36,033 nucleotides of DNA from a virus: positions 1 to 36,033 of the IMG/VR virus record IMGVR_UViG_3300018065_000038. One strand, 5' to 3'. Below the pieces are notes generated by a model. That model searched no databases and had not been told where the DNA came from. It worked only from the letters and a program-made list of their open reading frames with translations. The number at the start of each line of letters is the position of its first letter. Position 1 is the first letter of the stretch. Below are positions 1-36,033 of the stretch, piece after piece. A program made the position numbers and the translations under genes.

Positions 1-120
1 ATTCGCCTCTACACACGCCACAACAACGAAGTCACCGCTAAATTTCCGGAACTATTAACGCTCGACATACCGGACGGCACCGTATTAGACGGCGAGCTTA
101 TTGTACCTGGATCGACAGGC
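1..120 (+). pseudogene. ATP-dependent DNA ligase fragment (YoqV/LigB-like)
   Basis: Frame 1 is open from the first base and reads as the middle of an ATP-dependent DNA ligase adenylation domain. It contains a RLYTRHNNEVTAKFPELL stretch and then the motif III-like VLDGELIV. In intact phage ligases of this type (for example SPbeta YoqV, about 270 residues) a GKPDFE-like segment and the rest of the nucleotidyltransferase domain follow. Here the similarity stops at about base 117-120, and the frame runs into a terminator hairpin and then antisense of the next gene, without a stop until 657. The 5' part, including the catalytic lysine motif, lies outside the window. I read this as a 3'-truncated remnant made by a deletion or recombination junction. 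An assembly artefact is the alternative. It is one of only four rightward genes in the window. Confidence 0.7.
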
Positions 121-140
121 GCCAAATCGGCGCCCTTTTT
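118..140 (+). terminator. Rho-independent terminator after ligase fragment
   Basis: GGCGCC (118-123), a five-base loop and GGCGCC (129-134) form a 6-bp GC-only stem. It is followed by C and TTTTT on the plus strand. The hairpin starts exactly where ligase similarity is lost. On the minus strand it lacks a U tract, so it would not terminate the facing gene. Confidence 0.6.
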
Positions 141-147
141 CGTTTTA

Positions 148-948
148 TCACGGCTTCTTCACGTTAAACATCGCAAGCAACGTCTTGTCAGGCGTCTTGG
201 ACTGCCGATAAAACACGTTAGGATTGAACGTATATCGTTCCGGCTCGCTGCCGACCTTTATTCGCGCGACAACGAACTCCCCATCGAATTTCATCTGCTT
301 CAGGCGTCGGCCCAGCGTGTCGGGCGTTACTCCGATCGCTGCCGCAAGCTCTTTCTTATTGAACCACCGTATATGCTTCGGATTCTTTTCGAAAGGATTC
401 TCGCAAAGAGCGTTTGTTTCGTAATGAACGAACGGCAGCATTCGGTAGATCAGTCCGATGTCCGTCGCCTTCACTTCGCTATAAACTTTCTTGATCTTCG
501 CGGTATAGAGTTTGACGACGTATTGGCTGCCGAAGTTACCTTTGAAATGATAGCGTTCGTTCACCGAGTATATGCCGCCTTCCTCCCGGATAATATCATG
601 CGCAGTACAGGCGCTCAGGAAATCGTAGAAGGTCATGCGCTTTTTCGCGAGCTGTAGAACGGACATCATATCCGCCGTGGTCATCGGCGTTTTGTCACGG
701 CTGGATTTAACGAGAACACCGTTATAGTCAACGTAGCATTGTAGCAGCATCAGGTAGCCGCACTGTGCCGTGGTGAGAGCGTCATAGACTTCGTGAATAT
801 TAGACATATTGGCGTTGGAAAAGTCGCGCCTATCCGTCGTCTGCTTTTGCTGATCCCGGAAGGCTTCGTCTTGGTTCCGATGTCTAAGCGTGTAGTCTGT
901 CGATAGATCTTCGCCTGTCTCTGCGTTTACTACTCGTAATCTTTTCAA
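148..948 (-). CDS. Winged-helix DNA-binding protein, replication-initiator-like
   Basis: A 266-residue protein with a TTG start preceded by GGGG nine bases upstream. The N-terminal ~50 residues are polar and probably disordered. Residues ~55-150 hold one helical/winged segment (the FYDFLSACTAHDIIREEGGIYS region with a beta turn). Residues ~190-250 hold a clear helix-turn-helix (KKELAAAIGVTPDTLGRRL) with a wing ending in ERYTFNPNVF. This resembles RepL-type plasmid initiators and related phage proteins, in which a wHTH is followed by a short beta hairpin. It is isolated from the upstream methyltransferase by a terminator and is the last leftward gene in the window. A role as initiator or transcription regulator is inference; the DNA-binding fold is well supported. 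Confidence 0.55.
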   Translation of the reverse strand: MKRLRVVNAETGEDLSTDYTLRHRNQDEAFRDQQKQTTDRRDFSNANMSNIHEVYDALTTAQCGYLMLLQCYVDYNGVLVKSSRDKTPMTTADMMSVLQLAKKRMTFYDFLSACTAHDIIREEGGIYSVNERYHFKGNFGSQYVVKLYTAKIKKVYSEVKATDIGLIYRMLPFVHYETNALCENPFEKNPKHIRWFNKKELAAAIGVTPDTLGRRLKQMKFDGEFVVARIKVGSEPERYTFNPNVFYRQSKTPDKTLLAMFNVKKP

Positions 949-966
949 AATATCGTCCCCTTTTTC

Positions 967-998
967 ACAAAATAAAAGAGCGCTAGATTGGCGCCCTC
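967..998 (-). terminator. Terminator of the methyltransferase transcript
   Basis: Read on the minus strand, GGGCGC and GCGCTC (one G.T pair, extendable outward by an A-T) flank a 7-base loop. They are followed by TTTTATTTTG. It sits between the methyltransferase stop (1080) and the next start (948). The stem sequence resembles the 118-140 hairpin. Confidence 0.6.
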
Positions 999-1079
999 AT
1001 AACGTATAGCCAGCAAAACGGGTAAAAGTATCGGGGTTGGTGAGAAATTTTTTGGATATTGAACTTTCAGGGTGAAACT

Positions 1080-1574
1080 TTATTCATATTTAGATAAATC
1101 GTCTTCAACTTGTATCTGGTCGAGACGCTTATTAATTATTTCTATATACTCTTTTTCGGTCTCGAATCCAATCCACTTGCGATTATTTAATTCACAAGCT
1201 ACTGCTGTTGTTCCGCTGCCTAAACAGTTATCAAGTACCGTATCACCTTCGTTGGTGTAAGTCTTGATAAGGTATTCAAATAATTCAACTGGTTTCTGTG
1301 TCGGATGCAAACCTGTATCATTTTTAAACTCCAAAAGGCTGTTCGGATAACCTGTTTTTGTTTGTTTGTATGAGTCTTTCAATCCTGGTCTATCACCGCC
1401 ATAATTAGCTCTCATTGTTTTGTTGTTTTTTACTGTTTTATCTATTTCCAATAGACCTTGTGGAAAGTACCTCATTTTGTTTTTGGAATTTGTAGGAATT
1501 CCGCCTTTACTGAAAACTAAAACATTTTCGTGCTTCTTCATCGGTTTGTTTTTTGCGTCAAACGCCCCCCCCAA
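1080..1574 (-). CDS. DNA methyltransferase, C-terminal half (frameshifted)
   Basis: A 164-residue reading frame that continues the protein begun at 1875 after a +1 shift. It carries the target-recognition region, HPTQKP, and the S-adenosylmethionine-binding motif VLDNCLGSGTTAVAC near the C-terminus. The order, catalytic motif first (DLPYG in the other half) and cofactor motif last, is that of beta-class amino-methyltransferases (N6-adenine or N4-cytosine). The open frame begins with an ATG inside the overlap and has no ribosome binding site of its own, so it is probably not an independent gene. No partner restriction enzyme is adjacent, so an orphan phage modification enzyme is likely. The product would be functional only if the frame is restored. 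Confidence 0.8.
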   Translation of the reverse strand: MGGAFDAKNKPMKKHENVLVFSKGGIPTNSKNKMRYFPQGLLEIDKTVKNNKTMRANYGGDRPGLKDSYKQTKTGYPNSLLEFKNDTGLHPTQKPVELFEYLIKTYTNEGDTVLDNCLGSGTTAVACELNNRKWIGFETEKEYIEIINKRLDQIQVEDDLSKYE

Positions 1575-1875
1575 CTATACTTTTAATCCATATCCACTCA
1601 TATTTAAAAAGTTCTATTTTGCTATTAACCAACTGACTTGTAAAAGGTTGAGAAGCTGTTAAGACTATTGCTCCGTTGTCTTTTATGATGCGTTCGTATT
1701 GCTCCCAAAGCGGTTCAAAGGGGATTATAGTATCCCACTTACAAGCGGTCGTTCCATATGGTAAATCACACAAAATCATATCCACGCTCCCGGCGGGAAT
1801 TAATTTCATACCCTCTAGACAATCCATTTGATATGCTCTATTTAACTCTAAACTTCCCAATAACTCTTTCCCCAC
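1558..1875 (-). CDS. DNA methyltransferase, N-terminal half (frameshifted)
   Basis: 105 residues from a GTG start with GGAGTG six bases upstream. It opens with the usual phage methylase entry (NRAYQMDCLEGMKLIP), followed by the catalytic motif IV as DLPYGTTACKWD and then the EYEWIW-type segment. It ends prematurely as SIVGGGV because of an eight-G run. With seven Gs the reading would continue as SIVGGAFDAKNKP into the downstream frame and give a ~264-residue protein, the normal family length. The truncated product lacks the cofactor-binding motif and should be inactive. Confidence 0.8.
   Translation of the reverse strand: MGKELLGSLELNRAYQMDCLEGMKLIPAGSVDMILCDLPYGTTACKWDTIIPFEPLWEQYERIIKDNGAIVLTASQPFTSQLVNSKIELFKYEWIWIKSIVGGGV
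1565..1572. repeat. Poly-C/G tract of 8 at methyltransferase frameshift
   Basis: Eight Cs on the plus strand (eight Gs in the coding strand) lie precisely where the two methyltransferase frames meet. A change of one base joins them. Homopolymeric G tracts inside methyltransferases are a classic site of slipped-strand phase variation, and also a classic site of sequencing error. Confidence 0.75.
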
Positions 1876-1900
1876 TTAATCACTCCTGTATTTGTTTAAT

Positions 1901-2035
1901 TTACTTTTTAAGACTACTTTCACGATTTTCATAATGGTCTTTATAACATTCCATCATATCTTCAAACACCGTATATTCATCCGTGCATTCTGAACAAATA
2001 CATAGGTCAAAACTACTATCATTATAATCTCCTAT
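1901..2035 (-). CDS. Small Cys-rich protein, candidate ATA start
   Basis: A 44-codon frame ending at TAA (1901-1903). It encodes a segment reading DLCICSECTDEYTVFED and a charged tail, with a CxCxxC cluster typical of small metal-binding phage proteins. No ATG, GTG or TTG is present in frame. An ATA codon (2033-2035) lies five to seven bases after AAGGAGA, where a start is expected. Either ATA is used, or the start mutated, or one base was lost: a frame beginning MNYEGEGELV just upstream would join it after a 1-nt insertion. A competing ATG in another frame gives only 22 residues. It fills the gap between its neighbours and lies in the direction of the operon. Confidence 0.35.
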   Translation of the reverse strand: MGDYNDSSFDLCICSECTDEYTVFEDMMECYKDHYENRESSLKK

Positions 2036-2095
2036 ACTAACTCTCCTTCACCCTCATAGTTCAAGAAACTACTTATCTATTAAACTGCAAATTAT

Positions 2096-2608
2096 TTACT
2101 GTTTTACCTTGTTAGGTGCATACCCAATTTTTTTTTCGCCGGTTGCAATATTGACTGTAAATTGTCCCGGCGTTTTTCCTTTCACGAAATCCGAATATTT
2201 TACCCGTCTCTCTTTATTTTTCGCTTTAGCGCGTCGGTCTATCTGAATACCTTCGTAAGTTGAAAGGCGCCTTCGAGCCGGTTTTCCTTGATATTTTCCG
2301 AACTTATCGTATTCTTCGGCCATCTTCTCAGAAGTCTCACCGGATCTACGAGTTTTTTCCATACGCTCACTCATAATCGGATACTCATCGTTCTTCATTT
2401 TGTTTTTATTCGTGTCCGATAGTTCCTCGTAAATTACGAGATTAGCCATACGTTCAAGCGCGATAGAATCCGGATGCTCTCCGACTGCATCAAAATAAGC
2501 GTCGGCCAGCGCAGTGATTTCCTCGATACGTTGGATTCGGTCAAGCTCTCCGGCCTTTGTTCGTCGTTGTAATTCCGTGATCATTTCGTGCAGTAGCGCC
2601 TTATCCAT
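2096..2608 (-). CDS. Phage protein of unknown function
   Basis: 170 residues, basic and highly charged, helical N-terminus (MDKALLHEMITELQRR) and a Lys/Arg-rich C-terminus ending NKVKQ. The start at 2608 is chosen because GGGAGGA lies seven bases upstream and it overlaps the stop of the ArpU-like gene by eight bases; a longer frame exists but would bury that gene. The coupling suggests that it is co-translated with the late-regulator candidate. I do not recognise the family. The composition would suit a nucleic-acid-associated or small packaging-adjacent protein, but that is a guess. Confidence 0.6.
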   Translation of the reverse strand: MDKALLHEMITELQRRTKAGELDRIQRIEEITALADAYFDAVGEHPDSIALERMANLVIYEELSDTNKNKMKNDEYPIMSERMEKTRRSGETSEKMAEEYDKFGKYQGKPARRRLSTYEGIQIDRRAKAKNKERRVKYSDFVKGKTPGQFTVNIATGEKKIGYAPNKVKQ

Positions 2609-2990
2609 TAATTCGTCCTCCCGTCGAGTATCCTTCGTCATGTCCCGCCCAATAGTAGTAAATATCCGCAAGCTTATTCGCAGCAGCGTCGATATGTTTA
2701 AATACGGCATCCTGCCCGATCCCCATCCGTTTCCCCGCCTCCACTTGCGTCAGGTCTTCGAAATATACGAGCCGGATGGCCTCACGCTGCCTATCGGTCA
2801 GATCCGCAAGCTCAAGCGCGTTGTGCAGATCGAGCAGCACTTCGGCAGCTTCGTATTCTCCGAGTCGTTTGCGGCTGACGAACTTCGGGTAATCGGAGAG
2901 CAGCGTTTTTACGCCATCCGCATTGTCCAACGCATATGTCGCTTCAAATTCGCGATCCTTTCGGTGTAGATCGATTTTGACAGTACCCAT
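2601..2990 (-). CDS. Sigma-70 region 4-like / ArpU-type late regulator
   Basis: 129 residues. The C-terminal half reads LTDRQREAIRLVYFEDLT followed by QVEAGKRMGIGQDAVFKHI, a textbook sigma region 4 helix-turn-helix. The N-terminal half is an acidic helical region with no region 2. Proteins of this size and layout at the late end of the early operon (ArpU and relatives) act as activators of phage late transcription. Here it is the last regulatory gene before the presumed structural genes to the left, which fits that role. It overlaps the upstream methyltransferase stop by one base and the next gene by eight. Certainty is high for the fold and moderate for the role. Confidence 0.75.
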   Translation of the reverse strand: MGTVKIDLHRKDREFEATYALDNADGVKTLLSDYPKFVSRKRLGEYEAAEVLLDLHNALELADLTDRQREAIRLVYFEDLTQVEAGKRMGIGQDAVFKHIDAAANKLADIYYYWAGHDEGYSTGGRING

Positions 2991-4264
2991 TAAACCGCCT
3001 CCAATTTCGCTGAATTATGTGGTTCACCGTAGGAATCGCGCAGTCTATCGAAATAGTTGCGGACAATTTCGTCCTGCCAATCAAAATCAAACGAACTCAC
3101 CATACGACCATTCCATTCGATCTCATCGCCTGCCCCTAGCGTTAATTCGTTCCATCGGTAAGGCCCGTCTGAGAACGTTCTTTCCGCGTCTCTGTGGCCG
3201 TCGCAGATGCCGTTACCATGAGAGAAGAAAAACGCGTCGTTACCTTTCTCGATTCCGTGCCAGCTTGGAAGGTGCGGATATAGATTTTCGCGCATTAGGT
3301 TGTCGTCAGTAAAATCGTTAAGAAGATCGTCAAGTTGCGTTAGGCCATCGCCCCATTTATCCGTCAATTTACCTTTCGCGTCCCAACCGATATCCGTTAC
3401 TTGAGCGAAATAGGCTGGCTGCTGGCCTTCGAGAAACTTTGCGTTGTATTCTGTTATGTCTTTGTCTCCGCCTCTTCTAAAATTCGATTCCCATTTCGTA
3501 GTCGCTGGTGATATTAATTGCGTACCGGGTGGTGCCTTCCGTAAAATCAAAATCTGCGTTGGAACCGTTGTCCCTACATACTGGAACGTCTCACTCGGCA
3601 GCATAATCGTCGCAACTTGCCAGCATGTTTCGTGCATTAACTTCCGCAGCTTGGCCGCGTAGTTACCGTAAGATAGTCCTAACGGAAGGACAAACGCAAT
3701 ATATCCGCCAGGCTTTGCCGCCTTGATTGCAAGTTCAATAAACGCAACCTCTGACTTTCCGCCGTATTCGCCCTTCTTTTTCGTAACTGACCGCCACTCT
3801 TCTCCCTCTTTCGGCTCGAATTTAACAGTGACGCCATACGGAGGATTTCCGACAACTAAGTCGTAATAGTCCCGTCGATCATGAAGAAGCGCATTCCCTT
3901 CGACAATTTCAGCGTCTGGATAAAGCAGCGACGTTACCTTTGCGCTTGTTTTATCGAGTTCTAACGCAGTCAGGTCCGCACCGTCCGGAGCGTGTTCGAG
4001 AAAGACACCGACACCGACGGAAGGTTCGAGGACTTTCGGATTCTCAGGTAAGCGAGGCTTTAGTACGTCCCATATGAATTTAGCGACGTGGGTTGGCGTG
4101 AAGAATGCACCGCCTGAGAATGCGTTCGGTAACAGTCCGCCAGTAGACGTATAGTTTTGCCGTAAGAATTCGAGATCTTCTTCAGTTATTTGGTCGCGTT
4201 CCTTTGCGATGATTTCCATTGATTTAACGTTACCTTCCCACCTTTTGCGATCGGCTTTCCCCAT
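2990..4264 (-). CDS. N6-adenine DNA methyltransferase (N6_Mtase/Eco57I type)
   Basis: 424 residues, ATG preceded by GGAGG. The N-terminus includes GGAFFTPTHVAKFIWDVL, typical of HsdM/Eco57I-type methylases. The SAM-binding motif is VLEPSVGVGVFLEH (about residues 78-91), the acidic motif is ALELDKTSA, and the catalytic motif is VVGNPPYG (about residues 136-143). This order, cofactor motif before NPPY, is gamma-class N6-adenine methylation. No specificity subunit or nuclease is nearby, so it probably methylates phage DNA on its own to evade host restriction. It faces away from the rightward gene at 4375, with the divergent promoter region between them. Confidence 0.85.
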   Translation of the reverse strand: MGKADRKRWEGNVKSMEIIAKERDQITEEDLEFLRQNYTSTGGLLPNAFSGGAFFTPTHVAKFIWDVLKPRLPENPKVLEPSVGVGVFLEHAPDGADLTALELDKTSAKVTSLLYPDAEIVEGNALLHDRRDYYDLVVGNPPYGVTVKFEPKEGEEWRSVTKKKGEYGGKSEVAFIELAIKAAKPGGYIAFVLPLGLSYGNYAAKLRKLMHETCWQVATIMLPSETFQYVGTTVPTQILILRKAPPGTQLISPATTKWESNFRRGGDKDITEYNAKFLEGQQPAYFAQVTDIGWDAKGKLTDKWGDGLTQLDDLLNDFTDDNLMRENLYPHLPSWHGIEKGNDAFFFSHGNGICDGHRDAERTFSDGPYRWNELTLGAGDEIEWNGRMVSSFDFDWQDEIVRNYFDRLRDSYGEPHNSAKLEAV

Positions 4265-4313
4265 TCAGTTTCCTCCTTCGTTAATAACTTCGTTAACAAT
4301 CCGCACACTACTG

Positions 4314-4343
4314 TTGACTATCGGTAACTATTCCGTCTATACT
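4314..4343 (+). promoter_or_regulatory. Sigma-A promoter for the rightward gene at 4375
   Basis: TTGACT (4314-4319), an 18-bp spacer, TATACT (4338-4343), then TAAGGAG ahead of the ATG. This is among the best vegetative promoters seen in the window, and it drives a single gene against the general direction of transcription. Confidence 0.65.
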
Positions 4344-4374
4344 GAACGTAAATACTTTCGTAAGGAGATTCGTT

Positions 4375-4761
4375 ATGACACTTACGTGGATTTCAAACGA
4401 CTTTGATCGCAATACCAAAGCGTATATCACCATCGAAAAGCAACGACGTTTATTTATTTCGGCTGGTGCCCGGCGAATCATCGGATTACCTGCGGACGGA
4501 CCGTTTTATCTGACGGTCGCCTATGACGCAGAAGCAAACCGCATTGTTGTCGGCAAGCCCGAACTCGTTAAGCAGCCGGATGTCAAACCGTTCAAGTTCG
4601 ATAAGCGCGGCAATGTTTCGGCATGGCCATTCTTGCGTAAAATCGGCATTGATTTCGATAAGCTTCCGCAACGATACTATTTGATCGGCGATGGTGAAGC
4701 GTCAAAACAACCGTACCTGGCCTATCCGAAAGGCACGTATGCGTTTCAGTTAGACGAGTAG
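4375..4761 (+). CDS. Small rightward protein, unknown (AbrB-like beta start)
   Basis: 128 residues, ATG with AAGGAG eight bases upstream and its own consensus-like promoter. The N-terminal half contains AYITIEKQRRLFISAGARRIIGL, a strand-turn-helix layout like the swapped-hairpin AbrB fold (ITI...R.v.i...R..lGL), then a beta-rich part with WPFLRKIGID and a GTYAFQLDE end. The gene lies alone on the plus strand and its end overlaps the convergent kinase gene by 12 bp. A lone, divergently oriented gene with its own vegetative promoter is the arrangement expected of a lysogeny-expressed accessory (moron) gene. Function unknown; AbrB-like DNA binding is only a suggestion. Confidence 0.65.
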   Translation: MTLTWISNDFDRNTKAYITIEKQRRLFISAGARRIIGLPADGPFYLTVAYDAEANRIVVGKPELVKQPDVKPFKFDKRGNVSAWPFLRKIGIDFDKLPQRYYLIGDGEASKQPYLAYPKGTYAFQLDE

Positions 4762-5310
4762 TTTCGCCATAATCGCGTCCAGCTTCTCGTACAACTCTTC
4801 CGGCTTGCCTGCGTTCTCAATTTCGTAATCAACTTCGAAATGATCAACGGCAAGCTCAGTCGGATGTTCTAAGTCGGCAAGGTCGAATTGATCGCCGGCT
4901 TTTTTTGCGCGTTCAATACGGAGCTCGGCCGGTGCTGTTATGCGGATAAATACGAAGCCTTCGTCCTTCAATCGCTTGTATTCGTTAGGCTGGCGGCAGT
5001 CATCGATGATCACGCGATTCTTTAGCGCTGTATTACCGCAGTCGCAAGGATGGCGGTCGAGATAGGCGGCTATTTTCGGCATGAGAGCGTCAATCCATAC
5101 GTCCTCTCCGAAGGCTTCCCGCGCCCACTGTCCGAACTTCTGATAATGAGCGCGCGGCTTCGGATTTCTCGGAACGTGAGGGAATGCGCGGTGAAATGCG
5201 TCCTTCAGTTCGTCGCCAAATGCGAACGGCTGGAAATCGTAGTGAAGCGAGATGTACGATGCGGCCAGCGACTTGCCTGCGCGAAGTGGTGCGGTGAGGG
5301 CGATCTTCAT
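4750..5310 (-). CDS. Deoxynucleoside monophosphate kinase-like P-loop kinase
   Basis: 186 residues. A Walker A-type loop ALTAPLRAGKS opens the protein. RAHYQKFGQWAREAFGEDVW matches the substrate region of phage dNMP kinases. RVIIDDCRQPNEYKRLKDEG is the strand/DxR region, and RIERAKKAGDQFD lies in the lid area. Such enzymes phosphorylate dNMPs from degraded host DNA or ThyX-made dTMP and act in the cytoplasm. The setting agrees, with ThyX, dUTPase and ribonucleotide reductase upstream in the same transcript. The start overlaps the preceding stop as ATGA. A dephospho-CoA kinase-like enzyme is the main alternative. Confidence 0.7.
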   Translation of the reverse strand: MKIALTAPLRAGKSLAASYISLHYDFQPFAFGDELKDAFHRAFPHVPRNPKPRAHYQKFGQWAREAFGEDVWIDALMPKIAAYLDRHPCDCGNTALKNRVIIDDCRQPNEYKRLKDEGFVFIRITAPAELRIERAKKAGDQFDLADLEHPTELAVDHFEVDYEIENAGKPEELYEKLDAIMAKLLV

Positions 5311-6092
5311 TGGCGTTCCCTCATTGCGTTAAGAAGTGCGGCAACCTCTTCGGCAGTGAACAAGCGCGTATCTGAGTCGGATTCGAGGTGCGCCACCTTT
5401 CCGTCCGTTTCCTTTGCGGCATATTTCAGCGCCTCCAATTCTTCGCCGTGCCTCCGGTTGTCTTTGTGCAGCGTGTCGATTTCGTCTTTGATCCGTTTAT
5501 TCTCACGCTCCAATTCCGCAACACGCGTCGCCAGGTTAGCGATAACGTCGATCGGGTCGGATGGCTGCGGTTCTTCTTCGGAGGATTCGACCGGGACGAG
5601 GACGCGGTATTCTTCGTACTTTGCGTCCAGATACGTCAGGTCATCCACGCCTTCCGCTAAGTCGATTGACCCGTAATCTGAACAATCGTAACAATATTCC
5701 ACCGTATCAATTAACCCTTTCGGAAAATCATAGCTCTTAGTTACGATAACCTTCTCGCCTACTTCCGCAGTACGATCGACCATCTCGTAGCGCTCCGTAC
5801 CGTCAGGGCCGTCAATGTGGACGATGTTGGTCGGTTCGAGGACGTGGTATCTTTCATGCGAAATAAACCACGGTTTATTGTTGTAATTACTCTCGAAATT
5901 AGCCCAAACATCATCGCACCACACGCTTATAACCTTTCCGTAATCTCCTTCGCAAAAATAAGGAAGACTTTCTTCGATCGCAATAATCTCCTCGCCAACC
6001 TTCGCCTTCCTATCGACCTCTACATATTCGCGTTTGATTCCGCCAAGCGATTCGTCAGCCAATACGTGGATTTTTTCGTTAGTTTTCGTCAT
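5307..6092 (-). CDS. SH3-like repeat protein with C-terminal coiled coil
   Basis: 261 residues. The first ~170 hold at least two modules of small-barrel type, each opening with a KVGEEIIAIEES / EVGEKVIVTKSY strand and closing with a YHVLEP / YRVLVP strand. After an acidic linker (EEEPQPSD) comes a coiled coil (about residues 188-235: ATRVAELERENKRIKDEID). It is a paralogue of the larger protein at 17887-19143, which uses the same modules and also a coiled-coil segment. I do not recognise a named family; the modules look like KOW/SH3-type small barrels. Many Cys and Asp residues are present. The function is unknown. Confidence 0.6.
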   Translation of the reverse strand: MTKTNEKIHVLADESLGGIKREYVEVDRKAKVGEEIIAIEESLPYFCEGDYGKVISVWCDDVWANFESNYNNKPWFISHERYHVLEPTNIVHIDGPDGTERYEMVDRTAEVGEKVIVTKSYDFPKGLIDTVEYCYDCSDYGSIDLAEGVDDLTYLDAKYEEYRVLVPVESSEEEPQPSDPIDVIANLATRVAELERENKRIKDEIDTLHKDNRRHGEELEALKYAAKETDGKVAHLESDSDTRLFTAEEVAALLNAMRERQ

Positions 6093-6374
6093 TTATTCCG
6101 CCTCCCATACGTAATGTAACGGGTTATATCCGGACCAGGTATCGCCTAATACTGCGGATACCTTTGCAACTGTTTCCGGATCTATTTCCACCTTTCGGAT
6201 TTCGCCCTCTTTGACTTCGCCGTAAATTTCGTTGTGTTTACCGAGGATTTCTCCAAAATCGATCACCTCTCCGATTAAATCAGCGACTTCCGCTTCTGTC
6301 GCAACGAAAAGCCCTTCTACAACTCCGTAACCGAATCTCCATCCGAATTTCCACAAGTATTTAGTTTCGTCCAT
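6093..6374 (-). CDS. Conserved small phage protein, unknown
   Basis: 93 residues, acidic, ATG start. It has a GLFVATEAEVADLIGEV region, GEILGKHNEIYGEV and a terminal SGYNPLHYVWEAE. The GEILGKHxE...SGYNPLxY combination is one I associate with small proteins carried by many phages of Gram-positive and Gram-negative bacteria, with no established function. It begins just after the 3D-domain gene, and its stop abuts the start of the SH3-like repeat gene, so it belongs to the same transcript. Confidence 0.6.
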   Translation of the reverse strand: MDETKYLWKFGWRFGYGVVEGLFVATEAEVADLIGEVIDFGEILGKHNEIYGEVKEGEIRKVEIDPETVAKVSAVLGDTWSGYNPLHYVWEAE

Positions 6375-6391
6375 ATCCGATCGCCCTCCTG

Positions 6392-6949
6392 TTATTTAAT
6401 AACCCGCAATTCTACCGACTGCCGTCCGAACTGTACCGCGTCGGCTTCGTCCGCGACCAATAGATCGAGCTGTGCGCCTTTAATCGCGCCGCCTGTGTCG
6501 ATCGCCTTCGCCCGAAAGCTAGAACCGTCAGCGAGCCGGACTTCAACCGTAGAGCCTAGCGCAATCACAGACGGATCGACCGCTATGACGCGCGCTCCTT
6601 CGTAATAGATCGAATGGCTGACGTCGACTCCCGTTTTGGTGATTCCGGTGCAGCCTTCCGCACAAAAGGCGGTATAAGCCGTCATGGTAAAAGTCCGCCA
6701 TGCTGACGTTTTAGTTGCGGTCGGAGCAGGTTTCTTTTTCGTCTTCTTCAGCGCCTTGATTTCGTCCTCAAGCGCCTGTATCTGCGCGTCCTTTTTCGTT
6801 ATCTCTTTCGTTAATTCTTCGTTGCGCGATTCAGCCGATTGGATGGCGGCCTGTTCTGGCGTTATCCTTGGCGGTTCTGGCGGCTGATCTGCCGGACAAT
6901 GGCCGGAGAATAGCTGCGCTGTTAGCGTGAAATTCGTTAGGATTCCGAT
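6392..6949 (-). CDS. 3D-domain protein with coiled-coil N-terminus (ATC start?)
   Basis: The C-terminal ~95 residues form a 3D domain: TAYTAFCAEGCTG, then AVDPSVIALGSTV, AIDTGGAIKG and AQLDLLVAD, which hold the three conserved aspartates. This fold is found in YocH-like cell-wall proteins and MltA-type transglycosylases. The first conventional start (ATG, 6685) lies at the domain edge. The frame is open for 88 further codons, encoding a Pro-rich segment and a coiled coil (EELTKEITKKDAQIQALEDE). Upstream an ATC (6947-6949) lies two bases after the thyX stop and five bases after GGAGGTG, so I place the start there (185 residues). It is odd among nucleotide-metabolism genes. A role in wall remodelling or lysis is inferred from the domain alone. 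Confidence 0.65.
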   Translation of the reverse strand: MGILTNFTLTAQLFSGHCPADQPPEPPRITPEQAAIQSAESRNEELTKEITKKDAQIQALEDEIKALKKTKKKPAPTATKTSAWRTFTMTAYTAFCAEGCTGITKTGVDVSHSIYYEGARVIAVDPSVIALGSTVEVRLADGSSFRAKAIDTGGAIKGAQLDLLVADEADAVQFGRQSVELRVIK

Positions 6950-6951
6950 GC

Positions 6952-7647
6952 TTACACCTCCGTTTTGACCAATTCGCCAATGCTGACGGGAAATTTCGGT
7001 TTGACTAATTCGTAGACAGCTTTCGCGTACTCTTGAATTTCGACTTGACTATCGTGTGCTAGGCGTTGGTTAAGGAAGTGAGCGACTGATTGGAGCGATG
7101 CGGTCCAATAATAGCGTACGTACATTCCGTAAGCCGGAAGGAATAGGCGCGCTTGTTCGGCACAAACTCCGTTTTTGATTGCCCAACCGTATGCCATTTC
7201 GCCTTGTTCTATCAGACTCATTAGTTGACCGGTAAGTCTTGCGCCAATATCTGCACTGACTGGATCACCGCTACCTTGCTTCGAATTCTCCGGGGCTGAC
7301 CGCCATTCATCCGCTTGAGGAATATAAAAGGCAGGCTCTTCGGTAACATAGCGCCGGCTCGATTCGTTCCAAGCGTCCATTGTGTGATCGGATCCGACGA
7401 TATATTTCCAGTGCTGACGCGCAACCATTAACGGAGCATAGATTTCGAATTGAACCGTAGCATGTCGGAATGGCGACGTATGGCCTTCTCGCGCAAGAAA
7501 CTTAATAAGCCGGATGTCCTTCTCGGATAGATCGGTAGATTCCTTGTCGTAGGATACGCGGGCTGAGTTCACGACGGAAAGGTCGGAGCCCATTACGTTT
7601 GTTAATCGGACATAGCCGTTGTCGAGTACGTTACTCTTTTTGTTCAA
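6952..7647 (-). CDS. thyX: Flavin-dependent thymidylate synthase ThyX
   Basis: 231 residues, TTG start with AAGGAGG upstream. It makes dTMP from dUMP using FAD, NADPH and methylene-tetrahydrofolate. Evidence: SARVSYDKES near the N-terminus, GHTSPFRHATVQFEIYAP, MVARQHW, the signature end NESSRRY followed by EEPAFYIP, and RLFLPAYGMYVRYYWTASLQS with the C-terminal HDSQVEIQEYA segment. The family motif RHRxxSxNxxSxRY is only partly kept: the NxxSxRY half is intact, but the RHR half is WKY/DHT-like with extra residues between. This is an unusual ThyX subtype, although all surrounding blocks fit. Its neighbours dUTPase (supplies dUMP) and dNMP kinase (uses dTMP) complete the pathway. The 3' end is coupled to the 3D-domain gene. 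Confidence 0.9.
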   Translation of the reverse strand: MNKKSNVLDNGYVRLTNVMGSDLSVVNSARVSYDKESTDLSEKDIRLIKFLAREGHTSPFRHATVQFEIYAPLMVARQHWKYIVGSDHTMDAWNESSRRYVTEEPAFYIPQADEWRSAPENSKQGSGDPVSADIGARLTGQLMSLIEQGEMAYGWAIKNGVCAEQARLFLPAYGMYVRYYWTASLQSVAHFLNQRLAHDSQVEIQEYAKAVYELVKPKFPVSIGELVKTEV

Positions 7648-8135
7648 GCTGATTCCTCCTTAATATTATTTAGCTGGGCGAATTCCCCGTAATACAAAAC
7701 GGCGGCTTTATTATAAGCTCTTGCAGCGTCTTCTTTCTTTTCGTATAACCCGAGGTGAATGGACTTTCGATCTACTTGAATTTTCGCGACCCATTTTCCT
7801 CTTTGTTTATGCCAATTAACCCCACGATAACCAGAAGTATTGTTCGACTGCATACGTTTATTTGCATTATTTTGCGATCTAGTGGCAATTCGTAAATTCT
7901 CTCTTCTGTTATCGAGCTTGTTCCCATTAATATGATCAACATCAAGACCTAAAGGGGCGTTTACAACAACTCGGTGCATACGATCTTTTCTATATTTACC
8001 GTCTTTTCTATAACTTCTCATCGCGTACCCATTCTTATGGTAAAACCAACTCCATTGATTCAAGTAATCGAACATATCAGCATCCACTAGCGCTACCTTC
8101 CCTTTGGACAACTGAATCTTCGCAGTTTCCGCCAT
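7644..8135 (-). CDS. HNH homing endonuclease with AP2 domain
   Basis: 163 residues. The N-terminal part is the beta region common to phage HNH enzymes (ALVDADMFDYLNQWSW). The HNH core is MHRVVVNAPLGLDVDHINGN with KLDNRRENLRIATRSQNNAN. The C-terminus is an AP2/ERF-type DNA-binding domain: SGYRGVNWHKQRGKWVAKIQ and LGLYEKKEDAARAYNKAAV. This architecture is typical of free-standing homing endonucleases that spread between phages. It overlaps the thyX start by four bases and so has slipped in between a small gene and thyX without breaking either. No intron or intein is visible in the neighbours. Confidence 0.9.
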   Translation of the reverse strand: MAETAKIQLSKGKVALVDADMFDYLNQWSWFYHKNGYAMRSYRKDGKYRKDRMHRVVVNAPLGLDVDHINGNKLDNRRENLRIATRSQNNANKRMQSNNTSGYRGVNWHKQRGKWVAKIQVDRKSIHLGLYEKKEDAARAYNKAAVLYYGEFAQLNNIKEESA

Positions 8136-8363
8136 TTATTCGTCCTCCTTCGCTAGACTTTCGAAAACTCTTCGGTATTGTTCGTTAATAGATTGCGTAA
8201 CTATGTCCCGCGCCTTCTCTTTCGTAGTGATCCGAAAGGTACAATCGTCTTTTCCGTACAACCCGTGAGTGACAACATAATCGCGAAACAGTTCGTTCAT
8301 ATATTCGAGATCGCCCGCGCCGTAGAATTTTCCGTTAATGAAACAGGCGTATGTTTGCGCCAT
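8136..8363 (-). CDS. Small hypothetical protein
   Basis: 75 residues, ATG with GGAG eight bases upstream. It opens with a beta start (TYACFINGKFYGAGDLEYMN) and continues with a helical, charged remainder. It overlaps the dUTPase stop by one base, and its stop abuts the homing endonuclease start. No family recognised. Position in the nucleotide-metabolism block is the only hint of role. Confidence 0.55.
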   Translation of the reverse strand: MAQTYACFINGKFYGAGDLEYMNELFRDYVVTHGLYGKDDCTFRITTKEKARDIVTQSINEQYRRVFESLAKEDE

Positions 8364-8767
8364 TATATCAGCTCCTTTCCCATCGGCCCTTCGAAATATT
8401 CCGGATGTGGATTCGCCGCGTATCCTTCTTTATCACTCGTACCGTCCTGCCGCGCATGATTCTCCGCATTCTTCGCCATATAAACCTCGTAGATACTTTC
8501 CGGAGTAAGGCCTACGATTCTCGACAACGAAAGCAAGAAATGCCACATATCGATGACCTCGCCTTGTAACGCCTGCTGATCGATCTCCTTCGGATTTTTC
8601 CACCACTTCCAGTTAACTTCGCGCCTGATCTCGTCAATCTCCGATTCCATTGCGAGAGTAATTCCGACCACCCATTCGTCAGTTGTCTTATCGATACTAC
8701 GCTCGGTGATAATCCGGTTATCTAAAGCCGTCTGCATCTCGAACATTTCGTTTAGTTTATCCTTCAT
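8363..8767 (-). CDS. Dimeric all-alpha dUTPase (MazG-like superfamily)
   Basis: 134 residues. It hydrolyses dUTP to dUMP, keeping uracil out of DNA and feeding ThyX. The all-alpha signature is present: SEIDEIRREVNWKWWKNPKE (ExxE plus the tryptophan cluster), then LQGEVIDMWHFLLSLSRIVG (ExxD second metal motif), and NAENHARQDG with a GYAANP-like tail. This type differs from the trimeric beta dUTPases of many Bacillus phages. The start is preceded by CGAGGAGG. The short gap before it contains one copy of the dispersed repeat described at 34625-34770, so this gene may begin a sub-operon. Confidence 0.85.
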   Translation of the reverse strand: MKDKLNEMFEMQTALDNRIITERSIDKTTDEWVVGITLAMESEIDEIRREVNWKWWKNPKEIDQQALQGEVIDMWHFLLSLSRIVGLTPESIYEVYMAKNAENHARQDGTSDKEGYAANPHPEYFEGPMGKELI

Positions 8768-8783
8768 CCGAAAACCTCCTCGC

Positions 8784-8817
8784 TAATAGTTGCGTATCTA
8801 CTTTCGTTAATGGACGC
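8784..8817. promoter_or_regulatory. Isolated copy of the dispersed TGCG..ACTTTC repeat
   Basis: AATAGTTGCGTATCTACTTT (from 8785), followed by CGTTAATGGACG, matches the three tandem units at 34625-34770 in order and spacing. It occupies almost the whole 50-bp gap between nrdF (stop 8818) and the dUTPase start (8767), directly upstream of the ribosome binding site. On the minus strand it ends in a CTATTAG that could be a -10 element, but no matching sigma-A -35 is visible. Confidence 0.5.
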
Positions 8818-9786
8818 TCACTCGAAGTAGAAATCGTCATCCTGAAGCGCTTCGACTGTAGCCTTTTTGTAAGAATTTCCCTTTTGACTGAAGAAGTCGT
8901 GGGACTTTGTTTTTGTACTTAATCCGTTCATTACAATCGGGTTCGGTGTTTCATCGGCAAAGTACGGATCGAATCCGAGATTAGCCAGCGCCTTGTTTCC
9001 GTTGTATCGCACGAATTTCTTAACGTCGTGAGTAAGTCCGACTTGGTCGTATATGTCCTCGGTGTACGCGATCTCATTTTCGTAGAGATCCGCAAGTAAA
9101 TCGATAGAAAAGTCGCGAAGTTCCAGTTGTACGTCCGGTTCTTGTCGATTGTATATCTCCTGCGCGAGTAAACCGACATAAACACCATGAATCGCCTCGT
9201 CTCGAATGATTAACGAGATAATCTCGCCTGAGTTCGTCAATTTTCCCTGACCGGCAAAATATAACGGATAATAAAAGCCGCTGTAGAATAGGAAGCTTTC
9301 GAGATAGACCGACGCAACCATCGCCTTGTATAACGAAATGTCATCCCCTGGCTTAATCGCGTTGTATAGTCCGCCAATGATTTCGGCTTTCCGCTGCAGG
9401 TAGCGATTCGTCTTCACCCATTCGAACAGTTCCGTTATCTTCTCCGTTGGCGCAAGCGTCATGAAGATGTTCGAATAGGATTTCGCATGGACTGCGTTTT
9501 CCATCATCGCCATAAAATTCAGGACGGCTTTACGTTGGTGACCGGGTACCTGGGCGGCAATTAACGGCATACCTGTGTTTCCTTGCTCCGTGTCGAGCAG
9601 CGTCAGCCCCGCGAGAACTTTCATATACGTATCCTGTTCGTTGGCTCCGAGATACTTCCACGTTAGAAGGTCGCCGTTTAGCGAAATCTCTTCCGGCAAC
9701 CAAAACTGCTTAACGTTCTGTTCGTAAAACATCTGCGTGAATCCGTCGTCGTGTTGCGACCAGTTGGCCGCTGTATATTGCGTCAA
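8818..9786 (-). CDS. nrdF: Class Ib ribonucleotide reductase beta subunit NrdF
   Basis: 322 residues, TTG start eight bases after GGAGG, normal family length. It houses the metal-radical cofactor that activates NrdE. Ligand blocks are visible: LLDTEQGN (Asp), [15 protein letters not shown] (Glu, His and the nearby Tyr), [13 protein letters not shown] (Glu) and [13 protein letters not shown] (Glu, His). The C-terminus ends in the acidic/aromatic DDDFYFE-type tail used to dock NrdE. It lies 20 bases after nrdE and downstream of nrdI, in one transcript. No intron interrupts it, unlike the nrdF of SPbeta. Confidence 0.95.
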
Positions 9787-9806
9787 TTATTCGTCCTCCT
9801 TTTCGT

Positions 9807-11906
9807 TTAAACTACGCATGATAAACAACCCTCCGCAGTCGTATCTTTAGTCCGCGCATAGTACAACGTCTTGATCCCTTTGTGATGAGCGTACAAGTCA
9901 ATTCGGTTCAGATCGCGTGTCGTCATCGTATCCTTTAAGAACAACGTAAATGAGATGCCTTGATCGACGTGCTGCTGGATCGTCGCGATCATATCGACGA
10001 CTTTGAACATATCCATGTCGTACGCTTCCTTATAGAAGAACCAATTCTTCGCGCTAAGCCCTGGCATCGGATAATACGTCTTGGAATTTCCGTATGTCCG
10101 TTCCTCTATGCGCTCCATGATCGGCATGACTGACGCCGTAGCAGACTGAACGTACGAAATCGATCCCGTCGGTGCGATCGCTAGTCTATACGAATGATAG
10201 AGTCCGTATTTTCGTACGTTGTCCTCCAGCCGAACCCAATCGATGCGTTCCGGAATTCCAACGCCTTCAAACAGTTTCGCGACCTTCTCCGTTTTAGGAC
10301 GGAAATCTCCTGCGACGTACTTATCGAAGTAGCTGCCGTCTGCATACGTTGATCCTTCGAATCCCTCGAACGTGCTGCCGGTTTCCTTCGCAATCTCATT
10401 CGACCTAACAAGCGACCAATAATTAACGAGCGCAAAGAATACGTTAGCGAAATCACGCGCCTCTTCCGATTCATAAGCGATCCCATTCTGCGCAAGATAT
10501 CCGTGTAGATTCATCGCGCCAAGTCCGATCGAACGCATCTGACGGTTAGCCTTAGCGACTGCCGGCGCGTTCTTGATGTTCGTTGATTCCGATACGACCG
10601 TCAGCGCATCGACTGCAAGCTTAACCGTTTTCTCGATCGACTTATTCGCCATCACGTTCGCAATGTTGAGCGAGCCGAGATTGCACGAAATGTCGAGGCC
10701 GATTGCGTCCGGTTCGCCGTAGTCGGTGTATTCCGATACCTGCGACGCCTGAAGCACCTCCGAGCACAGATTCGAAAATTTAACCTTCGAAATGTGATTC
10801 AGCGCATGAGCCGCGTTTACGTTATCTTCGAACATGATGTACGGGTACCCCGATTCGGACCGCAGAATCGCAAGCTTTTCGAGCAGCTGTCGCGGGTTGA
10901 TTTTATCTTTCCGAACGTTCGGATTCTCGACGAGCTTGTCGTACATTTCTCCGATATCCATTTCGTCAAGATGCTCGCCGTATTCCTTATAGACCGTATG
11001 TGGGTAGAAAACGTATGCGTCCCGATCTTCGCGCGCCAATTCGATAAACTTATCCGGGATGACGACGCCGATCGATAACGTCTTGACCCTTACGTCTTCA
11101 TCTGCGCTGATTTTTTTGGTATCGAGGAAATCGTTAATATCAGCGTGAAAAACGTTTAGATACGCCGCGCCTGACCCCCTACGCAATCCCATCTGATCCG
11201 CATACCGGAACGCATTATCGAGCAGCTTCATGACGCCGACGACGCCCTTCGTCGAATTCTCAACGCCCTTGATCGATTCGCCTTTCGCCCTGATTTTCGA
11301 TAGCGACAACGACACGCCGCCGCCGAGTTTCGAAAGCTGCATCGCCATGTCTACCGCGCGACTGATATCGTTCAGAGAGTCGCCCACTTCGAGAAGGAAA
11401 CACGATACGAGTTCGCCGCGTCGCTTCCGCCCGGCATTCAAGAACGTCGGTGTGGCCGGTTGATATTCCTGCCGGATCATCATTTCCGCAAACTCGATCG
11501 CCTTGGCTGCGTCTCCTTTCGCGAAGAACAGCGCACAGATGGCGATGCGGTCTTCGTAGCGTTCGAGGATCTTCTTTTTATCGTTCGTCTTGAGCGCATA
11601 GTCGTTGTAAAATTTGAACGCACTCATAAACGAAGGGAAACGGAACTTTTTCGCGTAGGCCGCTTTGTAGACCGCTTTTATTTCATCGAATGTATACGGC
11701 TCGAAGACCTCGCGTTCGTAGTAGTCGTTCTCGATCAGATAGTCGAGCTTTTCGCGCAGATCGTGGAAAAATACCGTATTCTGATTCACGTAATCTATGA
11801 AATAACTGCGGACGGCTTCGGCATCCTTTTCGAATTGAAAGCCTCCGTCCTTCCGTATCATAATTTCGTTATTAAGTTCGATATACTTCGCGTGCTTATT
11901 CGTCAA
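9807..11906 (-). CDS. nrdE: Class Ib ribonucleotide reductase alpha subunit NrdE
   Basis: 699 residues, TTG start. It reduces ribonucleoside diphosphates to dNDPs in the cytoplasm. The active-site cysteines are placed as expected: ELVSCFLLEVGD, the thiyl cysteine in SNLCSEVLQ/ISCNLGSLN, and the C-terminal redox pair in EGCLSCVV, which is re-reduced by a NrdH-type glutaredoxin. RRGSGAAYLNVFHADI, NLHGYLAQNG and APTGSISYVQSATASVMP are family blocks. No nrdH is seen in the window, so the phage presumably uses the host's. The gene is continuous, with no intein or intron. It follows nrdI by six bases. Confidence 0.95.
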   Translation of the reverse strand: MTNKHAKYIELNNEIMIRKDGGFQFEKDAEAVRSYFIDYVNQNTVFFHDLREKLDYLIENDYYEREVFEPYTFDEIKAVYKAAYAKKFRFPSFMSAFKFYNDYALKTNDKKKILERYEDRIAICALFFAKGDAAKAIEFAEMMIRQEYQPATPTFLNAGRKRRGELVSCFLLEVGDSLNDISRAVDMAMQLSKLGGGVSLSLSKIRAKGESIKGVENSTKGVVGVMKLLDNAFRYADQMGLRRGSGAAYLNVFHADINDFLDTKKISADEDVRVKTLSIGVVIPDKFIELAREDRDAYVFYPHTVYKEYGEHLDEMDIGEMYDKLVENPNVRKDKINPRQLLEKLAILRSESGYPYIMFEDNVNAAHALNHISKVKFSNLCSEVLQASQVSEYTDYGEPDAIGLDISCNLGSLNIANVMANKSIEKTVKLAVDALTVVSESTNIKNAPAVAKANRQMRSIGLGAMNLHGYLAQNGIAYESEEARDFANVFFALVNYWSLVRSNEIAKETGSTFEGFEGSTYADGSYFDKYVAGDFRPKTEKVAKLFEGVGIPERIDWVRLEDNVRKYGLYHSYRLAIAPTGSISYVQSATASVMPIMERIEERTYGNSKTYYPMPGLSAKNWFFYKEAYDMDMFKVVDMIATIQQHVDQGISFTLFLKDTMTTRDLNRIDLYAHHKGIKTLYYARTKDTTAEGCLSCVV

Positions 11907-11912
11907 TCGCGC

Positions 11913-12275
11913 TCACCCTTTCCGTAAATATTCGCTCACAAACTCGCGAACTTTAGCGACATCCTCCGTCGTGCCCGCAAGTTCGAACTTGTGAACGATC
12001 GGCACTCCGTATTCTTCCGCAATCAGATCCGCCGCCTTTGCGAAGTTACCGCCCCAGTTGCGATTGCCTGACGCAGCCACGCCCACCATTAAATCGCCAT
12101 TGTCCGCGAGGAAATCCCAAACGGTGCCGGCGACCTGACCGAATCCGTAAGTTCCCGTTACCAAGACGAACGTCTCCGTTAAAAGCATATCCGCCTTGAT
12201 TTCGACCGCAGGAAGGCCGGTCTTGGCTACGAATCGGCGGACGTTTCCGGCCAGCGAGTAGTAGGCGATTAGCAT
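11913..12275 (-). CDS. nrdI: NrdI flavodoxin-like RNR cofactor protein
   Basis: 120 residues. NrdI supplies the oxidant that assembles the dimanganese-tyrosyl cofactor of NrdF. The FMN-binding loops are visible: LIAYYSLAGNVRRFV (phosphate loop), TGTYGFGQVAGTVWDFL, and VAASGNRNWGGNFAKAADLI with the conserved GNRNWG. The start overlaps the stop of a small membrane-protein gene. The nrdI-nrdE-nrdF order is the usual Bacillus one. Confidence 0.93.
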   Translation of the reverse strand: MLIAYYSLAGNVRRFVAKTGLPAVEIKADMLLTETFVLVTGTYGFGQVAGTVWDFLADNGDLMVGVAASGNRNWGGNFAKAADLIAEEYGVPIVHKFELAGTTEDVAKVREFVSEYLRKG

Positions 12276-12418
12276 AACGACGCCACCAGCACTCCGATAG
12301 GAATTGCGAACATAACCATGACGACTACCTTTGCGAGCTTAGCTCTCGTGGTTTTAGCCTCGACTGTTGAAGCGATCCACGCAAAGTAGAGTAAGCACGC
12401 TATCGCAACGTATGTCAT
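12269..12418 (-). CDS. Small two-helix membrane protein
   Basis: 49 residues, too short for many gene finders. It starts MTYVAIACLLYFAWIASTVE and, after a basic loop (KTTRAKLAK), has a second hydrophobic stretch VVVMVMFAIPIGVLVASL. The ATG overlaps the upstream stop as ATGA, and its stop lies inside the first codons of nrdI, so translation is coupled on both sides. Two transmembrane helices and a positive loop suggest a membrane peptide. Function unknown. Confidence 0.65.
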   Translation of the reverse strand: MTYVAIACLLYFAWIASTVEAKTTRAKLAKVVVMVMFAIPIGVLVASLC

Positions 12419-12603
12419 TCGGAATCATCTCCGTCTTCTAATTTCGATAGTTCGTATTGTAGTCCGTTGATTTCGTCCTTCGCCGCCTCGATCTCATCTT
12501 CGAGGTACCGAATATCGTACCGGAGCTCCTCGATTTCGTCCTCATGCGTATCAATCTCAAACTCCAAATCCGCTATCATTTTTTCGATTTCTTCACGTGT
12601 CAT
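12415..12603 (-). CDS. Small acidic coiled-coil protein
   Basis: 62 residues, nearly all one amphipathic helix with heptads: EEIEKMIADLEFEIDTHEDE, then IEELRYDIRYLEDEIEAAKD. Very acidic, ends GDDSE. It overlaps its neighbours by four bases on each side. It probably oligomerises or pairs with the adjacent coiled-coil protein at 12600-12800. No enzyme motif. Confidence 0.6.
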   Translation of the reverse strand: MTREEIEKMIADLEFEIDTHEDEIEELRYDIRYLEDEIEAAKDEINGLQYELSKLEDGDDSE

Positions 12604-12800
12604 TCGATCGACTCCTTCCGTTTTAGTTCCGCCTCGATTTCGTCTTTTCGCGCCAGAATCCGGTCACGTTCGATTTCAAGTTCGGTTTTCTTCCGTTCAT
12701 GCCGACTGATTGCGTAATCAACATCGGTAAGTTGTTCGTCAAGCCATCGTAAGGACTGTCGCAATTGTGCGGCCGGGACGCCGTAGCATTCGTATTTCAT
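12600..12800 (-). CDS. Small coiled-coil protein
   Basis: 66 residues. A short N-terminal part (MKYECYGVPAAQLRQSLRWL) is followed by an uninterrupted charged helix (RHERKKTELEIERDRILARK). It overlaps its neighbours on each side by four bases (ATGA type). Together with 12415-12603 it looks like a pair of helical partners next to small membrane proteins. Function unknown. Confidence 0.6.
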   Translation of the reverse strand: MKYECYGVPAAQLRQSLRWLDEQLTDVDYAISRHERKKTELEIERDRILARKDEIEAELKRKESIE

Positions 12801-13066
12801 TGCGTTTCCTCCTCTACGTCATTTTGAACGCGTTTATGTTCGCGGTATGCGGTGTACAGTCGGTCAGCTAATCCGACGAGTAACGCGGTTACCATGAAAA
12901 CCACTGCAATTGTAATTCCGACTTTAACGACTGTGCCAACCGCTGGGACCGATAACAGTGCCGTCACGATGACAAAGCCTGTCAGACATCCTGCAGAAAA
13001 CAGTCCGAGTAATAAGGTGAGCGCAGCCAAGTACGCTAATGCTCCGATAAGTCGCTGCTTAAACAT
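12797..13066 (-). CDS. Small integral membrane protein
   Basis: 89 residues. Two long hydrophobic stretches cover about residues 7-40 (ALAYLAALTLLLGLFSAG and continuing) and 47-68 (VGITIAVVFMVTALLVGLAD). A charged tail (REHKRVQNDVEEETQ) probably lies in the cytoplasm. It sits in a run of membrane and coiled-coil genes upstream of nrdI. No family recognised; superinfection exclusion is one possible role for such prophage membrane proteins, but nothing here shows it. Confidence 0.6.
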   Translation of the reverse strand: MFKQRLIGALAYLAALTLLLGLFSAGCLTGFVIVTALLSVPAVGTVVKVGITIAVVFMVTALLVGLADRLYTAYREHKRVQNDVEEETQ

Positions 13067-13070
13067 TCGA

Positions 13071-13577
13071 TCACTCCAAATCTATTTTATAGTCGGTTGT
13101 AATCGTATTTTCCGGAAGATAGAATTCGTAAGTCTTCTCTCCGGTGTACTTTCCGTAGAAGAATCTCGCAATGGCCGACTTAAATTGCATTTCGTATGTG
13201 ACTACATAAGGCTGTTCGATATCTCCCTCTTTCATTTTCGAATCTTTAACCTTCGCTTTGTCTACGGATTTAAAACTGTCTTTCTCAACGACATAATAGA
13301 AGTATTGTTCTTCGTCTACTGTTCCGGAGCCAAGTATGAAGCTTCCCTTTGTATTCGAGTTATCCTTGATCGAATAAATCTCGGTTTTATGCGGATTCAC
13401 CGGTTCGTCTTGTAAAAAGAATGCAGGGATAAATCCGATTACAAAAACCAAAGCACCGACCGCCGACCCGAAAAGTATTCCTAGTATACATTCGATCGGC
13501 CCAAATCCCCACATGTCGGATATAAAGGCCCCAGCGAATATCACTGCAACGATAATCGATAGAATAAGTATTCCCAC
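13071..13577 (-). CDS. Membrane protein with soluble beta-rich C-domain
   Basis: 168 residues. Two N-terminal transmembrane helices (MGILILSIIVAVIFAGAFI and IECILGILFGSAVGALVFVI) are followed by a soluble domain: EIYSIKDNSNTKGSFILGSG, EEQYFYYVVEKD, VVTYEMQF and KTYEFYLPENTI. The alternating strands suggest a beta domain. I recognise it only as a kind of two-helix protein seen in Firmicute phages and mobile elements. Its neighbours are a RuvC-like gene upstream and a membrane protein downstream. Function unknown. Confidence 0.6.
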   Translation of the reverse strand: MGILILSIIVAVIFAGAFISDMWGFGPIECILGILFGSAVGALVFVIGFIPAFFLQDEPVNPHKTEIYSIKDNSNTKGSFILGSGTVDEEQYFYYVVEKDSFKSVDKAKVKDSKMKEGDIEQPYVVTYEMQFKSAIARFFYGKYTGEKTYEFYLPENTITTDYKIDLE

Positions 13578-14102
13578 CTATTCACCCTCCTTCAGTTTTA
13601 TAATCTTCTCGCGAATCAGATACGTCAGCGCCACCGCACAAGCATCGCTATGATCGTCTGTTGCGAATTTGTGGTCGTCAGGTAGTCCGAGCCATTCACG
13701 CACGCTCTCGGCAACTTGCGGCTTCTTTGCGTTTCCGTTTCCGGTGACCGTCTTCTTAACGTTGGCCGGCGTAACATGGACATCGACTTCGTATCCGTAT
13801 CGGTGAAGCGCCCGTTCGACGGACGACCATGTTCCGTGAATCTTATTGTTCTGCGCATAGTTGCGGCTTGGCGGCCATATCTCCCGAACGATTACGTCGA
13901 ACGGCTGATTATCGCGAACAAACAGCAACGTAAACGCTTCGATCTCCTCATACCGCAATGGCTGATCGGTTGATGCGGACGTTTTAAAGTGAGCGGATTT
14001 TATTAGGCGAGCTTTTCCGCCCTTGGCTTCGATGATTGCGAATCCCGGCGATGTTAACGAAAGGTCAAGGCCGAGGATTCGGATAGGCTTGGCGCTACTC
14101 AT
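13578..14102 (-). CDS. RuvC-like Holliday junction resolvase
   Basis: 174 residues. The RNase H/RuvC fold is clear: ILGLDLSLTSPGFAIIEA with the first catalytic Asp, DVIVREIWPPSRN with the Glu, the VKKTVTGNGNAKKPQVAESV segment (basic DNA-contact helix) and the terminal TDDHSDACAVALTYL carrying two Asp. It would resolve branched replication and recombination intermediates before packaging. The ATG at 14102 is chosen over an in-frame GTG nine bases upstream because it overlaps the previous stop as ATGA. It clusters with the polymerase and PD-(D/E)XK nucleases. Confidence 0.8.
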   Translation of the reverse strand: MSSAKPIRILGLDLSLTSPGFAIIEAKGGKARLIKSAHFKTSASTDQPLRYEEIEAFTLLFVRDNQPFDVIVREIWPPSRNYAQNNKIHGTWSSVERALHRYGYEVDVHVTPANVKKTVTGNGNAKKPQVAESVREWLGLPDDHKFATDDHSDACAVALTYLIREKIIKLKEGE

Positions 14103-14296
14103 GCGCACCACCGACTAAACTCGATATTCTTTGTCCTTAGCGCCTCCGCCGCCAGTTTTCCCGGGTTATCTGCACCATTTGCGATTGCCTGCAAAACAGC
14201 GACATACAGTTCGTCCTCCATGCTGTGCGCCACCTCGTCATCGTCGGCTGAAAGACGGATCTCTTCAACGAATTCTCTAACGTCATCAACCGTCAC
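14099..14296 (-). CDS. Small conserved acidic phage protein
   Basis: 65 residues: DDVREFVEEIRLSADDDEVAH, then a MEDELYVAVLQAIANG helix, LAAEALRTKNI and a C-terminal FSRWCA. The AH..ED.L...VL..IA.G pattern with a terminal RWC is one I have seen in small proteins of unrelated phages; no function is known to me. It is sandwiched with four-base overlap before the RuvC-like gene and directly after the nuclease gene. Confidence 0.55.
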   Translation of the reverse strand: MTVDDVREFVEEIRLSADDDEVAHSMEDELYVAVLQAIANGADNPGKLAAEALRTKNIEFSRWCA

Positions 14297-15346
14297 TCAT
14301 TCCGCCTCCCTTTCGCGTACTTTTTCGATAAATTCGAGCGCCTCAACGTACTGCCGTTTCGTAGATTCGTAGACGTTCGATCTCAATACTCGCGACACTT
14401 TTGCGCGAAGCTCCGCCAGTTCTTCGTCCGTCAACGACTTCGCAATAGCCGTCTTGTATCCGTTAAACGTCCAGCCGTTCATATCCAACGGTAACGGCTT
14501 TCCTTCCTCAACAGATTTGCGGATCTCTACGAATCTATCGAATAATTCCGTCACGTCTTCTTCCGTAATTTCGATGCCGAACGCCCGCATGTCCGGAGAC
14601 TTTTCGAATTCCCCTTCCGGATACACCCATGATTTCTTAGACGCGTTCACGTAGAGAATAACGTACAGGTCGACGCCGTACATCGGGCCGTAGGCGACAC
14701 ATTGCTTGACGTGCTTTTCTTCCGGCTGACGCATCGAATGGAGGGACGTCTTTGCGGCGGTCGTTTGCTTCGACTTGATTTCGAGTCCAACGCGCAGCAC
14801 TTCGCCGTCTTCCGTTACGTAGCGCATGATGCCATCGCACGTTCCGTAAAGGTTGAACGAGTAGCCACGATGTGTGACCGGATGATTCTTTTTCGCGAAA
14901 TCCTCGAACATTGGCGTGCCGTCTTCGTTCTTTTCGAAGCTAAACGGACAGGGGCGGCCGGTCTTCTTCTCGAAATGTTTTTCCATAAAGAGAATGTCGC
15001 GCTGGATTACGTCGCCGATCGCTGTACCGATTCGAGTCCACCGTCCTTGATACGGAGGCTGTTTCGTTTCGTCCCTCGGAGATCCGATCGCTTTATGGTA
15101 AAGCTCGCGAGGGCAAGCGTTAGCAGATGACGGCGAGAAATACGGCTTCTTCGGAAATACTTTCGGAGCGTTGGCGTACCATTTATGAATCTGCGCGTCC
15201 AGGGCGTTATCCCACGTCTCCGGCAGCGAGTGCCATTCGTTTAGATATTCGACCAATTCGTCCGCAATCTGCTGCGCGTATGTGGTCGGTTCTTTTATGT
15301 GTGCCCGCAGTGAATTTGCGGCTGACCTTCCGTTTAAATTCGTCAA
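14297..15346 (-). CDS. PD-(D/E)XK (Cas4/RecB-like) nuclease
   Basis: 349 residues, TTG start. YFSPSSANACPRELYHKAIG and RIGTAIGDVIQRDI are the N-terminal blocks of RecB/Cas4-type phage exonucleases. The catalytic core is YGTCDGIM (Asp), then RVGLEIKSKQTT (the E-I-K of the motif), followed by KHVKQCVAYGPMYGVDLYVI. The four iron-sulphur cysteines of Cas4 are not evident, so a cluster-free recombination nuclease is more likely. The gene starts immediately after the polymerase stop and is probably the recombination exonuclease of the replication block. Confidence 0.75.
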   Translation of the reverse strand: MTNLNGRSAANSLRAHIKEPTTYAQQIADELVEYLNEWHSLPETWDNALDAQIHKWYANAPKVFPKKPYFSPSSANACPRELYHKAIGSPRDETKQPPYQGRWTRIGTAIGDVIQRDILFMEKHFEKKTGRPCPFSFEKNEDGTPMFEDFAKKNHPVTHRGYSFNLYGTCDGIMRYVTEDGEVLRVGLEIKSKQTTAAKTSLHSMRQPEEKHVKQCVAYGPMYGVDLYVILYVNASKKSWVYPEGEFEKSPDMRAFGIEITEEDVTELFDRFVEIRKSVEEGKPLPLDMNGWTFNGYKTAIAKSLTDEELAELRAKVSRVLRSNVYESTKRQYVEALEFIEKVREREAE

Positions 15347-17524
15347 TTAATCGTCTCCCTTCGTTTTGAACCATTCATCCACCGAGAAACCGTTTCCCCA
15401 TCTTCGGCAGATCTCGATATCAGTCTTGTTCGGAATGTTGCCGAAAACGTACGTATTCAGCATGACATCCTCGAAGTCTTTCACGTCTTCTCGCGTGAAG
15501 GTGTCCGGCACTAAAAGCAGCGCTTCGTCATGAACCACGCACCATATCCGCCATTCTCCTCGACCTTCTGCCGTCTTCCTATCGCACAACTCTTGCAGCG
15601 CAATCATCGTCGCTTTGGTCTGGATCGCTGCCGATCCTTGAACTCTTGCGTTAGTTGACTGCGTATAAACAGCCGAGTAATGGCCTTTCGCGTTACGGTC
15701 CTTCGCGTCCGGCAACCGTCTTTTACGTTGGCCGCGATCCATCCAAACATATCCGTGCTTCTTAACGAAAGCTTGATTCGTTTCGACCCACTTTTTGACG
15801 ACCGGAAACCTTTCGAAGAAGTTGTCGAGGAACTTCTGCGCCTCTTTCTTCGATATTCCGATAGCGTCCTTGAGCATGTTCGCGCCGCCTCCGTAAGCAA
15901 CCGCAAGCATGATAACCTTCGCCTGTTTCCGGTATACTGATCCGTCGCCGCATTCTTCGATCGGCTTATTAAAAACCTCCGCAGCGATTGACGCATATAG
16001 ATCGTTACCTTGCAAGTAGTTATCGACTAGCTTCGGATCTTGTGAGAAGTACGCCAGACATCTGTATTCTTGCTGGCTCCAGTCTCCGCCTAATATCGCG
16101 TATCCTTTAGGAGCTACGAACATTTTCCGGGCTTCCTTCGGTTGATTCTGTAGGTTGACGCCTGTTCCACCGGAAGAAAACCGACCGGTCTTTGCTCCGT
16201 TCTGATTGAAATTCGTATAGAGTTTGCCGGTCCTCTTATCGATTAAATCCGGCAAAGCATTGATGTACGTTGAATACAGTTTGAATTTCTCTTTGTATTC
16301 AAGCAGCTTCTTAATGATCGGATGTTTGCTCGCAAGAGGTTTTAGGACTTTTTTTGCGTCAGTTGAGTCGAGCTTCTCTCCGGTTGCTTCTTCTAACGCT
16401 GGCTTAAGCTGCGCCGGCGAGTTAATGTTGATGTCGCCCAACTCGTCGATAATCTCCGCATACAAACGATCGATCTCCGTTTTGATCTCCTTACCGTATT
16501 CCTCCGCGAATTCCAGGTCGATGTCGAATCCGGTTGACTCAAGCTTCTGCACGACGCTGATTAACGGAACCTCGACCGTCTCATAGTAGCGAAGGATATC
16601 AGGAAACTTCTTCAGGTGTTCGCGTTGGAAATCGCGAAGCTTCCTCGTCACATCCCCGTCTTTTGCCGCATAAGCAAGCGCAATTCGTAGATCGCTCACT
16701 TCGTCAAAGCCGATCTTTCCGAATAAGTCTTCGTATGTGTCCGATTTAATCCGTAGATATTTCGTGACGAGGTTCTTCAGCGCAAAGGACGGTTCATTTT
16801 CGTTAAGCAGCCTCATCGCTTCCTGTGTGTCCCACGTAAGGCCCTGCAATGTAATTCCTTCGCGATCCAGCATGTGAATATCGAACTTTGCGTTATGAGC
16901 GAGCTTTCCGATCGACTCATCTTCGTAAAATGGCCGCAGTTTTTCGACTAGATAACCGTTATCCAATTGTGGATGATCCGTCTTATGTTTCGTTGGGATA
17001 TACGCGTGGATGTCCGCTTTAATAGCCGTCAGCACATGGCCGACAATGTAGTCGTTCCATACGTCTGTGCCCGTTGTCTCAACGTCGAATACGATCTCTT
17101 CTTCGTCAGCAAGCAACGCGAGGAATTCGTCGAGCCGCGATTCGTCCGTAATCAGCCAGTAGTTTTCCGGTGTATTCTCGACCATCTTCCGCAAAGTTTC
17201 TTCTCGCTGGGATTCTTGCAGCGTCTTCCATAAGCGCATGGCCTCCGCCTTGCTGAACGCCTTCGGATTGCCTGCCTTATTCACGCAGTCAGACGGATTC
17301 CTGGCGAGTTTGCCCGTGTCCATTGCCGACTTGACTTCGTTTAATCGTTGACGGTCTGTTTCCGATAGCTTGCTTGCGAATATGCGACGCCAGCTCTCCT
17401 CGATCGGTTCGGCCGTTTTCGCCTTCTGCTTCCGCTTAGCTGTTTCGGCAACTTTTTCGTTTTTAACTTCGTCAGTCTTCGGCGTCAAAGCGCTAAGATT
17501 CAACCGTAGATTACCGAGTTCCAT
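15347..17524 (-). CDS. Family A DNA polymerase with 3'-5' exonuclease
   Basis: 725 residues. The start at 17524 has GGAGG seven bases upstream; an ATG six bases earlier abuts the GGAGG and is unlikely. The first ~100 residues are a basic, phage-specific extension. The exonuclease domain shows VFDVETTGTD, LAHNAKFDIHML and AYAAKDGDVTRKL, so proofreading looks intact. The polymerase domain shows TGRFSSGGTGVNLQNQPK, motif A as GGDWSQQEYRCLAYFS, motif B as RKQAKVIMLAVAYGGG and motif C as VVHDEALLLV. There is no 5'-3' exonuclease domain. In motif B the usual Phe (E. coli F762, Tyr in T7) is Leu. This is the phage's replicative polymerase. Confidence 0.93.
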   Translation of the reverse strand: MELGNLRLNLSALTPKTDEVKNEKVAETAKRKQKAKTAEPIEESWRRIFASKLSETDRQRLNEVKSAMDTGKLARNPSDCVNKAGNPKAFSKAEAMRLWKTLQESQREETLRKMVENTPENYWLITDESRLDEFLALLADEEEIVFDVETTGTDVWNDYIVGHVLTAIKADIHAYIPTKHKTDHPQLDNGYLVEKLRPFYEDESIGKLAHNAKFDIHMLDREGITLQGLTWDTQEAMRLLNENEPSFALKNLVTKYLRIKSDTYEDLFGKIGFDEVSDLRIALAYAAKDGDVTRKLRDFQREHLKKFPDILRYYETVEVPLISVVQKLESTGFDIDLEFAEEYGKEIKTEIDRLYAEIIDELGDININSPAQLKPALEEATGEKLDSTDAKKVLKPLASKHPIIKKLLEYKEKFKLYSTYINALPDLIDKRTGKLYTNFNQNGAKTGRFSSGGTGVNLQNQPKEARKMFVAPKGYAILGGDWSQQEYRCLAYFSQDPKLVDNYLQGNDLYASIAAEVFNKPIEECGDGSVYRKQAKVIMLAVAYGGGANMLKDAIGISKKEAQKFLDNFFERFPVVKKWVETNQAFVKKHGYVWMDRGQRKRRLPDAKDRNAKGHYSAVYTQSTNARVQGSAAIQTKATMIALQELCDRKTAEGRGEWRIWCVVHDEALLLVPDTFTREDVKDFEDVMLNTYVFGNIPNKTDIEICRRWGNGFSVDEWFKTKGDD

Positions 17525-17557
17525 TCGCATCCTCCTTTCTCGCGTGATGGGTTCGGT

Positions 17558-17722
17558 CTACTTTTCGTCTTTATCTTCCGCGACTCCGATACCGATCAAA
17601 ATAATCGCTAATGCCGCAACAGGAAGCGTGATTAACGTCTCTTTATCAATGTTCAATCCCGCTAAGAACGCCAGCCCCACGCCCGATACGTACGATAATA
17701 TACGCTCCGTCTTCTGGCTCAT
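17558..17722 (-). CDS. Small membrane peptide
   Basis: 54 residues. It starts MSQKTERILSYVSGVGLAFL, has a second hydrophobic stretch TLITLPVAALAIILIGIGV and an acidic tail (EDKDEK). GGAGGAGG lies seven bases upstream. The ATG overlaps the stop of the zinc-ribbon gene as ATGA. Short hydrophobic proteins of this shape are common in phages and could be holin-like, but the position inside the replication block argues against a lysis role. Function unknown. Confidence 0.6.
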   Translation of the reverse strand: MSQKTERILSYVSGVGLAFLAGLNIDKETLITLPVAALAIILIGIGVAEDKDEK

Positions 17723-17886
17723 AGGTCAACCTCCTCCGTCCATTTCCGCTTGTATTCCGCCTCATTATCCGCATACCAATCCGACCAGCAAGCGTTGTCG
17801 CAAAAGTACCGGTCGAAGAGCGAATCGTATGTTGCGGATCGCCCTTCGTTCAATACCCGGTTACATGCGGCGCAGATTGCGGCCAC
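17719..17886 (-). CDS. Small zinc-ribbon-like protein
   Basis: 55 residues from a GTG start directly after the stop of the 418-residue repeat protein. It has two cysteine pairs, ICAACNRVL and YFCDNACWSDW, about 27 residues apart, which is the layout of a small treble-clef/zinc-ribbon. The C-terminus is charged (EAEYKRKWTEEVDL). It overlaps the next gene by four bases. It is probably a metal-stabilised protein or nucleic-acid-binding accessory; no family recognised. Confidence 0.6.
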   Translation of the reverse strand: MAAICAACNRVLNEGRSATYDSLFDRYFCDNACWSDWYADNEAEYKRKWTEEVDL

Positions 17887-19143
17887 TTACTCGGCGTCCT
17901 TTCGATCGAAACGCGCTTCGACTGGCGTTACGAGTTCGATGCTTGCCTGATTTTCTGTGCAGGTTCCGCAGCTCTGAGTAGAGACTTTTACGCCACCTTC
18001 ATCGGTAATATCCACAACTTCGCAAATTTCCCGATCATATAAATACTGAACGATATCACCGACCTTATACTCGCCAACCTCGCGTCCGATTGCGGCCCAT
18101 TTTTCGATCTCAGCGGCATCTTCTTCGGATAGGAGTTCGAGTTGGTCAGGCGTTGCGTATCCGTAATAACAACCGCATTCAATTTGGATTTTCTTTTCAG
18201 CATCACCATGATAGTAATCGTTATGGATTACGGTGCAGACTTTTCCATTTTCGAAACCTAATAACGGATATTCCCCGCCGCCCGATTTCAACCGGACTTT
18301 ATCGCCTTTCTTAAACTTTGCGCGAGCTGCCGCGTCTTTTGCTTCGGCAACTTCTTCGTCAGTTGCGTGGACGAGTTGGCTTTCGTTAAACCAGCCCGCA
18401 TTACCTCCATTTAAGTGCACGGCTAGGAACGGGACTACCGACTTATCGTCATCAATAATTTTTACGACATCATCGCGTTTAGCATGGCTGGTGCGGTCGG
18501 TAACAACCCTCGCATAATCACCGACTTTCAGGCGTTCAGGCTTCGGCTCGGCGGCGCTGACTTTACGGTAGACTTCGAACCTTTTTCCGCACGTATCGTA
18601 GCTATCGCCATCATCATCGTAGATTTGTGGATCTCCACAACCATCTACGCGATATATTTCGTAATATTTATCCGAAGTAAGGTATGAGCTGGTTGCATTA
18701 GGAAACTTAACGAAATCGCCCGCCTTCGCCTCGCTCTTGTCAATCCGTACGTATTCCGGGTTAGCTTCGCCTTTTAGCGCAGCAACATCGGATTTTAGCG
18801 ACTCGATATCCTTTTCGTTAGTGCTTACGCGATCTTCTAATGTCGGTTGAGATGCGGAGACTTTTCGGAAGAGTATGCTATCCCCGTCTGTTACGGCGTT
18901 TCCGTGAAAGTCGTCTATTTCATCTCGGACAGATAACAGCGAAGTACCCTCGTCGCGTACTAGTAGGTAAAATCCGCCTAATTTAAGATCCGGATGCCTA
19001 TGTCCGTTAAGTACCAAATCTCCGGATTTTCCGACACTTCTCGGAGTTCCTTCCACACGCTCATATTCCGCACCATCATACGCAACCTTCGTAATTTCAC
19101 CGTTCACCATATCGAGTGTCTTAACGCCGTGTAATTTCGCCAT
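17887..19143 (-). CDS. Multi-module SH3-like repeat protein
   Basis: 418 residues, ATG seven bases after GGAGG. A series of small-barrel modules open with strands such as KVGDYARVVTDRT, FKKGDKVRLKSGGGEY and YKVGDIVQYLYDREI; earlier modules share the RKVSA closing strand (two copies, about residues 93 and 193). A short helical segment (TLEDRVSTNEKDIESLKSDV) lies between modules 1 and 2. It is a paralogue of the protein at 5307-6092. The modules recall KOW/SH3 barrels that bind RNA, ribosomes or polymerase, but no named family is recognised. High cysteine in the last module (STQSCGTCTENQ). Function unknown. Confidence 0.6.
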   Translation of the reverse strand: MAKLHGVKTLDMVNGEITKVAYDGAEYERVEGTPRSVGKSGDLVLNGHRHPDLKLGGFYLLVRDEGTSLLSVRDEIDDFHGNAVTDGDSILFRKVSASQPTLEDRVSTNEKDIESLKSDVAALKGEANPEYVRIDKSEAKAGDFVKFPNATSSYLTSDKYYEIYRVDGCGDPQIYDDDGDSYDTCGKRFEVYRKVSAAEPKPERLKVGDYARVVTDRTSHAKRDDVVKIIDDDKSVVPFLAVHLNGGNAGWFNESQLVHATDEEVAEAKDAAARAKFKKGDKVRLKSGGGEYPLLGFENGKVCTVIHNDYYHGDAEKKIQIECGCYYGYATPDQLELLSEEDAAEIEKWAAIGREVGEYKVGDIVQYLYDREICEVVDITDEGGVKVSTQSCGTCTENQASIELVTPVEARFDRKDAE

Positions 19144-19183
19144 CGAATCGTCCTCCTTTTATTGACCGTCCGACCCGGTAAGG

Positions 19184-19615
19184 TCAAACCGCCTCCGCTT
19201 CGTTATTTTCCGCAAAATCTTCCCGCATGAAATTCAGATCCATCTCGACCCAACGCTTGCCTTCCCGTTCTGACGGCCCCCAATAGTCGGTAATGCCGCG
19301 ATTATCGATCATCCAGACACGAGGGAATTCCCCCTCACCGATCAGCACACCGATGAAGAAGTCGACGTCTTCAGGCGTATAAGGCTGGCCGTCTCCTTTG
19401 CGCCCACTTACCGTTAAGAAACCGCGATCCTCTCTACGGTCCCGGATCGTCTTAACCTGGAACGTTTTCCATTCGCCAGTGCCCGGATCTCTTGCGCTGA
19501 TATCGAAGGATTCCTCTGTCTCCGATTTTGATACCGCCTGCCACCCGCTGGCTAATAAAGCCGCGCGGGCGATCAGTTCGGAATACTTGCCGATAGTCTC
19601 CTTGAGATGCGCCAT
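19184..19615 (-). CDS. PD-(D/E)XK endonuclease, Hjc-like
   Basis: 143 residues. GKYSELIARAALLASGWQAV carries the conserved N-terminal Glu. ESFDISARDPGTGEW and TFQVKTIRDRR give the D...xVK core of a small PD-(D/E)XK fold, as in archaeal Hjc and related phage endonucleases. VDFFIGVLIGEGEFPRVWMI is the following strand pair. It could nick or cleave branched DNA. It lies next to the SSB gene (22 bases downstream of it), in keeping with a recombination role, alongside a separate RuvC-like resolvase. Confidence 0.65.
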   Translation of the reverse strand: MAHLKETIGKYSELIARAALLASGWQAVSKSETEESFDISARDPGTGEWKTFQVKTIRDRREDRGFLTVSGRKGDGQPYTPEDVDFFIGVLIGEGEFPRVWMIDNRGITDYWGPSEREGKRWVEMDLNFMREDFAENNEAEAV

Positions 19616-19637
19616 TCAGTCGTCCTCCTTCGTTTTA

Positions 19638-20426
19638 TTAAAACGGCAGATCATCGTCACTGATTTCGTTAGATTTTTCGTTATTAGATTCCGCACCAAG
19701 CGACAGACCGATCAAGCTAATATCGAATCCTGCTGCGACTAGGTTCTCGATCTGCGTCTTCTCGTCAGCTTCGAATAGCAGGCCGTCGAACAGTTTTGCG
19801 TTGAATTCCTTACCGTCGAATTTAGCGAAGTTTGCGCGTTCCTGTTCGGTGAGATCTTCTTCGAAATCGATCAACGGAGTAAGGGAAACTTTCGTGTCTT
19901 TCGCTTGACCTGTCGAGTTCGTTTTCGTTAATTCAAACGCAAGCTTTCCGAGTTTCTTTTCGTATTTCTTGATGGTTTCGTAAACGTCGAACGCCTGGTT
20001 ACGCGTCAAGTCAACGATGATCTCTTTGCCAGTCGTCAAATCAACGAATCCCATTGCGAACCTTTCTTTGCCACGATACTTACCGGCTTCAGCACTTTGC
20101 GCCTTCTCTTCTTTTTCATCTCCGGCCTCTTTCGCTTTGAATTGAAGGTCGCGATGATACTTTTCGGCAAGATCCCACGGAGTATGATCGCTTACTACGA
20201 AACCCTTTTCGTTCCGGGTAGATGGATTCTTCGCAACAAACGTATTTACCTTTTTGTAGATACCGTATCCAAAATACTGCATCAAGTCCTCCGTACCTAA
20301 TACACGGACCTTATACGAAGAGCCCACGCTGAACTTAGCGAAATCGACCGTGTTTAGATTGCCGCCTTCACCTCCGCCGGCCTGTAATGCTGATAGCGCC
20401 GCCGCGCCTTTTTGAAATTGACTCAT
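19638..20426 (-). CDS. Single-stranded DNA-binding protein
   Basis: 262 residues, ATG after AGGGGGAAATCGA. The C-terminus is SNEISDDDLPF, the acidic tail with terminal Phe by which SSBs recruit replication partners. The N-terminal part (VDFAKFSVGSSYKVRVLGTE and KYRGKERFAMGFVDLTTG) has the strand pattern of an OB fold, with an inserted helical, Lys/Glu-rich segment. It is larger than bacterial SSB and resembles phage-type SSBs. Position: between the recombination nucleases and the start of the operon, as expected for a replication-fork protein. I am sure of the tail and fairly sure of the function. Confidence 0.75.
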   Translation of the reverse strand: MSQFQKGAAALSALQAGGGEGGNLNTVDFAKFSVGSSYKVRVLGTEDLMQYFGYGIYKKVNTFVAKNPSTRNEKGFVVSDHTPWDLAEKYHRDLQFKAKEAGDEKEEKAQSAEAGKYRGKERFAMGFVDLTTGKEIIVDLTRNQAFDVYETIKKYEKKLGKLAFELTKTNSTGQAKDTKVSLTPLIDFEEDLTEQERANFAKFDGKEFNAKLFDGLLFEADEKTQIENLVAAGFDISLIGLSLGAESNNEKSNEISDDDLPF

Positions 20427-20585
20427 TCGATTTCCCCCTACGTTTTAATTTTGAGGCTGTTCGCCCTCGCAAAATGCCGGTATCTGCGTCCGAAACGCCG
20501 CCAGCGCGAAGCAGTAGCGACGCGACTCTGTTACTTAACGGCCACCCCGACATTCTCCGAGCGCCGGGCGCAATGTCCGCCGCCC

Positions 20586-20681
20586 TCATTCGCCTTCTTC
20601 GCGATTAACCTCGTAAATAAGTCGGCCAAGTACAAGCGTGGCAATCACCGCAAATATTTCGAATAGCCATGCGTTAGACAT
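20586..20681 (-). CDS. Single-helix membrane peptide
   Basis: 31 residues. MSNAWLFEIFAVIATLVLGR leads into LIYEVNREEGE: one transmembrane helix and a charged end. The ATG overlaps the upstream stop by eight bases and GGAG lies nine bases before it. Tiny but with well-formed initiation and coupling. The ~160 bp that follow, up to the SSB start, contain no convincing gene. Confidence 0.45.
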   Translation of the reverse strand: MSNAWLFEIFAVIATLVLGRLIYEVNREEGE

Positions 20682-21198
20682 AGGCGGCGACTCCTCTCGC
20701 TGTACGCGTCAGTTCGCGTCTTATTTCGTGCGATTCCGCCGGTAATTCGTCCATGCGCATACGCACCGCATTAATTCGGGCCTGCAACGCCAATTTAGTC
20801 GATAATGTCCGGGCGCGCGACAAACGGTCTTCTAAATGTGCGATCTCTTCTTCGAGTTCATCGCGAAACTTATCGATCCTAGCCACCTCTTCCGTAATTT
20901 GTTGCGACATTTTCGCAATTTCTTCCGCAATGAAGTTCGTCACCTTACGCCGAATACGATTGATACTGCTTTTGTTCGGTGGGATTACGGTTTTAACAAC
21001 GTCTGCATCTACCGCAAGCATGAACGTTGCTCCACGATGGGAATAAATCCGAGCATCTTCTCCATTGTCGTCCGGACCGATGCCGCAGTAAATCGCATTA
21101 GATAACATCTGAGACGCCCATGCTTCCGGCGTTTGGTTGCCGATCTTAAAGCGCCCGGTAATTCGTTTCTTTGCGTGGTGAGATAGCGTTACTTTCAT
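20674..21198 (-). CDS. Hypothetical protein with C-terminal coiled coil
   Basis: 174 residues from the ATG at 21198, chosen because it overlaps the preceding small gene as ATGA; longer frames overlap that gene fully. The N-terminus (MKVTLSHHAKKRITGRFKIG) and DARIYSHRGATFMLAVDAD resemble small RelE/HigB-like or nuclease-like alpha/beta domains with a KKRITGR motif. Residues ~85-150 form a long coiled coil (EEIAKMSQQITEEVARIDKF). It ends RELTRTARGVAAYV. The family is not known to me; the toxin-like resemblance is weak. Confidence 0.55.
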   Translation of the reverse strand: MKVTLSHHAKKRITGRFKIGNQTPEAWASQMLSNAIYCGIGPDDNGEDARIYSHRGATFMLAVDADVVKTVIPPNKSSINRIRRKVTNFIAEEIAKMSQQITEEVARIDKFRDELEEEIAHLEDRLSRARTLSTKLALQARINAVRMRMDELPAESHEIRRELTRTARGVAAYV

Positions 21199-21347
21199 CC
21201 GACGCGCACCACCTGGATCGAAAGTGGACGATAGTAGTCCGCCGGATCTTCGTCGGCTGGCCATGCGCCTTGATATAAAATTTCGGTTAATTTGCGCGGA
21301 TCTAGCGCTGGATACGTATTGGAATCGGTAATTTTGGGGATATTCAT
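21195..21347 (-). CDS. Small hypothetical protein
   Basis: 50 residues, ATG ten bases after GGAGG. It reads MNIPKITDSNTYPALDPRKL, then LTEILYQGAWPADEDPADYY, and ends QVVRVG. The stop overlaps the next start as ATGA. Proline-rich, no membrane segment. It is the first gene of the leftward block after the sigma-like gene. Function unknown. Confidence 0.5.
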   Translation of the reverse strand: MNIPKITDSNTYPALDPRKLTEILYQGAWPADEDPADYYRPLSIQVVRVG

Positions 21348-21483
21348 AGTACGTTCGCCTCCATATTATTTAGGTAAAACGCACTAGATCGGAAGGTGTG
21401 TTCGCATTCTGTTCGCTTGTCTTTTGACAACAGATTGTATATGATGAGGGTGTAGCGATGCCTTCCGGGCTAGTTACGTTAAG
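21348..21483 (-). promoter_or_regulatory. Non-coding leader between sigma-like gene and SSB block
   Basis: 136 bp without a gene. On the plus strand it contains TTGTC-TTTT-GACAA (a 5-bp-stem hairpin) and a direct repeat GTTCGCATTCTGTTCGC. I see no convincing sigma-A pair on the minus strand. It is the natural place for the promoter and control of the SSB-to-methyltransferase operon. Confidence 0.35.
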
Positions 21484-22098
21484 TTATTTCGCAAACAAAT
21501 AGTCTCGGTAATCACCGAACTGTTGTGTATCGAAGTAGCCTGCCAGCTTTTCGAGTTTGCGAATGACTGTCATGTGATGGACGCCTAACTTCTTACCGAT
21601 TGCCGTCGGCGTTGGGCGTTCACACGCTAGGAACGTCTCAACAATTACTTTTGTTGTTTCGTCCGATTTTTCAACCAAATTGTCGATCAGTTGCCGCTGA
21701 TCGGCTCTTTTTTTTCTGAAAAATAAATTCTCTGGTGTATCTTCTGCGACGACTCTCAGCGTTGCCGCGCCTTCATCGCCATTCGAAGATAACCCGCACT
21801 CTAACACTTCATTCTGATGCCTTTTCTTTTTATTCCTGTAAAGATTCGCTCGTTTATTTTTTAGACTGAACTTAAAATAGTTTTCGAAGTCATGTTCACC
21901 GGAATAAGAAGCAACACAATTCATAAGGACATCCTCGTATAATGCTAACACCTCCGGAACGCTAGCCCTCAACGATCGCGCCACCTCTTCAAATGTCGAT
22001 CGCATCGGAGTGATGGTTAGGTCATAAATCTCTGTGAAGGAAGTATTACTTCTTGTCTTTTGATAATTCAATACCAGGCTATTCAGTTTTTCTTTCAA
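21484..22098 (-). CDS. Sigma-70-like (ECF-like) transcription factor
   Basis: 204 residues, TTG start with GGAGGGTG upstream. The N-terminal half looks like sigma region 2 (TFEEVARSLRASVPEVLALY with the DFENYFKFSLKNKRANLYRN helix that in ECF factors precedes region 2.4). The C-terminal half has a region 4-type helix-turn-helix (RPTPTAIGKKLGVHHMTVIR) after a DLxEKSDETTKVIVETFL helix. It is the first gene downstream of aimP, separated by the aimP terminator, and is preceded by a 30-bp element that recurs at 34566. It may direct RNA polymerase to phage promoters as the next step after the arbitrium decision; that is inference. A DNA-binding activator with sigma ancestry is the alternative. Confidence 0.6.
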   Translation of the reverse strand: MKEKLNSLVLNYQKTRSNTSFTEIYDLTITPMRSTFEEVARSLRASVPEVLALYEDVLMNCVASYSGEHDFENYFKFSLKNKRANLYRNKKKRHQNEVLECGLSSNGDEGAATLRVVAEDTPENLFFRKKRADQRQLIDNLVEKSDETTKVIVETFLACERPTPTAIGKKLGVHHMTVIRKLEKLAGYFDTQQFGDYRDYLFAK

Positions 22099-22125
22099 AA
22101 ACTTTCACCCTCCTTTTTTCACTTA

Positions 22126-22155
22126 ATAATACCCGCGACATTTTAAAGCCGCACA
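22126..22155. promoter_or_regulatory. 30-bp element, copy A (leader of sigma-like gene)
   Basis: Begins ATAATACCCGCGAC and ends CCGCACA with an AT-rich middle (TTTTAAA). 28 of 30 bases match the copy at 34566-34595. On the minus strand it ends in GGGTATTAT 27 bases before the start codon, so the TATTAT could be a -10 hexamer. No good -35 is present. Confidence 0.6.
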
Positions 22156-22193
22156 TAATTTCTTAATTTTTTTCTAAGTTTTTCTTCTGTAAA

Positions 22194-22264
22194 GAAATAA
22201 TAACATGTAATTTGGATAATTCTTCTCTATCACACTATGTTTCCGAAAAATAATTTAATGTAAT
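22194..22264. repeat. AT-rich direct repeats downstream of aimP
   Basis: GAAATAATAACATGTAAT (22194-22211) and GAAAAATAATTTAATGTAAT (22245-22264) are imperfect direct repeats 51 bp apart, with the same orientation. They lie between the aimP terminator and the sigma-like gene, where AimR binds in SPbeta-group phages (upstream of aimX). No coding frame of useful length exists in this gap. Candidate AimR-binding or promoter region. Confidence 0.35.
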
Positions 22265-22278
22265 GAATATTCGCAAAT

Positions 22279-22304
22279 AAAAGAAAATCCCGTCGAATGA
22301 CGGG
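22279..22304 (-). terminator. Terminator of aimR-aimP
   Basis: On the minus strand CCCGTC, a 4-base loop and GACGGG are followed by ATTTTCTTTT, 15 bases after the aimP stop. A well-formed intrinsic terminator. It would separate aimR-aimP from the sigma-like gene unless bypassed by antitermination or a second promoter. Confidence 0.75.
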
Positions 22305-22318
22305 CTAAAAAAGAAAAA

Positions 22319-22441
22319 TCAACCACCTGGGACTGGGTCTGCTAACTGTGTTGTATTATCTTCTGTCACATTATTAATTAACGAACTTCCCGCTAGCAGA
22401 ACCACCGCTGTAAATAAAACTGCCAATAAAATCTTTTTCAA
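22319..22441 (-). CDS. aimP: Arbitrium signal peptide precursor AimP
   Basis: 40 residues from a TTG six bases after AGGGAGAGG. The N-terminus MKKILLAVLFTAVVLLAG is a textbook secretion signal (two Lys, 14 hydrophobic residues). A short polar pro-region follows, and the C-terminus is QLADPVPGG. In arbitrium systems AimP is exported and trimmed to a C-terminal peptide, usually six residues, which re-enters cells through the oligopeptide permease and binds AimR. Here the predicted peptide is DPVPGG. Known peptides mostly end RGA or RGG, so a Pro at the third-last position is unusual. The gene overlaps the 3' end of aimR by 68 nt in a different frame and is followed by an intrinsic terminator. 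Size, position and layout all fit; confidence rests on the neighbouring AimR. Confidence 0.85.
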   Translation of the reverse strand: MKKILLAVLFTAVVLLAGSSLINNVTEDNTTQLADPVPGG

Positions 22442-23552
22442 AGTATTCCTCTCCCTTGTAATTTAATTGGATGTCCTTTATAGGGGCAGCGACGAGAGGG
22501 TCTAATCCGGCATCGATCATATCACCCACAACGATGCTTGAAAACAGGAAGTTGAATTCTTGTGTGAATGTACTATACGCGCAGGCCAGATCTGATAAGG
22601 TCCCATCCTTGATCAATTGGAAGTACCGCAGAAATAGATTTTTTTCGCCTAGTATCATGTCTTTCGATGTTGGTAAATTTTGAGGAATCTCCCCTTTCTC
22701 TTTATACGAATAAAATCCCTCGACTAACTTCAATGTGTTTTTTGCTTCCGCAGCAATCCTCAAATCATTTGTCTTTTTTGCCTCATCAGCGCTCATCCTT
22801 ATATAGCGAAGACACTCTTTCTTATCTTCCTCTATAAAAGAAACACCCATGTAATAATACCCGTCAGATTTCGTTTTCGCACTTAAATTCGAAGAAAAAA
22901 GAAATTCTGCATGACGTCGCGCTTTTGAAAGATCTTTAAGATATAAATAAGCAGGCGCAAATACTTCGGAGAGTCTGATAAGATAACACTCTTTAAAAAA
23001 CGTTTTCCTTGCGTCACTTAATTCGTATATCTCTTTTTCGATATCGGAAGCTTTTTCAACGATTGTTGCATATTTATTTTCAAAATAAAGACAGTAGCAA
23101 GAAAAGATATCTTTCAAAACCTTTAATTCTTTATCCTTTCCGCATTTTAAAGTGTTCACATAATTCCTCAATTCTTGTGGTCTGAATTCCCCTAACATGT
23201 AGTTATATATTACCTGATAAAATTGTGTATAATTGATTAGGTTGGAATCCATTCTATGCGCTTTCAGCAATTTTTCTAACAAAGGAATATCACGCTTTAT
23301 TGCCGCATACTCAAAAGCATGTTTAATAGCCTCAGTTGTAGTTAGTTTCAAACACCATTCTTGCATTAATTCATGATACTTCGCTTTATAGAAAAATTGT
23401 GACAATTTTAATAATGTTCGAAATCCGATTTTCCCAGTTCTTTTGAAATTGTAAAGCTGATTCACATGAATATTTAATTTACTTGCAGCTGAATCAAAAT
23501 CCAAAAACAAATCGTCGAAACAGTTTAAAACATCTTGCTGAAGTGCGCCCAA
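22374..23552 (-). CDS. aimR: Arbitrium receptor / transcription regulator AimR
   Basis: 392 residues, TTG start eight bases after GGGGG; known AimR proteins are about 380-390. The N-terminal ~55 residues are a helix-turn-helix (FDSAASKLNIHVNQLYNFKR). Next comes the block YHELMQEWCLKLTTTEAIKH, which matches the YELMKDYCLNL...A..ALEYA segment of SPbeta/phi3T AimR. The rest is a helical TPR-like superhelix (for example KARRHAEFLFSSNLSAKTKS and GYYYMGVSFIEEDKKECLRY). AimR activates lysis-promoting transcription when peptide-free and is switched off by the AimP peptide. Its promoter faces that of an XRE regulator. The C-terminal 22 codons overlap aimP. Confidence 0.85.
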   Translation of the reverse strand: MGALQQDVLNCFDDLFLDFDSAASKLNIHVNQLYNFKRTGKIGFRTLLKLSQFFYKAKYHELMQEWCLKLTTTEAIKHAFEYAAIKRDIPLLEKLLKAHRMDSNLINYTQFYQVIYNYMLGEFRPQELRNYVNTLKCGKDKELKVLKDIFSCYCLYFENKYATIVEKASDIEKEIYELSDARKTFFKECYLIRLSEVFAPAYLYLKDLSKARRHAEFLFSSNLSAKTKSDGYYYMGVSFIEEDKKECLRYIRMSADEAKKTNDLRIAAEAKNTLKLVEGFYSYKEKGEIPQNLPTSKDMILGEKNLFLRYFQLIKDGTLSDLACAYSTFTQEFNFLFSSIVVGDMIDAGLDPLVAAPIKDIQLNYKGEEYFEKDFIGSFIYSGGSASGKFVN

Positions 23553-23575
23553 ATTTAAACCCCCTCTATTTTTAA

Positions 23576-23604
23576 TTGCGCTTGTTTATATTTCTAAGTA
23601 TAAT
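23576..23604 (+). promoter_or_regulatory. Promoter for rightward XRE gene
   Basis: TTGCGC (23576-23581), 17-bp spacer, TATAAT (23599-23604). Transcription would begin at the left edge of the palindrome at 23609. A perfect -10 and a fair -35. Confidence 0.6.
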
Positions 23605-23625
23605 ACATATGTGTACTTTTGTACA
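23597..23625 (-). promoter_or_regulatory. Promoter for aimR
   Basis: On the minus strand TGTACA (23625-23620), 17-bp spacer, TATACT (23602-23597). Its -10 overlaps that of the opposing XRE promoter and its -35 lies within the palindrome, so the two promoters cannot easily fire together. Confidence 0.5.
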
Positions 23626-23628
23626 CAT
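23609..23628. promoter_or_regulatory. Perfect palindromic operator ATGTGTAC-TTTT-GTACACAT
   Basis: Eight-base arms with a four-base spacer, no mismatch. It covers about +5 to +24 of the rightward XRE transcript and the -35 of the aimR promoter. A dimeric repressor bound here would shut both promoters; the adjacent XRE proteins are the obvious candidates. Confidence 0.6.
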
Positions 23629-23660
23629 TATTATTCAAAAAATTTGGAAGGAAGATAATT

Positions 23661-23858
23661 ATGATTGATTATTCCCCATTATTTAAATGTCTTAATGAAA
23701 AAGAAATAGCTTTGAGTCATTTCCGTGAAAAAGGACTAAATTCTAAAACGCAGGCTCGTATAAATAAGGGACAAGCTGTAAGTCTCTCGACAATTGAGTT
23801 TTTATGCAAGGAATTAGACGTTCCGATCGAATGTGTCGTTAGGATCATAAGGGACTAG
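23661..23858 (+). CDS. Small XRE-family regulator (Cro/YozG-like)
   Basis: 65 residues from the ATG at 23661, chosen over an earlier in-frame start because GGAAGG precedes it. MIDYSPLFKCLNEKEIALSH opens the helix-turn-helix, SKTQARINKGQAVSLSTIEF is the recognition-helix region, and LCKELDVPIECVVRIIRD closes it. The fold is that of minimal XRE proteins such as YozG. It is transcribed away from aimR from a promoter that contains a perfect palindrome just downstream, so it probably binds there and controls itself and aimR. It lacks a C-terminal dimerisation or peptidase domain, so it is not a CI-type SOS-cleavable repressor. Confidence 0.75.
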   Translation: MIDYSPLFKCLNEKEIALSHFREKGLNSKTQARINKGQAVSLSTIEFLCKELDVPIECVVRIIRD

Positions 23859-23863
23859 CTAAC

Positions 23864-23885
23864 CTAGCGAGATATTATCGGCTAG
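23864..23885. promoter_or_regulatory. Inverted repeat between the two XRE genes
   Basis: CTAGCGAGATA and TTATCGGCTAG are 11-base half-sites, nearly complementary, abutting each other. It sits 35 bp before the second XRE start, as an autoregulatory operator would. Confidence 0.45.
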
Positions 23886-23919
23886 TGTAAAATAGTACGG
23901 ACACCTTAATGATAAGGAG

Positions 23920-24159
23920 GTGTTTGTTACGTTTAAGGTCGGCAAATGCCGGATACCTGAACTATGTTCCAACCGCGGTATTGATCAAACTCAACTCGCA
24001 GCAAAAGTCGGTTTAACAAAACAACAAATTACGGACTACGTTAGTCTTCGAAATAAACCGAGTATCGAAAGGGCCTACAACCTTGCGAAAATACTCGGAT
24101 GCTCAATCGAAGATCTTTACGAATGGACCGAGGTATCCGACACTAAAACGGAGGGTTAA
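23920..24159 (+). CDS. Small XRE-family regulator 2
   Basis: 79 residues if the GTG at 23920 is used. FKVGKCRIPELCSNRGIDQT, QLAAKVGLTKQQITDYVSLR and AYNLAKILGCSIEDLYEW form a complete XRE helix-turn-helix. The GTG overlaps the GGAGG itself, so it is a poor start; an in-frame ACG at 23929 lies eight bases after GGAGG, the normal distance. The protein begins in family-typical fashion right after that codon. It follows the first XRE gene by 61 bp, with an inverted repeat between them, and converges on the primase gene (4-bp overlap). Likely the second component of the immunity switch. Confidence 0.7.
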   Translation: MFVTFKVGKCRIPELCSNRGIDQTQLAAKVGLTKQQITDYVSLRNKPSIERAYNLAKILGCSIEDLYEWTEVSDTKTEG

Positions 24160-25175
24160 TATAACCTCCGCCGACCTTTAGTACGGGTATTCCCGTACTG
24201 TAAACTCACCCGCCACTTCTTAACGTCCTCTGCACGCTCATACACCGCCTTCAACTCCGCTCTCCCTCTCGCAAGCAAAAATTCATTCGCATCCTTCCCT
24301 TCCGTAATATATCCGTGTGCCAGTCCGACTTTCCCGTATAAATAACGCTCGACATCCGCCCGCAACTTCTCGCCAGCCTTATCGTTATCCGTCACGATGG
24401 TTACGTGTTCGACCGGAGACTGGACGATAATATCCGCCTTCCGTTGGTTAAACGAAGATCCTCCGGTTCCGATCGCCGGCACTCCCGCCGTCATCCACGA
24501 TTGCGCATCGATCTCCGCCTCGCATAAGACAACGCGTGCCAGCCGCCGGTCATACACGACATTCATTCCGTAAACAAGGTCCCGTATCGGCCAGCCGCCT
24601 TTGACGTACCAGAACGCCTTACCCCGGGTTGACCGATACTTTACGTTGGCGAGCCGTCCGTTCGGCAGCCGCCAGGGCAACGCAACCGCACCGCCAACCA
24701 TTCCTACACCCATTAGACGCTGGACCGCCGGCATGATGCCGCGCTTGTTTAAATAATCGTTAGGCCCCGCAACCACGCCGCCGAGAATCGATTCGCTTAA
24801 TGGTTCGCGATTCTTTGCGACTTTCAGCTTCGGGAGCCTAAGCGTTAATTTACCGTCATCCGATTCCGGCGCGTACGCATCGATCAAGTATTCGATCGTC
24901 TCCTCTTCTGTTTCTTCGCGCAAGAACGCCAGCAACTTAACGAAGCCACCCCGTGCATACTCTGCGTCATAATAGCCGCTATCGCCCCAATAGCCGGCCT
25001 TTGCGGATGTCGTATCGTCAAGATATACGTAAAAACTCGGCGTCCGGTCATATCGGAAAGGACTTGCGGCCAGGAGTCGCTCATCCGTCCAAGTCGGCCG
25101 CGTCCATTCGAATTGTTCGAGTTCATATCGGATGTCAACGTCGACCTGGCGGCCATTTAACGTTAAAATCGGCAC
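24156..25175 (-). CDS. DNA primase, Toprim-containing (DnaG-like)
   Basis: 339 residues. The N-terminal region (EWTRPTWTDERLLAASPFRY) resembles the zinc-ribbon area of DnaG-type primases without its cysteines. The centre has GPNDYLNKRGIMPAVQRLMG and ALPWRLPNGRLANVKYRS, the DnaG/TWINKLE core. The Toprim part is VVLCEAEIDAQSWMTAGVPA (catalytic Glu), then TIVTDNDKAGEKLR (the DxD) and ITEGKDANEFLLA. It makes RNA primers and should work with the DnaB-type helicase encoded just upstream. The last codons contain an 8-bp-stem hairpin (24180-24199). Confidence 0.85.
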   Translation of the reverse strand: MPILTLNGRQVDVDIRYELEQFEWTRPTWTDERLLAASPFRYDRTPSFYVYLDDTTSAKAGYWGDSGYYDAEYARGGFVKLLAFLREETEEETIEYLIDAYAPESDDGKLTLRLPKLKVAKNREPLSESILGGVVAGPNDYLNKRGIMPAVQRLMGVGMVGGAVALPWRLPNGRLANVKYRSTRGKAFWYVKGGWPIRDLVYGMNVVYDRRLARVVLCEAEIDAQSWMTAGVPAIGTGGSSFNQRKADIIVQSPVEHVTIVTDNDKAGEKLRADVERYLYGKVGLAHGYITEGKDANEFLLARGRAELKAVYERAEDVKKWRVSLQYGNTRTKGRRRLY

Positions 25176-25265
25176 TTTCGTATCACTCCTTTCGTCCTAA
25201 TTAGGCCGGATTGTTCTATATATTACGTCCTGTTTTCGAAAAATTCCATCGTATTTTGTCGAAAG

Positions 25266-25300
25266 AATAGCGGTAAATGTTGACAATGTTATCCGCTATT
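25266..25300. promoter_or_regulatory. Inverted repeat upstream of primase
   Basis: AATAGCGG and CCGCTATT are perfect 8-base arms 19 bp apart, in the 135-bp gap between the helicase stop and the primase start; no gene is seen in this gap. There is no U tract on either strand, so an operator is more likely than a terminator. The minus strand further on has GTAATATATAG, a possible -10 region. Confidence 0.45.
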
Positions 25301-25310
25301 TTCCAACTCC

Positions 25311-26675
25311 TTAAAAGTCGAACTGATCCGCTGACCCTTCGGATCCTCCTAGTTGTTTGATGACGCCGAACTGCGGCAGATAAACGATCTCAGCGCTCTT
25401 TCCTTCGCCACCATCCCGGCCTTTGTTCAGACCGATCAGACCTCGACCTTCCTCTGCGTTCGTATCCACCGCAATCAATAGCGCAGCATCTTCGAGTAGG
25501 GCCTTCGTTTTCTTGACGTCTTTACGCTGCGGCAACTTTAATTCGGAGTCAGCATCTTTCCCTTCGCCTTCTTCCGCTTGCGTCAACGCAAAGACAGTCG
25601 TTTTTGTTTGACCGGATAGACGACGGAGTTTCTTCGATGTTTCGGCCGCGTCTCCACCCGCAGTCTTTGACGTGTTCTTTTCGTAATCTAAATAGTAAAA
25701 CGGATCGATTAGCACGACGTCAGCTTTCGTTTCGAGTATATCCGCCTTCAGATCGCGGAGTTTCCGAGAGTCGAAGTCCTCGTCGTCTACCGCGCGGACA
25801 ATGATATTACCCGGGATCAATTCGTTCATCTTATCGAGGAACTCCATAAAGCCGGCTTCGAATTCGTCGGATAGCTTGCCTTGGCGAACATCTCGTGAGT
25901 TAAAGCCGCCTGGTCCTGCGTAATCGATTCCGAGTTCCATATCGACATCTTCTAACGGATTGTTGTCGATCCCAAACTCTCCCGAAATGGAAACGTAAAG
26001 CCGGACGAGAACCTCGTACCATCCCATCTCCATCGACCAAATCAGAACGTTCGCTCCCTGCATCGCACAACTAATCGCTTCCTCCAACGCTATGGCCGAT
26101 TTACCCCGGCCAGATTTCCCATAAATAACGTATACGTTCGACGAAACATAGCCGCCCATCGCCCGGTTTATGAAGTCGAATTTACTGCGCCAGATCCGGA
26201 ATGACTCGCCAGCCTTGCGGTTTTCGTATTCGGCTTTAAATTTATCGATATCTCGTTTTATATCGATACCAACCGTATCACGAACGTTTGTTCTTATTCT
26301 AAACCTTTCGGCCTGCTCCGTCAACCACGAAAAAAATTCTTCCGGGTTATCTTGCGCTTGGCTAAACCGTTCCGGAAGCTCCTTTTCCGCAAGATCAACG
26401 AACTCTCGCAACGCAGCCTGTTTCCGTAGTTTTTCCGCAAGGTAATCGTAATTGGCATCGATATTAAAATCCGGCTCGAAATCCGGCACCTCATTCGCCA
26501 CCATCTCAGCCGTCGGCGCCTGCCCTCCGTGCTTCTCCGCATATTCCGTGATGTATCGGAGTGCCTTGCGTTCGCCTTCCGTCGGCAGATCCTCGGCGGT
26601 AATATTGAAGCGCAACAGCGCGTTCGGTTCGTTCTGTTCGATCACTTTCGATAGCATTAAGACACCGTAGTTCAT
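25311..26675 (-). CDS. Replicative DNA helicase, DnaB-type
   Basis: 454 residues. N-terminal helical domain (about 1-120, LPTEGERKALRYITEYAEKH), then a RecA-like ATPase: IYGKSGRGKSAIALEEAISC is Walker A, VLIWSMEMGWYEVLVRLY is the H1a/MExxx motif, and ADVVLIDPFYYLDYEKN is Walker B. TKTTVFALTQAEEGEGKDAD is the H3/Gln sensor. The last motif LIAVDTNAEEGRGLIGLNKG carries the late Arg/Lys region. This is the ring helicase that unwinds the fork. A loader is encoded at 28537 and a primase directly downstream. ATG after GAGGAGGGATCGCGG. Confidence 0.88.
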   Translation of the reverse strand: MNYGVLMLSKVIEQNEPNALLRFNITAEDLPTEGERKALRYITEYAEKHGGQAPTAEMVANEVPDFEPDFNIDANYDYLAEKLRKQAALREFVDLAEKELPERFSQAQDNPEEFFSWLTEQAERFRIRTNVRDTVGIDIKRDIDKFKAEYENRKAGESFRIWRSKFDFINRAMGGYVSSNVYVIYGKSGRGKSAIALEEAISCAMQGANVLIWSMEMGWYEVLVRLYVSISGEFGIDNNPLEDVDMELGIDYAGPGGFNSRDVRQGKLSDEFEAGFMEFLDKMNELIPGNIIVRAVDDEDFDSRKLRDLKADILETKADVVLIDPFYYLDYEKNTSKTAGGDAAETSKKLRRLSGQTKTTVFALTQAEEGEGKDADSELKLPQRKDVKKTKALLEDAALLIAVDTNAEEGRGLIGLNKGRDGGEGKSAEIVYLPQFGVIKQLGGSEGSADQFDF

Positions 26676-26693
26676 CCGCGATCCCTCCTCTTC

Positions 26694-27479
26694 TTACGCT
26701 ATATGTTCGATTTCCTTTATCCGCAACGCATTAACCTCTCGTGATCCCCCGTACTCTTCCAGCTTCCTATCGATGAAAGAAACGCCCTTCGCAGTAACAT
26801 ACGTCTGCACGAAGTTGACTCCGTAATACCTAGACGGCGACTGTTTAACTTTAAAATAGCCTTCGTTGATGTAGCGCTGATAAGGAACCGGCGAACCTTC
26901 TTTCCGAACAAATACGCCGATTGTCCGTAAAAATGCCGTTAATTTGTTACGTCCAACACCAAGCGATTTGGCTACCTGCTCCAACGTTTGAACGTTTGTC
27001 GCAGCGATAAAACGATCATGTTCCTCCGCTTTCGGCTTCATTTCGGAGATTACTTCGTTTTGCTTACGTACAGTCTCTAAAGTTGCGCTAAATAGAAGCT
27101 TTGTTTGGTCGTCCGCGAATGGCAGATACGTTTGGATGAATAGATCGTCATTCGCTACATAACCGCCTGTCTTTCTGATTGTTGGGATGACTTCGTGAGT
27201 GATCCAACGTTTGAACTGTTTGGCCTCTGGTTTGCGGCTGCCAAGGATCAATGTATAAAGCCCGGGTTCGTTTACTATCGTTTTATTCGGGTTCCCAATA
27301 CCGTCGGTTAAAACTACGGTATTCTTTTCATCATCATCGAGACGAGAAACCGCGTCACGGCTGTTTTTAATTTCTAAAACATCGCAGACATCCTTCGCGA
27401 CAAACCAAGGTTCACCGTCCTTAACAACTGTTCTGACCTGCTGATCTTGATAATTGAACACTTTTTTCAATTCATTCAT
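26694..27479 (-). CDS. Phage antirepressor (BRO-N plus KilAC)
   Basis: 261 residues. The N-terminal BRO domain reads VRTVVKDGEPWFVAKDVCDV, LEIKNSRDAVSRLDDDEKNT, and the EPGLYTLILGSRKPEAKQFK block with RWITHEVIPTIRKTGGYV. The C-terminal KilAC domain reads NVQTLEQVAKSLGVGRNKLT, AFLRTIGVF and VKQSPSRYYG. This two-domain layout is that of P1/N15-type Ant proteins, which titrate or displace the phage repressor. Here the likely partner is one of the XRE proteins. It is a typical early gene of Siphovirus-like temperate phages. Confidence 0.85.
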   Translation of the reverse strand: MNELKKVFNYQDQQVRTVVKDGEPWFVAKDVCDVLEIKNSRDAVSRLDDDEKNTVVLTDGIGNPNKTIVNEPGLYTLILGSRKPEAKQFKRWITHEVIPTIRKTGGYVANDDLFIQTYLPFADDQTKLLFSATLETVRKQNEVISEMKPKAEEHDRFIAATNVQTLEQVAKSLGVGRNKLTAFLRTIGVFVRKEGSPVPYQRYINEGYFKVKQSPSRYYGVNFVQTYVTAKGVSFIDRKLEEYGGSREVNALRIKEIEHIA

Positions 27480-27681
27480 AATGATTCCTCCTCTTTTTCT
27501 TCTCGATATAAATGACTCTAGAGCCCCTCTTCAGTTGCTCTGCGATTTCGATACGAATACGGAAATTGTCGGCTGCACTTTCGAATATGCCCGAAATGTA
27601 ATCCGCAGCGACACCGATGTAATAAAACGACCAATCTAGCGCAGCAAACGTCCACTTTAACGGATAGAGTAGACGGTACAT
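27472..27681 (-). CDS. Small hypothetical protein
   Basis: 69 residues, ATG overlapping the YopX-type stop (TAATG). It starts MYRLLYPLKWTFAALDWSFY and continues YIGVAADYISGIFESAADNF; the C-terminus is very basic (YIEKKKRRNHYE). One or two aromatic, moderately hydrophobic helices, perhaps membrane-associated. It ends over the ribosome binding site of the antirepressor gene. Function unknown. Confidence 0.5.
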   Translation of the reverse strand: MYRLLYPLKWTFAALDWSFYYIGVAADYISGIFESAADNFRIRIEIAEQLKRGSRVIYIEKKKRRNHYE

Positions 27682-28040
27682 TATTCCGCCGACTCCAATA
27701 GATCAGGATTTTCATAGAAGGTTCCGAGATACTCTGAATCCGGCCCACAATCAGCAAGAGACTGAATTAATCCGCTCGGATATTCTCCGTAAAATGCAGC
27801 TAATTCATCGTAATAAACAACCTTAAAGATTCTACCGAGAGAGTCTTTTCGAATGTCCCCCTCCCAAATCTCCTGGCCGTTTTTCCCCTCTAATCCGGTA
27901 TATTGCATGATATTTTCGAAAAAGCCCGTTATATCCGCATTCCCGTAATATACCTTTCCATCAAAAGCAATCACATTTAAAGGGCTGTATTCCATTTTTT
28001 TAAGTGGAGCATTCCACGCTCTAAACTTGAACTCTCTCAT
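27681..28040 (-). CDS. YopX-family protein
   Basis: 119 residues from the ATG at 28040 (TGATG overlap with the previous stop); a GTG three bases earlier is also well spaced. REFKFRAWNAPLKKMEYSPL and ENIMQYTGLEGKNGQEIWEG are the hallmark blocks of the YopX family (FRAW...M, then MQYTGL.D..G..IYEGDI). The family forms large oligomers in structural work and is widespread in Firmicute phages, including SPbeta, with no known function. Its position among early accessory genes is usual. Confidence 0.85.
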   Translation of the reverse strand: MREFKFRAWNAPLKKMEYSPLNVIAFDGKVYYGNADITGFFENIMQYTGLEGKNGQEIWEGDIRKDSLGRIFKVVYYDELAAFYGEYPSGLIQSLADCGPDSEYLGTFYENPDLLESAE

Positions 28041-28540
28041 CACCGCTCGACCTCCCGCTTTAATTTCGCCTTCGCCTCGTCCTGCTTCGCCTTATATTCC
28101 TCGTCGCCGTACATCGCTTCCAGACGCTTGTAATCGTTATATTCATCGAGCAGCTCATCGATTTTCTTCGTCTTGTCTTTCGCCATTTCACTCCCCACCT
28201 TTTCTAGTCCTTCGCTAAGCTTAGCTACGGTATCGGCATACGGTAATTCCGGAAGATATTCCGCCCAATGAAACGCCGTTCCCTCCGGCTCCGGATAGTT
28301 TTCGTAATCAACTCCGTCAAGATATTCGTCAACAAACTGACTACGGCAGACTAGGCGGATATCGTTCGCATCTGCGAGAATCCATTCGCCGTGAATTGCG
28401 TCAGTCAGATCGAACTCAACGTAGGCAGAGACGCCGGTATCGTCCGTTTCCTCAACGTCTCGGCGCGCATCCACGAAGAATATGCGGTCAGGGTATCCGT
28501 CTACTGCGACTAGGTCTCCAAAAGTGATTTCGGCTTTCAT
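28040..28540 (-). CDS. Hypothetical phage protein
   Basis: 166 residues. The N-terminal half is beta-rich (AEITFGDLVAVDGYPDRIFF and YVEFDLTDAIHGEWILADAN), recalling a small barrel. The C-terminal third is helical and charged (DELLDEYNDYKRLEAMYGDE). The start overlaps the stop of the helicase-loader gene as ATGA. No recognised family; the barrel-plus-helix plan resembles the SH3-like repeat proteins elsewhere in the window. Confidence 0.55.
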   Translation of the reverse strand: MKAEITFGDLVAVDGYPDRIFFVDARRDVEETDDTGVSAYVEFDLTDAIHGEWILADANDIRLVCRSQFVDEYLDGVDYENYPEPEGTAFHWAEYLPELPYADTVAKLSEGLEKVGSEMAKDKTKKIDELLDEYNDYKRLEAMYGDEEYKAKQDEAKAKLKREVER

Positions 28541-29304
28541 CTCCGCAGCCCCCTTTTCGATTCGCCTTCGAATTCAATTACGCGGCATAGATCACGAATC
28601 CGGTCTGTCAGACGTTGCTCTCCGAAAACGTCCGGAAGTCGTTCGATCGCGATGTTGCTCGTGTAGATCGTCGGAAGTTGATTCGTCACTCGTGCGTTAA
28701 CTATTGCGTGAAGATAGCCGCGAAAGGCTGGCGTACAATCCCGCACCCCTACGTCATCCAGTACTGCAAATGGAGCCGTCATCGCCAGCGTCATCTTCCG
28801 TTTGAATTCCGTCAAACCTTCCTCGTCGTTCGTCATGGTTGCGAGGTTGAATTCCGTTTGCCATTCGTTCACATCGAGGAAATAGGCCGGACGCAGTGAC
28901 GGCGTTAAACCTCTCCGCAAAGATCCGCTGTAATGGACGCGCAGCCATTCGTTAAGGAGAGCCGCCGCTGTCGTCGTCTTACCAGTTCCGGAGTTCGCGC
29001 TGTAGAGATACAACGACTTGATCCGGTCAGCCGGTTCGATATAGCCTTCCGTCCGCTCAAATTGGCGCTCGAACGTCTTGACGTAGTTTTCAACCGATTT
29101 ATATACCGCAGGCTGCCCCGCTCTGGCCGGAGAATTGGCGAGCGTGGTCAGGCGATATTCTCGCGGTAAGCCTGCCGCCGCAGATCGACCGCCGGTGCCC
29201 GATGCGCCGTGTAGTGCGATGAAGTGCGAGCATTGGCGGGTACAGGCGGACGTGCCGGCCGCTTTGCATCCGTTAGCCAGGACGCAGTTTCTTTCGTTAG
29301 TCAA
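28537..29304 (-). CDS. DnaC/DnaI-type helicase loader
   Basis: 255 residues, TTG start. The N-terminus has a possible zinc cluster (CVLANGCKAAGTSACTRQC). The AAA+ core shows SLYLYSANSGTGKTTTAAAL as Walker A, APFAVLDDVGVRDCTP as Walker B, LPTIYTSNIAIERLPDVFGE as sensor I, and QRLTDRIRDLCRVIEF with the Arg finger/sensor II area. IstB-like transposase helpers are similar, but there is no transposase. It should load the DnaB-type helicase encoded at 25311 and fits a DnaI-like N-terminal zinc domain that contacts the helicase. Confidence 0.85.
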   Translation of the reverse strand: MTNERNCVLANGCKAAGTSACTRQCSHFIALHGASGTGGRSAAAGLPREYRLTTLANSPARAGQPAVYKSVENYVKTFERQFERTEGYIEPADRIKSLYLYSANSGTGKTTTAAALLNEWLRVHYSGSLRRGLTPSLRPAYFLDVNEWQTEFNLATMTNDEEGLTEFKRKMTLAMTAPFAVLDDVGVRDCTPAFRGYLHAIVNARVTNQLPTIYTSNIAIERLPDVFGEQRLTDRIRDLCRVIEFEGESKRGLRR

Positions 29305-29322
29305 TGGCGTTCACTCCTTTCG

Positions 29323-29475
29323 TTAGTTCTTGTGGATAGTAAACTCCGCTTTAACTTCGTGGTCCCATGGGTTGACTACAAATTTTCCGTTAGTTACCGT
29401 ATACCCTTTCCGCTGAAGCCACTGCATCATAGCTTCGACGATTTCCGCCTGACTCATCGTATACTTTAAAGCCAT
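29323..29475 (-). CDS. Small hypothetical protein
   Basis: 50 residues, ATG nine bases after GGAGG. It reads MALKYTMSQAEIVEAMMQWL, then QRKGYTVTNGKFVVNPW and ends EFTIHKN. A helix plus beta hairpin looks like a compact DNA- or protein-binding domain. A longer frame upstream only shadows the neighbouring gene. It lies between the loader gene and the unknown gene at 29492. Function unknown. Confidence 0.6.
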   Translation of the reverse strand: MALKYTMSQAEIVEAMMQWLQRKGYTVTNGKFVVNPWDHEVKAEFTIHKN

Positions 29476-29491
29476 ACCGCAATACCTCCGT

Positions 29492-29875
29492 TTAATAAAA
29501 GTCGTCGCCGATTTCCGCCTGCTGCTCCCGCCTTTGTTGCGCCGCTTCTTCGTCCCTGATTTCCGCCACTGCCCGCTGCAAATTCCGCCCCATATACGTC
29601 TGCATAAATCCGAAGCTGATGCCCGGCCATTCTGCCGTCGGCCGGTATTCCGCAAAGCACAGATCTATGAAGCGCTTCGTTACTTCCGGGCCGTATTCGC
29701 CTGGTTTCCGCTTCGTTCCGACCCAGCGCCCGAGCATTCCCGCTTCGGCCTTCCATGGTTCGCGAGTAGGCATCGGAACGTAAGGGACACCGTACAGCCG
29801 CTCATGCTCCGCTTTTAAGTACGATTGAAAGTCGCGCACATTCCACTTGGATACCGATTTATCTATCGTCGGCAT
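29492..29875 (-). CDS. Hypothetical protein next to helicase loader
   Basis: 127 residues from the ATG at 29875 (GGTGA five bases upstream), preferred over an earlier ATG that would overlap the previous gene by ~80 bp. WNVRDFQSYLKAEHERLYGV, GMLGRWVGTKRKPGEYGPEV and FIDLCFAEYRPTAEWPGISF are notable blocks, followed by an acidic/Gln tail ending IGDDFY. The position upstream of the loader is where replisome organisers or recombination mediators often lie. I do not recognise the family. Confidence 0.6.
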   Translation of the reverse strand: MPTIDKSVSKWNVRDFQSYLKAEHERLYGVPYVPMPTREPWKAEAGMLGRWVGTKRKPGEYGPEVTKRFIDLCFAEYRPTAEWPGISFGFMQTYMGRNLQRAVAEIRDEEAAQQRREQQAEIGDDFY

Positions 29876-30014
29876 TTTCGTCACCCATTTCGTTAATCTT
29901 GCGCAAAGCTTCAATTTCGCGAATAAGCGTCCATACATGCGGATACAGTTCTTCAGATACGCCGAGTCTCAGTTTCGTCATTGACGTATTAAGTTCGATC
30001 GATGTCGGTCTCAT
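29859..30014 (-). CDS. Small helical protein
   Basis: 51 residues. MRPTSIELNTSMTKLRLGVS and EELYPHVWTLIREIEALRKI form two helices; the tail is NEMGDENADDR. The ATG overlaps the previous stop as TGATG and its end overlaps the next gene by 17 bases. Coupled initiation and sensible codons make it a likely gene. Function unknown. Confidence 0.5.
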   Translation of the reverse strand: MRPTSIELNTSMTKLRLGVSEELYPHVWTLIREIEALRKINEMGDENADDR

Positions 30015-30379
30015 CACGCATTCACCCCTTCGATTTTGATTCCGAGACTATCGAGTGTATTTCGGACTCCTTCCGCAACGCCTGATGTGTAAAAATCGTC
30101 CTTACTGCGAGGCATGGATTGCTCATGTCGCTGGTAATTGGCCGCGTAATACTCCCGCACCTTCTCCTCCGGCGTCTTTTCGACTTCATATCCGTTGATT
30201 AATGCGGCTAAAAAGTCCGTAAACCCAAGGTCGTACAAACAAGCGCAACCAGAATCGAATAAATCTAGTTCACTTTCGATGTACTTAATAACAATCTCTT
30301 CGTCAGTGTACTGTTCTCGTAACTTTTCGAATGCCTCCGCCTGCTCCTTCGTAATTACCGGCTTTTTAATTTCGCTCAT
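30014..30379 (-). CDS. Hypothetical protein (DUF1642-like)
   Basis: 121 residues, ATG seven bases after GGAGG. Helical N-terminus (TKEQAEAFEKLREQYTDEEI), then LGFTDFLAALINGYEVEKTP and EKVREYYAANYQR. The FLxALxNGYE-type block is reminiscent of the DUF1642 proteins of Firmicute phages, in which a similar helix precedes a YxV strand; the match is by eye. It is one of a series of small early genes with tight overlaps. Function unknown. Confidence 0.55.
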   Translation of the reverse strand: MSEIKKPVITKEQAEAFEKLREQYTDEEIVIKYIESELDLFDSGCACLYDLGFTDFLAALINGYEVEKTPEEKVREYYAANYQRHEQSMPRSKDDFYTSGVAEGVRNTLDSLGIKIEGVNA

Positions 30380-30392
30380 CTATTCGCCCTCC

Positions 30393-30776
30393 TTATACTG
30401 AGAATGCCTCGTATATCTCCCGGATCTCTTTTGATAATTCCGTATAGTCCGTCTTACTTTCGTCCAAAGCTGGCAAGCAATCCGCGAGCATTTTAATAAG
30501 TTTAACGCTGTATTCGTCGCATTCTTCGTACAGATATTTGTGGAATTCATCGGAAGCCTTCATCCGCTCGACCGTTTGCTTTACGAGGTCTCTTACGCCC
30601 TCCGGATAAGCTACCGCATATTCGAGTGTGCCTTCCTCGAATCCGTAATCTTTAGGTAGCATATCGCGAATAACCGCGAGTTCCCGTGCCCAACGCTCGT
30701 TTTCTTCCTTCAGCCGCTCGTTTTCCGCAATCAATTCGGCTACAGTGCAGCGTAGGTCTGCGATTTCGTCCGTCAT
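30393..30776 (-). CDS. Coiled-coil hypothetical protein
   Basis: 127 residues from the ATG at 30776 (GGAGG eight bases upstream). The N-terminus is a coiled coil (RCTVAELIAENERLKEENER), followed by a helical domain (EGVRDLVKQTVERMKASDEF, KYLYEECDEYSVKLIKMLAD). Acidic. No enzyme motifs. It is translated directly after the 45-residue gene upstream. Confidence 0.55.
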   Translation of the reverse strand: MTDEIADLRCTVAELIAENERLKEENERWARELAVIRDMLPKDYGFEEGTLEYAVAYPEGVRDLVKQTVERMKASDEFHKYLYEECDEYSVKLIKMLADCLPALDESKTDYTELSKEIREIYEAFSV

Positions 30777-30777
30777 T

Positions 30778-30915
30778 TTAACGCCTCCACTCATCGTCTT
30801 TTTTGATAACCGTCAAACCTTCCTCGCTTCGTTTGGTGTTTTCCTCCGCAATCTCGGCTAATTTCAAACGCTGTTTGTCGGTGAGCTCCGAGATTCGTCT
30901 CGTACCATCCGCCAC
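30778..30915 (-). CDS. Small charged helical protein
   Basis: 45 residues from a GTG with GGTGA four bases upstream. MADGTRRISELTDKQRLKLA and EIAEENTKRSEEGLTVIKKD make one long charged helix. It ends two bases before the next ATG, and its start lies 30 bp inside the gap before the preceding gene. A short phage gene with weak initiation signals. Function unknown. Confidence 0.45.
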   Translation of the reverse strand: MADGTRRISELTDKQRLKLAEIAEENTKRSEEGLTVIKKDDEWRR

Positions 30916-30944
30916 ATTATCACCGCCTCTCCGTCGTTTTATCG

Positions 30945-31274
30945 TCAGCCCTTACGATTACCCTCGACCGTCATCAAAGCCGCTAATTCCCCGCGAAATT
31001 CCCGTATAATTCGTGCGAGTTCTTCCAGCGTCTTGGCGTCGGATAATTTAATCCGCCGATCCATGACGAACATGATTGCGCGGTCAACGGAAGGGAAGTA
31101 CGCGACCTCTCGCCAACGTGCGATTGGTGACGGATCAAGATCGGGATTTTCGGCGAGACGCTTCGGCCAATTCGGCGCTTTCGTTGGATCGGTGAAATAG
31201 CGTTCATTTACGATGATATTGCGTTCGTCTGACGTGAGTTTGTAATCGGGGGAAATCGGGATTTCAATCGGCAT
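30945..31274 (-). CDS. Conserved phage protein, unknown
   Basis: 109 residues. DYKLTSDERNIIVNERYFTD, PNWPKRLAENPDLDPSPIAR and REVAYFPSVDRAIMFVMDRR are followed by SDAKTLEELARIIREFRGEL. The combination of a short beta start (LTSDERNIIVN) and a PSVDRAIxxVxDR helix is a pattern I associate with small proteins common in Gram-positive phages, without known function. The start overlaps the preceding gene by 11 bases. Confidence 0.6.
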   Translation of the reverse strand: MPIEIPISPDYKLTSDERNIIVNERYFTDPTKAPNWPKRLAENPDLDPSPIARWREVAYFPSVDRAIMFVMDRRIKLSDAKTLEELARIIREFRGELAALMTVEGNRKG

Positions 31275-31602
31275 GAGTTTCGTCAGCTCCTTCGTTATTA
31301 AATTGATTGAGAAAATCGCGAATAGGCCGCATTGGAACTTCGCTCAGTCCGAACGCACCGCCGAATAGCACAGAATTTATTTTCTGTCCGTGATTGCGCA
31401 TGAGCTTTCCGAGGCCAAACTCCGGACCGCACGGGCATTTCGGGTTACTGCAGTACCTAAAGTCGTTAATATATTGCGTAGCGTGTACGATTAGTTCTAA
31501 GAAGATAATTCGAAGCTCATCCTTATCAGGTCCATCGTATCCGCACATAAACTCGTTTTGGTAAATTTCGATCATACCTTTTAGAATCGTCTTATCATTC
31601 AT
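31264..31602 (-). CDS. Hypothetical protein with Cys cluster
   Basis: 112 residues. The helical N-terminus (ILKGMIEIYQNEFMCGYDGP and ELRIIFLELIVHATQYINDF) is followed by YCSNPKCPCGPEFG, a compact CxxxxCxC group that may bind metal. The C-terminus is LSEVPMRPIRDFLNQFNN. It is the first gene left of the AT-rich gap at 31603-31815 and has only a weak ribosome binding site. Function unknown. Confidence 0.55.
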   Translation of the reverse strand: MNDKTILKGMIEIYQNEFMCGYDGPDKDELRIIFLELIVHATQYINDFRYCSNPKCPCGPEFGLGKLMRNHGQKINSVLFGGAFGLSEVPMRPIRDFLNQFNNEGADETHAD

Positions 31603-31815
31603 ACTTCCGCAATCCCTTCCGTTTATTAATAAGACCTAGCAATCGTTCGCTTTCGCTCACTCTTGCAGATGTTTTTAATCGCGATATATCTTTTATTAAT
31701 AATATCCGCGCGAATGTATATGAGCGCTATTATTTATCTAGTTCTTAATGGCTCTAGTTAAAAGATGGTTCTTGTTAGTGTGCTGTCTAGCCATATATGG
31801 CTCAGCCATGTGTGG
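31603..31815. other. AT-rich non-coding gap, candidate origin/promoter region
   Basis: 213 bp without a gene, well below the window average in GC. It contains TTATTAATAA twice (31623-31632 and 31693-31702), ATATATC/TATATG blocks and, at its right end, overlapping palindromes. It adjoins a winged-helix initiator-like gene and precedes a run of replication genes, so an origin or the promoter of the downstream genes is plausible. No iterons are obvious. Confidence 0.35.
31789..31809. repeat. Overlapping AGCCAT palindromes
   Basis: AGCCATATATGGCT (31789-31802) is a perfect 14-bp palindrome. Its right half plus C and AGCCAT (31797-31809) forms a second, ATGGCT-C-AGCCAT. They lie 7 bp beyond the stop of the winged-helix gene. 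There is no U tract; likely protein-binding sites. Confidence 0.5.
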
Positions 31816-32250
31816 TCACACGTCACGTGGCTCCGGCAATTCCTCTGCGTCCCCGTCAAAAATCGCAAGCTGGCTGATCGGCATGATCGTATATCGCGCG
31901 TTCTCCCACCGCTGAGTTTTCGGATCTCTCGTCTTCTGCTTAACGACTAACGGACGTCCTTGCCAACGATAATCACACAGCGCCTTGATGCGTTTGTTTG
32001 CGGCCTCTCTGCGTACATTTAGCGCCTTCGCGATCTGATCCTGCGTTGGATAACATTCGCCCTTTTCGTTCATGAATGACGAGAGGACACATAACGTCTG
32101 CCAACGGTCGGCTCCGATGTCCGCGATCAGCCCTTTCTTAACGGCATCGACGTACATTTTGACGAAGATACGCGTTTCGGACTTGCCGGACGTCAGATTA
32201 TATTCGGACTGCGATTCGACTGAAACAAGTCGTTGATGTTCGTTTGTCAT
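31816..32250 (-). CDS. Winged-helix protein, replication-initiator-like
   Basis: 144 residues. FVKMYVDAVKKGLIADIGAD, RWQTLCVLSSFMNEKGECYP, TQDQIAKALNVRREAANKRI and KALCDYRWQGRPLVV form a winged helix, with a beta wing ending WENARYTIMPIS. Such proteins open the replication region of many Firmicute phages (N-terminal domain of replisome organisers) but also serve as transcription regulators. It borders the AT-rich gap at 31603-31815, which would suit an initiator binding near its own gene. Overlaps its upstream neighbour by four bases. Confidence 0.6.
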   Translation of the reverse strand: MTNEHQRLVSVESQSEYNLTSGKSETRIFVKMYVDAVKKGLIADIGADRWQTLCVLSSFMNEKGECYPTQDQIAKALNVRREAANKRIKALCDYRWQGRPLVVKQKTRDPKTQRWENARYTIMPISQLAIFDGDAEELPEPRDV

Positions 32251-32738
32251 GATCTCGCCTCATATCTATCGTAGATTTCATAGGCGATTTCTACTAAGCG
32301 TTGACCATAACCGTCTTTTAAATATGTGCTTAATTTTGAAGGACCTCCCTGTATCCCTTTCGTTGTGCTTCTTTTGACGTTTTTAGGATCTACGCCTGTT
32401 TCTTGACGAAGCTTTTCGTACAGCTCACCCCATACTTTCCTTCTACTAAGACCAAATAAAGTCTCTGCGCGAAACATTACTTGTGAAATCTCTCGATGAA
32501 GAGCCTTCCCTGTCAATTTTGACGAACGGCATAGACGGTTATCAGATTGCGGTTTATCTACGGTGTTCTTGACATCGGCCAGCGTGCGTTGTTTCTTAGG
32601 TTCCGGTAATGCCGCACTTTCTTCACCGCCTAACAATTTTTCCGCGAATCGAGGAAACATCGCCTTCGCAACTCCTGCGTATTCAGCTCCGAAAATATAA
32701 GCTACTCCGCCGTCTTTTACGTTTTTGATTGTCAACAT
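32247..32738 (-). CDS. Hypothetical protein, ORF6C-like helical C-domain
   Basis: 163 residues. The N-terminus MLTIKNVKDGGVAYIFGAEY is followed by a linker (PEPKKQRTLADVKNTVDKPQ) and a helical domain, LHREISQVMFRAETLFGLSR, RKVWGELYEKLRQETGVDPK. The latter recalls the ORF6C/Rha-type C-terminal helices found in phage regulators; this is a resemblance, not a firm match. Lies between the coiled-coil DUF3102-like gene and the initiator-like gene in a tightly packed operon. Confidence 0.5.
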   Translation of the reverse strand: MLTIKNVKDGGVAYIFGAEYAGVAKAMFPRFAEKLLGGEESAALPEPKKQRTLADVKNTVDKPQSDNRLCRSSKLTGKALHREISQVMFRAETLFGLSRRKVWGELYEKLRQETGVDPKNVKRSTTKGIQGGPSKLSTYLKDGYGQRLVEIAYEIYDRYEARS

Positions 32739-32751
32739 TTAAATCGCTCCT

Positions 32752-33600
32752 TTATCCGTTTATAATGATCGGTTCTTTTTCGTCCATAGCACCTTGAATC
32801 GATCTCATAAGCGTCTGCATCGCATGAATCGCTTTCCTATATTCTTCTTTGCCTTCGTCAATCATTTCGCTAAACTCCCGAGAGAAATGCGTCAAATGAC
32901 CGTACTTTTCCACAAACTTACGAACATCTTCGGAAAACTCGTATACGGTATACGTGATCGCGTCCCCGTTAGTCACGCGAGTTGTCCGCCCTTCATACAT
33001 CGAAATGTCACCGAACAATTCTTTATATCGTTCGTTTTCAGCGACGAGTTCCGGATCAGGCGTTTTAACTTCGACGTATTCCGTCCGAATTTCCGGTTCG
33101 GCTTCTTCGACTCGTTCGAGTTTGTCACGCAATATATCCGCTTCCCGCTCCGCTTGTTTGAGCGCTGCCTCTGCCGCCTCTTTCTCCGCCAATAGTTCCC
33201 GGTACTCCTTTAGCGTTTTAACTTCGCCATTTAGGACCGCTTGTTTAGCTTGGCGCTTAGGTTCGGTTGACTCTGCGGATGGGCGTGCGATTTCATACGT
33301 TAGTGAGACGGGGAGGTCTTCGAGTAGTTCTTTCCGATTGCCCCAATTTGAAGCGATCAACTCGTATCTCTGTATTAACCTGGTTGCTGCGGTTTTTTTG
33401 ATTCCATTCGATTCACACCATTCCCGAAAACAACCATACCCGTGATTCGAAAGTCTATCCTGTGCTTCTTTCAGCTCTTTTCCCAACTCTGTATACGCTT
33501 TCCCAACAATCTCCCGCATCCTGATCTCTTTGTTTCGAAGAAATTCTGCGGTGCTATCATCTAATTGTTCGTAGCTGAACGTTTTAATTTCGTTTGTCAT
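32752..33600 (-). CDS. DUF3102-like protein with long coiled coil
   Basis: 282 residues from the ATG at 33600 (GGAGG eight bases upstream). The N-terminal domain REIVGKAYTELGKELKEAQD, RLSNHGYGCFREWCESNGIK and KTAATRLIQRYELIA is typical of DUF3102-type phage proteins (a helix, F..W....g.s..TA.R.I). The middle (about 125-180) is a coiled coil (KEYRELLAEKEAAEAALKQA). The C-terminal part has TRVTNGDAITYTVYEFSEDV. The DNA-binding-like N-terminus and coiled coil suggest a ParB-like or replication accessory role, which is inference. Confidence 0.65.
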   Translation of the reverse strand: MTNEIKTFSYEQLDDSTAEFLRNKEIRMREIVGKAYTELGKELKEAQDRLSNHGYGCFREWCESNGIKKTAATRLIQRYELIASNWGNRKELLEDLPVSLTYEIARPSAESTEPKRQAKQAVLNGEVKTLKEYRELLAEKEAAEAALKQAEREADILRDKLERVEEAEPEIRTEYVEVKTPDPELVAENERYKELFGDISMYEGRTTRVTNGDAITYTVYEFSEDVRKFVEKYGHLTHFSREFSEMIDEGKEEYRKAIHAMQTLMRSIQGAMDEKEPIIING

Positions 33601-33616
33601 TCGTATACCTCCTATC

Positions 33617-34546
33617 TCAAGAAACATTCTCTATATTGATTTTCAAATTGGATAAAAATGCGTTAATTTTTTCAACTAAATCACTACGATGAATCTTTAT
33701 AAGTTCAGGGATATATCGTGAAATATGAACAAGGGTGACGTTCGGAAAGCTGTATACCCCATCGGATTTTTGCGCATATATTATAGTTAGATTTTCCGTG
33801 TGCTTTAGGTACTTAGAGAAAGTCTTACTAGCCCGATTAAATGCTGTTTTTTCGCTAAGCTTAGCGTCAATCCAATGTGTTCCGTTAACAATAAAATCTG
33901 GAATACAATTTTCAATTCTTCTCTGTGATTCAACGCGCCCAGGGTAAATCACATCCAAAACCTCCCCGACAAGCTCCTCGAATTTATGCCCTTGTGTAAT
34001 ATAAAAAGATGAGTATGAATCGTTGAACAGTTCGTAAGAAAAATCCCATTCTTCGCAAAGTTTCCTAACACTATGACCGTAGAAGTTGCGTAAATATTTT
34101 TCGACGTGCCATAATTTATGTTTATAGATATAGTCTCTTTTCAAGCCGTAAGGAAATGTATCCCTAACATAGATGTCCAATGCTTCCCGTTCGAGGTTTT
34201 CAAGTAAAACTTTTTTGTATTGTTGGAATTTAATTTCCGAAATTCCGTACAACTCTTTTAATTCTTCGGACTTATATCGATTCTCTGAGACACGATAGTC
34301 CTGGTCAATGTAAAAGCACCGCTCTAATTCAAGCCGTTCCGGCTCCGCTGTCTGGTCATAAAGACCGTACGCCCTAAGTGCATTTTCTACGCTTCCAAAC
34401 GCCCTACGTAATCGAGTTCTCACTGCATCGTACGAGTACGTATTTGACAAGTGGATTTCCTGCCGTAGATTTGTGACGTCTATTCCTTCATCGATCAGGT
34501 CGTCTAAGACACACAACGCACGTTCTTGCTTTTCCGTTAGAGTCAT
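33617..34546 (-). CDS. PD-(D/E)XK nuclease with homing-type FGS repeat
   Basis: 309 residues. Residues ~1-62 end in RTRLRRAFGSVENALRAYGL, which fits the FGSxxxALRAAGL repeat that accompanies homing endonucleases. A weaker second copy is EKYLRNFYGHSVRKLCEEWD. Residues ~185-270 form a nuclease core: GHKFEELVGEVLDVIYPGRV (Glu), RRIENCIPDFIVNGTHWIDA then K, i.e. PD-x7-D-A-K, followed by NRASKTFSKYLKHTENLTII. This points to a PD-(D/E)XK homing endonuclease or a related defence nuclease. The leader contains copy B of the 30-bp element, and three repeat units lie upstream. It is the first gene after the integrase terminator. Confidence 0.65.
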   Translation of the reverse strand: MTLTEKQERALCVLDDLIDEGIDVTNLRQEIHLSNTYSYDAVRTRLRRAFGSVENALRAYGLYDQTAEPERLELERCFYIDQDYRVSENRYKSEELKELYGISEIKFQQYKKVLLENLEREALDIYVRDTFPYGLKRDYIYKHKLWHVEKYLRNFYGHSVRKLCEEWDFSYELFNDSYSSFYITQGHKFEELVGEVLDVIYPGRVESQRRIENCIPDFIVNGTHWIDAKLSEKTAFNRASKTFSKYLKHTENLTIIYAQKSDGVYSFPNVTLVHISRYIPELIKIHRSDLVEKINAFLSNLKINIENVS

Positions 34547-34565
34547 CCGACCACCTCCTCACAAG

Positions 34566-34595
34566 ATAATACCCGCGACTTTTTAAAACCGCACA
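34566..34595. promoter_or_regulatory. 30-bp element, copy B (leader of nuclease gene)
   Basis: 28/30 identical to the copy at 22126-22155, same orientation relative to its gene, 19 bases before the ATG. Sequence begins ATAATACCCGCGAC and ends CCGCACA. Shared by two unrelated genes 12 kb apart. Confidence 0.6.
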
Positions 34596-34624
34596 ATAAA
34601 TTCGAAATTTTTTCGCCTTCACTT

Positions 34625-34770
34625 ATAACTGCGCAACAACTTTCCGAAATGGACACCGTTTTTAAAATTTCGCTGTCATAAATAGTTGCGAAGTCACTTT
34701 CGGATTGGCACACGTTTTTCTGCGTTCAATAATAGATGCGTATAAACTTTCCGGATCGGACAGCGTTTTT
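34625..34770. repeat. Three tandem ~35-bp repeats between integrase and nuclease
   Basis: Units at about 34625-34663, 34681-34719 and 34731-34770 share AATAGxTGCG, then ACTTTCCGxAT and GGACAxCGTTTTT, with periods of 57 and 50 bp. A fourth, more diverged copy is at 8784. The ~270-bp region has no gene. They could be promoters of a phage-specific type, operators, or accessory sites for excision or replication. On the minus strand each ends in a TATTAT-like box. Confidence 0.6.
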
Positions 34771-34773
34771 GGC

Positions 34774-34807
34774 AAAAAAAAATAACCCCGTCTAAAAAGA
34801 CGAGGTT
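34774..34807 (-). terminator. Integrase terminator
   Basis: On the minus strand AACCTCGTCT and AGACGGGGTT form a 10-bp stem (one G.T pair) with a short loop, followed by ATTTTTTTTTG. It lies seven bases after the integrase stop. Strong intrinsic terminator, isolating the integrase from the early operon. Confidence 0.85.
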
Positions 34808-34813
34808 AATTCG

Positions 34814-35800
34814 TTACACATCGAGCTTGTCGTTTTGACTCGCTTTATTAAACTGTTCGATTATTACATCATCTACGTAGTCAAGATACACTTGCGTCGA
34901 TTCTAAGTCGGCGTGGCCTAATATTTTTTGCAACGACCGAATATCGCCCCCGTTGCGCAGGTAATTGATTGCGAAAGTATGACGAAGACTGTGGATGCTC
35001 GCCCTACACTCGTTTTTCAAATTTGCTAACTTAGCGTATTTATCTGCCCGCTTCCTCAGATGATCCTTAGCTACTTCCTCTCCGTATTGATTAACGAAGA
35101 TTTTTCTCACGGCCCCAAAATATTCGGTTGTCTCTATGCGAAGTTGTTTTAGAAGCTCCGCAACTTTGTCCGTCATGGGCACCATTCGGTTCTTTCGGTT
35201 CTTATTAATCGCCCCAGGAAGCATGAGTACCTTATTTTCAAAGTCGATATCATCCGGATTAAGACCTTCCAGCTCATTCGAACGCAGGCCGCATTTTAAC
35301 GATACATAGAACGCTACATAATCCCGGAAACCAGCATAAGTATCCTTGTCAATTACGCCAAAGAAACGCCTTACTTGCGAATCGGTCAGGCTCTTTATTT
35401 TCGTTTGATCGACACGCAGTTTCGTAATTCTCTTTGCAGGGCTTTCGTTTATGATTTCTCGCTCCACCATTCGGCTAAATATCGACTTGATGCCGCCAAG
35501 CCTAATATTGATCGTAACTGGTGATAACTTACGTTGCTTTAGCATTATCGTGATATAACTACGAAAGTGATCTTCGCTAACAGACGTTATGGGATCCGAC
35601 ATACGAATCCCCGTTACTTCCGTAAATTCGTCGAAATATCTTCGATAGTCATTAATCGTTCGATCGCGGTAGTTCTCAGTTGTAAACACCAAAACCACCG
35701 CATCTAGAGCGTCTTTAACGGTCATATAAGACGGCCTTAGCTCCGTTTGACTTACATCGCGCCGGTACCTAACGCCTTGCTTTCGTCTAATTATCGCCAT
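34814..35800 (-). CDS. int: Tyrosine site-specific integrase
   Basis: 328 residues from the ATG at 35800 (GGGAGG seven bases upstream; a longer in-frame start has no ribosome binding site). The N-terminal SAM-like core-binding domain reads TINDYRRYFDEFTEVTGIRM and KLSPVTINIRLGGIKSIFSR. The catalytic domain shows GLRSNELEGLNPDDIDFENK (first Arg), HSLRHTFAINYLRNGG (His-x-x-Arg), LQKILGHADLESTQVY (His and the Tyr nucleophile). No arm-binding AP2 domain is evident, so it resembles XerC/D-like phage integrases. It lies beside a tRNA 3' end, the typical attachment target. The promoter has no clear sigma-A match. Confidence 0.92.
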   Translation of the reverse strand: MAIIRRKQGVRYRRDVSQTELRPSYMTVKDALDAVVLVFTTENYRDRTINDYRRYFDEFTEVTGIRMSDPITSVSEDHFRSYITIMLKQRKLSPVTINIRLGGIKSIFSRMVEREIINESPAKRITKLRVDQTKIKSLTDSQVRRFFGVIDKDTYAGFRDYVAFYVSLKCGLRSNELEGLNPDDIDFENKVLMLPGAINKNRKNRMVPMTDKVAELLKQLRIETTEYFGAVRKIFVNQYGEEVAKDHLRKRADKYAKLANLKNECRASIHSLRHTFAINYLRNGGDIRSLQKILGHADLESTQVYLDYVDDVIIEQFNKASQNDKLDV

Positions 35801-35986
35801 ACAAAAAGCCTCCCGAAATATTATTCCGCAAGGCATTCGTAGAAGACTCGAACTAGTCCGATATAGGCGACACGAAATCCGCTAAAAACGTCAATCCGTT
35901 TCTTCACAGATCGTGTCCTTCCGCTACACTTTTCGCTTTAACGGACCGTCGGAAAACGTTGATATGACGGGGCTAAAACGTGAAAA
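35801..35986. other. Integrase leader / attachment region
   Basis: ~190 bp without a gene between the integrase start and the tRNA. The plus strand contains several related short motifs: CTAAAAACGTCA (from 35882), GGAAAACGTTGA (from 35951), CTAAAACGTG (from 35973) and GAAAACGCG. Such spaced AAAACGT motifs could be integrase arm-type sites. The core of recombination is expected within or next to the tRNA 3' end. Confidence 0.4.
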
Positions 35987-36033
35987 CGCGCTCGGAGGGA
36001 TTCGAACCCCCGGCAGACGTGGTACCGGAAACC
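35987..36033 (-). tRNA. tRNA 3' half, probably tRNA-Arg(CCG)
   Basis: On the minus strand the window edge reads GGT-TTCCGGT-ACCAC, which fits an anticodon stem-loop with anticodon CCG. The T arm GGGGG-TTCGAAT-CCCTC and the acceptor 3' strand CGAGCGC with discriminator G follow. CCA is not encoded; a TTTT run follows. The acceptor strand implies a 5' end GCGCTCG, like bacterial tRNA-Arg. The variable region is two bases longer than usual, so the identity is tentative. The 5' half is beyond the window. It lies next to the integrase, so it probably contains att. Confidence 0.7.

Follow-up and report, generated by a model that had tools for sequence, protein, structure and literature searches.

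Arbitrium lets phages communicate through a small peptide and decide between lysis and lysogeny. In phage phi3T, its receptor AimR acts at the terminator that separates aimP from aimX, a gene for a small protein (PMC10769878). AimR tolerates operator spacers of 23–28 bp (PMC6458997). Arbitrium is also established outside the SPbeta group, where EIKPGG is the arbitrium peptide of Wbeta (PMC8878798). We analyzed a stretch of viral DNA of 36,033 nucleotides, the whole of a 36-kb virus record (hereafter the window), and found that it carries a genuine aimR-aimP pair (Table 1). The pair is a further member of the known arbitrium system, not another kind of system.

The locus shares with SPbeta and phi3T the order aimR-aimP-terminator-operator-output gene, the AimR fold, a secreted precursor that ends in a hexapeptide and a candidate long-spacer inverted-repeat operator downstream of aimP. 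In contrast to these phages, AimR is only about 12–18% identical in fold alignments, the predicted peptide ends in PGG instead of RGA, aimP starts inside aimR, and the output slot is filled by a sigma-like gene where theirs holds aimX/yopM. The operator of SPbeta and the candidate operator of the window both have two 6-bp arms, with a spacer of 25 in SPbeta and 24 here (PMC6458997). With Wbeta-type loci, which include that of SpaA1 (a BceA1-like phage), the window shares an AimR that is 34% identical over 91%, an xxxPGG peptide, an aimP that overlaps aimR, and a related dyad and –10 element; however, the next gene in Wbeta-type loci is a small ORF (phrog_20324) that is not sigma-like, and the genome backbone differs. 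SpaA1 itself (L009, HE614281) is labelled a 'Staphylococcus' phage, is classed as BceA1 and has a Bacillus Wbeta-type AimR/AimP; this host label may be wrong.

Table 1. Positions of the features of the arbitrium region and of the integrase gene in the window.
Feature	Position	Strand	Remarks
Sigma-like gene of family A, putative output of arbitrium	21484..22098	-	204 aa, TTG start
Extended –10 element TGTTATTAT of downstream transcript	22197..22205	-	TGnTAnnnT conserved
Candidate AimR operator ATTACA-N24-TGTGAT	22229..22264	-	dyad centre at family-wide position
Intrinsic terminator-like stem-loop after aimP	22289..22304	-	hairpin formed on folding the region, z = –0.99
aimP, pheromone precursor MKKILLAVLFTAVVLLAGSSLINNVTEDNTTQLADPVPGG	22319..22441	-	40 aa, TTG start; hydrophobic secretion-type N-terminus (by eye)
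Predicted mature hexapeptide DPVPGG	22322..22339	-	last six codons of aimP; predicted from the Wbeta peptide EIKPGG
Ribosome-binding-type sequence for aimP	22448-22455		complement of CCTCTCCC
aimR, HTH + degenerate TPR pheromone receptor	22374..23552	-	392 aa, TTG start
Promoter-like site reading into aimR	23625-23597	-	–35-like hexamer overlapped by palindrome ATGTGTACTTTTGTACACAT
Perfect palindrome ATGTGTACTTTTGTACACAT	23609..23628	.	between aimR and divergent XRE genes; putative XRE operator
XRE_a, small XRE-type regulator	23661..23858	+	65 aa from ATG; conserved divergent to aimR
XRE_b, XRE-type regulator	23920..24159	+	HTH_3 46.9 bits; conserved
Tyrosine recombinase/integrase	34814..35836	-	phrog_1 integrase E=2.9e-47; XerC/XerD models match

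An earlier note, made from the letters of this DNA, had described a 392-residue HTH and TPR-like protein of the AimR family, to be checked by profile search and by comparing a predicted structure with AimR crystal structures, and the ORF is present with AimR as its top match in both. The protein scores 176.5 bits against the NCBIfam equivalog NF038310 (cut-off 70) and 81.3 bits against Pfam PF22871 (cut-off 26.7), and it matches phrog_1728 (E=1.3e-71). Its AlphaFold (AF2) model has a mean pLDDT of 88.9 and a pTM of 0.88. When we searched this model against the PDB, all 15 matches with E<=0.001 were AimR, matched over the full length, with TM-scores of 0.52–0.70 against AimR chains of 335–393 residues. 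A PDB search with the single AimR sequence found no match; a search with a profile built from 30 relatives returned AimR chains only.

The same note had placed a 40-residue precursor right after aimR, followed by an intrinsic terminator. The precursor ORF and a terminator-like stem-loop are both there; however, aimP does not follow aimR but overlaps it, starting 68 nt inside the aimR ORF. A comparable overlap is seen in nearly every lineage examined, and in SPbeta aimP begins 13 nt past the end of aimR. AimR is 89–99% identical across independent contigs that carry both ORFs, and aimP is kept in 7/7 close viral contigs and in one B. stratosphericus genome contig. The position of aimP is also conserved in relatives, as is the peptide end, which reads either DPVPGG or DPIPGG, the latter paired with AimR proteins of 89–91% identity. 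With the two ORFs retained in separate contigs and the peptide end preserved, the pair is not a chance occurrence. On the model of the Wbeta peptide EIKPGG, AimP would be processed to DPVPGG. A literature search found no paper with DPVPGG or DPIPGG, although the main arbitrium-clade survey (Stokar-Avihail et al. 2019) lay outside its reach. In three other loci (L037, L099 and L104), the AimP precursors apparently contain repeated segments that resemble pheromones, either EIKPGG in two copies or repeats similar to DPGGGPIGG.

On the 3' side of aimP, we found the terminator, a long-spacer inverted repeat, an extended –10 element and the sigma-like gene, in this order. The inverted repeat ATTACA-N24-TGTGAT occurs once in the window, where 0.01 occurrences are expected, and it is imperfect, with 5/6 arm positions complementary. 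Across the lineages that we compared, the TGnTAnnnT element keeps its position. In an open dyad scan of 2100 spacer/distance combinations in 14 sequences, the seven best combinations have one dyad centre, which precedes the extended –10 by 41 nt, counted to its TG. At that centre, 62.6% of arm positions pair across 13 AimR lineages, as compared to an average of 35.6% over 90 centres. The observed pairing was not reached in any of 2000 shuffles, a count that is not a strict p-value because we had already viewed the sequences when we picked the anchors and the initial range of spacers. When eight held-out loci were compared with the 41-nt geometry, four fit and four did not; two of the fits are clear (L110 and L145), and two (L127 and L131) fit only via shorter-spaced GAACAA/TTGTTC arms at approximately the same centre, as judged by eye. 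The operator half-sites co-vary with the HTH of AimR (Mantel p about 0.001), but they co-vary at least as strongly with the remainder of the protein, and the covariation may therefore reflect common ancestry. As a control, SPbeta has ATCACT-N25-AGTGAT in the same interval after aimP. The dyad is a strong signal across the family, and the inverted repeat in the window is a candidate operator, which AimR would bind. An initial candidate, TTCGGA-N25-TCCAAA, lies at a distance from the –10 that does not match the other lineages, and we rejected it. Several lineages also have a TGCGCG-like motif in the leader that separates the –10 from the sigma-like gene (window 22120-22160 and equivalents). On the other side of aimR, XRE_a had no match in Pfam, and further copies of the palindrome ATGTGTACTTTTGTACACAT, which may be an XRE operator, are no more frequent in the window than expected by chance.

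The product of the downstream gene is a sigma-like protein. Against TIGR02937 (sigma70-ECF) the window's protein scores 24.7 bits, below the cut-off of 42.9, and 14/18 members of its family (family A) match this model, with a best E of 1.1e-9. Its predicted structure is of moderate quality (mean pLDDT 74, pTM 0.45) and gave no fold match in the PDB at E<=0.001; bacterial sigma factors account for nearly all of the top matches, with a best E of 4.6e-3 and TM-scores of about 0.3. When we searched viral contigs for family A without using AimR, we found 51 loci, 49 of which have AimR just upstream, although these overlap the AimR-found set and many are close kin, so that they do not represent 51 independent events. 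The distance from AimR to the family A gene in the 49 loci is 272–846 nt; of the two loci without AimR, one is cut at the contig end and the other (L095) has a primase directly upstream. In other relatives, the same output slot is filled by family B (phrog_24888, unknown function). A profile-profile comparison found no relationship between family A and family B, and we looked for sigma likeness in family B and did not find it. In one pair of loci, L050 (family B) and L079 (family A), AimR is 99% identical and the operator and downstream DNA are 94% identical, and the output genes differ. Many B. cereus-group (Wbeta-like) loci have a small ORF after aimP that is not sigma-like; thus, a sigma-like output is not universal.

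The sigma-like gene itself varies in several loci. In L046 and L047, there is an insertion, possibly an intron, between aimP and the sigma-like gene, and the distance from aimR to the sigma-like gene is 831 and 2567 nt, respectively, as compared to the usual value of about 310. In L066 and L083, the gene is apparently split in two ORFs and the arbitrium loci are otherwise intact. The sigma-like protein of L080 (7040-7651) is apparently mosaic, with ends like those of the window's protein and a middle nearly identical to the L019 group, which suggests recombination. The apparent novelty of the locus looks to be this output. Our literature search found nothing on arbitrium driving a sigma factor; since the main clade survey was beyond that search, this lineage or the sigma-like gene may have been mentioned before, and priority for the sigma link is uncertain.

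To see the unit as a whole, it is useful to compare the window with L070 and L020, whose nearest flanks are about 89–91% identical to it at the DNA level. This identity ends near 23888 or 24200 and returns at 21480, four bases past the stop codon of the sigma-like gene, and between these breakpoints AimR is only 29–38% identical. Receptor, peptide, operator and sigma-like gene are swapped as one unit between backbones that are about 90% identical over the flanks. In nine family-B loci, we found no AimR. These phages (L148, L150, L151, L153-L157 and L159) have a near-identical backbone without the XRE-xre-aimR-aimP block, and the primase of all nine is 92–97% identical to that of the window. 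We inspected six of the nine, and in these a divergent XRE repressor and a second gene occupy the slot; this second gene encodes an M78 (IrrE/ImmA-like) protease in 4/4 tested, and sequence or synteny shows a further three to be near-identical. Such modules resemble ImmR/ImmA of the ICEBs1 type and sit in the same primase-to-output slot in related phages that lack AimR, but they consist of an XRE repressor and an M78 metalloprotease, whereas arbitrium here consists of a peptide receptor and a pheromone. The arrangement points to a lytic role for the output gene, under the control of either a repressor/protease pair or AimR. Possible repressor half-sites AGCTRAATATTTAGCT are present before the family-B gene in the AimR-less phages.

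The integrase, XRE regulators and anti-repressor in the window are signs of a temperate lifestyle, and they support carriage of the pair by a temperate phage or mobile element. The host is the Bacillus pumilus group. The closest relatives are on contigs of up to 68–72 kb, and the window is probably a phage fragment, so that absence from the window is not absence from the phage. The earlier note had suggested a new arbitrium carrier lineage; the phage is clearly not SPbeta, but arbitrium phages outside SPbeta have been described before, and GenBank contains relatives at the genus level, one of them with an annotated AimR. These database members of the lineage (phi18-2, 268TH002, 268TH007 and KLEB27-1, of which only phi18-2 has a named AimR among the GenBank records) share the backbone and the order helicase-primase-XRE-XRE-aimR-aimP-output gene with the window; however, their AimR is only about 31% identical and their peptides are different. 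A B. pumilus 15.1 phage ORF table, compared by gene list alone, has the same order and a 388-aa hypothetical protein at the position of AimR (PMC8347963). At 9807-10211 of the window, a region of the ribonucleotide reductase alpha subunit, a gene common to the SPbeta group, is about 78% identical to phi3T/SPbeta.

By analogy with phi3T, we propose that AimR activates the sigma-like lytic gene, probably directly, until DPVPGG accumulates. Early in infection, ligand-free AimR would bind the long-spacer operator and allow transcription into the sigma-like gene, either by read-through of the aimP terminator or from the extended –10 promoter, and the sigma-like product would drive the lytic programme. 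AimP would be secreted, trimmed to DPVPGG and re-imported as infections accumulate, and the peptide would remove AimR from the operator, so that in later infections the sigma-like gene would be shut down and lysogeny would follow. By the same analogy, apo-AimR would permit sigma-like expression and DPVPGG would end it, and the peptide would be expected to influence lysogeny. Overall, we think it likely that the locus is a true arbitrium module of a B. pumilus-group temperate phage in which AimR and DPVPGG switch the sigma-like gene.

Three other readings bear on different parts of this proposal. It is extremely improbable that the receptor is an RRNPP regulator of the Rap, PlcR or NprR type: all three belong with AimR to the RRNPP superfamily and are among the fold matches to the model, but as weaker matches that rank below AimR, and the NF038310 score, the AimR-only profile matches in the PDB and the 15/15 significant fold matches led us to rule out a Rap or PlcR identity. 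There is a small chance that the dyad at 41 nt is instead an operator of the phage XRE repressor, given that two XRE genes are divergent to aimR and that in ImmR/ImmA-type phages the same output gene is presumably under repressor control. However, the window and L070 have XRE_b proteins of 84% identity and yet different arms (ATTACA/TGTGAT as compared to GAACAA/TTGTTC), while their AimR proteins differ strongly (29%); the long spacer is also the known AimR signature (PMC6458997).

A somewhat greater, though still low, probability attaches to the reading that AimR controls an unseen AimX, a short RNA or peptide such as the product of a 25-aa ORF that starts near 22156, and that the sigma-like gene simply comes next among the lytic genes. 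This would agree with phi3T, in which AimR works at the aimP-aimX terminator and AimX is a small protein (PMC10769878), and the 25-aa ORF does follow the –10 in the window's own lineage, as does the TGCGCG-like leader in several lineages. The small ORF is absent from other lineages, whereas a family A or B output gene is common to them; an Rfam search of the window found no RNA family; and the sigma-like gene is swapped together with aimR-aimP. We favor, by a narrow margin, the broader view that many related Bacillus phages use arbitrium to switch a sigma-like factor directly, not via AimX. In this view, receptor, peptide, operator and sigma-like gene would make up a single exchangeable cassette for the decision, and an ImmR/ImmA-type repressor/protease module could take its place in a phage that is otherwise nearly identical.

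A conserved sigma-like gene behind a fixed operator-promoter arrangement is a concrete candidate for the output of arbitrium outside SPbeta. The natural swaps of peptide systems and repressor/protease pairs in near-identical backbones provide matched phage pairs for valuing communication, and the approximately twenty receptor-operator-peptide sets are possible orthogonal signalling parts in laboratory Bacillus.
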